Positions 1 through 48,218 of a DNA stretch of 48,218 bases are shown piece after piece. Positions within the stretch are counted from its first letter, which is position 1. Each line of letters begins with the position of its first letter. The DNA is taken from the NCBI GenBank assembly GCA_018664075.1, contig JABJOY010000015.1:1-48218 (forward strand). The letters run 5' to 3'. A model generated the notes under the pieces. That model saw nothing but the letters and a program-made list of their open reading frames with translations, was not told the origin of the DNA and did no database searches. Made by a program: the position numbers and the translations under genes. The stretch is from Porticoccaceae bacterium (GTDB lineage: Bacteria > Pseudomonadota > Gammaproteobacteria > Pseudomonadales > Porticoccaceae).

Positions 1-228
1 CACCAGTGTCTTTCCCTCAGGATTGGTGGCATCAAGATTGTGCCCAGCCTGTTTAAAGAACTGCAGAAAAGTTGCAAAGTTATCCAGGTTCATGCCGCGG
101 TAGGCTTTTTCCAGCAGATGAAAATCGCCATCCACACCAGCCGGTGGCTGGTAGTTCAGAAAGCTTCTAACGCGCTCGTCGTCGAAGACTTCGCCGAGAA
201 CTTTTTGCTTATCTTTTTTCAGTGACAT
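1..228 (-). CDS. PA4642-family conserved protein (3' end outside window)
   Basis: Partial gene read on the minus strand from an ATG at 228; the first 76 residues are present and the rest lies before base 1. It begins MSLKKDKQKVLGEVFDDERV and contains PPAGVDGDFHLLEKAYRGM. I recognise this as the small uncharacterised family typified by Pseudomonas PA4642, usually under 100 residues. An AAGGAA ribosome-binding site precedes the ATG. The gene follows gatB by 17 bases, so it is probably the last gene of the gat operon. The function is unknown and I do not assign one. Confidence 0.75.
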   Translation of the reverse strand, partial: MSLKKDKQKVLGEVFDDERVRSFLNYQPPAGVDGDFHLLEKAYRGMNLDNFATFLQFFKQAGHNLDATNPEGKTLV

Positions 229-245
229 GTTTTTCCTTAAACGGT

Positions 246-1715
246 TTACAGTAGTTCGTTAAGTTTTTGCGCCAGTATTTGGTTGACCTGTTGCGGGTTG
301 GCCTGGCCTTTGGAGGCTTTCATAATCTGCCCCATAAAGCCGCCGAGTTTTTTCTTGCGCTTGGCTTCGTCGGTGTTGATATAGTCTTCTACCATAGCCT
401 GGTTGGCGGCCAGCACGTCGGCGACCAGCTGCTCCAGAGCGCCGCTGTCGGACACCTGCTTTAAGCCGCGGGCTTCAATAATCTGGTCTGCGTCTCCTTC
501 GCCGGCCCATATTCCTTCGAATACTTCTTTGGCCATTTTGCCGCTAATACTGTTGTCGGCAATTCGGGCGATCAATCCGCCTAGCTGTTCTGCACTGACC
601 GGGCTTTTGGCGATGGACAGATCTTCATTGTTGAGTCTGGCGCTGAGTTCGCCCATGGACCAGTTGGCGGCCAGTTTGGCATTGCCGGAGGTTTTGGTGG
701 CCGTCTCAAAATAGGCTGCCATTGCAGCATCGCTGCTCAGGACGCCGGCGTCGTAATCGGACAGGCTGTACTGATCGGCAAATCTGGCGCGGCGGGCATC
801 TGGCAGTTCTGGTAGGTTGCGGCGCAGTTCTTCTATGGTTTCATCGCTGACAATCACGGGCAGCAGATCCGGGCAGGGGAAGTAGCGGTAGTCGTTGGCT
901 TCTTCTTTACTGCGCATGGAGCGGGCGACTTTGGTGTCGCCGTTGTACAGGCGGGTTTCCTGGATCACGGTGCCGCCATCTTCGATCAGGTCTATCTGGC
1001 GCTCGACTTCTTTGGTGATGGCCTCTTCCATAAACTTAAATGAGTTGAGGTTTTTGGTTTCAGTTCTGGTGCCTAGGGTGTCGCTGCCTCTTGGTTTGAC
1101 CGAAACATTGACATCAAAGCGCATACTGCCCTGGGACATCTCGCCATCGCAGATACCAATGGAGGTAACAATACTATGGAGCTTTTTGGCGAAGGCGATT
1201 GCCTCTTCGGCACTGCTCATATCGGGTTCTGAGACAATTTCGATCAGTGGTGTACCTGCGCGGTTTAAGTCTATGCCGGACACGCCGTGGCGGAAGTTAC
1301 CTTCATGGAGTGACTTGCCGGCATCTTCTTCCAGATGGGCATGGTGAATGCGCACATTTTTTGTGCTGCCGTCGGCCAGTTCAATTTCAACATTGCCGCG
1401 GCCGACAATAGGCTTTTCCAGTTGGGTGGTCTGGTAGCCTTTGGGCAGGTCTGGGTAGAAGTAGTTTTTGCGTTCGAAAGCCGATTCTTTGCCGATTTCA
1501 GCATCTATGGCCAGACCAAACATCACAGCGTAGTGGACTGCCTGTTTATTGAGAACAGGCAGAGTTCCGGGCATAGCTAAATCAATGGCGCAGGCCTGCG
1601 TATTTGGCTCGGCACCAAAGGCGGTGCTGGCGCCGGAGAATATTTTGGTTTGGGTGGCCAGCTGCACATGTACTTCGAGGCCGATTACTGTATCCCAATC
1701 ACTCATGCTGTCCAT
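246..1715 (-). CDS. gatB: Asp-tRNA(Asn)/Glu-tRNA(Gln) amidotransferase subunit B
   Basis: GatB activates mischarged Glu-tRNA(Gln) or Asp-tRNA(Asn) with ATP so that ammonia delivered from GatA can amidate it. The 489-residue protein is full length. The N-terminal catalytic cradle starts [14 protein letters not shown], with the conserved [11 protein letters not shown] segment near residue 85. The C-terminal part is the YqeY-like tRNA-binding tail, with [17 protein letters not shown] near the end. The ATG at 1715 overlaps the TAA of gatA (TAATG), so the two are translationally coupled. A GGAGGG lies about 9 bases upstream, favouring this ATG over the in-frame ATG three codons later. Third gene of the gatCAB operon. 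Confidence 0.97.
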
Positions 1716-3169
1716 TATAGAAGGCCCTCCGGAGCTGCTCTGTGCCAGTCGGTGGCCTGCTGGTACTCGTGGGCGACATTGAGCATGCGCGCTTCGTCAA
1801 AGTAGTTGCCGATAATTTGCAGACCCACTGGTTTGTCGTCGACCATACCACAGGGTAACGACATGCCGGGCAGACCCGCCAGATTGGTGGCGATGGTGTA
1901 GATGTCTTCAAGATACATGGCCACGGGGTCGTCGCCTTTGGATCCAAACTTAAAGGCTGGGGATGGGCAGGTGGGACCCATAATTACGTCCACTTTTTCG
2001 AAGGCTTTGGCAAAATCCTGCTGGATCAGCTGGCGCACTTGCTGGGCTTTGCCATAGTAGGCGTCATAGTAGCCTGCAGACAGACAGTAGGTGCCAATCA
2101 GGATACGGCGCTGTACTTCTTCACCAAAGCCTTCGGCTCTGGTTCTGGTGTACAGGTCTTGCAAGTCGGTTGGGTCTTCACAGCGATAGCCGTATTTAAC
2201 GCCGTCAAAGCGGGACAGGTTGGCCGAGGCTTCCGCTGGGGCGATAACATAGTAGGCGGGCACGGACAGGCCTGTGTTGGGCAGGCTGATATCCACCAGC
2301 TCTGCGCCCTGGACTTCAAGTTCTGCCAATGCGGCACGCACTGCTTGCTCGGTGCCTGGGTTCAGGCCTTTGGAAAAGTATTCACTGGGGACGCCGATGC
2401 GCAGGCCTTTGATGCTGTTGCCTATAGTTGCGCTGTAGTCTGGCACGTCCCGCTCTATGCAGGTGGAGTCTTTGTCATCAAAGCTGGCCATGCAGTTGAG
2501 CATGATGGCGCAATCTTCGGCGGTGCGGGCCATGGGGCCGCCCTGGTCCAGACTTGAGGCGAAGGCGATCATGCCCCAGCGGGATACGCGGCCATAGGTT
2601 GGCTTTAATCCGGTAATGCCGCACAGGGCTGCTGGCTGCCGAATGGAGCCGCCGGTATCTGTAGCTGTTGCGCCTGGGGCCAATCGCGCTGCTACTGCGG
2701 CTGCGGAGCCGCCGGATGAGCCGCCGGGCACGCAGTCGGTGGCCCAGGGATTTTTAACCGGGCCATAAAAACTGGTTTCATTGGAGGAACCCATGGCGAA
2801 CTCGTCCATATTGGTTTTGCCCAGCACCACGGCTCCGGCCTGTTCGAAGTTTTCCACCACTGTGGCGTTGTAGGGTGGCACAAAGTTGTCGAGCATTTTG
2901 GAGCCACAGCTGGTACGCACCCCATTGGTGCAGAAAATATCTTTGTGCAGTATGGGTATACCGCAGAGGGCGGGCGCATTGCCGGCGGCCAGACGCTGAT
3001 CTGCAGCGGCAGCGGCTTTGAGGGCCTGATCGGCGGTCACTGTGATCACGGCGTTGTAGCTGGGGTCGAGTTCGGCAATCCGCGTCAAAAAGTGCTGAGT
3101 TAGCTCAACACTGGAAAATTCTTTGCTTTGCAGCCCACGGATAAGCTCGGCAATGGTGAGGTTATGCAT
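1715..3169 (-). CDS. gatA: Asp-tRNA(Asn)/Glu-tRNA(Gln) amidotransferase subunit A (amidase)
   Basis: GatA hydrolyses glutamine to supply ammonia to GatB. The 484-residue protein shows the amidase-signature Ser-cisSer-Lys triad: Lys76 in LHKDIF, Ser151 in the [10 protein letters not shown] glycine/serine loop, and Ser175 in [11 protein letters not shown]. The ATG at 3169 lies 15 bases after the gatC stop, and the stop codon overlaps the start of gatB. The trio lets a cell lacking a direct glutaminyl- or asparaginyl-tRNA synthetase route make these aminoacyl-tRNAs; which one applies here cannot be told from the window. Confidence 0.97.
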
Positions 3170-3184
3170 ATTGTTGGGTCGCTT

Positions 3185-3472
3185 TTATTCGATGACTTTA
3201 GGCACTAGAAACAGGCCATCTTCGGTGTCTGGTGCTGTGGCTTGCAGTGCTTCCCGCTGATTGAGCTCTTTGACTTCATCTTCGCGCAGGCGCTGGGTGG
3301 CTTGCATGGGATGTGACATAGGGTCTACACCGCTGGTATCGGCGGCTTGAAGCTGGTCGACCAGCTCTAATACGCTGCCGAGGCGCTCGCTCACTTCATT
3401 GATGGTGCTGTCGTCGATGGCAATGCGTGCCAAGGTCGCCAGCTTTTCAATTTCATGCCGTTCTATGCTCAT
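3185..3472 (-). CDS. gatC: Asp-tRNA(Asn)/Glu-tRNA(Gln) amidotransferase subunit C
   Basis: A small 95-residue belt subunit that wraps around the GatA-GatB interface and stabilises the complex. The N-terminus (IEKLATLARIAI) and the DGVDPMSHP-like segment around residues 45-55 (SGVDPMSHPMQATQRLREDEV) are typical of the family. It is the first gene of gatCAB and reads away from mreB across a 316-base intergenic region that must hold the operon promoter. Confidence 0.95.
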   Translation of the reverse strand: MSIERHEIEKLATLARIAIDDSTINEVSERLGSVLELVDQLQAADTSGVDPMSHPMQATQRLREDEVKELNQREALQATAPDTEDGLFLVPKVIE

Positions 3473-4826
<1,354 letters not shown>

Positions 4827-4873
4827 AAACAGGGCAGTTCCAGCTTGAATAGTTAGTTTTCTGGATTGGGCTT

Positions 4874-5722
4874 ATGAAAAATGTGTTTGCCAAGTCGTCC
4901 TCTCCTCTGCGCAAGATATTTCTTGTTAGCCTCGTTGCCTTCGGATTAATGACTCTGGATAACAGCACCTCTTGGCTGTCTCCCCTTTACCGGGTCGCAG
5001 ATAGCGTAGTTCGCCCCCTCTACTGGATTACCAATATCCCCGCCCGTGTTCAGGAATGGGGCGAGGTCAATGTCACGTCTCGCACTGTCATCGAACAGGA
5101 AAACGTGCGCCTCAAACAAGAGAGCCTTATTCATCTGGGTCAGCTGCAGCGTATGGCGGAGCTGGCGGCGGAAAACCTGCGTCTGCGCCAGTTGCTCAAT
5201 GCCACTGAGTTGTTGGTGGACAGTGTACTGGTTACTGAGGTGATTGGTGTGTCCCCAAGTCCCCAGAGCCATACGGTTACTGTGGATCGGGGTAGCGACG
5301 ATGGCGTCTATGTGGGTCAGCCTATTCTCGATGCAGAGGGGCTTATGGGGCAGATTATTTCTGTCTATGGTGGCCACAGTGTGGCGCTTCTGATCACCGA
5401 TAGCACCCATGCTCTGCCGGTGCAGGTATTGCGCAATGGGGTGCGCTCGATTGCTGAGGGTACCTCTGATTACAATCGTATGACCCTGAGATTTGTATCG
5501 CCAACCTCAGATATTGTTGAGGGCGACCAGCTAGTGAGTTCCGGTCTGGGTGGGCGCTTCCCGGTTGGTTACCCGGTGGGCACTGTGGCTAGTATCAGTC
5601 AGAAGCCTGGGGACACATTTGTGGACGTTGAAGTGGACCCATCAGCGCAGCTCGACCGCAGCCGCCACTTGCTTTTGGCGTTTACTTCTAAAGATGGCTC
5701 CCCTGACAGGAATGGCCGTTGA
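4874..5722 (+). CDS. mreC: Rod-shape-determining protein MreC
   Basis: MreC is a bitopic elongasome scaffold that activates PBP2 in the periplasm. The 282-residue protein has one N-terminal membrane segment (about residues 15-32), then a coiled coil at about 65-110 (ENVRLKQESLIHLGQL...ENLRLRQLL), then the two-lobed beta domain, with DRGSDDGVYVGQPI and GDQLVSSGLGGRFPVGYPVG typical of the family. Its TGA overlaps the TTG start of mreD by four bases. Confidence 0.95.
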   Translation: MKNVFAKSSSPLRKIFLVSLVAFGLMTLDNSTSWLSPLYRVADSVVRPLYWITNIPARVQEWGEVNVTSRTVIEQENVRLKQESLIHLGQLQRMAELAAENLRLRQLLNATELLVDSVLVTEVIGVSPSPQSHTVTVDRGSDDGVYVGQPILDAEGLMGQIISVYGGHSVALLITDSTHALPVQVLRNGVRSIAEGTSDYNRMTLRFVSPTSDIVEGDQLVSSGLGGRFPVGYPVGTVASISQKPGDTFVDVEVDPSAQLDRSRHLLLAFTSKDGSPDRNGR

Positions 5723-6198
5723 AACCGGTCAGCTTGACAGGGCCCGTGACTTTTTCACTGATTATCGCGGTTATTTTGCAGCTGATACCTGTGTCCGGTG
5801 ACTGGATTCTGTGGCGTCCCAATTTTCTTATGTTAGTGATGATCGCCTGGGTACTCTATCAGCCCAGTCGCTTTGGTATTGGTTTTGCGGCGCTGGTGGG
5901 CCTCTTGGCCGACACATTGTTTCGCACGGCCCTTGGGCATTATGTGCTGGTGTTTGCGCTCTGTGGTGCTGTGGCCTATTTGTTGAGCCGCTGGCTCACC
6001 TATTTTTCATATTTCCATCGGGCTGTTTTGATTTTCCTGTTGGTGATTTTTTCTGAGTTGCTGCAGGCATTGTTGTTCTCAATCTGGGATGTACCCATGG
6101 GTTTGCAGCATGTGCCTGTTTTGGGTTTTGTCAGTGCGATAGTCTGGTTGCTGGTGGACAAGTCGATCGCCAGTCTTAACTTTATGTATAGATCGTGA
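5719..6198 (+). CDS. mreD: Rod-shape-determining membrane protein MreD
   Basis: A polytopic inner-membrane partner of MreC. The 159-residue protein is almost entirely hydrophobic, with about five membrane segments, and carries the conserved PNFLMLVMIAWVLYQP region near residues 32-47. The start is a TTG that overlaps the mreC stop (TTGA), which implies translational coupling; an ATG at 5712 is in the wrong frame. Length matches the family. Confidence 0.92.
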   Translation: MKPVSLTGPVTFSLIIAVILQLIPVSGDWILWRPNFLMLVMIAWVLYQPSRFGIGFAALVGLLADTLFRTALGHYVLVFALCGAVAYLLSRWLTYFSYFHRAVLIFLLVIFSELLQALLFSIWDVPMGLQHVPVLGFVSAIVWLLVDKSIASLNFMYRS

Positions 6199-6223
6199 TT
6201 AAACAGCCTGCAAAGGAATTATT

Positions 6224-6826
6224 TTGTCAGACCAGAATCTTATCCTTGCCTCAGCATCACCCCGCCGGGCTGAGCTATTGACCCAGATGGGGGTCAAATT
6301 TGTGGTGGCTCCGGCAGATATTGATGAGAGTCAACGGGAAGCAGAGTCGCCCGTTGATTATGTAACCCGCATGGCTGTCGAAAAAGCCGCTGCTGGTTGT
6401 ACCGGCCAGCAGTCGGGTTTGCCTGTTCTGGGGGCTGACACTGGGGTGGTTTGTGATGGCCAGGTTTTTGGTAAACCAACGGATCGCGCCCATGCTCAGG
6501 CTATGCTGTTGGCGCTGGCGGGCAAAACCCATACTGTAATGTCGGCTGTGGCGTTGGATAATGGCACTGACAGGCAGGTTCTGTTGTCTGAAACCAGAGT
6601 GACATTTCGCAATATCTCTGCGGATGAATGTTTTAGGTACTGGCAGACCGGAGAACCATTGGGTAAAGCCGGTGGCTATGCTATTCAGGGGCTGGGTGCA
6701 GTTTTTGTTGCTCATCTTGAAGGTAGCTACACTGGGGTGGTGGGGTTGCCGATTGCCGAGACTGCAACCTTGCTGCAGCGGTTTGCTGTTCCAGTTTGGC
6801 AGAGTATTGCTGGCTGCGTGCCATAA
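6224..6826 (+). CDS. maf: Maf-family nucleoside triphosphate pyrophosphatase
   Basis: Maf (YhdE type) proteins hydrolyse dTTP, UTP and modified pyrimidine nucleotides to monophosphates, a house-cleaning role. The 200-residue protein shows the substrate-binding SASPRR motif at residues 10-15, the ESP-VDYVTRMAVEKA segment, and ADTGVVCDGQVFGKP containing the catalytic Asp. The start is a TTG at 6224 preceded by AAGGAA at 6212-6217; no ATG fits the conserved N-terminus. It sits between mreD and rng, as in E. coli and Pseudomonas. Confidence 0.93.
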   Translation: MSDQNLILASASPRRAELLTQMGVKFVVAPADIDESQREAESPVDYVTRMAVEKAAAGCTGQQSGLPVLGADTGVVCDGQVFGKPTDRAHAQAMLLALAGKTHTVMSAVALDNGTDRQVLLSETRVTFRNISADECFRYWQTGEPLGKAGGYAIQGLGAVFVAHLEGSYTGVVGLPIAETATLLQRFAVPVWQSIAGCVP

Positions 6827-6868
6827 TTATAAAAATCAGTTATTCGTTTATCTTTTGCGGAAAATAGT

Positions 6869-8332
6869 ATGAGCCGAGAAATTCTTATCAATATTACGCC
6901 GATGGAAACCCGCGTAGCCTTGGTGGAAAACGGCGTGCCGCAAGAAATTTCTATTGAGCGCAATCAAAAGCGCGGTCTGGTAGGCAATATCTACAAAGCT
7001 ATAGTGGTGCGTGTGCTGCCCGGTATGCAGGCGGCTTTTTTGGATATAGGTGAAGAGCGCACGGCATTTTTGCATGTGGATGATCTACACCATCCGGATG
7101 CAGAGTCAGGACAAAAGGCGGATATTCAGCAACTGCTGCGCACGGGTCAGCAGATTCTCGTGCAGGTGATCAAGGATCCTATCAGCAGCAAAGGCGCGCG
7201 TCTGACCGCACAACTCTCTCTGGCTTCCCGCTATCTGGTGTATATGAATGGCAATGACCATATTGGGCTGTCCCAGCGCATTGAAGATGAGCAGGAGCGC
7301 GAGCGTCTAAAGGAAATTATTGAAACAACGGCGACAGAGAGCGGACTGGGTGAGGGCGGTGGCTTTATTGTGCGCACTGCTGCAGATGCTGTTGAGGCCA
7401 GTGCGCTGCAATCGGATATGCGCTACCTACACAGGCTATGGCTGCATATTGAGTCCTCTAAATCTGAGGCCAAAGCGCCCTGCTGTATCCATGAAGAGCT
7501 GCCTCTGTACAAGCGCGCACTGCGGGATATGGCCAGCGATGAGGTGGAAAAGATACTGGTGGATTCCCGCGAGGTGTTGGACAAGCTCACGTCTTTTGCC
7601 AATAAATTCAGTCCGGAAATTGCCAATCTGATTGAGCATTATCCCGGTGAGCGGCCACTGTTTTATCTCCATGGTATTGAGGATGAGATTGCCAAGGCAT
7701 TGCACCGGTCTGTGCCCTTAAAGTCTGGCGGCCATCTGGTGATCGATCAGACCGAGGCTATGACCACGGTGGATGTTAATACCGGGGCCTTTGTCGGTCA
7801 TCGCAATCTTGAGGAAACCATTTACAAAACCAATCTGGAAGCCGCAGTGGCCGTGGCGCGACAGCTGCGCATGCGCAATCTGGGTGGCATTATTATTGTT
7901 GATTTTATCGATATGCAGAGCGCTGAACACCGTCGCCAGGTGTTGCGCAGCTTTGAAAAAGCCCTGGGTCGCGACCGCGCCAAGACCGCAATTTCAGGTG
8001 TTACCGAGCTGGGTCTGGTGCAGGTGACTCGCAAGCGCACCAGTGAAAGTCTGGGTCAGGTGCTCTGCGAAGGCTGCCCAACCTGTGATGGCCGCGGGTC
8101 GATCAAGTCGGCGGAGACCGTGGGCTATGAGGTGCTGCGGGAGATATTGCGAGTTGCCCGCGCCTATGAATGCGACCAGTTGCGGGTGTTGGCCTGTCAT
8201 GCTGTCATTGAGCGCCTGCTGGATGAGGATTCTGCACAGGTGGCCGATCTGGAGGCCTTTATTGGCTGTACCATTCAGTTTCGTGCGGAGAGCCTTTTTA
8301 TCCGCGACCAGTTCGATATTATTCCGGTCTAA
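6869..8332 (+). CDS. rng: Ribonuclease G
   Basis: RNase G is a single-strand endoribonuclease that matures the 5' end of 16S rRNA and takes part in mRNA decay. The 487-residue protein has an S1 domain interrupted by an insertion (residues 35-120), the metal-binding aspartates D302 (VDVNTGAFVG) and D345 (IIIVDFIDM), and the zinc-link cysteines C400, C403 and C406. It lacks the long arginine-rich C-terminal scaffold of RNase E, so RNase G is the better call. It is followed three bases later by yhdP. Confidence 0.96.
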   Translation: MSREILINITPMETRVALVENGVPQEISIERNQKRGLVGNIYKAIVVRVLPGMQAAFLDIGEERTAFLHVDDLHHPDAESGQKADIQQLLRTGQQILVQVIKDPISSKGARLTAQLSLASRYLVYMNGNDHIGLSQRIEDEQERERLKEIIETTATESGLGEGGGFIVRTAADAVEASALQSDMRYLHRLWLHIESSKSEAKAPCCIHEELPLYKRALRDMASDEVEKILVDSREVLDKLTSFANKFSPEIANLIEHYPGERPLFYLHGIEDEIAKALHRSVPLKSGGHLVIDQTEAMTTVDVNTGAFVGHRNLEETIYKTNLEAAVAVARQLRMRNLGGIIIVDFIDMQSAEHRRQVLRSFEKALGRDRAKTAISGVTELGLVQVTRKRTSESLGQVLCEGCPTCDGRGSIKSAETVGYEVLREILRVARAYECDQLRVLACHAVIERLLDEDSAQVADLEAFIGCTIQFRAESLFIRDQFDIIPV

Positions 8333-8335
8333 GCC

Positions 8336-11300
8336 ATGAACCATTCACTTGTCAAAATAACAAAGCTTGCCAGCCTGTGGTTCTGGCGATTTGCTGCACT
8401 GTTGATTATTGGCACTGTTATTTTGCTGGTTATTGGGCGTCAAACCATTGGCAGTATTGATCAGCTGCGCCCGACGTTGCAGAGCATTATCACTGACAGC
8501 TCTGGTTTGCAGGTTAATCTGGGCAGACTGCAGGGGGAATGGCCGAGGCTGGTGCCTATTTTGGATGTGGAGGCGGTTGAGGTTATTGCTGACAATGGGG
8601 AGGTGGCTATTTCTCTGGACCATGGTCGTGCCAACCTGGATGTTTTAAACAGCCTTAAATACGGATCGCCGATCTGGCGCGAGTTGACCGTTGATCGGCT
8701 GGTGTTGAATGTGCGCGAAGATAGGCAGGGCCGCTGGAATATCAATGGCCTCGATGGTGAATCCAAAACTGATTTAAAGCTTATTCTTGATCCGCTGTTT
8801 TACAGTCGCCTGATTCGTATGAAGCTGGTGATTGTAAATCTGGAGTTCTTTTCTGGTAAGCAGCTGCAGATGCGCAGTGATGAAGTGCGGCTAGAAAATG
8901 ACTCGGACTTTCACCGCGCTGAATTATCCCTGCGCCTGTCCGATCAGGAGACTCCTGCTTATTTGCTGTTGGAGGGGGTTGGTGATCCCTCAGATCTCGA
9001 ATCTTTCCATGCCGATGGTTATTTACAGCTCAATGGCTTCAATATATCCCAGCCGGTGGTGGAGTTGACCAGGTCATTGCTGCCCCAGCTGTTTGCAAAT
9101 TTGAAGGAGTTTGAGGCCAGGACCAGCGGTGAGCTGTGGTTTGATATTCATCCTGGTGGCGGGCTGGATTTTGAGGGTGAGCTGGCGGTTTCCGAGGTGC
9201 CTCTGGACTGGCTGGCCGAAGTGCCGCCTCTGGAAAATATTTATACAGGGATAACGGGCTGGTTTACCCCGGGTTCGGATTGGGGGCTCAGATTGCAGGG
9301 TTTTGATTTTGCCTGGTCTGACAGTGATATTAAACCGCTGGATATGGTATTTACCCAGCGCCTTGGTTCCCGCTGGCGTGACTTTGATGTGTCGGTGAAT
9401 CGCCTTGATCTGAATGTTTTAACTGATCTACTGCGCCAGACCAGGCTGCCTGCTGACAGGCTGCTAAACATTATTGATCAGGTGCGCCCGGAGGGCAGCC
9501 TCAGGGCCCTCACATTGGGGCAGAATGAAAAGGGCTATTACGCCTCGGCCAATCTGCAGTCCATCAATATGCAGAATTACAAAGGTGCTCCGGCTCTTAA
9601 AGGTGTTGATGGTTATCTGGAAGTCCATGGGCAGGGTGGCCTTTTTCATATTGCGGATAGCGATGGCTTTGATGTTTGGTTTACCAAGGTCTACCGCGAC
9701 TATCTCCATGTGGACAGTGCCGAGGGTACGATATATCTTGATTGGCAGTCTGAACAAAAAACACTGAAGGTAGAGAGCGAGCCGGTAAAGACAGTGGTCG
9801 ATGCTGGTACCAGCCATATTATGTTTTCGGTTGAGCAGCAGTTCCACAGCGAAGGACTGCCCCCTGAGGTTAATCTGGTTATTGGTGGTCGCGATATTGA
9901 TGCCAGTTATAGCAAACAATATCTGCCCTACAAGATGCCCGAGACTCTGAGAAAATGGCTCAAAACCGCAATTGTCGGCGGCAATGTTAAAGACTTTGCT
10001 CTGGCCTACAGAGCCGGAGCACCGCGAAATGACGTCGGTTCAAGAACCAGTCAGATGCTGTTCCGCGCTGAAGACACTACAATAGATTACCATCCGGATT
10101 GGCCCGGGCTGCGTGATTTGGATACTGAGGTGCTGGTTGATGATGGCTATGTGCAGTCCAGTATCAGTTCCGGGCTGGTGGGGGATAATACTATTGTTGC
10201 GGCCACTGCTGAGTATGACAGTGCCATGCCCCCAGAGCAGCGTATTTTAATTGTCGATGGCACTGTGACTGGTTCTCTGGCCCATGGCGTCGATTTTCTG
10301 GCTCAGTCTCCGGTAAAGAAAAACCTTGGGCCTCTGGCCAGTTGGGACCTTGCTGGTAAGGCTGATTCCCGGATGCAGCTGCGAATTCCATTGGGCATAA
10401 AATCTAAAAATACTCTGGCCAAGGCTGAATATACGGTTAGCACCCAACTGGCTGATGCGCGACTCGCCATACCAGATTCGCCAATTGCGATGACTGAGGT
10501 CAATGGCGATATTAAATTCTCTGCTGCGGATGGACTGCAGTCTGACAATATTACTGCCACATTCTGGCAGGAACCTTTAACCGCCAAACTATATAAAACC
10601 GGATCCGAACAGAAAATTGCCATACAGACCGAGGTTAAGCCGGAGAGTATCGGGCAGCTGGTTAAATTTCCCTGGCCTGAGGTGCTGGTGGGAAATGTTG
10701 CTATTGATGGGTTGTTGAGTATTCCCCCTGCTTCCGCCGAAGGCGGGGTTAATCTGGCGCTGAGCAGTCAGTTGCAGGGCACTGAGATACGCTTGCCAGA
10801 GCCTCTGGCGCTGTCCGCTGCAGATCAGCGATCGATGAATATGACAATATTTTTCACCCCGGAGTTGGCGCGTATTGAAACCAGTCTGGGGGAAGAGCTG
10901 ACTGCTGAGATGTATTTCTCTGAGGGTGCCCTCACTCAGGGTTTGGTGCTCTATGACCGCGCAGATGTTAGTTCGCAGCCTGGGGAGTTGCTAGTCGCTG
11001 CCTATATGCCGACTACAGATCTACAGATATGGATGCCTGTTGTTGAGCTATTTTCCCCCAAGTCCGCGGAACCAAGGCTCTCCAGCTGGGAGCCAGTGTT
11101 TGATTTGAATTTTGATCGTCTGGAGCTGGCCACATTTGAACTCAATCAGATTGAGGCGAGAATCAGTGCCAGCGACCGGGTTACCCAGATTGCCTTTAGC
11201 AGTGATCTCGCTGATGGCCTGTTGGAGCTGGCTACAGACGAGCAGCAGGTTCCCCGGCTGAGTCTTTCCCGCTTGCATTTACCCAGTGCTTTGCTGGAAG

Positions 11301-12250
11301 AGAAAATTGGTCAACAGACTGTAGATCCCCGTACATTTTTTGCGGTGGACCTGTCGGTTGATCAGCTCAGAGTTGGCGATAAAGACTGGGGCTCCATTGC
11401 TCTAAAGTTACGTCCTGAGGTGTCTGGCGCAGCATTTAATAATATCAGCGGCAATCTGCTAGGCCTGCGCCCGGGTTTATCTGATGCGGAGCCGCCCACC
11501 GAGTTTTTCTGGAGCTTTGATGGTGAAACCCACAGCAGTAGGCTGATAGGCCCTGTTGCGGTGGATAATATTGGTGATATGTTTGTCAGCTTTGATATTG
11601 ATAAAGTGGTTGATAGCGAGTCTGGTAAATTAACCTTTGACCTTGCCTGGCAGGAGAAGCCCTGGGGCCTCAGCAGAGAAAATATCACTGGTGATTTTGA
11701 TATTAAATTAACCGATGGTAGTTTTTATAAATCTGCCGGTGGCGCTGGTGGTGCCCTGAAGCTGGTCAGCCTGTTTAATTTTGCTAATTGGCTGCGCCGT
11801 TTGCAGTTGGATTTCTCCGATGTGGTGGGGCAAAACCTTGAGTACAACAGGCTCAAGGGCAAGCTCCATTTTGAAAATGGTGTGGCCAGCCTCCGCGATC
11901 CGTTAAAAATGAATATGCCTTCTGGCCGCATGAGCATGGCGGGTGATTTTGATCTGGTCAATGAAACTGTGGATACCCGTCTGGTGGCAACATTGCCGGT
12001 GGCGACTAACCTGCCCTGGGTGGTGGCTATGATGGGCGGCCTACCCGCGGCTGCCGGTGTCTATGTCACCAGTAAGCTGGTTGAGAAGCAGGTTGATCGA
12101 CTGTCCAGTATTAGCTATGAAGTCACTGGGCCCTGGGATGATGTAAAGGTCTCGGTGGATAAGATCTTTGCCGCAGAGCTAAAAGGGACATCTGAAAGCG
12201 GGCAGCCTGAAAAGGACAGGGCGGTTAGCGAACAAACTCCAGATCAGTAG
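8336..12250 (+). CDS. yhdP: AsmA-like inner-membrane protein YhdP (TIGR02099 type)
   Basis: A 1304-residue protein with one N-terminal membrane segment (about residues 15-33) and a very long periplasmic part rich in beta structure, as in the bridge-like AsmA/VPS13-type lipid transporters. In E. coli, YhdP with TamB and YdbH moves phospholipids to the outer membrane. The N-terminal IIGTVILLVIGRQTIGSIDQ and the C-terminal AsmA-type region (SGRMSMAGDFDLVNETVDT, near 1195) are recognisable. It overlaps nothing but follows rng by three bases, and a nitrilase gene follows by 15 bases. The order rng-yhdP-nit is conserved. Confidence 0.93.
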   Translation: MNHSLVKITKLASLWFWRFAALLIIGTVILLVIGRQTIGSIDQLRPTLQSIITDSSGLQVNLGRLQGEWPRLVPILDVEAVEVIADNGEVAISLDHGRANLDVLNSLKYGSPIWRELTVDRLVLNVREDRQGRWNINGLDGESKTDLKLILDPLFYSRLIRMKLVIVNLEFFSGKQLQMRSDEVRLENDSDFHRAELSLRLSDQETPAYLLLEGVGDPSDLESFHADGYLQLNGFNISQPVVELTRSLLPQLFANLKEFEARTSGELWFDIHPGGGLDFEGELAVSEVPLDWLAEVPPLENIYTGITGWFTPGSDWGLRLQGFDFAWSDSDIKPLDMVFTQRLGSRWRDFDVSVNRLDLNVLTDLLRQTRLPADRLLNIIDQVRPEGSLRALTLGQNEKGYYASANLQSINMQNYKGAPALKGVDGYLEVHGQGGLFHIADSDGFDVWFTKVYRDYLHVDSAEGTIYLDWQSEQKTLKVESEPVKTVVDAGTSHIMFSVEQQFHSEGLPPEVNLVIGGRDIDASYSKQYLPYKMPETLRKWLKTAIVGGNVKDFALAYRAGAPRNDVGSRTSQMLFRAEDTTIDYHPDWPGLRDLDTEVLVDDGYVQSSISSGLVGDNTIVAATAEYDSAMPPEQRILIVDGTVTGSLAHGVDFLAQSPVKKNLGPLASWDLAGKADSRMQLRIPLGIKSKNTLAKAEYTVSTQLADARLAIPDSPIAMTEVNGDIKFSAADGLQSDNITATFWQEPLTAKLYKTGSEQKIAIQTEVKPESIGQLVKFPWPEVLVGNVAIDGLLSIPPASAEGGVNLALSSQLQGTEIRLPEPLALSAADQRSMNMTIFFTPELARIETSLGEELTAEMYFSEGALTQGLVLYDRADVSSQPGELLVAAYMPTTDLQIWMPVVELFSPKSAEPRLSSWEPVFDLNFDRLELATFELNQIEARISASDRVTQIAFSSDLADGLLELATDEQQVPRLSLSRLHLPSALLEEKIGQQTVDPRTFFAVDLSVDQLRVGDKDWGSIALKLRPEVSGAAFNNISGNLLGLRPGLSDAEPPTEFFWSFDGETHSSRLIGPVAVDNIGDMFVSFDIDKVVDSESGKLTFDLAWQEKPWGLSRENITGDFDIKLTDGSFYKSAGGAGGALKLVSLFNFANWLRRLQLDFSDVVGQNLEYNRLKGKLHFENGVASLRDPLKMNMPSGRMSMAGDFDLVNETVDTRLVATLPVATNLPWVVAMMGGLPAAAGVYVTSKLVEKQVDRLSSISYEVTGPWDDVKVSVDKIFAAELKGTSESGQPEKDRAVSEQTPDQ

Positions 12251-12265
12251 AAATAGGGACCTCTT

Positions 12266-13081
12266 ATGAGCATTGCTGTTGCTGCGATTCAATTTAAACC
12301 CCAGGCATCTGTGGATGCCAATTTGCACTGTGCTGAGAATTTTCTTCAGCAGGCGGCGGAGGCTGGCTGCCAGTTAGCGGTGCTGCCGGAAAACTTTGCC
12401 TATTATGGTCAGGCGGATTTATTACAGGCTGGCCGAGCTGAGTCTGATGAGCAGGGCCCGGTGCGCCAGTTTCTGGCTGAGCAGGCTGTACGGCATGATA
12501 TGTGGCTGGTGGCTGGGACTGTCCCTGTGGCCGGGCCCAGCCCACGGCCCAGTGCCCGGTGCTTTTTGCTCAGTCCAAAAGGTGAGGTTGTTGATCATTA
12601 CGACAAGATTCATCTGTTTGATGTCGATGTGACCGTTGATGGTCACAACCGAAGTTACCGTGAATCTGACGATTACAGTGCTGGCAAGCGGGTGACGGCG
12701 GTGCGCACCGATCTGGCGATACTTGGTTTGACCGTTTGCTATGACCTCAGATTTGCTGAACTGTACCGTAAACTGGCCGATGCTGAGGCACAGATTATTA
12801 CCGTGCCGGCAGCCTTTACCGCGGCTACGGGCAAAGATCATTGGCAGGTGCTGTTGCGTGCCCGGGCGATTGAAAATCAATGCTTTGTGATTGGTGCCAA
12901 TCTGGTGGACCGGGAGCATAAGCGCCGAGGTCTGTGGGGTGGTAGCTGCATTATTGACCCCTGGGGCAAGGTACTTGCGTCCATGGAAGACGAGGTGGGT
13001 GCGGTGATTGCCGAGATCGATCTGGGCAAGATCGAGCAGCTCAGGGCTGAGATGCCTGTTGCCGAACACCGCCGCCTCTAA
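12266..13081 (+). CDS. Carbon-nitrogen hydrolase (Nit1-type amidase)
   Basis: A 271-residue nitrilase-superfamily amidase with the full triad: Glu42 (LPENF), Lys114 (YDKIHLFDVDV) and Cys158 (LTVCYDLRF). The sequence resembles Nit1 / deaminated-glutathione amidase more than true nitrilases, and the same gene follows yhdP in Pseudomonas. The likely role is repair of a side-product amide such as deaminated glutathione; the exact substrate is inferred. It is the last plus-strand gene of the mre cluster and converges on darP. tldD, which normally comes next, is absent. Confidence 0.88.
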   Translation: MSIAVAAIQFKPQASVDANLHCAENFLQQAAEAGCQLAVLPENFAYYGQADLLQAGRAESDEQGPVRQFLAEQAVRHDMWLVAGTVPVAGPSPRPSARCFLLSPKGEVVDHYDKIHLFDVDVTVDGHNRSYRESDDYSAGKRVTAVRTDLAILGLTVCYDLRFAELYRKLADAEAQIITVPAAFTAATGKDHWQVLLRARAIENQCFVIGANLVDREHKRRGLWGGSCIIDPWGKVLASMEDEVGAVIAEIDLGKIEQLRAEMPVAEHRRL

Positions 13082-13098
13082 TTATGGGCTGTAATTGG

Positions 13099-13605
13099 CT
13101 ACTCAGTAATCTCGCGCAGGTAGGCAAATAGTTTTCGCGCCGCCGCCGGTGGTTTTTTTGATTCTCTCTCGCGATTGGCTTGGCGCTGCAGATTACGCAG
13201 CTGCTGCCGGTCGGCCTCGGGATGCTGTTGAACAAATTCTTCTATTACTGGGCTGCCCTGGGCAATTAAACGGTCCCGCCAGTTTTCCAGCTGTGCAAAA
13301 TGCTGACGATAGGTCTGGGATTGGTGATCCATTTTTTCTAGGGTGTGGGTAATAAACTCAGTATCGGCGGTGCGCATAAGCTTGCCAATATATTGCAGGT
13401 GACGGCGCTTGGCCTCTCGGCTCTTGAGTCTGCGCGCTTCATAGATAGCTTCTTTGAGGTTTTCCGGCAGATCAAACTTCTGCAGTTTACCTTCGGGCAT
13501 ATCCACCAGTTGGGCACCCATATCCTGCAGTGCCTGACTGTCCCGTTTAAGTTGGGATTTGCTTGGACCGTCCCATTCTGGTGGATCAATTTCTGTATCT
13601 ATCAT
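13099..13605 (-). CDS. darP: Ribosome biogenesis factor DarP (YjgA, DUF615)
   Basis: DarP joins late 50S precursors and helps fold the peptidyl-transferase region of 23S rRNA. The 168-residue protein has the family's charged N-terminus (PPEWDGPSKSQLKRDSQALQ) and the KLQKFDLPENLKEAIYEAR and RRHLQYIGKLMR segments. Its ATG overlaps the mgtE stop (ATGA), implying coupling to mgtE. In Pseudomonas this gene sits between tldD and pmbA in the nit cluster; here it is on the opposite strand and neither flanking peptidase gene is present. Confidence 0.93.
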   Translation of the reverse strand: MIDTEIDPPEWDGPSKSQLKRDSQALQDMGAQLVDMPEGKLQKFDLPENLKEAIYEARRLKSREAKRRHLQYIGKLMRTADTEFITHTLEKMDHQSQTYRQHFAQLENWRDRLIAQGSPVIEEFVQQHPEADRQQLRNLQRQANRERESKKPPAAARKLFAYLREITE

Positions 13606-14948
13606 GACAAAAACACTGTTGCTAGACCGAGAAAAGAGACAAACCCGACAATATCAGTGACTGTGGTCAGAATCACTGTGCCGGCCAGTGCTGGATCTAT
13701 ATTGATCGAGCGCAACAGCACTGGGAGTAATGTGCCGGTAATGGCCGCGGCGGTCAGGTTAATAGCCATGGCTGCTCCAATAATAAGTGCCATGGTGGAA
13801 TCCTGGAACCACAGAGATACCACGGTACCAGCGACCATCGCGTAGAGCATGCCGTTGAGAGCACCGACGGTAAATTCTTTGCTCAGCAGCCACGATAGGT
13901 TGCTGCGTTCAACCTGACCCAGAGCCATGCCGCGAATAACGACAGTCAATGTCTGACTGCCGGCCACACCTCCCATGCTGGCAACGATGGGCATCAGAAT
14001 GGCCAGTGCGACCACTTTATCCAGGGTGCCTTCAAACAGGCTGATGGCGGTGGAGGCGATTATTGCGGTGATCAGGTTAACGCCAAGCCAGACTGCGCGC
14101 CGGGGCGCGGTGCGGCTGATGGATGAAAAGGTGTCCTCGGTGTCGCTCAAACCAGCCATGGCCAATAATGAATGGTCGGCATCTTCAACAATAACGTCAA
14201 CCACGTCATCAATGGTGATGCGCCCGAGAAGATGATTGTTGTCATCGATCACTGGCGCGGAGACCAGATCCTGACGCTGGAACAGCTGGGCTACGTCCGA
14301 GTCGATGAGGTTGACATGTATGGCCTGGACTTCGGTATTCATTACTTCTCGCACTGTGGTGGTGGGGCTCGAGGTGAGCAGCTTGCCCAGTGCCAGATTG
14401 CCGAGAAATAAATCATTGCGGCTGACCACAAACAGGTTGTCAGTCAGGTCGGGGATTTCATCAAAGCGGCGTAGGTAGCGTAGCACTACATCCACCGTGA
14501 TATCTGGTCGCACGGTGATGATCTCGGTGTCCATTAGACCACCGGCGGTTTCTTCATCGTAAGTAAGCACTGACTCTACACGCTGCCGATCCTGCACGGA
14601 CATAGCCTGCAGGACTTCGGGAATCATCTGATCAGGCAGTTGCTGGAGAATATCGACAATATCATCGACATCCAGTCCCTCGGTCAGGGACGCGACTTCC
14701 GCGCCGTCCATTTCATTGAGGAATTCGAGCTGGATTTCATCGGATAGCTCTTGCAGTACTTCACCGGATATCTCTGGATCAACCAGCTCCCAGAGAATAT
14801 GGCGGAACTTTGGCGGTGCGGTTTCAAGCTGGTGGGCGACATCCGGGGGTGACAGATTATTGAGAATATGACGAACCTGATTCAACGTGACTGCATCAAT
14901 GGCAGTGCCCAGCTTAGCCAGTAGGTTGTTGTCTTTGGTTTCGGTCAT
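13602..14948 (-). CDS. mgtE: Magnesium transporter MgtE
   Basis: MgtE is a Mg2+-gated channel for Mg2+ uptake. The 448-residue protein has the N-terminal superhelical domain (about residues 20-130; LEFLNEMDGAEVASL), two CBS domains (about 135-260; MDTEIITVRPDITV and LLGRITIDDVVDVI), and five C-terminal membrane segments (about 285-448) with the pore motif PIVASMGGVAGSQTLTVVIRG. Mg2+ binding between the N and CBS domains closes the pore in known homologues. A 106-base gap separates it from ptsO upstream, so it may have its own promoter, but I see no metal riboswitch there. Confidence 0.95.
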   Translation of the reverse strand: MTETKDNNLLAKLGTAIDAVTLNQVRHILNNLSPPDVAHQLETAPPKFRHILWELVDPEISGEVLQELSDEIQLEFLNEMDGAEVASLTEGLDVDDIVDILQQLPDQMIPEVLQAMSVQDRQRVESVLTYDEETAGGLMDTEIITVRPDITVDVVLRYLRRFDEIPDLTDNLFVVSRNDLFLGNLALGKLLTSSPTTTVREVMNTEVQAIHVNLIDSDVAQLFQRQDLVSAPVIDDNNHLLGRITIDDVVDVIVEDADHSLLAMAGLSDTEDTFSSISRTAPRRAVWLGVNLITAIIASTAISLFEGTLDKVVALAILMPIVASMGGVAGSQTLTVVIRGMALGQVERSNLSWLLSKEFTVGALNGMLYAMVAGTVVSLWFQDSTMALIIGAAMAINLTAAAITGTLLPVLLRSINIDPALAGTVILTTVTDIVGFVSFLGLATVFLS

Positions 14949-15054
14949 GGTCTGTTCCCTAGCTAAACCTGCGTTGCGCGGTTACGGGGACATTTTAGCG
15001 GGCTATGGTGCTTACGGATAGGATTAACTGAAACTTAGCCGGTTATGGCTGAAT

Positions 15055-15324
15055 TTATTCCCCTTCACCAAAATAATCTGCCAGCAGCTGGGTGATTTCA
15101 TCACAGGCGGCCTGTTCGTCGGCGCCGTCGAACTCGAAGGTCAGCTCTGTACCCTGGCTGGCTGCCAGTAACATCAGCGACATAATACTTTTGGCATCCA
15201 CCAATGGCTCCTGTTTGCCGATACGAATGGCACAGGCATAATGGCCTGCGGCTGCGGCCAGTTTGGTGGCGGCGCGGGCATGCAGTCCCAGCTTATTGAT
15301 TACCGGTAGTTGGCAGCGAATCAT
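15055..15324 (-). CDS. ptsO: Nitrogen PTS phosphocarrier protein NPr
   Basis: An HPr-like phosphocarrier of the nitrogen phosphotransferase system that passes phosphate from PtsP (EI-Ntr) to PtsN. The 89-residue protein has the phospho-accepting His15 in NKLGLHARAA and the conserved region around the regulatory serine (DAKSIMSLMLLAAS). It follows rapZ by 19 bases in the conserved rpoN-hpf-ptsN-rapZ-ptsO order, which separates it from the sugar PTS HPr. Confidence 0.95.
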   Translation of the reverse strand: MIRCQLPVINKLGLHARAATKLAAAAGHYACAIRIGKQEPLVDAKSIMSLMLLAASQGTELTFEFDGADEQAACDEITQLLADYFGEGE

Positions 15325-15343
15325 GACTGTCTATGCCTCTGCA

Positions 15344-16204
15344 TCAGGCGCTCAACTCTTTGTGGACGACTTTTACAAAGGGCTGCTGCTGAGAAAAATG
15401 CTCATAGAGTCTGTTGGCCAGATACACGGAGCGATGCTGGCCGCCAGTACAGCCAATGGAGACGGTCATATAGCTGCGATTATTGGTTTGGAATTTGGGG
15501 ATCCAGCGTGTCAGGAAGCCGATTATATCGGCCAGCATTGAGGCGACATCCACCTGGGATTCCAGGAATTCAATTACTTCGGGGTCATTGCCTGTCTGGG
15601 TGCGCAACTCCAGCTTCCAGTATGGGTTGGGCAGGCAGCGAACATCAAAAACAAAGTCTGAGTCACTGGGCACGCCCCGTTTAAAGCCAAAGCTTTCAAA
15701 CAAAATCGACATGCTTTCGCGATTGTCTGGCACCACGGTATTTTTGATTAGATCCCGGAGCTGGTGCAACGATAGCCCTGAGGTGTCGATGGCGCGATCA
15801 GAAATGTCCGATATGGGCGTCAACATTTCCTTTTCCAGCTCAATGGCTTCTTTGAGGCTAATTGATTCGCTGCTCAGAGGATGTTTGCGCCTTGTTTCGC
15901 TGTAGCGGCGCAGCAGATCATTGCGTCGTGCCTGCAGAAAAATAACATCCACGGCGACACCAGTATCTTCGATATCATTGAGCATGTGGGGTATTTTGCT
16001 CAAATCACCCACCAGATTGCGGGCATCAATACCCACTGCAAGCATTAGCTCGTTGTTCCCTGGTTCATCTTTTAGCTGAGTGACCAGTTCCGATAATAGG
16101 CTCGCTGGAAGATTGTCAATGCAGGTAAAGCCGACATCCTCGAGGATATTCAGTGCGGAGGTTTTGCCGGATCCGGAGCGACCGCTGATGATAACCAGGC
16201 GCAT
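15344..16204 (-). CDS. rapZ: RNase adapter / nucleotide-binding protein RapZ
   Basis: RapZ binds GlmZ-type small RNAs and presents them to RNase E in enteric bacteria, sensing glucosamine-6-phosphate. The 286-residue protein has a Walker A P-loop at residues 8-15 (GRSGSGKT), a Walker B-like DVIFLQA segment near 89-95, and the C-terminal IGCTGGQHRSVYLANRL motif at about 250-266. The stop of ptsN lies two bases before the ATG. Whether a GlmZ-like RNA exists in this organism cannot be told; only the protein family is certain. Confidence 0.95.
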   Translation of the reverse strand: MRLVIISGRSGSGKTSALNILEDVGFTCIDNLPASLLSELVTQLKDEPGNNELMLAVGIDARNLVGDLSKIPHMLNDIEDTGVAVDVIFLQARRNDLLRRYSETRRKHPLSSESISLKEAIELEKEMLTPISDISDRAIDTSGLSLHQLRDLIKNTVVPDNRESMSILFESFGFKRGVPSDSDFVFDVRCLPNPYWKLELRTQTGNDPEVIEFLESQVDVASMLADIIGFLTRWIPKFQTNNRSYMTVSIGCTGGQHRSVYLANRLYEHFSQQQPFVKVVHKELSA

Positions 16205-16206
16205 AG

Positions 16207-16674
16207 CTAACTCGAGCGCTCCAGCTTTGTTGCTGTGGCGTAGAGTTCTTCATTGTTGCTGCACTGGCGCAGAGATTGGCGAGAGTCGTCATCCTGCATC
16301 AATGCGGCGATTCTGGCCAATGTGGCCAGATGTTCGTCGTTTTTCTCCTCTGGAACGACCAGAGCAAAAATTAAATCTACAGGCTTATCGTCCTGGGCAT
16401 CGAAGTCGATGGGCTTTTCCAGTTTGATCAGGCAGCCGTGAATACGCCTGAAGCCGGAAGCGCGACAGTGGGGTATGGCGACTCCTTCCCCTATGCCTGT
16501 GCTGCCCAGACGCTCCCGGGCAACCAGGCTGTGGAACAACTGATCGGTCTGCTCTGTATCACCACCCAGTTGCTGGGTAATAAACGCCGATAAATTTTCC
16601 AATACTCGTTTTTTGCTGGCGCCTGGCAAATTGCACAGTGTCATGTCCGGCGTCAGCACATCAGTTATTTTCAT
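16207..16674 (-). CDS. ptsN: Nitrogen PTS EIIA component PtsN
   Basis: PtsN is the terminal phosphoacceptor of the nitrogen PTS and regulates potassium transport and other targets through its phosphorylation state. The 155-residue EIIA-fructose-type domain carries the active His69 in GVAIPHCRA. It is spaced 8 bases from hpf and 2 bases from rapZ, inside the rpoN operon. Confidence 0.96.
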   Translation of the reverse strand: MKITDVLTPDMTLCNLPGASKKRVLENLSAFITQQLGGDTEQTDQLFHSLVARERLGSTGIGEGVAIPHCRASGFRRIHGCLIKLEKPIDFDAQDDKPVDLIFALVVPEEKNDEHLATLARIAALMQDDDSRQSLRQCSNNEELYATATKLERSS

Positions 16675-16682
16675 GGACTGGG

Positions 16683-16970
16683 TTAATGGCCTCGGTGTTT
16701 TTCTTTGTGCTTGATAAGCTGGCGATCCAGTTTGTCGGTCAGGGCATCAATTGCTGCATACATGTCTTCATGTTCTGCGTTGGCAAATAGTTCTGCCCCA
16801 GCAACATGTACGGTGGCCTCTGCTTTTTGTACCAGTTTTTCGACGGTGAGAATAACGGCGGTGCTGGTTATCTGCTCGTAATGCCTTTCAAGTTTGGATA
16901 GTTTGGTGGTGACATAGTTACGTATAGGGTCGGTGATATCTAAATGGTGTCCACTGATGGTCATTTGCAT
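16683..16970 (-). CDS. hpf: Short ribosome hibernation promoting factor Hpf
   Basis: The 95-residue protein is a sigma-54 modulation / S30AE-family domain that binds the 30S decoding centre and promotes 100S dimers in stationary phase. It begins MQMTISGHHLDITDPIRNYV and contains the ADAxVHVAGAELFANAEHEDMYAAID-type region. It lacks the C-terminal extension of long HPF. An AAGGAG ribosome-binding site lies 7 bases before the first of two in-frame ATGs. It lies 12 bases after rpoN, the conserved position. Confidence 0.95.
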   Translation of the reverse strand: MQMTISGHHLDITDPIRNYVTTKLSKLERHYEQITSTAVILTVEKLVQKAEATVHVAGAELFANAEHEDMYAAIDALTDKLDRQLIKHKEKHRGH

Positions 16971-16982
16971 GCAATTCTCCTT

Positions 16983-18575
16983 TTACTTGGCATTTTCGAA
17001 TCGTTTCCTTTGGCTCGACGAGGGGATTCCCATGCTTTCGCGATATTTGGCGACAGTTCGTCGGGCAACTTGAATTCCCTGCTCCTCAAGAAGAGAGGTG
17101 AGCTTGTTATCACTCAGGGGTTTGGCGGGTTGTTCTGCACTAATCATTGTTTTTAGGATAGCGCAAACTGCAGTGGATGAACACTCCCCTCCGCCAGATG
17201 TGCCGACATGGCTGGAAAAGAAATATTTCAGCTCAAAGATTCCCTGGGGTGTGGCCAGATATTTGCTGGTGGTGACCCGGGAAATGGTCGACTCATGGAG
17301 ATCCAGTTTGGTGGCAATATCTGACAGAACCATGGGCTTCATGGCTATGGGACCATGATCCAAAAAGCCCTGTTGCAGATCGATAATGGTAATGGCAACG
17401 CGCATCAATGTCTCATTGCGGCTTTCAAGACTGCGCAAAAACCAGCGGGCTTCGGCGAGGTTGTTCTTTAAAAACTGCTTTTCATCGCTGTTATCTGAGC
17501 GATTTATCAGGTTGCTGTAGGTGTCGTTGATACGCAACTTGGGCATATTGCTGTCATTGAGCTGTACTCGCCAGCGCCCGGCGATTTTCTCTACATACAC
17601 ATCTGGAGCAATATACTCCGCTTCGTTCACTGCCAGCACTTCGCCGGGACGGGGATTAAGGCTGCGGATCAGCAGTAGCGCTTCTTGCAGATCATCACAG
17701 CTGTAGCCGGTTTTTTTGCTCAGGCGATTGATATCAACTGAGGCGATATCTTCGAGAAACTCGTTGACCAGTCGTATGGCCTGAGCCAGGTAGGCGGTTT
17801 CATCACTTAGTTGGTTGAGCTGGATAAGCAGGCATTCTTTGATATTGCGACCAAATATTCCGGGTGGGTCAAACTGCTGCAGGCGGTGCAATACGGCTTC
17901 GAGTTCGTCATCCTCAAGACTATCGGTTAGCTCGGGGCCGTCTGTTGTCTCAAGGCTGTCTATTGGCTCAGGGCTGTTCCCCAAACCCTGGGGCTGGATA
18001 TGAGCGGTGATCTCGCGCAGATCTTCGTTGATCAGGCCGCTGTTATCGATAGAGTCGATAAAGGCTTCGGCGATTTCGCGGTCACGATCTGAAAACGGTG
18101 TCAGGTTGAGTTGCCAGTGCAGATGGTCTTGCAGTGATTCTGTGACTTGAAAAACTTGCTCCAGATTAACTTCGGCGCCAGTGCTACTGGAAGAGCTGCT
18201 GGATGAACTATGGTCATCCCAGTTAGCGTCTACAGGGAGATCCTGATGGCTATCCTGTTCCCAGGGAGTGTCGGCTTCAGCTTCGGTAACGGTTTGCTCG
18301 GTGGCATCGGCAGCGGTCTGGTGGGCGCTGGGATCATCGCTGTTGAAGTCGATATCACCATCGCTGTCAATATAGTCTGAGGTTGGTGCCTCTTCTTTGC
18401 TGCTATTGGTGCGGCCGTCGTCTTCGTCCATTTCCAGCAACGGATTGTTATAGAGTTGTTCGATAACTTCCTGACGCAATTCCAGAGTCGACAGCTGCAA
18501 CAGGCGAATGGCCTGCTGCAATTGCGGTGTCATCGTCAGCTGTTGGCTGATCTTGAGTTGAAGACCTGGACGCAT
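16983..18575 (-). CDS. rpoN: RNA polymerase sigma-54 factor
   Basis: Sigma-54 directs activator-dependent transcription from -24/-12 promoters. The 530-residue protein has glutamine-rich region I (LKISQQLTMTPQLQQAIRLL, residues 7-26), an extended acidic region II (about 48-230), the core-binding domain, a helix-turn-helix (IATKLDLHESTISRVTTSKY) and the RpoN box ARRTVAKYRE at 504-513. Region II is unusual: nine consecutive serines at 123-131 and internally repetitive acidic SLE/TDG units near 205-225. No clear Shine-Dalgarno precedes the ATG; the start is fixed by the conserved region I. Confidence 0.97.
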   Translation of the reverse strand: MRPGLQLKISQQLTMTPQLQQAIRLLQLSTLELRQEVIEQLYNNPLLEMDEDDGRTNSSKEEAPTSDYIDSDGDIDFNSDDPSAHQTAADATEQTVTEAEADTPWEQDSHQDLPVDANWDDHSSSSSSSSSTGAEVNLEQVFQVTESLQDHLHWQLNLTPFSDRDREIAEAFIDSIDNSGLINEDLREITAHIQPQGLGNSPEPIDSLETTDGPELTDSLEDDELEAVLHRLQQFDPPGIFGRNIKECLLIQLNQLSDETAYLAQAIRLVNEFLEDIASVDINRLSKKTGYSCDDLQEALLLIRSLNPRPGEVLAVNEAEYIAPDVYVEKIAGRWRVQLNDSNMPKLRINDTYSNLINRSDNSDEKQFLKNNLAEARWFLRSLESRNETLMRVAITIIDLQQGFLDHGPIAMKPMVLSDIATKLDLHESTISRVTTSKYLATPQGIFELKYFFSSHVGTSGGGECSSTAVCAILKTMISAEQPAKPLSDNKLTSLLEEQGIQVARRTVAKYRESMGIPSSSQRKRFENAK

Positions 18576-18608
18576 AGGTTGTTATTACTACAAAAAAGAC
18601 CAGATGCA

Positions 18609-18638
18609 ATTTTAGTGCCGAGTTATGGCTGCTGGCAA
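18609..18638 (-). promoter_or_regulatory. Candidate sigma-70 promoter for rpoN
   Basis: Read on the minus strand: TTGCCA (18638-18633), an 18-base spacer, then TAAAAT (18614-18609), about 34 bases before the rpoN ATG. It sits in the 89-base gap between lptB and rpoN. Box match is moderate; the rpoN operon is also likely read through from the lpt genes. Confidence 0.4.
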
Positions 18639-18664
18639 TGCTGGATTTGCGAATTACCCCATTA

Positions 18665-19390
18665 TTACAGGGTAAAGTGCTCTCCAAGGTAGGTTTTGCG
18701 CACTTTTGCGTCGCTGAGGATATGTTCTGTCGTGCCTTCGGCAATAACATGGCCTTCACCGATAATATAGGCATGCTCGCAGATATCCAATGTTTCACGC
18801 ACATTGTGGTCGGTGATCAGCACACCAATACCTTTGTCCCGCAGGTGGCGGATAATACCTTTGATGTCATTGACCGAGATGGGGTCAACCCCGGCAAAGG
18901 GCTCATCCAGCAAAATAAACTGTGGGTCTGCAGCCAGTGCCCGAGCAATTTCGACGCGTCGTCGCTCTCCCCCTGAGAGGCTCATGCCAATGTTTTTCGC
19001 CAGGTGAGAAATGTGGAATTCATGCATTAACTCCTCGAGGCGGTGGTTGCGCTGCTGGCGGCTGAGTTCGCTACGGGTTTCCAGAATAGCCAGTATATTG
19101 TTTTCGACACTCATTTTTCTGAAGATTGAGGGTTCCTGGGGGAGATAGCCGAGTCCGCGCTGGGCGCGACCATGCATGGGCAGGGAGGTGATATCCACAT
19201 TATCGACGGTCACCGTGCCGCCATCCTGACCCACAAGGCCGATAATCATGTAGAAGCAGGTGGTTTTACCTGCGCCGTTAGGGCCCAGCAAGCCGACAAT
19301 TTCACCCTGTTTAACTGACAGCGAGACATCTTTTACCACTGGGCGCTTGGCATAGGATTTGGCCAGATTCTGTGCTTCTAAAATTGCCAT
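18665..19390 (-). CDS. lptB: LPS export ABC transporter ATPase LptB
   Basis: LptB is the cytoplasmic ATPase that powers extraction of lipopolysaccharide by LptFG and its passage through LptC-LptA to LptDE. The 241-residue protein has Walker A GPNGAGKT at 36-43, the signature LSGGE at 138-142 and Walker B FILLDEP at 158-164, followed by the H-loop ITDHNV. Its ATG overlaps the lptA stop (TAATG). Confidence 0.97.
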
Positions 19391-19923
19391 TACTCCGGAC
19401 TCTCCTGCTGTTCCGTTGTTGAGTTGTCCAGATTTGAGGGTGGTATCACCAATTGGATACGTTTTTGGTTGCTGCGGTTATTACCGTTGGCTTTCCAGGT
19501 CCCTTTATTGATGTCGTAGACAATCAAATCTCCCTTAACCAATGTGCCATTGCGGGCCAGTGAGGCATTTTTTTGCAGGTTAATTTTATCCTCGCCGAGC
19601 AGGTACTCAATAATTTCGCCATGGGCAACAACAATGCCCTCATTGATATTTGGCTGGTGCCTGTAGGTTGCAGGTTCGCCCAGAGACAGTATGCGATTGA
19701 CCTTGCTATCTTTATAGAAAATGGTCACTTTTTCAGCCTCAATGGAGACTGATCCCTGACGCATGATCACATTGCCGCTGTATTCTGTGAGCCCAGTGGT
19801 CTGATTGCTTTCAGCGAAGTCGGATTCAATGGTAATGGGCTGGTCGCCATCGTCGGGCAGCCCGTAGCCAGCGGTTGCGGCAGCGAGAAAAACCATGGCG
19901 ACTAATCTTCTAAATTGGCTCAT
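19390..19923 (-). CDS. lptA: Periplasmic LPS-bridge protein LptA
   Basis: LptA polymerises into the periplasmic beta-jellyroll bridge along which LPS travels. I start it at the ATG at 19923, giving 177 residues that begin [21 protein letters not shown], a normal Sec signal peptide. The longer upstream start would add 18 charged residues before it. The mature part carries the OstA repeats ([40 protein letters not shown]). The start lies inside the lptC 3' end (14-base overlap) and the stop overlaps lptB, so the three genes are coupled. Confidence 0.92.
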
Positions 19924-20479
19924 GAATAGCCCGGACCTGCGATTTGATAATAAATACCTCGTTAGTGAAATTGGCATTTAGCCCGGATCCAGAAAGTTTA
20001 ACCTGTGGCGATTTCAGTTTAAAGGGGCCTTTATTAGTGGCACTGTTGCTGTTGGGCAGATAGGTCATATCATCACTGGTCAAGATGGTCTGCCCTTCAT
20101 CCGCTGTACTGATTGCCACCACATCATCCTGCAGAAACACTTTGTTGCCGTTGTTTGAAAGTGTGCCATGTTTGGCCTTGATACTCAGCTGATCGCTTTT
20201 AGCTGGCTCTTCAATGGTCACTATATTAGGCTGTTTGAGTGTCAGTTCTGATTTTTTGTTAAAAAACTCGGCTCTGGTTGAGGTGAGTAAAAACTGCTGG
20301 CTTCCAGAGGACGAAAACTTCAGGCTGCTGACATCGGTCATATAACTATCGGCGACAGGGACTTCTTCCACCTGGCCAGTTTGCTTGCGCATAAAGGACT
20401 CCGGTGGGCTATCCCAGATCAATAAAAAGCCACCGACAAAAAATATCAGTGCAGAGATAAGCAGCGCCTGTCTGATCAT
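19910..20479 (-). CDS. lptC: LPS export protein LptC
   Basis: LptC is a bitopic inner-membrane protein that passes LPS from LptB2FG to LptA. The 189-residue protein has an N-terminal membrane anchor (about residues 5-23) and a periplasmic jellyroll (DVSSLKFSSSGSQQFLLTST). Sequence conservation is modest, as usual in this family, so much of the assignment rests on the anchor, size and position between kdsC and lptA. Its ATG overlaps the kdsC stop (ATGA). Confidence 0.9.
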   Translation of the reverse strand: MIRQALLISALIFFVGGFLLIWDSPPESFMRKQTGQVEEVPVADSYMTDVSSLKFSSSGSQQFLLTSTRAEFFNKKSELTLKQPNIVTIEEPAKSDQLSIKAKHGTLSNNGNKVFLQDDVVAISTADEGQTILTSDDMTYLPNSNSATNKGPFKLKSPQVKLSGSGLNANFTNEVFIIKSQVRAIHEPI

Positions 20480-21012
20480 TGATAGCTGGCCAGTATTGTC
20501 TGCAGTTTTCCCTGGGCCTCAAGGATTGTTTCAGCTACTTCGCGAACGGCGCCATGGCCGCCACTTTTAGCCGTCTGCCAAAGGGCCTGGCTAGCGTTGG
20601 TGGTGCTGCCATTGGCCGGGGTGATGCCTAGTCCAACCCGTCGAATAACCGCCAGATCAGGCAGGTCGTCGCCCATAAAGGCGATTTCATCCATGCTGAT
20701 ATCCATGGTTTGCAGCAGTTCGTTAAGGGCGGTTAGTTTATCTTCGCGCCCCTGAACAACCGGGTCTATTCCAAGCTCGTCAGCACGGCGCTGGAGCAGT
20801 GCGGATACGCGGCCGGTAATAATGCCCACCTGCACGCCTCCCTGCTGCAATAATTTAATGCCCAGCCCATCCTGTATATTAAAGGCCTTCATCTCTTCGC
20901 CGCTGTTGCCATAGTAGAGGCGACCATCGGTCAGCACACCATCTACATCCAGCAGTAGCAGTTTGATTTTCTTTGCCGCGGTAATTACAGCGGCGGGAAC
21001 GCTGTCGCCCAT
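20476..21012 (-). CDS. kdsC: 3-deoxy-D-manno-octulosonate 8-phosphate phosphatase KdsC
   Basis: KdsC removes the phosphate from Kdo-8-phosphate to give Kdo for LPS core synthesis. The 178-residue HAD-family phosphatase has the catalytic aspartates Asp22 and Asp24 in LLLDVDGVLTDG, the GIITGR motif and the acidic FMGDDLPDLAVI motif. The start codon overlaps the kdsD stop, linking the two Kdo steps. Confidence 0.96.
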   Translation of the reverse strand: MGDSVPAAVITAAKKIKLLLLDVDGVLTDGRLYYGNSGEEMKAFNIQDGLGIKLLQQGGVQVGIITGRVSALLQRRADELGIDPVVQGREDKLTALNELLQTMDISMDEIAFMGDDLPDLAVIRRVGLGITPANGSTTNASQALWQTAKSGGHGAVREVAETILEAQGKLQTILASYQ

Positions 21013-21983
21013 TAAACAACTCCTGCGCGCAAAATATCATGCATATGCAAAACGCCAATTGGATGTTGACTGTGATCTTCGACAATCAGTGCCGTGATAC
21101 TGGCGCTCTCCATAATCGTCAATGCTTCGGCGGCGAGTATGGCGTCGCTGATAGTTTTTGGGTTAGCTGACATAACCTGTTCCATGGTTGCGGTGCCAAT
21201 ATCAATATTCTGATCAATAACACGGCGCAGATCGCCATCGGTAAACACGCCCATAAGCTTGTTGTTGCTGTCGACCACTGTGGTCATACCAAAGCCCTTC
21301 TCGGTCATCTCCAGCAGTGCGTCCTGTAATAGCTGATTGGCGCTGACTCTGGGAACCTCTGTTTCCCCATGCATAATATCGCCGACCCGCAATAGCAGTT
21401 TGCGGCCCAGAGCGCCGCCGGGGTGGGAGAAGGCAAAGTCTTCGGCGCTGAAGCCGCGAGATTCAAGCAGTGCAATGGCCAGTGCATCGCCCATCACCAA
21501 TGTCACTGTGGTGCTGGTGGTGGGGGCTAAATTTAATGGGCAGGCTTCGCTGGTGACGCTGACATCAAGATTGGCACAGGCGGACTGGGACAATATTGAT
21601 TCAGGGTCCCCGGTCATGCTTATCAGGGGAATGCCCAGGCGTTTGATCAACGGCAATATGGTAACTACTTCTGCGGTACTGCCTGAGTTTGAAATGGCGA
21701 TCACCACATCATTTTTGGTGATCATGCCCAGATCCCCGTGACTGGCTTCGCCTGGGTGAACGAAAAAGGCTGGTGTGCCTGTGCTGGCTAATGTTGCGGC
21801 AATTTTATTGCCTATGTGCCCGGACTTGCCCATACCGGTGACAACCACACGACCTTCGCATGCCAGTATTGTCTCGCAGGCACGCTCGAAATCGCTGTTG
21901 ATGCAGGGTGCCAGCTGTCCTACGGCCAGAGATTCCATCTCTACGGTGCGCAGGCCAGAATTAATAAAGTCGCTTGTTGCCAT
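21012..21983 (-). CDS. kdsD: D-arabinose 5-phosphate isomerase KdsD
   Basis: KdsD converts ribulose-5-phosphate to arabinose-5-phosphate, the first step of Kdo synthesis. The 323-residue protein has an N-terminal sugar isomerase (SIS) domain with GMGKSGHIGNKIAATLAS near residue 50 and FFVHPGEASHGDLGMI, then two CBS domains (about 205-323). It stands upstream of kdsC and 58 bases after yrbG, in the usual order. Confidence 0.96.
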   Translation of the reverse strand: MATSDFINSGLRTVEMESLAVGQLAPCINSDFERACETILACEGRVVVTGMGKSGHIGNKIAATLASTGTPAFFVHPGEASHGDLGMITKNDVVIAISNSGSTAEVVTILPLIKRLGIPLISMTGDPESILSQSACANLDVSVTSEACPLNLAPTTSTTVTLVMGDALAIALLESRGFSAEDFAFSHPGGALGRKLLLRVGDIMHGETEVPRVSANQLLQDALLEMTEKGFGMTTVVDSNNKLMGVFTDGDLRRVIDQNIDIGTATMEQVMSANPKTISDAILAAEALTIMESASITALIVEDHSQHPIGVLHMHDILRAGVV

Positions 21984-22041
21984 ATTCAGGGTTCATCTGT
22001 GTTTAAGTTCAGTATTATAGAGCAAAACAGGTCGGGCGTAT

Positions 22042-23025
22042 TCAGGCTTGGCCTGCCGAGATTGCGGGCCATAGCAGTACATAATAAAAGCCGTAGCCTG
22101 CCAGTAAAATCACGCCCATGGTTTTGGATATGCGTCCTGAGCTGCTGCGCAGTGCAAGTGCAGCCATAACGACCATTAGTACTGTCATTACTGCCATAGC
22201 GGCATAGTCACGGGCAAAGACATCGGGGCTCAGAGCTACCGGAGCTATAGCGCCAGCAGAGGTCATTACCAGCATAAGATTAAAAAGGTTGGAACCCAGA
22301 ATATTACCTAGAGCTATATCATGATGGCCGCGAATGGCACTCATCACCGAAGCGGCCAGTTCAGGCAGGCTGGTGCCGATGGCGACTACGGTAAGACCTA
22401 TGACCAGTTCGCTGATGCCTGCATAGGCGGCAATGGATTTTGCCCCCCACACGGTAATCTCGGCACTGACCAGCAGCACTCCCAGGCCCACGGCAAACCA
22501 CAGTAGCGCACTGCCAATGGGAAGTTCTGGAAGCTCTTCGGCCTCTCCGATCACTTCCGGGTTGGGGTGATTCTTTTTGTATTTGACCACTAATATCAGC
22601 AGCGGAACAATTAGCAAGCCCAGACTGATGCTCTCGCCACGACCGAGAAATCCATCATAGAGACATAATCCAGCCAGCGCTGTGATCAGTAAAAGAATCG
22701 GGGTCTCTTCCCGCAGTAAATGTTTTTGCACTGGAATAGGGGCTACCAGCGCTGTAATACCCAGTACCAGACCAATATTGGCTAAATTTGAACCCAGAGC
22801 ATTGCCGACGGCCAGTTGGGCAGCATTTCTCATGGCGGCATTGATGGAGACAATAACCTCTGGCGCAGAGGTCCCCACAGAGACCACAGTCAGGCCAATA
22901 ATCATGGGTGAAATGCCAAAGTTGCGCGCTGCACCCGCACTGCCGGCAACAAACCTGTCGGCTCCCCAAAGCAGGCCTAAGATGCCCGTCACAAGGGCCA
23001 GCATGGGTAGATAGATAGCGGACAT
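22042..23025 (-). CDS. yrbG: Calcium/sodium antiporter (YrbG, CaCA family)
   Basis: An inner-membrane cation antiporter of the K+-dependent Na+/Ca2+ exchanger-like family. The 327-residue protein has about ten membrane segments and the two inverted alpha-repeats with GNALGSNLANIG (near residue 75) and GNILGSNLFNLMLV (near 240), plus GTSAPEVIVS and GTSLPELAAS cation-binding segments. It leads the minus-strand kds-lpt-rpoN run and diverges from mlaC across 127 bases. Confidence 0.93.
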   Translation of the reverse strand: MSAIYLPMLALVTGILGLLWGADRFVAGSAGAARNFGISPMIIGLTVVSVGTSAPEVIVSINAAMRNAAQLAVGNALGSNLANIGLVLGITALVAPIPVQKHLLREETPILLLITALAGLCLYDGFLGRGESISLGLLIVPLLILVVKYKKNHPNPEVIGEAEELPELPIGSALLWFAVGLGVLLVSAEITVWGAKSIAAYAGISELVIGLTVVAIGTSLPELAASVMSAIRGHHDIALGNILGSNLFNLMLVMTSAGAIAPVALSPDVFARDYAAMAVMTVLMVVMAALALRSSSGRISKTMGVILLAGYGFYYVLLWPAISAGQA

Positions 23026-23042
23026 ATAGTCTCCGGCTGTGT

Positions 23043-23070
23043 TTATTCAATAGTGAGGGAATGGTATAGT
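23043..23070 (+). promoter_or_regulatory. Candidate promoter for mlaC
   Basis: TTATTC (23043-23048), a 16-base spacer and TATAGT (23065-23070) lie in the divergent yrbG-mlaC gap, about 80 bases before the mlaC ATG. The -10 box is good and the -35 is weak. This suggests mlaC-ibaG-murA starts a transcript here rather than being read from an upstream mlaFED. Confidence 0.4.
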
Positions 23071-23152
23071 GCGCAGCCACTATTGTCAGCTCTGAAGAAC
23101 TAGATTTTTGAATCCGCTGTCAAAGGAAGAGAATTTAAACGAGAAACATAAT

Positions 23153-23782
23153 ATGCGATTAATAAGAACAGGTTTGCTGAGTGGTGTGGTCGGGTTGCTG
23201 ATGTCAATATCAGCGGTAGTTTTTGCTGAGAGCGACCCAGCCATTGAGAGTGGTCCTTTTGAGAAGATTGAGCAGGTCACCGCTGAGTTGTTGTTGGTGA
23301 TTGCTGACCATGCCGAGGGCTTTCCAGAGAATGAGCCGCAATATTTTCAGGCGCTGAATACTCTGCTGGAGCAGCATATTGATTTCAACTATATCGCTAA
23401 ATCCGTGATGGGCCGCTCGGCAAAGAGCGCGACTGGTGAGCAGCGAATTGAGTTCGCCACCAAATTCCGCAATGGCCTGATTGAGACCTACGGTCGCGGG
23501 CTTATCGGCTATGGCGACGAGAAGATTGTGCTGCTTAACAAAGCACCGTTGAAACCGGGCCAGAGAATGGTGTCGGTAAAGCAGGAAATTCAAGCTGAAG
23601 GCGCGGTGTACCCAATGGAATACTCTATGGCCCTAAGCAAAAAAACCGGGCAGTGGAAGGCCATTAATGTTGTGATCAATGGCATTAATATGCGCAATAT
23701 TTTCCGCAGTCAGTTTGCCAATGCTGTGCAGAGAGCCGGTGGCGATATTGATGTGGTAATTGCTGACTGGTCAGCTGAATAA
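23153..23782 (+). CDS. mlaC: Periplasmic phospholipid-shuttle protein MlaC (Ttg2D)
   Basis: MlaC carries phospholipids across the periplasm between the outer-membrane MlaA and the inner-membrane MlaFEDB complex. I start it at the ATG at 23153, giving 209 residues that begin MRLIRTGLLSGVVGLLMSIS, a clear signal peptide ending at VFA. An upstream TTG would add a polar extension before it. The mature protein shows FNYIAKSVMGRSAKSATGEQ, EFATKFRNGLIETYGRGLIGY and WKAINVVINGINM, all family-typical. It is followed by ibaG and murA as usual, but the expected mlaF, mlaE and mlaD upstream and mlaB downstream are absent. Confidence 0.93.
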   Translation: MRLIRTGLLSGVVGLLMSISAVVFAESDPAIESGPFEKIEQVTAELLLVIADHAEGFPENEPQYFQALNTLLEQHIDFNYIAKSVMGRSAKSATGEQRIEFATKFRNGLIETYGRGLIGYGDEKIVLLNKAPLKPGQRMVSVKQEIQAEGAVYPMEYSMALSKKTGQWKAINVVINGINMRNIFRSQFANAVQRAGGDIDVVIADWSAE

Positions 23783-23813
23783 TTTGTAACTGAAGAAAAG
23801 AGTTAACCTATAA

Positions 23814-24053
23814 ATGAATCCAGATGATGTAAAAGTGCTGCTAGAGAATGCTCTGCCCGATTGCCAATTTGAGGTGGAGACCGATGGTGGCCATTTCAAT
23901 ATTGTTGCTATTGGTGATCTATTTGAGGGCAAGCGCCCGGTGCAGCGTCAGCAACAGATTTATGCTGCCCTCAATGAACAGATCTCTTCTGGCGCGATTC
24001 ACGCAGTCAATATGAAAACATTCACTCATCAGGAGTGGAATGATCGCAGCTAA
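23814..24053 (+). CDS. ibaG: BolA-family protein IbaG
   Basis: A 79-residue BolA-like protein; members work with monothiol glutaredoxins in iron-sulphur handling, and IbaG responds to acid stress in E. coli. It contains the H/C-type ligand region DGGHFNIVAIGDLFEGKRPVQRQ and a C-terminal IHAVNMKTFTHQEW. It sits directly before murA, the standard location, which favours ibaG over bolA. Confidence 0.93.
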   Translation: MNPDDVKVLLENALPDCQFEVETDGGHFNIVAIGDLFEGKRPVQRQQQIYAALNEQISSGAIHAVNMKTFTHQEWNDRS

Positions 24054-24083
24054 TTCCTCTGCGGCTCTACTATTAAGTTCTGA

Positions 24084-25355
<1,272 letters not shown>

Positions 25356-25397
25356 GCCGGCGAATTAAAGCTCAGCCTGAGAGACCAGATAATTGTT

Positions 25398-26033
25398 ATG
25401 ACAGAGATTACCCTAGCCCTGACTAAGGGTCGCATATTAAAAGAAACTCTACCGCTGCTTGGGGCTGCGGGAATAGTGCCTGCGGAAGATATAGCCACCA
25501 GCCGCAAACTGGTATTTGCGACCAATCAGGAAGGTTTGCGCCTGCTGATTTTGCGCGGCTCCGATGTCCCTACCTATGTGCAATTTGGTGCGGCTGATAT
25601 AGGTGTTGCTGGCAAGGATGGTCTTCTGGAGCATCAGGGAGACGGCTACTACGAGCCTCTGGATTTGGGTATTGCCCGCTGCAAGCTGATGACTGCTGTG
25701 CCTGTCGGCGCGAAGCCCCAGACTGGGCGTCTGCGCGTGGCAACAAAATATGTCAATGTGGCTCGCCAGTTTTATGCAGAGCAGGGTCGCCAGGCAGATC
25801 TGATCAAGCTCTATGGCGCCATGGAAATTGCACCGATCCTTGGTTTGGCCCATGAAATCGTCGATATTGTTGATACCGGTAATACCTTAAAAGCTAACGG
25901 CCTTGAGGCTCGGGAAGAAATTGCGGATATCAGCTCGCGCCTGATTGTGAATAAGGCGGCGATGAAAACTAAATACAATGAGATTCAGTCCATTGTGGAC
26001 GCGCTGCAGAGCGCAGTGGCGAATAAAGCGTGA
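25398..26033 (+). CDS. hisG: ATP phosphoribosyltransferase, short form
   Basis: HisG condenses ATP with PRPP, the first step of histidine synthesis. At 211 residues it is the short form, ending soon after the PRPP-binding loop [17 protein letters not shown] and lacking the C-terminal ACT-like regulatory domain. Short HisG needs the HisRS-like partner HisZ for activity; no hisZ lies in this window, and in Pseudomonas-type genomes it is unlinked. The TGA overlaps the GTG start of hisD. Confidence 0.96.
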
Positions 26034-27337
26034 GCAAGCCAACTATCAATCGCCTGACCAGTGCCGATCCAGACTTTCTGCCATCGCTGGATAAGTTGAT
26101 CGCTTGGGATATGGTGTCAAATAGCGAGGTTGAATCCGCAGTTGCAGAGATTTTAACCCAGGTTCGTGCTCGCGGTGATGCTGCACTGATTGAGTATAGC
26201 AATCGCTTTGATCGTCGTGATTGCCAGTCGATCAGTGAATTCTGTCTAAGCTCGGAACAGCTTCAGGAGGCCCTGGCGTCTATAGATTCAGTCACCCGTG
26301 ACGCGCTAGAAACAGCAGCGGCTAGAATCCGTGACTATCACAGCCACCAGTTGCAAGAGTCCTGGCAGTATCATGAGGCCGACGGCACTGTGCTGGGTCA
26401 GCAGGTAACACCACTGGAGTCAGTGGGTATCTATGTGCCCGGTGGTAAAGCCAGCTATCCCTCGTCAGTATTGATGAACTGTATTCCCGCTCGCGTCGCC
26501 GGTGTCAGCGAAGTGATTATGATGGTGCCAGCTCCGGACAATGAGCTCAGCCCGATTGTTTTGGCAGCGGCGGCCATTGCCGGTGTGGATAAGGTGTTTA
26601 CCATTGGCGGTGCCCAAGCCATTGCTGCTCTGGCCTATGGCACTGAGACTGTACCCAAAGTAGACAAGATTGTTGGACCAGGCAATATCTATGTGGCTAC
26701 AGCCAAACGCAAGGTGTTTGGTTCCGTGGGTCTGGACATGGTGGCGGGCCCCAGCGAAATTTTAGTGGTTTGCGATGGCCAGACCGATCCTGACTGGATT
26801 GCCATGGATCTGTTTTCCCAGGCCGAGCACGATGAAGACGCCCAGTCTATTTTAATTGCCTGGGATGCAGACTATCTGGATGCAGTGCAGCAGAGTATTG
26901 AAAAGCTGCTGCCGGAGATGGAACGGCGGGATATTATTACTCAGTCTCTGGCTAACCGCGGTGCCCTGATTGAGGTGGCCGATGCAGGCGAAGCAGTCAC
27001 CATCTGCAATCGTATTGCCCCGGAGCATTTAGAACTCTCTGTGGCAGACCCCGAGTCCTGGTTGCCCAATATCAAGCATGCAGGCGCCATCTTTATGGGC
27101 CGTCACACAGCAGAGGCACTGGGTGATTACTGTGCCGGACCCAACCATGTGCTGCCCACCTCGGCGACATCGCGATTTTCGTCGCCTCTCGGGGTGTATG
27201 ATTTCCAGAAGCGCAGCTCCCTGATCTTTTGTTCTGAGCAGGGGGCCTCAGATTTGGGCCGTATAGCCTCAGTACTGGGGCGGGGTGAGTCCCTGACGGC
27301 GCACGCGCGGTCGGCAGAATACCGGATTAAAAAGTAG
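26030..27337 (+). CDS. hisD: Histidinol dehydrogenase
   Basis: HisD oxidises L-histidinol to histidine with two NAD+. The 435-residue protein has the [12 protein letters not shown] segment, the zinc-binding and catalytic region [14 protein letters not shown], the catalytic Glu/His pair in IAPEHLEL, and GPNHVLPTS near the C-terminus. The GTG start overlaps the hisG stop (GTGA). hisG-hisD-hisC downstream of murA is the Pseudomonas-type arrangement. Confidence 0.97.
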
Positions 27338-27358
27338 TATTACTGAGTAAGCATTGAT

Positions 27359-28420
27359 ATGAGCAGGTACTGGAGTGACTTTGTTAAACAGCTGCAACCC
27401 TATACTCCTGGGGAGCAGCCAAAAATTAATAATCTCACTAAATTAAACACCAATGAAAATCCCTACGGCCCATCGCCAGATGTGCTGCAGGCAATGCGGC
27501 AGTTGCTCAATGATGATCTGCGTCTTTATCCGCCCCCCAATGCTGATGATCTAAAGACGACTATTGCAGATTATTATCAGGTAAACGCTCAGCAGGTTTT
27601 TGTTGGTAATGGTTCTGACGAAGTCCTGGCGCACATCTTTAATGGCCTGCTTAAGCAGGACAAACCCATATTTTTCCCCGATATTAGTTACAGCTTTTAT
27701 CCGGTTTTTTGTCAGCTTTATGATATTGAATATGAGCGGATTCCTCTAACCCTAGACTACTCTATTGATCTGCAAGCCTATCAGCGCCCCAATGGCGGGA
27801 TTATTTTTCCCAACCCCAATGCACCGACGGGCAGATTGCTGGGTCTGGATGTTATTGAACAGCTGCTGCAGGCCAATCAGGACTCTGTGGTCGTGGTTGA
27901 TGAGGCCTATATTGATTTTGGCGGTCAGAGCGCAGTGGCGCTGGTGGATAAATACGCTAATCTGATTGTGGTTCACACATTGTCCAAGTCCCGCTCCCTG
28001 GCCGGTATGCGCATTGGCTATGCCATCGCCAGTACTGAGTTGGTTGAGGGTCTGGACAGGGTTAAGAACAGTTTTAATTCCTATCCGCTTGGGCATCTGC
28101 AGATCGCCGCAGCTATTGCTTCCTTTAAAGATGAGACGTATTTCCAGCAAACCTGCACCCAGGTTATTGACAGTCGTGAACAATTGGTGGAGCAGCTGCA
28201 ACAGTTGGGTTTCGATGTTTTGCCATCGGCTGCCAATTTTGTCTTTGCCCGGCACAGGGACAAATCAGCAAGTGCTATGGCAGGGGAATTGCGCGAGCGG
28301 GGTTTGATAGTGCGGCACTTTAACAAGCCGCGAATTGATCAGTTTCTGCGTATTACTGTGGGTACCCCGAAAGACAACCAGCTGTTGGTAGATAGCCTCT
28401 CGGCAATTCTTGGCAGCTAG
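27359..28420 (+). CDS. hisC: Histidinol-phosphate aminotransferase
   Basis: A PLP-dependent class I/II aminotransferase that makes histidinol phosphate. The 353-residue protein has NENPYGPSP at 33-41, the GNGSDEVL loop, the PNPNAPTG substrate loop, DEAYIDF, and the PLP-binding Lys210 in [16 protein letters not shown]. It is 22 bases after hisD and converges on the algW-type protease gene. Confidence 0.96.
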
Positions 28421-28440
28421 GGCTGCCTGCAATTTGCTAT

Positions 28441-29589
28441 TTATTGGGCAATCACCGGGCGGGTGCCAGCGATTGCGGTGAGGGTAAAGGTCTCTATACC
28501 CCTGAGTATTTCAAGTTTGATGGGCTGTCCCGGCATTACATCAGCAATCTGACTGGCGCTGCTGTGGCGATCTGTCACCGCGGTGCCATTAATGCCAATA
28601 ACTATATCTCCTGGTCTGATGCCGGCCTTCTGAGCTGGGCCTGTATTAAACACACCATTGACCAGAAGCCCTCTGGTGGTGCTGGTATTAAAATGTCGCG
28701 CCAAATCCTGATTCAGCGGTGTTGCATCCATGCCCAGCCAGCCACGAATCACCCGACCATATTGAATAATATCATTGAGTACTTTCTGCGCCTCATTGAC
28801 CGGAATGGCAAAGCTCATACCGGCGGCGCCACTGCGATCAAGTTTTGCGGTATTGATGCCGAGTAGATTGCCATAGACATCCACCAGCGCACCACCTGAA
28901 TTGCCCGGGTTGATATCGGCATCGGTCTGGATAAAGTTTTCAAAGGTATTGAGGCCCAGACCATTGCGTCCGGTGGCACTAATAATGCCCTGTGTTACTG
29001 CCTGACCCAGGCCGTACGGGTTGCCAATAGCCAATACCACATCACCTATTTTTGCATCCATGGCGTCACCGATGGAGATAGGCTGTAGTTGATCTACATC
29101 TATTTTGAGAATGGCCAGGTCGGTGTCGGGATCAGTACCTACTATTTTTGCCGGGACGTCGCGGCCATCATATAGCAGCACCACAATCTCATCGACGTTG
29201 GCGACCACATGGTTGTTGGTCATAATAAAACCGTCATCCCGCACAATAATGCCCGAGCCCAATGAGCTTTGCAGACGCTGCTGCTGATAATTAAAGAAGC
29301 GCCTTATAAATGGGTCATTGAGCAGCGGGTGTGTTTTCTCCCGTCGCAACTTGCGAGTGTAGATATTGACTACTGAGGGCGCGGCGCGGCGCACTGCTGC
29401 GGCATAGGATACTGGACCCAACCAGTCTGATGAAGCGGTATCGTCTTTTTGGGCAAGATTGTTGAAGTCAGTGCTGTCGCCGCGAAATTGAGGGAACATC
29501 AGCATTAACAGAGCAGCAACAAACAGGCCCGTTAGCACAGGCTTGCCAATATAATTAAAAATCCAGTCTATTTTTTGTCTATCCAGCAC
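28441..29589 (-). CDS. algW: Periplasmic envelope-stress protease (AlgW/DegS type)
   Basis: A membrane-anchored trypsin-like protease that starts cleavage of the anti-sigma factor of the sigma-E/AlgU response when its PDZ domain senses misfolded outer-membrane proteins. The 382-residue protein has an N-terminal anchor (about residues 18-33), the triad His127 (TNNHVVANVD), Asp157 (PDTDLAIL) and Ser231 (NPGNSGGALVD), and a single C-terminal PDZ domain (about 275-372). One PDZ and a membrane anchor indicate DegS/AlgW rather than DegP. The position beside hisC matches algW in Pseudomonas. Confidence 0.93.
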   Translation of the reverse strand: MLDRQKIDWIFNYIGKPVLTGLFVAALLMLMFPQFRGDSTDFNNLAQKDDTASSDWLGPVSYAAAVRRAAPSVVNIYTRKLRREKTHPLLNDPFIRRFFNYQQQRLQSSLGSGIIVRDDGFIMTNNHVVANVDEIVVLLYDGRDVPAKIVGTDPDTDLAILKIDVDQLQPISIGDAMDAKIGDVVLAIGNPYGLGQAVTQGIISATGRNGLGLNTFENFIQTDADINPGNSGGALVDVYGNLLGINTAKLDRSGAAGMSFAIPVNEAQKVLNDIIQYGRVIRGWLGMDATPLNQDLARHFNTSTTRGLLVNGVFNTGPAQKAGIRPGDIVIGINGTAVTDRHSSASQIADVMPGQPIKLEILRGIETFTLTAIAGTRPVIAQ

Positions 29590-29657
29590 AGTAACGACCC
29601 TCTCAATGACGCTGATTATGGCACATTGGGACAGTTGTTGCGTTTTTCACCGGCGGG

Positions 29658-29963
29658 TTACTTGCGCAGTAAATTGGATAGTTTGGGATTCGGAGCCTTG
29701 GCTGGGCGATAAATAAGCAAGATATGGCCGATTGACTGCACCAGTTCTGCCTTAAAGTTCTGGCAGATCTTATCGCTAACGGCTTTCTTAGCATCGCGAT
29801 CGCCTACCGCCAGCTTTACCTTGATAAGCTCGTGGTCGCTGAGTGCGCGCTCGAGCTCGGCAGACACAGTGTCAGTCAAGCCTTTTGCCGCAATGGTCAC
29901 CACGGGCTTGAGATCATGTCCCAATCGACGTAAATGTTTTTTATCTTCACTGGAACTTGTCAT
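29658..29963 (-). CDS. yhbY: YhbY-type CRM-domain RNA-binding protein
   Basis: A 101-residue CRS1-YhbY (CRM) domain protein that associates with pre-50S ribosomal subunits. The ATG at 29963 gives MTSSSEDKKHLRRLGHDLKP, the usual N-terminus; a longer frame upstream reads across the rlmE leader and is not conserved. Characteristic segments are VVTIAAKGLTDTVSAELERAL and HELIKVKLAVGDRDAKK. It diverges from rlmE with only 48 bases between, a conserved pairing. Confidence 0.93.
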   Translation of the reverse strand: MTSSSEDKKHLRRLGHDLKPVVTIAAKGLTDTVSAELERALSDHELIKVKLAVGDRDAKKAVSDKICQNFKAELVQSIGHILLIYRPAKAPNPKLSNLLRK

Positions 29964-30011
29964 AATGATCGGCCTAATTTCAAAGTCGGCCATTCTAGCG
30001 AAAACCTCAGC

Positions 30012-30632
30012 ATGACGAAATCTAAAAATCGCAGTTGGATTAAACAACATGTTAAAGACCCCTATGTGATGCAGTCCCAGAGGGATGGCTATCGATCCCG
30101 CGCCAGCTACAAATTACTCGAAATAGTTGAAAAACAGCGCTTGATCCGCTCTGGCATGACCGTCGTAGATTTAGGTTCTGCACCAGGAGGTTGGTCTCAG
30201 GTGGCGGCAAAGCTTGTGGGTCACGAGGGACGGGTTCATGCGCTGGATATTTTGCCCATGGATCCGGTGGCAGGGGTGGATTTTATCCAGGGGGATTTTA
30301 CCGAGGATGCCACTTTTGATGAACTGCTCGCAGTTATCGGAAATAGGCCGGTAGACCTTGTAATTTCTGATATGGCCCCCAACTTAACAGGAGCGAAAGC
30401 CGTTGATCAGCCTGCTATGATGTATTTAGCTGAGCTGGCAATTGATTTAACCTGCAGAGTAATGAAGGCGGAAGGCGTGTTTATCGCCAAATTATTTCAG
30501 GGTGAAGGCTTCGATCAGTTTGTGCGTCATGTCAGAACTGTGTTTAATACTGTCAGTCTAAAGAAACCAGATGCATCCAGAGCCAAGTCCCGCGAGGTCT
30601 ATCTGGTAGCCAAGGGCCTGAAGGGCCAATAG
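30012..30632 (+). CDS. rlmE: 23S rRNA 2'-O-methyltransferase RlmE (FtsJ)
   Basis: RlmE methylates the ribose of U2552 in the 23S rRNA A-loop. With the ATG at 30012 the protein is 206 residues and begins MTKSKNRSWIKQH. It has the SAM-binding motif VVDLGSAPGGWSQVAAK at 51-67 and the catalytic K-D-K residues Lys34 (SYKLLE), Asp120 (ISDMAPN) and Lys160 (FIAKLFQGEG). ftsH follows 13 bases downstream. Confidence 0.96.
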   Translation: MTKSKNRSWIKQHVKDPYVMQSQRDGYRSRASYKLLEIVEKQRLIRSGMTVVDLGSAPGGWSQVAAKLVGHEGRVHALDILPMDPVAGVDFIQGDFTEDATFDELLAVIGNRPVDLVISDMAPNLTGAKAVDQPAMMYLAELAIDLTCRVMKAEGVFIAKLFQGEGFDQFVRHVRTVFNTVSLKKPDASRAKSREVYLVAKGLKGQ

Positions 30633-30645
30633 AGAGGAATAACTT

Positions 30646-32559
30646 TTGAACGATTTGGTTAAAAATTTAATTGTATGGGTGATCTTAGCCGCCATCTTAA
30701 TGTCGGTGTTTAATAGCTTCACCCCACAGCCTGTAGATAACAGCCTGGGTTATTCCGAGTTTGTCATGGAAGTGCAGAATGATCGGGTATCCAAGGTCTC
30801 GATCGATGGCCTGATTATTGAAGGCGAGCGTCGTGATGGCAGCACATTCCGTACAGTGCGCCCCAATGTGCAGGATCCGGGTTTGATGGGCGATCTGATC
30901 AATCACAATGTCAATGTTATGGGCAAAGAGCCTGAGACCCCAAGCCTTATTTCGCAGCTATTGGTGGCAGCATTCCCGATACTGCTGATTCTGGCGATAT
31001 TTGTGTTTTTTATGCGCCAGATGCAGGGTGGCGGTGGCGGCAAAGGCGGCCCCATGAGCTTTGGTAAAAGCAAGGCCAAGCTGCTGACCGGCGATCAGAT
31101 TAATACAACGTTTTCCGATGTGGCCGGTGTGGATGAAGCCAAAGAAGATGTGGGCGAACTGGTTGAATTCCTCAGCGATCCGAGCAAATTTCAGCGTTTG
31201 GGTGGCCGTATCCCCAAGGGTGTATTAATGGTCGGCCCTCCGGGAACCGGTAAAACTCTTTTGGCCAAGGCTATTGCCGGTGAAGCCAAGGTGCCATTCT
31301 TCTCTATTTCTGGTTCTGACTTTGTCGAGATGTTTGTCGGTGTTGGTGCCTCCCGTGTGCGGGATATGTTTGAGCAGGCCAAAAAGCAGGCTCCATGCAT
31401 TATCTTTATTGACGAAATTGATGCTGTGGGTCGTCACCGTGGAGGTGGCTATGGCGGTGGCAACGACGAGCGCGAACAGACATTAAACCAGCTGCTGGTT
31501 GAGATGGACGGCTTTGAGGGCACTGAGGGTGTGATTGTGATCGCTGCGACCAACAGGCCAGATGTGCTGGATAAAGCACTGCTGCGTCCAGGCCGCTTTG
31601 ACCGCCAGGTCTACGTGGGACTGCCGGATATTCGTGGTCGTGAGCAGATTCTTAAAGTGCATGCGCGCAAAGTGCCCCTAGATGAGTCAGTGGAGCTGGG
31701 TATTCTGGCTCGAGGAACCCCCGGGTTCTCCGGTGCCGATCTGGCTAACCTGGTCAATGAAGCCGCATTGTTCTCTGCCCGTGGCAATCGCCGAGTGGTT
31801 ACCATGGAGGAATTCGAGAAGGCGCGAGACAAAATTATGATGGGTGCTGAAAGGCGCTCAATGGTGATGTCGGAGAAAGAAAAGACCAACACAGCCTACC
31901 ATGAAGCCGGTCACGCCATTATTGGTAGACTGGTGCCGGAGCATGACCCGGTACACAAGGTGACTATCATTCCTCGAGGCCGAGCCCTGGGGGTGACTCA
32001 GTACCTGCCAGAGGAAGATCGCTACAGCATGAATCGCCGTCAGCTTAACAGTCAGCTGTGCAGCCTCTTTGGTGGGCGTATTGCCGAGGAGTTAGTGGGC
32101 GGTATTGATGGGGTTACCACTGGCGCCTCCAACGATATTGAGCGGGCCACACAGATGGCGCGCAATATGGTGACCAAATGGGGACTCAATGAAAAAATGG
32201 GCCCTATTCTTTACGGTGAAGATGAGTCTCAGGCACCCGGCGGCGGCAATACCCATTACTCTGAGGACACCTCCCGAGAAATCGATCAGGAAGTGCGCAG
32301 TATCCTCAATGATGCTTACAGTACAGCGTCAAAATTGTTGGAGGATAATCGAGATATTCTTGAAGCTATGAAAGATGCGCTGATGGAATTTGAGACTATT
32401 GATGCTGATCAGGTCGATGATCTGATGAATCGACGCAAGGTGCGACCACCCCAGCAATGGGATGACCATGACTCAGACAACACCTCTGGTGATGGCAACA
32501 GTGCGGCGAAAGATTCGGTTGATGAGGGTCCAATTGGCGGTCCAGTCGAGGATCTTTGA
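30646..32559 (+). CDS. ftsH: ATP-dependent zinc metalloprotease FtsH
   Basis: FtsH is the membrane-bound AAA+ protease that degrades LpxC, sigma-32 and damaged membrane proteins. The 637-residue protein has two N-terminal membrane segments (about 7-25 and 103-123), Walker A GPPGTGKT at 197-204, Walker [10 protein letters not shown], the second-region-of-homology arginines ([10 protein letters not shown]) and the zinc site HEAGH at 419-423. The start is TTG at 30646, with AGAGAGGA 9-16 bases before it; the first membrane segment begins immediately, leaving no later candidate. A strong terminator follows. Confidence 0.97.
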
Positions 32560-32582
32560 TTTTTAACTATAACTTTTGTAAC

Positions 32583-32617
32583 AGACCTCGAAGCTCACAA
32601 GGCTTCGAGGTCTTTTT
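32583..32617 (+). terminator. Rho-independent terminator after ftsH, overlapping the folP leader
   Basis: A perfect 12-bp stem (32583-32594 with 32602-32613), a 7-base loop (TCACAAG) and a run of five T. It ends the ftsH transcript. The folP ATG is at 32624, just 7 bases after the T run, and the nearest GAGG ribosome-binding element (32607-32610) lies inside the right arm of the stem. Confidence 0.9.
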
Positions 32618-32623
32618 GTATCT

Positions 32624-33496
32624 ATGAGCTTATTAAACTGCGGCAACAAAACTCTCGATCTGTCCCGCCCAGCGGTGATGGGTATTGTTAATATTACTCC
32701 GGACTCATTTTCCGACGGCGGCGCCCTGTACTCTTCTGGCAAGTTGGATCTGAGCAAGACCTTGGTTGCCATAGAGGCAATGCTGGCAGCGGGCGCAGAT
32801 ATTATTGATATAGGTGGCGAGTCCACAAGGCCTGGTGCTGCGCCGGTTACCAGAGCCCAGGAGCTTGACCGGGTGATGCCAATTATCAATGCAGTGAGCA
32901 GTCGTTTTGACTGTCTTATCTCGGTTGATACCAGTACAGCTCAGGTTATCAGCGAAGCCGCAGCCGGCGGCGCCCATATTATTAATGATGTGCGTGCACT
33001 ACAGCGGGAAGGTGCGTTAGCGGCCGCCGCCGCCAGCGGCCTGCCAGTCTGCCTGATGCATATGCAGAATCAACCCGACAGCATGCAGCACAATCCCCAG
33101 TATGAAGATGTAGTTGCCGAGGTGTTGGCGTTTTTACATCAGCGCAAACAACAGTGCATTGAGGCTGGCATTGCGGCAGATCAAATTATGCTGGATCCAG
33201 GTTTTGGCTTTGGCAAGACTCTGGATCATAATCTGGCACTGTTTAATGGCCTGGACAAGCTTGCCCAAGCAGGTCATCCAGTGCTAGTGGGTGTCTCGCG
33301 CAAATCAATGATTGGCCAGCTACTTGACTCGGCAGTGGATGAAAGACTCATGGGAAGTGTTACCATGGCGCTTTTGGCTGCGCAGAAAATCAAGGCGGTG
33401 CAGGGCTCGCTAATATTGCGGGTCCATGATGTAAAAGAAACAGTGCAGGCGCTGCATATCTGGCAACAGGCAGAGAGTTTTGAGGACACCGAGTAA
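32624..33496 (+). CDS. folP: Dihydropteroate synthase
   Basis: FolP joins p-aminobenzoate to hydroxymethyl-dihydropterin diphosphate in folate synthesis and is the sulfonamide target. The 290-residue protein has the signature VMGIVNITPDSFSDGG at about 19-34, DIIDIGGESTRPGA, and the pterin-binding DPGFGFGKT. It is the first gene after the ftsH terminator and precedes glmM by 3 bases; folP-glmM is a conserved pair. Confidence 0.96.
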   Translation: MSLLNCGNKTLDLSRPAVMGIVNITPDSFSDGGALYSSGKLDLSKTLVAIEAMLAAGADIIDIGGESTRPGAAPVTRAQELDRVMPIINAVSSRFDCLISVDTSTAQVISEAAAGGAHIINDVRALQREGALAAAAASGLPVCLMHMQNQPDSMQHNPQYEDVVAEVLAFLHQRKQQCIEAGIAADQIMLDPGFGFGKTLDHNLALFNGLDKLAQAGHPVLVGVSRKSMIGQLLDSAVDERLMGSVTMALLAAQKIKAVQGSLILRVHDVKETVQALHIWQQAESFEDTE

Positions 33497-33499
33497 ATT

Positions 33500-34840
33500 A
33501 TGGCAAGAAAATATTTTGGCACAGATGGCATCCGCGGCAGAGTGGGTGAATATCCGGTTACCGCAGACTTTATGCTCAAGCTGGGCTGGGCAGCGGGCAC
33601 TGTGCTGACCCGCAACACTGAAGGAAAAAAACGCGTACTGATTGGCAAGGACACCAGAGTGTCTGGTTATATGTTTGAATCTGCCCTCGAAGCAGGCTTG
33701 ATTGCCGCTGGTGTAGATGTTGATATGCTCGGGCCTATGCCGACCCCGGCCATTGCCTATTTAACCCGCACCTTCCGCGCTTCCGCAGGCATTGTTATCA
33801 GTGCTTCCCACAACCCGGTTGAAGATAACGGTATTAAATTCTTTGCCGCCGATGGCTATAAATTACCAGATGAAGTGGAGCTTGAAATTGAGGCTCTGAT
33901 GGATAAACCGCTGGTTACCAATGGCTCCTATAGTCTGGGTAAGGCCCGTCGCCTCAGCGACGCCACTGGGCGCTATATTGAATTCTGTAAAGGTACTCTG
34001 CCTGCAGGCTATGATCTTAACGGCCTCAATATTGTTGTAGATTGCGCCCATGGCGCGACCTACCATGCGGGCCCCCGAGTGTTTAAGGAATTGGGCGCCA
34101 GCGTTATTACCATGGGCAACACGCCCAATGGCTTTAATATCAATGATCAGTGCGGCTCTACCCATATGGATGGTTTGCAGGAGGCTGTGACTGAGGCCAA
34201 GGCCGATCTGGGTATTGCCTTCGATGGTGATGGTGATCGCGTACTGTTTGTAGATGCCAATGGAGAGATAGTCGACGGTGATGAGCTTATTTATATTATT
34301 GCCCAGCATCGCCGGGCAGCAGGTAACTGCGATGGTGTCGCAGGCACATTGATGAGCAACCTTGGGCTTGAGCTGGCCCTGAAAGAGTTGGGCATTCCTT
34401 TTGAGCGCACCAAGGTGGGTGATCGCTATGTGGTTGAAGCCCTTAAGGCCAATGGCTGGGATTTGGGTGGTGAAGCCTCTGGTCATGTGCTGTGCAGTGA
34501 CCTCAATAGCACTGGTGACGGCATAGTTGCAGCGCTGCAGGTGATTCTGGCGCTGTCGGAGAGTGGCCAACCACTGCACCAGCTAAAGCAAGGCATGGTG
34601 AAGTTCCCCCAAACCATGATTAACGTTCGTCTGGCGAGAAAGGTTGATATCAGTGATAACCAGACAATTAATACTGCTGTTGCACAGGCAGAGCAAGAGT
34701 TGGATGGTCGTGGGCGAGTGCTGTTGCGAGCCTCGGGTACCGAGCCATTAATAAGAGTAATGGTTGAGGGTGAAGATCAGGTCTTGGTGGATAGATTGGT
34801 GGCAGATATCGCCAAAATCGTCGAACAGCAGGTTGGCTAG
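33500..34840 (+). CDS. glmM: Phosphoglucosamine mutase
   Basis: GlmM interconverts glucosamine-6-phosphate and glucosamine-1-phosphate for UDP-GlcNAc. The 446-residue protein has the phospho-accepting Ser103 in [12 protein letters not shown], the Mg2+-binding loop [11 protein letters not shown] (about 247-257), the sugar-binding GGEASGH and the phosphate-binding [12 protein letters not shown] near the C-terminus. It stands between folP and tpiA as in many Gammaproteobacteria. Confidence 0.97.
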
Positions 34841-34953
34841 TGGTTTATCGGCTATAAAGACCGCTTCCCAGTTGTATATTCACATCTAGTCGGGTAGCAT
34901 TTGCGCCCGCTTGAGAAGCCCCTACCTTCCCCTCAGAAAAAGGAGCAGTCCGG

Positions 34954-35703
34954 ATGGCTAAATCGCTGATAGCGGGCAATTGGAAAATGCATGGTACCGC
35001 CGCATCGGCAGCTGCCATTGCCGGGGAGTTGGCGAAGCGTTGGAATAATCAAAACTCGGTAGAGATGATTGTTTTTCCACCATTTGTCCATCTGACCTCT
35101 GTGGCTGAGGCTGTCGGGGGATCTGATGTTGCTGTAGGTGGACAAAACCTGTGTCAATTTGAGTCAGGTGCCTACACAGGCGAGGTTTCCGCGGCAATGT
35201 TGGCTGACATGGGTTGCCAGTATGTGCTCGTTGGGCATTCCGAACGGCGGGCACTGTTTGGTGAAACCAATGAAACAGTGGCAGAAAAATTTAAAGCCGC
35301 GCAGCAGGCAGGTTTGATACCAGTTCTCTGTGTTGGCGAATCGCTGCAGCAGCGACAGCAGAAGCAAACGCTAGAAATAGTAGCGCAGCAAATCAGTGCG
35401 GTGACAGAGCCTGTTGCACTGCAAGATCTGTGTCGTGCAGTGATCGCTTATGAGCCAGTATGGGCCATAGGCACAGGCGAGACAGCAACTCCTGAGCAGG
35501 CTCAGGAAGTGCATGGGGCTATTAGAGCCCAGCTTGGAGATGCAGGGCGCGAGACAACGCTGCTCTACGGTGGCAGTGTCAATCCGAGCAATGCAGTAGA
35601 ATTATTTGCCCAGCCAGATATTAATGGTGGTCTGGTGGGTGGAGCCTCATTGAAGGCAGATGACTTTTTAAATATTGCACAACAACTGATCGAGCAAGAG
35701 TAA
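34954..35703 (+). CDS. tpiA: Triosephosphate isomerase
   Basis: A glycolytic isomerase of dihydroxyacetone phosphate and glyceraldehyde-3-phosphate. The 249-residue protein has the catalytic residues Lys11 (GNWKMHG), His95 (VLVGHSERR) and Glu167 ([11 protein letters not shown]). AAAAAGGAG lies upstream of the ATG. A 113-base gap separates it from glmM, so a promoter for tpiA-secG is plausible, but I do not see clear boxes. Its TAA overlaps the secG start (TAATG). Confidence 0.97.
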
Positions 35704-36065
35704 TGGAACAATTTATTTTAGTATTTCACTTTGTGGTTGCAGTGGCCCTGATTGGGTTGGTTTTGCTGCAGCAGGGTAAAGGCGCAGAAGCGGGAGCCTC
35801 GTTTGGTTCCGGTGCTTCGCAAACAGTATTTGGCAGTGGCGGGGGCTGGAATTTCTTCAGCAAGATGACTGCTATTCTGGCCACAATCTTCTTTGTTACC
35901 AGTGTTAGTTTGGCTCTGGTTGCGAAAAACAGCACTGTTATTGATGAAGCTCTGCTGCCTGAGCTGGAGTCAATTTCCAACCAATTACAGGACACTGATC
36001 TGCCCGTGCTGGAAACAACCGATGAACTACCTTCCGGGGCTGGTTCTGATTTGCCAGAGCAATAG
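35703..36065 (+). CDS. secG: Preprotein translocase subunit SecG
   Basis: SecG is the small non-essential subunit of SecYEG. The 120-residue protein has two membrane segments (about 4-22 and 53-72) flanking the conserved cytosolic [26 protein letters not shown] loop, and a polar acidic C-terminal tail. It is coupled to tpiA, and a tRNA-Leu follows, as in E. coli and Pseudomonas. Confidence 0.96.
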
Positions 36066-36080
36066 TGATTTTTTAAACAA

Positions 36081-36150
36081 AGCTTATGTGTGGAATTGGT
36101 AGACGCCGGGCAGGAGTCCAAGTGTCGCGGAAGTCAGTAACTAAGGTAGA
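36081..36150 (+). pseudogene. Decayed tRNA-Leu fragment
   Basis: Bases 36090-36104 are identical over 15 bases to the D-arm of the intact tRNA-Leu (36173-36187), 83 bases upstream of it, close to one tRNA length. A further AGTGTCGC resembles a leucine variable arm. The expected acceptor stem, anticodon stem and T-arm do not fold here, so this looks like a degraded tandem copy rather than a working tRNA. The boundaries are approximate. Confidence 0.4.
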
Positions 36151-36163
36151 TTTTTTGAAAAAT

Positions 36164-36248
36164 GCCCAAGTGGTGGAATTGGTAGACACGCTATCTTGAG
36201 GGGGTAGTGGCGAAAGCCGTGCCGGTTCAAGTCCGGCCTTGGGCACCA
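36164..36248 (+). tRNA. tRNA-Leu (anticodon GAG)
   Basis: An 85-base class II tRNA with encoded CCA. The acceptor stem pairs GCCCAAG with CTTGGGC. The D-arm is TGGTGGAATTGGTAGACAC. The anticodon stem is CTATC/GGTAG around a seven-base loop with GAG at 36198-36200, reading CUC/CUU. The long variable arm is typical of tRNA-Leu, and the T-arm contains GGTTCAAGTCC. It sits after secG, the conserved place. Confidence 0.95.
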
Positions 36249-36283
36249 TATCAAAGACCAGTAGCTTTTGCTGGCGAGCCAGA

Positions 36284-36307
36284 AGCCCCGTTGATCGGGG
36301 CTTTTTT
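36284..36307 (+). terminator. Rho-independent terminator after tRNA-Leu
   Basis: Stem AGCCCCG / CGGGGCT with a TTGAT loop, followed by six T. It closes the tpiA-secG-tRNA transcript 35 bases after the tRNA and isolates the dmdA-like cluster downstream. Confidence 0.9.
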
Positions 36308-36631
36308 GTGGTTAAAAGAAAATATACTCGTTCGGTCATGATTAGACCAATTAACAACAGTATTCCAGGAGTGCAGACTGGAGCGGTTTGAATTTCACTA
36401 ATCTGTAACAATGGCTAATCAGTCACTTCTATTGGAGCTTCTATAGGAATTATTACAGGCGGTGCAAAGTTAACCTTTCAAAACTTTATTTTTTTGTCAT
36501 GATTTGGTCTCTTTTGGGCCCGCCAGAGCTGTCGTATTGCTATATATTTTTGTCGCAAGTTAAGAAGCACCGCTCGATTTTTAGGATCAGACTGCCGCAA
36601 CTTTAACGGCCAACTGAATCGAGTAGTAGTT
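36308..36631. promoter_or_regulatory. Leader region of the dmdA-like cluster
   Basis: This is a 324-base non-coding, AT-rich region before the first accessory gene, and it should hold that cluster's promoter. An imperfect inverted repeat GGTC-ATGATTA-GACC is at 36334-36348, and its half GTCATGATT recurs near 36497. I find no well-spaced -35/-10 pair. The sequence before the dmdA-like ATG has only a weak Shine-Dalgarno. No small gene is evident. Confidence 0.35.
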
Positions 36632-37795
36632 ATGACGGCGATTGAAAATAAAGACCAATCTAAAGCCTTCGGCTTCGGTACACAAATCCGCAAGTCACCC
36701 TATTTTGAAGCCACGCTGCGCTGGGGTGCGGCGGGTTTTTCTGTCTACAACCATATGTACATACCCAGAGATTTTGGCGATCCTGAGCAAAATTTTTGGA
36801 ATCTGGTCAACAGCGCCACCCTGAGCGATGTTGCTGTGGAGCGGCAGGTGGAAATCACCGGGCCAGATGCGGCCAAATTTGTGCAGATGTTGACGCCCCG
36901 CAACCTGTCTAACTGTGCCGTAGGTCAGTGCAAATATGTGCTCATCACTAATGCCCAGGGTGGGATTCTCAATGATCCCATATTGCTGCGTCTGGCCGAG
37001 AATCACTTTTGGCTGTCGCTGGCAGACAGCGATATTTTGCTCTGGGCTCAGGGAGTGGCTGTAACCTCTGGAATGGATGTTGAGATCTGTGAGCCAGATG
37101 TGTCGCCACTGCAGCTGCAAGGGCCGAAGTCTGGCGAAATAATGCAAAGCCTGTTTGGTGACAAGATTAACGAGCTGCGCTATTACTGGTTTGCTGATTT
37201 TGAGCTGGATGGTATGCCTTTAATTATCTCGCGTACCGGTTGGTCCAGTGAGTTGGGTTATGAAATCTACCTTCGGGATGGCAGCCGCGGTGTTGAGCTT
37301 TGGGAGCGCCTGATGGAAGCGGGTCAGCCCTATGGATTGCAGCCCGGTCATACCTCGGCTATCCGACGTATTGAAGGTGGCATGCTGTCCTATCATGCGG
37401 ATATGGACAGCCATACAAACCCCTTTGAGCTGGGCCTGGATCGCCTTGTGGATCTGGATATGGAGGCGGACTTTATTGGTAAAGCCGCGCTGACCAAAAT
37501 TGCCGAACAGGGGATTAGCCGCAAGCAGGTGGGTATAGAGATTGGTGGTGAGCCACTGACTGGTGCCAACAATGAATTCTGGCCAATTATTGTGGGGTCT
37601 GAGCAGGTTGGTACGGTTACTTCGGCAATTTATTCGCCCCGTCTGCAAGCCAATATTGCTCTGGCTATTGTGAGTATTGACTACAGCATGGAGGGTACTG
37701 AGGCGGAGATAGTAACCCCATTTGGTCAGCGCTCTGTTAGAGTTGTACCCAAGCCTTTTTATGACCCCAAGAAGAGTTTGGCGGTTAAGGTTTAG
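36632..37795 (+). CDS. dmdA: DmdA-like dimethylsulfoniopropionate demethylase (GcvT family)
   Basis: DmdA transfers a methyl group from DMSP to tetrahydrofolate, giving methylmercaptopropionate (MMPA) and 5-methyl-THF. The 387-residue GcvT-fold protein strongly resembles, from memory, the Pelagibacter DmdA: RKSPY (20-24), YNHM (39-42), DVAVERQVEI (66-75), LNDPILLRL, ADSD (131-134), QGPKS (163-167), SRTGWSSELGYE (200-211) and NPFELGLD (263-270). True glycine-cleavage T-proteins have a different loop (GYTGE) at the GWS position. Non-demethylating relatives exist in marine bacteria, so activity is not proven. It opens a plus-strand cluster with an acyl-CoA ligase of the kind needed for the next step. 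Confidence 0.78.
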   Translation: MTAIENKDQSKAFGFGTQIRKSPYFEATLRWGAAGFSVYNHMYIPRDFGDPEQNFWNLVNSATLSDVAVERQVEITGPDAAKFVQMLTPRNLSNCAVGQCKYVLITNAQGGILNDPILLRLAENHFWLSLADSDILLWAQGVAVTSGMDVEICEPDVSPLQLQGPKSGEIMQSLFGDKINELRYYWFADFELDGMPLIISRTGWSSELGYEIYLRDGSRGVELWERLMEAGQPYGLQPGHTSAIRRIEGGMLSYHADMDSHTNPFELGLDRLVDLDMEADFIGKAALTKIAEQGISRKQVGIEIGGEPLTGANNEFWPIIVGSEQVGTVTSAIYSPRLQANIALAIVSIDYSMEGTEAEIVTPFGQRSVRVVPKPFYDPKKSLAVKV

Positions 37796-37844
37796 CCGTG
37801 CTTTAACTATGGTTTATCCATAAAAATAAATAGCAGGTATTACT

Positions 37845-38282
37845 ATTAATCACGACAGTTATCCAGACGCCTATCTCAGGCAGATACTCACCGAGGTCAA
37901 AAGCATAGCTCTGGTGGGTGCCAGCCCGCGCCCGGAACGTGATAGCTATCTATGTATGCAAGCCCTGCTCGATGCGGGTTACAGGGTGATACCTGTTAAC
38001 CCAATTGAGGCTGGCAATAGCATTCTCGGTCAACATTGCTATGAGTCTCTGGCAGCTATAGGGCAACCGGTAGATATGGTCGACATCTTTCGATCCCCAG
38101 AGGCGGCTCTGGGTGTTACCCTGGAAGCTATTGCCATTGGTGCCGATGTGGTTTGGATGCAGCTGGATATTATCAACCATCAGGCTGCTGAGCTGGCTGA
38201 GGCCGCTGGTCTTAAAGTTGTGATGGACCGCTGTCCAAAGTTAGAATTGGAAAAGCCCTATTGGGTTGCTGGCGAGGGGTAG
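37845..38282 (+). CDS. YccU-type CoA-binding protein, probable ATT start
   Basis: A single CoA-binding Rossmann domain of the YccU family, probably 145 residues. The reading frame encodes NHDSYPDAYLRQILTEVKSI then ALVGASPRPERDSY, and later VIPVNPIEAG, DMVDIFRSPEA, WMQLDIIN and VVMDRCP, all typical. No ATG, GTG or TTG occurs before the first beta-strand: the frame opens after a TAA at 37827 with only ATA and ATT candidates, and AGG at 37835-37837 lies about 7 bases before the ATT at 37845. The first standard start, GTG at 37914, would cut off the first strand of the fold. The biochemical role of the family is unknown. It lies between the demethylase and the crotonase. Confidence 0.75.
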   Translation: MNHDSYPDAYLRQILTEVKSIALVGASPRPERDSYLCMQALLDAGYRVIPVNPIEAGNSILGQHCYESLAAIGQPVDMVDIFRSPEAALGVTLEAIAIGADVVWMQLDIINHQAAELAEAAGLKVVMDRCPKLELEKPYWVAGEG

Positions 38283-38351
38283 TTGTTAACCGGTATACAA
38301 ATTAGGCCAGCGGACTAGAATAAGAATATTAAGACCATGGAGGTACTACAA

Positions 38352-39158
38352 ATGGTAGATCAGGCAAACAGCGATATTCTACTAATGAAAGTGCAAGATG
38401 GGATTCTGCGGCTTACGCTTAACGATCAAAAACGCCGCAATGCATTATCTGAAACCATGCTGATAAAGCTGTCTGAGGTGCTTACCAATGCTGCTCTGGA
38501 CCCCTCAGTAAGGGTGATTGTTATTGCTGCCTTTGGCCCCGCATTCTGCGCAGGCCATGATCTCAAGGAGATAACTGCAGCCCGCGCCGATGAGAATGAG
38601 GGGCAGGCTTACTTTGAGCAGCTGTTTGATACCTGTGCTTCGGTTATGCAGCTGATTGTTAATAATCCCAAGCCGGTAATTGCTGAAGTGGCAGGTGTTG
38701 CCACGGCGGCGGGCTGCCAGTTGGTGGCCAGCTGTGATCTGGCAATAGCCGCAGATTCAGCTCTGTTTGCCACTCCCGGGGTTAATATTGGCCTTTTCTG
38801 CTCAACGCCCATGGTGGCTCTGTCGCGCAATCTGTCTAACAAACACGCGATGGAAATGTTGCTGACTGGCGAGATGATCAGTGCCGAGCGAGCGGAGCAG
38901 GTCGGCTTGATCAACCGTTACCTGAGTGCAGAGACATTAACCGAGGAAACCATGGCCATGGCGGCTAAAATCGCCAGCAAGTCGACCATGACAGTGGCTA
39001 TGGGCAAGCGGGCATTCTATGAGCAGGCAGAAATGCCCCTTGTTGAAGCCTATGCTTACAGTTCTAAGGTGATGGTCGACAATATGTTAAAACATGACGC
39101 GAAAGAAGGTATTGGTGCCTTTATTGAAAAGCGTGCTCCCGATTGGCAGGATAAATAA
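38352..39158 (+). CDS. ECHDC3-like crotonase-family protein lacking both catalytic glutamates
   Basis: A 268-residue enoyl-CoA hydratase/isomerase-fold protein. The start at 38352 is chosen because GGAGGT (38339-38344) lies 7 bases before it; the ATG at 38337 has no such site. The oxyanion-hole region FGPAFCAGHDLKE (61-73) is intact. At the positions of the two catalytic glutamates of classical hydratases it has Gln123 (AAGCQLVASCDLA) and Gly143 (FATPGVNIGLFCSTP). The same features mark animal ECHDC3, whose reaction is unclear. Canonical DmdD keeps both glutamates, so this is probably not a standard methylthioacryloyl-CoA hydratase despite its place beside dmdA- and dmdB-like genes. Confidence 0.85.
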   Translation: MVDQANSDILLMKVQDGILRLTLNDQKRRNALSETMLIKLSEVLTNAALDPSVRVIVIAAFGPAFCAGHDLKEITAARADENEGQAYFEQLFDTCASVMQLIVNNPKPVIAEVAGVATAAGCQLVASCDLAIAADSALFATPGVNIGLFCSTPMVALSRNLSNKHAMEMLLTGEMISAERAEQVGLINRYLSAETLTEETMAMAAKIASKSTMTVAMGKRAFYEQAEMPLVEAYAYSSKVMVDNMLKHDAKEGIGAFIEKRAPDWQDK

Positions 39159-39166
39159 TCCGGCCC

Positions 39167-40810
39167 ATGTCTGACATCTATGATCGCGATCTCGACCAGA
39201 ATCAGGCTAATCACCAGCCCCTGACACCGCTGGCTTTTCTCGAGCGAGCGGCCACCGTATTCCCCGACCATATTGCTGTTGTTCACGGCAGTATGCAGAT
39301 CAGCTACAGGGACTTCTACCGTCGCTGCCGCAAGTTTGCCTCGGTATTGGCTGGGCGCGGCATTGGTCGTGGCGATACGGTGTCGGTAATGTTGGCCAAT
39401 ACCCCCGCCATGCTCGAAGCCCATTATGCGGTACCCATGTGTGGCGCGGTGCTGCACTCTATGAATACCAGACTGGATGCCGGAGTTATCGCTTTCCAGC
39501 TGGACCATGCGGAAGCGCAGGTATTAATTACTGACACTGCCTTCTCTGGGACTATCTCCTCCGCTCTTGATTTGGCGACCCTGAAGCCTCTGGTGATCGA
39601 TTATATGGATCCGGTTTTCCCGCAACCTGGGGATAGGCTGGGAAGTGATGACTACGAAACATTATTGCAATCTGGCGACGGCGATTTTGCCTGGTTGATG
39701 CCTGAAAATGAATGGGATGCCATCACGGTTAACTACACCTCAGGCACCACTGGTGACCCCAAAGGTGTGGTTTATCACCATCGTGGTGCCTGTCTGCTGG
39801 CCCAGGGTAATGCGATTACGGCTTCCATGCCCAAGCATGCGGTGTATTTGTGGACATTGCCCATGTTCCACTGCAACGGCTGGTGTTTCCCTTGGACTAT
39901 GTCTGCGGTCACAGGCACCCATATCTGCCTGCGCGAGGTTCGCGCCGACGCGATCTGGGCTGCTCTGGCAGATTATCAGGTCACTCACCTATGTGGCGCG
40001 CCAGTCGTCATGTCCACCATTCTAGCCGCACCGGCGTCACAGAAGCGCGATCTGACAAAGCCGGTAGAATTTTTTACCGCCGCTGCGCCGCCGCCAGAAT
40101 CAGTGTTATCTGAAATGCGTGACGCGGGCTTTAATGTGACCCACCTGTATGGGTTAACTGAAGTCTATGGCCCTGCTGTGGTCAATGACTGGCATGAAGA
40201 ATGGAATCAATTGTCCGCAGAAGAGCAGGCCGCATTGAAGGCACGGCAGGGGGTGCGTTACCATGCCTTGGAAGAACTCGATGTACTTGATCCTGAAACC
40301 ATGAAGCCGGTGCCCAGAGATGGTGAAACTTTGGGTGAAGTGATGTTTCGCGGCAATGTGGTGATGAAAGGCTATTTAAAGAACAAGCAGGCAACTGATG
40401 ACGCCTTGGCCGGTGGCTGGTTTCACTCCGGCGATCTTGCTGTGGTCTATGCCGATGGCTATATCCAGTTAAAAGACCGCTCTAAGGATATTATTATTTC
40501 CGGGGGTGAGAATATTTCATCGATTGAAATCGAGGAGGTGTTGCACAAGCACCCACAGGTCACTGCAGCCGCAGTTGTTGCCATGCCCGACGAAAAATGG
40601 GGTGAGACGCCCTGTGCCTTTGTCGAGTTGGTAGACGATGGGTCGGTTTCATCCGCTGATCTCGTCGATTGGTGCAGGCAGCATATGGCCGGGTTTAAGG
40701 TGCCCCGCCATATTGTCTTTGAGGAGATTGTGAAGACCTCTACAGGCAAGGTGCAGAAATTTATATTGCGCCAGCAAGCGGAAAAGCTGGCCAGGGAGCA
40801 AGAGGGTTGA
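39167..40810 (+). CDS. dmdB: DmdB-like acyl-CoA ligase (probable MMPA-CoA ligase)
   Basis: An ANL-superfamily AMP-forming acyl-CoA synthetase of 547 residues. Motifs are the phosphate loop TSGTTGDPKG (191-200) followed by VVYHHRGACL, PMFHCNGWCFPW near 232-243, YGLTEVYGP (328-335), GWFHSGD with KDRSKDIIISGGENIS (436-451), and the C-terminal catalytic Lys528 in KTSTGKVQKF. Length and the YHHRGA and PMFHCNGW segments fit the medium-chain/DmdB group. With a dmdA-like gene in the cluster, methylmercaptopropionate-CoA ligase is the likeliest role, though such enzymes accept other short and medium acids. It lies 8 bases after the crotonase, and its TGA overlaps the djlA TTG. Confidence 0.75.
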   Translation: MSDIYDRDLDQNQANHQPLTPLAFLERAATVFPDHIAVVHGSMQISYRDFYRRCRKFASVLAGRGIGRGDTVSVMLANTPAMLEAHYAVPMCGAVLHSMNTRLDAGVIAFQLDHAEAQVLITDTAFSGTISSALDLATLKPLVIDYMDPVFPQPGDRLGSDDYETLLQSGDGDFAWLMPENEWDAITVNYTSGTTGDPKGVVYHHRGACLLAQGNAITASMPKHAVYLWTLPMFHCNGWCFPWTMSAVTGTHICLREVRADAIWAALADYQVTHLCGAPVVMSTILAAPASQKRDLTKPVEFFTAAAPPPESVLSEMRDAGFNVTHLYGLTEVYGPAVVNDWHEEWNQLSAEEQAALKARQGVRYHALEELDVLDPETMKPVPRDGETLGEVMFRGNVVMKGYLKNKQATDDALAGGWFHSGDLAVVYADGYIQLKDRSKDIIISGGENISSIEIEEVLHKHPQVTAAAVVAMPDEKWGETPCAFVELVDDGSVSSADLVDWCRQHMAGFKVPRHIVFEEIVKTSTGKVQKFILRQQAEKLAREQEG

Positions 40811-41598
40811 GCACAGGAAAAATTATTGGCGGGCTGTTCGGGTATTTTGCCGGCGGTGTTTTCACCGCTCTTTTGGGGGTTTTTATCGGCCACCAATTTG
40901 ATCGGGGTCTGGGTGGCTTTTTAAACCCAATGTCCAGAGAAGAGCAGGAGCGTGTTCGTACCAGTTATTTTGAGACATTGTTCAGCTTGCTTGGCCATTT
41001 GGCCAAATCCGATGGTCGTATATCCAAGGTGGAGATTGCCCAGGCCGAAGGGCTGATGGATAATATGGGTCTGGATACCAGTCATCGCCGCGCTGCTATT
41101 GATCTGTTTAAACAGGGCAGCAATGCCGATTTTTCCGTTGACCGGACCATGGCAGCCTTTATTGCTGTCAGTGGTCGGCACAACAACCTCAAGCGATCTC
41201 TGCTCAATTACTTGATTGCCCTGGCTATGGCCGACGGCGAGCTCCATGGAGCTGAGCAGTCGGTGCTTAAAACTGTCGCAAAGCATCTAGGTTTCTCGGC
41301 AGCACTATTTGAGAAGTTGATTGAGATGGTCAAGGCCCAGTACCAGTTCCGTGGCTCTGGTTATCAATCTCAGGGGTCAGATACGCAGAGTCAGTTGAGT
41401 GCCGCCTACACCGCTCTTGGTGTTGAGGCATCAAATACGGATGCCCAGATCAAGAAAGCCTATCGCAAACTGATCAGTGAAAATCATCCGGATAAGTTAA
41501 TTGGTCAGGGTATGCCCGAGGATATGGTCAAGTTAGCTACTGAGCGCACCCAGGAAATTCAAACAGCCTACGAATTTATTGTTGCCCAACGTAAATAA
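40807..41598 (+). CDS. djlA: Membrane-anchored DnaJ-like co-chaperone DjlA
   Basis: DjlA is an inner-membrane J-domain protein that stimulates DnaK and can trigger envelope-stress signalling. The 263-residue protein has the glycine-rich N-terminal membrane segment (GGLFGYFAGGVFTALLGVFIGHQFDRGLG, split at about 8-36), a TerB-like helical domain (about 55-180) and a C-terminal J domain with HPD at 227-229 followed by KLIGQGMPEDM. The TTG start overlaps the ligase stop (TTGA), which implies translational coupling. In Pseudomonas djlA lies elsewhere, so it belongs to the inserted segment here. Confidence 0.9.
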   Translation: MSTGKIIGGLFGYFAGGVFTALLGVFIGHQFDRGLGGFLNPMSREEQERVRTSYFETLFSLLGHLAKSDGRISKVEIAQAEGLMDNMGLDTSHRRAAIDLFKQGSNADFSVDRTMAAFIAVSGRHNNLKRSLLNYLIALAMADGELHGAEQSVLKTVAKHLGFSAALFEKLIEMVKAQYQFRGSGYQSQGSDTQSQLSAAYTALGVEASNTDAQIKKAYRKLISENHPDKLIGQGMPEDMVKLATERTQEIQTAYEFIVAQRK

Positions 41599-41623
41599 AA
41601 CTACTTTGTTTGCCTCTGTGCAG

Positions 41624-41652
41624 TTGACCTTGCAGGGCCCTCTACCTATAAT
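41624..41652 (+). promoter_or_regulatory. Consensus sigma-70 promoter for tRNA-fMet / rimP-nusA-infB
   Basis: TTGACC (41624-41629), a 17-base spacer, and a perfect TATAAT (41647-41652). The following discriminator is GC-rich (GCGCGTCC), as in stringently controlled stable-RNA promoters. The predicted start near 41659 is about 42 bases before the tRNA. This is the best promoter match in the window. Confidence 0.9.
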
Positions 41653-41700
41653 GCGCGTCCTCTCAAAGAGGGCGGTTTAAAGACTAGATCGTTGTGTCGG

Positions 41701-41777
<77 letters not shown>

Positions 41778-41970
41778 ATTTTTATAGAATCTTTCACAGG
41801 GTGATGTTTTATAAAAATGACGGACACAGGAAGTAATGTACAGTCAGCTAATATTGTCTATGCTTGCATTACTCAGTGGAAAAGGGAGCCCCTGTTCACT
41901 GCTGTCTAACGGCAGCTTAATTCAGGTTTTCTACTATGAAAATTCGCGTCGGGTCCGGCGCAAATCGAGG

Positions 41971-41994
41971 AGCCCCATTTTGGGGCTTTTCTTT
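41971..41994 (+). terminator. First tandem terminator before rimP
   Basis: A 7-bp stem AGCCCCA (41971-41977) with TGGGGCT (41981-41987), a 3-base loop and TTTTCTTT. It lies in the rimP leader, where NusA-responsive terminators occur in E. coli. Confidence 0.85.
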
Positions 41995-42004
41995 AGATGT
42001 TGAT

Positions 42005-42028
42005 AAATGGGCCTTTGGCCCATTTTTT
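42005..42028 (+). terminator. Second tandem terminator before rimP
   Basis: A perfect 9-bp stem AAATGGGCC (42005-42013) with GGCCCATTT (42017-42025), a 3-base loop and six T. It ends 17 bases before the rimP ATG, so read-through is needed to express the operon from the upstream promoter. The interval 41778-41970 between the tRNA and these hairpins holds no gene that I can see. Confidence 0.88.
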
Positions 42029-42045
42029 GTTTGTAGGAGATAACC

Positions 42046-42504
42046 ATGGCTGTGGCCAGTAGCGAACTAAAGCAATTGCTTGGGCCTGTGGTTGAAGCTC
42101 TGGGATGCGAGTTGTGGGGCCTTGAGCTCCAGACTGGCGGCAAGACCAAGTTGCTGCGCATCTATATAGACCGTGCAGAAGACGGCATTGGTGTCGATGA
42201 CTGTGAGCGAGTCAGTCGTCAGGCCAGTGCGGTGCTGGATGTAGAGGAGGCCATTAACGGTGAGTATATTCTGGAAGTGTCTTCGCCGGGCATGGACAGA
42301 CCTCTGTATGAGCTGAGTCAGTATGAACAGTATATCGGCGAAGATATTTCGCTGCGGTTGCGCTTTCCCTACGAGGGACGCCGCAACTTTAAAGGTCGTC
42401 TGACGGGTATTGATGACGATGAGATTGTTTTGGTGGTAACAGATCATGAATTTCTGTTTCCGGTTGAAGGTATAGAGAAGGCTAACGTGGTTCCTCGATT
42501 CTGA
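42046..42504 (+). CDS. rimP: Ribosome maturation factor RimP
   Basis: RimP assists 30S assembly around protein S12. The 152-residue protein has the N-terminal domain with GCELWGLELQ...LLRIYIDRAEDGIGVDDCERVSRQ elements and VSSPGMDRPL near residues 82-91, and a C-terminal SH3-like domain. TAGGAGA lies 6-12 bases before the ATG. It is the first gene of the rimP-nusA-infB operon. Confidence 0.96.
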   Translation: MAVASSELKQLLGPVVEALGCELWGLELQTGGKTKLLRIYIDRAEDGIGVDDCERVSRQASAVLDVEEAINGEYILEVSSPGMDRPLYELSQYEQYIGEDISLRLRFPYEGRRNFKGRLTGIDDDEIVLVVTDHEFLFPVEGIEKANVVPRF

Positions 42505-42523
42505 GGCATGTGGAGTTTGAACG

Positions 42524-44020
42524 ATGAGTAAAGAAATTTTAATGGTTGCGGAAGCTGTGTCCAACGAGAAAGGCGTGGACCAGGGTATAATTTTTGAAGC
42601 AATTGAGCAGGCACTGGCTATGGCCACCAAAAAGCGCTACGAAGAGGGCGCTAATATTCGTGTGGTTATTGATCGCGAGACGGGTGACTATGAGTCCTTC
42701 CGTTTTTGGGATGTGGTTGCCGATGATGTTCTGGCGGAGCTGGGTACTCAGTTCACCACCGAAGAAGCTGCAGAAAAGGACCCAACATTAAAAGTTGGCG
42801 ATACCTTTGAAGAGACTGTGGAAAATATTGCCTTTGGTCGTATTGCTGCGCAGACCGCCAAGCAGGTAATAGTACAGCGGGTTAAAGACGCAGAGCGGGA
42901 GTTGATTATTAGTCGTTTCCGCCACCGTGTTGGTGAATTACTGAGCGGCACAGTCAAAAAGGTTACCCGTGATCACATTGTGGTGGACTTTGGTGATAAT
43001 GCTGAGGGCATGTTGCCTCGCGAAGAGTTGGTGGGCCGGGAAATTTTCCGCATCAATGATCGCACCCGGGTAATTTTGACCGCTATTCGCGAAGATACTC
43101 GCGGGCCACAGCTGCTGGTGTCCAGAGCTGCCCCAGAAATGCTTATCCAGTTGTTCCAGATCGAAGTACCGGAAATTGCTGAAGGCATTATTGAAATCAA
43201 AGGTGCCGCTCGTGATCCGGGCCAGCGCGCCAAAATTGCTGTAAAGAGCAAAGATGCTCGTATTGATCCTGTAGGTGCCTGTGTTGGCATGCGCGGTGCC
43301 CGCGTTCAGGCCGTCTCCAACGACCTGGATGACGAGCGCGTAGATATTGTGCTGTGGGACGATAACCCCGCCCAGCTGGTGATCAATGCCATGGCTCCTG
43401 CAGAAGTTGAATCCATTGTTGTTGATGAAGACGCCAACTCCATGGAAGTTGCAGTAAACGAAGAAAATCTGGCCCAGGCCATTGGTAAAGGCGGACAAAA
43501 TGTACGTCTGGCCTCTGAGCTGACTGGCTGGAATATCAATGTAATGACCATTGAAGATGCTCAGCAGAAACAGGAAGCTGAGTCATCAAACTTTGTGGAG
43601 AGCCTGATGACTGCGCTGGATGTCGATGAAGACGTTGCTGTGGTTCTGGTTGAAGAAGGTTTCACCAGCCTTGAAGAAGTTGCCTATGTTCCTCTTGAGG
43701 AAATGAGTGCAATTGAAGGCTTTGATGAAGATATCGCCGAAGAGCTGCGCGCTCGCGCCAAAGATGCCCTGTTGACCATGGCACTGACCAGCGAAGAAGA
43801 ATTAACCAAAACAGAGCCAGCTGAAGACCTGCTGACGATGGAAGGTATGGATTCTGCATTGGCGTACAAGTTAACTGCAAAAGGTATTGTCACCATGGAA
43901 GATCTGGCCGAGCAGGCCGTTGACGATCTCATGGATATTGATGATATGGATGAAGAGAAAGCAGCAGCGTTGATTATGACTGCTCGTGCACCCTGGTTTG
44001 CTGAAGAGCAGGGTGAATAA
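42524..44020 (+). CDS. nusA: Transcription termination/antitermination protein NusA
   Basis: NusA binds RNA polymerase and modulates pausing, termination and antitermination. The 498-residue protein has the RNAP-binding N-terminal domain (1-125), an S1 domain (about 135-200), two KH domains (IGKGGQNVRLASELTGW near 320-336) and two acidic C-terminal repeats (about 355-495), as in E. coli-type NusA. In E. coli NusA regulates its own operon through terminators like those found upstream here. Confidence 0.97.
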   Translation: MSKEILMVAEAVSNEKGVDQGIIFEAIEQALAMATKKRYEEGANIRVVIDRETGDYESFRFWDVVADDVLAELGTQFTTEEAAEKDPTLKVGDTFEETVENIAFGRIAAQTAKQVIVQRVKDAERELIISRFRHRVGELLSGTVKKVTRDHIVVDFGDNAEGMLPREELVGREIFRINDRTRVILTAIREDTRGPQLLVSRAAPEMLIQLFQIEVPEIAEGIIEIKGAARDPGQRAKIAVKSKDARIDPVGACVGMRGARVQAVSNDLDDERVDIVLWDDNPAQLVINAMAPAEVESIVVDEDANSMEVAVNEENLAQAIGKGGQNVRLASELTGWNINVMTIEDAQQKQEAESSNFVESLMTALDVDEDVAVVLVEEGFTSLEEVAYVPLEEMSAIEGFDEDIAEELRARAKDALLTMALTSEEELTKTEPAEDLLTMEGMDSALAYKLTAKGIVTMEDLAEQAVDDLMDIDDMDEEKAAALIMTARAPWFAEEQGE

Positions 44021-44048
44021 TTAATCGAGCGGTAATAGAGGAAAAGTA

Positions 44049-46697
44049 ATGGCTGAAGTTACAGTAAGTGAACTAGCAAAAACCGTAGGCGCATCTGTTG
44101 ATCGTTTGCTTATGCAAATGAAAGAAGCAGGTTTAAATCACAGTGCCGCCGATGCGACTGTCTCGGATGATGAGAAGCAAACTCTGCTGGCCTACTTAAA
44201 AGGCCTGCATGGCGAGAGCTCAGGCGAACCGAAGAAAATCACTCTGCGACGCAAAACTGTCAGCACATTGAAATCTGGCAATCGTAAAACCGTTAATATC
44301 GAAGTGCGTAAAAAACGCACCTATATTAAGCGCAGCGATGAAGAACTGGAAACTCAGGCTGCAGCCGAAGCAGAAGAGAAAGCCCGCCTTGAGTTAGAGG
44401 CCGCTGCTGCAGAGGCCGCAGCTGCGCAGGCTCAAGAGCAGGAAGTGGAACAGGCGCCAGAGGAAGAAGCTGTTGCAGAGCGCCTCGCGGTTAAAAGCTC
44501 CGGTATTGATGATATTGAAGAGCGACGTCTAAACGCTATCCAGAACCGTCGCAAAGCCGAGAGCGAAGCTAAGGCTGCAGCTGAAGAGGTAGCCAAGGCC
44601 AAACTTGAAGAAGAAGCGCGCAAAGCTGCGGAAGCTGCTTCTGCACTGGAGCGCGACGAGGCCAAGAAAGCTGCCAAGCCAACCAAAGCTGCGCCAGCTT
44701 CAGAGCCTGTCCATGACAAAGGTCGTCGACATGGCAAGCCAGTTTCACCAGATGATGAAGACAAGCTGGGCAAGAAAACCGTTAAGAAACCCATCGGCAA
44801 AGGCGGCAAAAAGAAAGGTCGCCTACAGCTTGATGATGGTCTCGATGAGCGCGGCAGAAAAGGTCGCCTGCGATCCAGTTCTGTGGCCCTTAAAGTTGAT
44901 AACAAACACACTTTCCAGCGCCCGGTTGAGAAAAAGATATTGGAAGTCGCAATCCCTGAGGAACTCACCGTCGGTGATTTAGCTCAGCGCATGGCGATTA
45001 AATCCGGCGCGGTAATCAAGGAACTGATGAAACTTGGTGTTATGGCCAATATCAACCAGGTTATTGATCAGGAAACTGCATTCCTGGTGGTTGAAGAGCT
45101 AGGTCATACCCCAGTAGCGGCTAAAGATGAAACCGTTGAAGACGAGCTGGCCAAACAGTTTGAAACCATGGAAGCTGAAGGTGGCGACTCACCAAGAGCG
45201 CCAATAGTCACAGTGATGGGCCATGTTGACCATGGTAAGACGTCTTTGCTGGATTATATCAGAGAGTCCCGTGTTGCCTCAGGGGAAGCTGGTGGTATTA
45301 CCCAGCATATTGGCGCCTATCATGTGGACACGCCCAAGGGCATGGTCACATTTCTTGATACCCCGGGACACGCCGCGTTTACCGCGATGCGTGCCCGTGG
45401 AGCCCAGAGTACAGATGTGGTCATTCTGGTTGTGGCCGCCGATGACGGTGTGATGCCCCAGACAGAAGAAGCTATTCAACATGCCCGCGCTGCCGGAGTA
45501 CCCATTGTTATTGCCATCAACAAGATGGACAAAGAGGGTGCAGACCCTGAGCGTGTAACCACTGAGCTGGCAGGCAAAGATGTTATCCCTGAAGAATGGG
45601 GTGGTGATACGCAGTTTATTAAAGTGTCCGCCCATACAGGCGAAGGCATAGATGAGCTTCTTGAGGCAGTGCTGCTGCAATCCGAGTTGTTGGAATTAAC
45701 CGCACCGGTTGATGTGCCAGCTCGCGGTGTGATTGTTGAGTCCCGAGTTGATAAAGGCCGTGGTGTAGTAGCCACTGCATTGGTTCAGCTGGGTACTTTG
45801 CGCAAAGGCGACTTTATGCTGGCCGGTGAGAGCGTAGGTAAGATTCGCGCCATGACCGACGAAGCGAAAAAGCCAACTGCGGAAGCAGGCCCGTCAATTC
45901 CCGTAGAGATACTGGGTCTGGATGAAGCTCCCAATGCTGGCGATGAGTTCTTTGTGGTTGCCGATGAGCGCAAGGCCAAAGAAATTGCTGAATTGCGTAC
46001 CACCAAAGCCCGCCATGAGCGTATGTCGCGCCAGCAGGCCGCCAAGCTTGAAAATATGTTTACCGATATGGGTGCAGAGCAGGTCAACAAGCTCAACCTT
46101 ATTGTTAAGACTGATGTACGTGGTTCTCTGGAAGCGATTAATAGTGCGCTACATGACTTTGCCACAGACGAAGTTGCTGTGGATATTGTTGCCTCAGGTG
46201 TTGGTGGTATTACCGAATCCGATATCAATCTGGCACTGACCACTGGCGCCATTGTACTTGGCTTTAACGTTCGTGCTGGTGGCTCTGCCCGTGCACTGGC
46301 AGAGAAAGAAGAGATTGAAGTGCGTTACTACAGCGTTATCTACAACCTTCTCGACGAAGTTAAGCAGGCTCTGTCAGGTATGTTGGCACCAGAGACCAGA
46401 GAAGAGATTGTAGGTATTGCCGAAGTGCGCGACGTGTTCCGTTCGCCGAAGTTTGGCGCTATTGCCGGCTGTATGGTGGTCGAAGGTACCGTGTATCGCA
46501 ATAAACCAATCCGTGTACTGAGAGACGATGTGGTTATCTATCAGGGCGAACTGGAATCTCTGCGCCGCTTTAAAGACGAGGCTGCAGATGTTCGCAACGG
46601 TATGGAATGTGGTATCGGCGTTAAGGATTACAACGATGTTAAGGCTGGGGATCTGATTGAAGTCTATGACGTCACTCAGGTACAGCGCTCGCTGTAA
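44049..46697 (+). CDS. infB: Translation initiation factor IF-2
   Basis: IF-2 is the GTPase that brings fMet-tRNA to the 30S P-site and promotes subunit joining. The 882-residue protein has the N-terminal IF2-N helix bundle, a long Ala/Glu/Lys-rich region (about 95-290) likely forming coiled coil, a second IF2-N domain, then the G domain with GHVDHGKT near residue 391 and NKMD near 490, and the C-terminal fMet-tRNA-binding domains. It follows nusA by 28 bases; the initiator tRNA is made from the same transcription unit. Confidence 0.97.
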
Positions 46698-46714
46698 CAG
46701 TGGTCAGGAATTAG

Positions 46715-47110
46715 ATGCCAAGAGAATTTACCAGAGCTGAGCGCGTATCAGATGCTGTACAGCAAGAGCTGGCAGTACTGATCCGCGACAATGTTCGCGA
46801 CCCCAGAGTGGGCATGCTCAGCGTTACTGATGTCGATATCAGCCGCGACCTGGCCTACGCTAAAATCCATATCAGTTTTGTAGGTGACCGCAGTCAAGAC
46901 GAGATTGATCAGGGTATAGCAGCGCTCAATGGTGCCTCTGGCTTTCTGCGCAAGTTACTGGCCTCCAGTATCAAGTTACGAATCACGCCTAAACTTAACT
47001 TCTTTTATGACGAGAGTGGCCGCCGCGGTCAGCATCTCAGCGCCCTGATTGACCTGGCGGTCTCCAAAGAGACCCCTGCGGCAGCCGAGTCGGATGGCGA
47101 GGAAAGCTAG
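46715..47110 (+). CDS. rbfA: 30S ribosome-binding factor RbfA
   Basis: RbfA binds the 16S 5' helix during late 30S maturation and cold adaptation. The 131-residue protein has the KH-like fold with VQQELAVLIRDNVRDPRVGMLSVTDV (split near 13-38), DLAYAKIHISF and ITPKLNFFYDES. It lies between infB and truB as usual, with truB starting 2 bases after the stop. Confidence 0.96.
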   Translation: MPREFTRAERVSDAVQQELAVLIRDNVRDPRVGMLSVTDVDISRDLAYAKIHISFVGDRSQDEIDQGIAALNGASGFLRKLLASSIKLRITPKLNFFYDESGRRGQHLSALIDLAVSKETPAAAESDGEES

Positions 47111-47112
47111 AC

Positions 47113-48054
47113 TTGGCTCGTAGACGCAATCGCGGTCGTTCGGTTAATGGTATTTTTCTGCTCAACAAGCCCCTTGACCGGTCTTCAAACCAGGCTTTGC
47201 AGCGGGTTAAGAATCTTTTTGATGCCAATAAAGCCGGCCATACCGGCGCCCTAGACCCACTGGCCACAGGTGTGTTGCCTATCTGCCTTGGTGAAGCGAC
47301 AAAATTCAGCCAGTTCTTATTAGATTCAGATAAACATTACCGCAGCACCTTTGTGCTGGGCGTCGCCACTGAAACCGGTGACTGTGACGGCGATACAGTT
47401 TCACAAGCAGATGCCTCTGCTCTTACCCAGAATCAGATTGAATCAGCTATAGACGCCTTTCGCGGTGAAATCGAGCAAATTCCCTCAATGTATTCGGCCC
47501 TCAAACACAATGGCCAGCCATTGTATAAGCTGGCCCGCCAGGGAATAGAGGTAGAGCGCGACGCCCGCACTATTAATGTCTACAAATTTGAAATCCTGGA
47601 TTTTCGTCCAGGCCCACAGGCCGAGCTGGATGTTGAGGTACATGTCAGCAAAGGCACCTATGTGCGCACTCTTGCGGAGGATCTGGGTGCAGCCTTGGGT
47701 TGTGGCGCTCATGTCAGCGCATTACACCGACATATTGCCGGTCCCTTTACAGAGCAGGAGTCCATGACATTGCCGGAGCTGGAAAAACTCCGTGAAAACT
47801 GTGAAGCGCCAGAGCTGGATTATCTGCTAAAACCTATGGATATAGCAGTTGCTGACCGCATGGCCGTGGAATTGAGTGAAATTGTGGCCGGATATTTCCA
47901 ACTGGGTCAGGAAGTAATGTCGACTCAGGCCTTTCGCAATGGACAAGAAGGCGATATAGTGCGCGTCTTTCGCGAGGGCGGTGCTTTTTTAGGTGTTGGA
48001 ACAGTTACCGAAGACGGTAAAGTAGCCCCGAAAAGACTGGTAGTTGAGAGCTAA
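47113..48054 (+). CDS. truB: tRNA pseudouridine-55 synthase TruB
   Basis: TruB makes pseudouridine 55 in the T-loop of tRNAs. The 313-residue protein has NGIFLLNKPLDRSSNQALQ at 12-30, the catalytic Asp48 in GHTGALDPLATGVLP, and the C-terminal PUA-like domain. The start is TTG at 47113, two bases after the rbfA stop; no ATG precedes the conserved N-terminus. Confidence 0.96.
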   Translation: MARRRNRGRSVNGIFLLNKPLDRSSNQALQRVKNLFDANKAGHTGALDPLATGVLPICLGEATKFSQFLLDSDKHYRSTFVLGVATETGDCDGDTVSQADASALTQNQIESAIDAFRGEIEQIPSMYSALKHNGQPLYKLARQGIEVERDARTINVYKFEILDFRPGPQAELDVEVHVSKGTYVRTLAEDLGAALGCGAHVSALHRHIAGPFTEQESMTLPELEKLRENCEAPELDYLLKPMDIAVADRMAVELSEIVAGYFQLGQEVMSTQAFRNGQEGDIVRVFREGGAFLGVGTVTEDGKVAPKRLVVES

Positions 48055-48088
48055 CTGCCGAAAAAAATTTGAAATAGGTTGTCTGTAA

Positions 48089-48126
48089 ATATGCGCGGGC
48101 AACCCGAATTTAACTAACCCGCATAT
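48089..48126 (+). promoter_or_regulatory. Hairpin in the rpsO leader, candidate S15 autoregulatory site
   Basis: ATATGC-(GC)-GGG at 48089-48099 pairs with CCCGCATAT at 48118-48126, with a two-base bulge and an 18-base loop. It ends just before the GGAGAA ribosome-binding site of rpsO. S15 represses its own mRNA through leader structures in E. coli, so this is a reasonable candidate, but I cannot show a pseudoknot by eye. Confidence 0.4.
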
Positions 48127-48139
48127 TGGAGAAAATATC

Positions 48140-48218
48140 ATGGCACTGAGTGCAGAAGAAAAAGCAGCAATCGTTACTGAACACGCAACCTGCGAAAATG
48201 ACACAGGTTCACCTGAAG
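48140..48218 (+). CDS. rpsO: 30S ribosomal protein S15 (3' end outside window)
   Basis: The first 26 codons begin MALSAEEKAAIVTEH and include NDTGSPE, matching the S15 N-terminus (NDTGSxEVQ in E. coli). GGAGAA precedes the ATG at 48140. Its position after truB is conserved; pnp normally follows beyond the window. Confidence 0.95.
   Translation, partial: MALSAEEKAAIVTEHATCENDTGSPE

Follow-up and report, generated by a model that had tools for sequence, protein, structure and literature searches.

The demethylation of algal DMSP sets the share of algal sulfur that becomes methanethiol rather than climate-active DMS. The closest described relative of the locus analysed here is the dmdA cluster of SAR92 bacteria, for which the gene order dmdA-acuH-dmdB-dmdC has been published (He et al. 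2023, PMC10746254; our statements on that work draw on the parts of its text available to us). In that study, a dmdA mutant of Ruegeria pomeroyi given dmdA from strain H231, H921 or HTCC2207 regained MeSH production at 37.2, 34.3 and 53.8%, respectively, of the wild-type level. These three SAR92 strains grow with DMSP as their only source of sulfur, and the one strain without dmdA does not; among the strains themselves, HTCC2207 alone gave detectable MeSH from DMSP. In addition, dmdA and the genes named acuH and dmdB were induced by DMSP.

We analysed a 48,218-nucleotide stretch (the window) of a Porticoccaceae (SAR92-like) genome of 2.06 Mb, which is 92.8% complete, so that absences from it carry little weight. 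Gene identities were taken from Pfam and NCBIfam model scores read against curated cutoffs, and tRNAs from ARAGORN (Table 1). The window operon is a member of the published cluster: dmdA, crotonase and ligase genes stand in the same order as in HTCC2207, H921 and H231, a CoA-binding gene is present in all three of those loci, and the window DmdA, whose nearest relatives are Porticoccaceae/SAR92 proteins, is 89% identical to that of H231 and 74% identical to those of H921 and HTCC2207 (loci L010, L021 and L026). Because He et al. described this cluster, DMSP demethylation is not a new finding here, and the core is already in print; what goes beyond the published cluster is the type of the crotonase, the subfamily of the ligase, the alternation of the CoA-binding gene with OsmC, and the presence of both DmdA types in Rhodobacterales genomes. 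The term 'CoA-binding' has no occurrence in the main text of PMC10746254.

Table 1. Features of the window operon and its immediate surroundings
Feature	Position	Strand	Evidence or remark
tRNA-Leu(GAG)	36164..36248	+	ARAGORN; upstream boundary
Terminator-like hairpin after tRNA-Leu, before dmdA	36281..36305	+	consensus match only, near shuffled background
SAR92-type-clade DmdA, putative DMSP demethylase, 387 aa	36632..37795	+	PF01571 and PF08669; NF009133 378.6 bits (cutoff 410)
CoA_binding_2 protein	37839..38282, start uncertain	+	PF13380 128.3 bits (gathering score 22.8)
ECHDC3/PRK08139-type crotonase	38352..39158 (listed ORF from 38337)	+	NF006008 397.7 bits (cutoff 313)
PRK08162-subfamily acyl-CoA synthetase, candidate MMPA-CoA ligase	39167..40810	+	NF006020 896.5 bits (cutoff 677)
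DjlA-like co-chaperone, overlaps ligase gene	40807..41598	+	NF006948 290.8 bits (cutoff 162)

As an earlier note on this DNA had described, four genes lie in a row on one strand with short gaps (36632-40810): 34 bp separate the dmdA stop from the next open frame, and the later listed gaps are 54 and 8 bp. The set is flanked on either side by tRNA-Leu and tRNA-Met, and djlA, a genomic neighbour, is not thought to be part of the pathway. The hairpin after tRNA-Leu hints, weakly, that dmdA may have its own promoter; the search behind it found 7 terminator-like sites versus 5.7 in shuffled sequence. Two gene starts differ from those listed. Specifically, the CoA_binding_2 frame listed from a GTG at 37914 is too short, as comparison with relatives extends the homology upstream to about 37839, where there is no ATG and a possible ATT at 37839 or 37845; the crotonase start is read as the ATG at 38352 because a GGAGG overlies the upstream ATG.

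That the window protein would demethylate DMSP is strongly supported, because it groups with the three experimentally tested SAR92 DmdAs, and the DmdA-like gene named in the earlier note is thereby borne out. In a tree of 55 rows (32 of the 81 family rows and 23 others, midpoint-rooted, with long branches flagged by the program), it joins the proteins of HTCC2207, H921 and H231 in one clade (support 100/97), whereas five canonical Rhodobacterales DmdAs, which we take to be of the SPO1913 type, form a separate group with the SAR11 DmdA (3tfh; support 95/86). Four unassigned rows from the window's order also lie in the canonical group. The canonical and SAR11 proteins share the GcvT-type fold family with the window protein, but the five Rhodobacterales ones are 38-42% identical to it. 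Placement among the DmdA clades had been proposed as a check: the protein does lie outside the canonical group, in a lineage reported as peripheral to clades A-E in the available text of PMC10746254, but the SAR92 dmdA genes placed there work. A plain GcvT reading was rejected, with 27% identity to a GcvT of the same genome, as was a reading of the protein as an untested outlier, since experimentally tested SAR92 homologues exist.

Like the window protein, the DmdAs of HTCC2207, H231 and H921 score below the NF009133 cutoff (378.5, 373.4 and 372.6 bits, respectively). Since these are experimentally tested proteins, enzymes that work are missed at this cutoff, which is therefore no definition of activity; surveys relying on it would probably undercount demethylation, because the window DmdA clade scores under it. 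At the columns of SAR11 DmdA W197, E204 and Y206, all 81 family members aligned (of 82 rows; one short row was left out) have Trp, Glu and Tyr, the five canonical DmdAs have Tyr (four) or Trp (one) followed by Glu and Tyr, and the GcvT of the same genome has Tyr, Glu and Ser. One paper (PMC7487153, in the portion of the text available) reports a key Trp for DMSP, numbered W171 there; we infer that it corresponds to SAR11 W197. With Tyr at this column in four of five canonical DmdAs, Trp there is not diagnostic of DmdA.

The crotonase, by its residues, is of the ECHDC3 type and not of the usual DmdD type, as the earlier note had stated. It belongs to the same family as AcuH (RdAcuH, 5xzd) and DmdD, but lacks both catalytic glutamates: in the alignment, Glu112 and Glu132 of RdAcuH are replaced by Gln and Gly (Gln128 and Gly148, counted from the ORF at 38337). 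According to the available portions of the two papers, alanine mutants of either catalytic Glu inactivate RdAcuH (PMC5651017), and of the DmdD equivalents, Glu121 and Glu141, the E141A mutant retains weak hydration (PMC3660561). Across 59 crotonases from the window and the dmdA loci, some of them cut short, the Gln/Gly pair is present in 57, one has Gln/Arg and one Ala/Gly, and Glu occurs in neither of the catalytic columns in any of them; Cys127, Gln128 and Cys155 are kept in at least 97% of the 53 full-length proteins that passed a length filter. Human ECHDC3 (2vx2) and 3myb carry the same Gln/Gly pair and the FCSTP motif of the window crotonase. We know of no link of either to DMSP, and among the titles listed in a literature search on ECHDC3 none concerned its enzymology; a narrower search, on its catalysis as a crotonase, found no paper. 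Both catalytic glutamates are kept in 5 of 18 other crotonase stretches compared (all 8 hits in the window's genome and 10 of 13 in HTCC2207), namely L114 and L117 in the former and L125, L129 and L130 in the latter.

In the published reading, this crotonase is AcuH, a methylthioacryloyl-CoA hydratase, and the ligase is DmdB, which together with DmdC would make up the ordinary demethylation pathway. In both the window's genome (151 bits) and HTCC2207 (144.6 bits), NF004517 finds its highest-scoring protein in the cluster crotonase, but no protein in four genomes exceeds that model's cutoff of 396 bits, and the cluster crotonase lacks the glutamates of the hydratase mechanism. The ligase, which the earlier note had called DmdB-like, does not sustain that name. 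It shares the acyl-CoA synthetase superfamily with DmdB (which we take to be represented by PDB 6ihk/6ijb), but falls in the PRK08162 subfamily and scores 290.6 bits against the DmdB model NF005426, far under the cutoff of 822. A much closer DmdB relative is encoded elsewhere in the window's genome, unlinked to the cluster (G000:C90, 783 bits; the matched stretch includes one TAA, and so does that of H231); the best scores in HTCC2207, H921, H231, Ruegeria profundi and Leisingera are 778, 788, 772, 818 and 315 bits, all under 822.

PF12806, presumably a marker of DmdC-type dehydrogenases, is found in no gene beside dmdA within the window. Unlike the published order, at least as given in the available text, no PF12806 relative was found in the examined dmdA flanks of HTCC2207, H921 and H231 either; among 79 dmdA loci, the closest among the matches listed and hence a biased sample with finite flanks, only L048 has one (six PF12806 proteins served as queries, which shorter acyl-CoA dehydrogenases may escape). 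The window's genome encodes three PF12806 dehydrogenases elsewhere, and PF12806 genes were present in all seven genomes tested. NCBIfam gives none of the three a DmdC name; we regard them as DmdC candidates unlinked to the cluster, and loss of DmdC from the genome was considered and set aside on their account. The missing dmdC of the earlier note holds for the locus but not for the genome. Judged on residues and model scores, the names AcuH and DmdB are not supported for the cluster crotonase and ligase, and we consider the published reading rather unlikely as a whole. The downstream steps in SAR92 carry the names of enzymes that they do not match in catalytic residues or in model scores, so the route published for the steps after MMPA calls for a test.

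The account we favour, as probable though by no means secure, is a SAR92-type DMSP demethylation operon in which the crotonase performs another chemistry and DmdC, a closer DmdB and the hydratase are encoded elsewhere. The cluster ligase would most likely form the CoA ester of MMPA, with the DmdC candidates and the second, closer DmdB relative supplied from elsewhere in the genome. An ECHDC3-type crotonase would be unable to use the two-glutamate hydratase mechanism of AcuH and DmdD and may handle a pathway CoA ester in a different manner; hydration of methylthioacryloyl-CoA would probably fall to another crotonase, for example the two domains L114 and L117 that keep both glutamates. The CoA-binding protein, presumably YccU-like, or OsmC in other lineages, might serve as a CoA/thiol housekeeping partner. 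A variant route or a CoA-handling role for MMPA, as the earlier note had suggested, is possible. Several observations count against the favoured account: the canonical DmdAs group apart, the Trp column is not diagnostic, the window DmdA scores under the NF009133 cutoff, the CoA-binding gene also adjoins a crotonase in genomes with no dmdA match, the unlinked DmdB relative is itself under the NF005426 cutoff, and the DMSP induction of the acuH- and dmdB-named genes, in a cluster whose order matches that of the window, fits direct roles for them (PMC10746254, in the text available).

More broadly, and in our view unlikely, these genes could represent a second, widespread marine DMSP module, in which a distinct DmdA clade, an ECHDC3-type crotonase and a PRK08162 ligase would carry out an MMPA-CoA chemistry unlike that of DmdB-DmdC-DmdD/AcuH, with the CoA-binding protein or OsmC as accessory. 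If true, this would provide a testable metabolic setting for the ECHDC3 family, the human protein included.

A DmdA model search of 13 genomes, 12 of them picked because they carry a window-type dmdA locus, found the window type in all 13 and a canonical DmdA above the cutoff in five as well. These five (Ruegeria profundi, Leisingera, Phaeobacter, Ruegeria marina and Roseovarius litoreus) are among six Rhodobacterales genomes, the sixth of which, that of Thalassococcus halodurans, carries the window type alone. The available part of a Phaeobacter DmdA paper (PMC12366255) contains no occurrence of 'DmdA-like', 'paralog' or 'OsmC'. Coexistence of the two types could mean that the main substrate of the window type is another methylated sulfonium or betaine and DMSP a side substrate, and complementation to only 34-54% of wild-type MeSH would agree with this; but growth of SAR92 on DMSP tracks the presence of dmdA and dmdA is DMSP-induced (PMC10746254, available text), and we hold this quite improbable. 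A DmdC-independent route, in which the ligase would make MMPA-CoA and the crotonase would eliminate methanethiol to leave acryloyl-CoA, is highly improbable, for although it would fit the single PF12806 neighbour among the 79 listed loci and a crotonase that lacks the hydratase residues yet conserves Cys127, Gln128 and Cys155, PF12806 genes occur in every genome tested and human ECHDC3 shares the Gln/Gly pair and the Cys, so these residues are not special to the DMSP pathway.

Downstream of dmdA, 51 of the 79 listed loci have both the crotonase and the ligase, 7 have one of the two and 21 have neither (3 of these with less than 3 kb downstream); the grouping is not due to chance. A CoA-binding gene follows dmdA in 15 listed loci, of which 14 carry Porticoccaceae, SAR92 or HTCC2207 in their titles and the last Cellvibrionales, and OsmC lies downstream in 39 others, with no listed locus having both. 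Of the 39 OsmC loci, 36 were scored as having an Lrp/AsnC regulator gene, whereas no CoA-binding locus was (domains checked on one protein each). The four-gene co-occurrence proposed in the earlier note is thus seen in those 15 loci, but the wider set is dmdA, crotonase and ligase, often with OsmC replacing the CoA-binding gene. The one paper found on OsmC in connection with DMSP and dmdA concerns SAR11 sulfur limitation and, in its available part, places osmC with bhmT and ordL. The examined flanks of 7 of the 79 listed loci, and also G107, contain purU, folD or MTHFR-like genes, and four Oceanospirillaceae loci (L044, L047, L056 and L058) have all three with dmdA, which fits disposal of 5-methyl-THF; Pfam confirms the FolD and formyl-transferase domains, whereas the MTHFR-like protein has no Pfam match and a weak NCBIfam MTHFR match (19.9 bits versus a cutoff of 293.7).

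Among 145 genomes of the window's order, in which gene adjacency was judged by eye, 15 have a DmdA match at 1e-60, with at least 73% identity only in the window's genome (G000), G107 and G024. Crotonase and ligase relatives occur together in 14 genomes and are adjacent in three: that of the window, G024, where dmdA accompanies them, and G033, where they stand with purU and OsmC and a DmdA-like match (44% identical) lies about 112 kb away. The CoA-binding gene adjoins the crotonase in 3 of the 12 genomes having both; two of these, G149 and G120, have no dmdA match, which indicates that the link between the two genes is not specific to DMSP. A link to methanethiol oxidase was considered and left, as SBP56 was found in none of the four genomes comprising the window's and the three SAR92 strains (one of six genomes in all). 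The window's genome probably also carries DddD, to judge from a frame of 877 aa that CoA-transferase III matches twice; the three SAR92 strains have similar frames of 875-879 aa.

At the homologous 5′-end of the window's CoA-binding gene (37830-37914), ATG, GTG and TTG starts are all absent. Comparison of this start region among relatives shows that the starts of the gene vary, and in the window translation may begin at an ATT, located at either 37839 or 37845. Upstream of the dmdA cluster, the stretch at 36090-36160 resembles the 5′ half of a tRNA-Leu and lies directly before the true tRNA-Leu; ARAGORN calls no tRNA within it, and it may be the leftover of a duplicated tRNA.

In two Marinobacterium genomes this type of dmdA is duplicated (loci L044, 10001-13975, and L058, 10001-15023), with the paired copies about 1.7 and 2.8 kb apart, respectively, and surrounded by purU, MTHFR-like and folD genes. 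In Ruegeria marina, several near-identical copies of the dmdA cluster occupy separate contigs (L022, L023 and L024), and four dmdA matches have equal scores. A MAG labelled Alphaproteobacteria (L019, 6963-10692) contains a dmdA that nests within the SAR92 proteins in the tree, at a locus without the CoA-binding gene; this may reflect transfer or misbinning.

One relative of the crotonase, 66% identical (L134, 5361-6158), comes from a genome that has no dmdA match and is encoded beside LamB/YcsF-like and 5-oxoprolinase-like genes. At two other loci, the neighbour is a dihydrolipoyl dehydrogenase-like gene, whose product is a possible reductase for OsmC.

Dihydrolipoyl dehydrogenase-like genes and their neighbours
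Locus	Coordinates	Adjoins	Basis
L136	8132-9523	crotonase	resemblance
L137	1570-3072	OsmC-crotonase-ligase set	NCBIfam match
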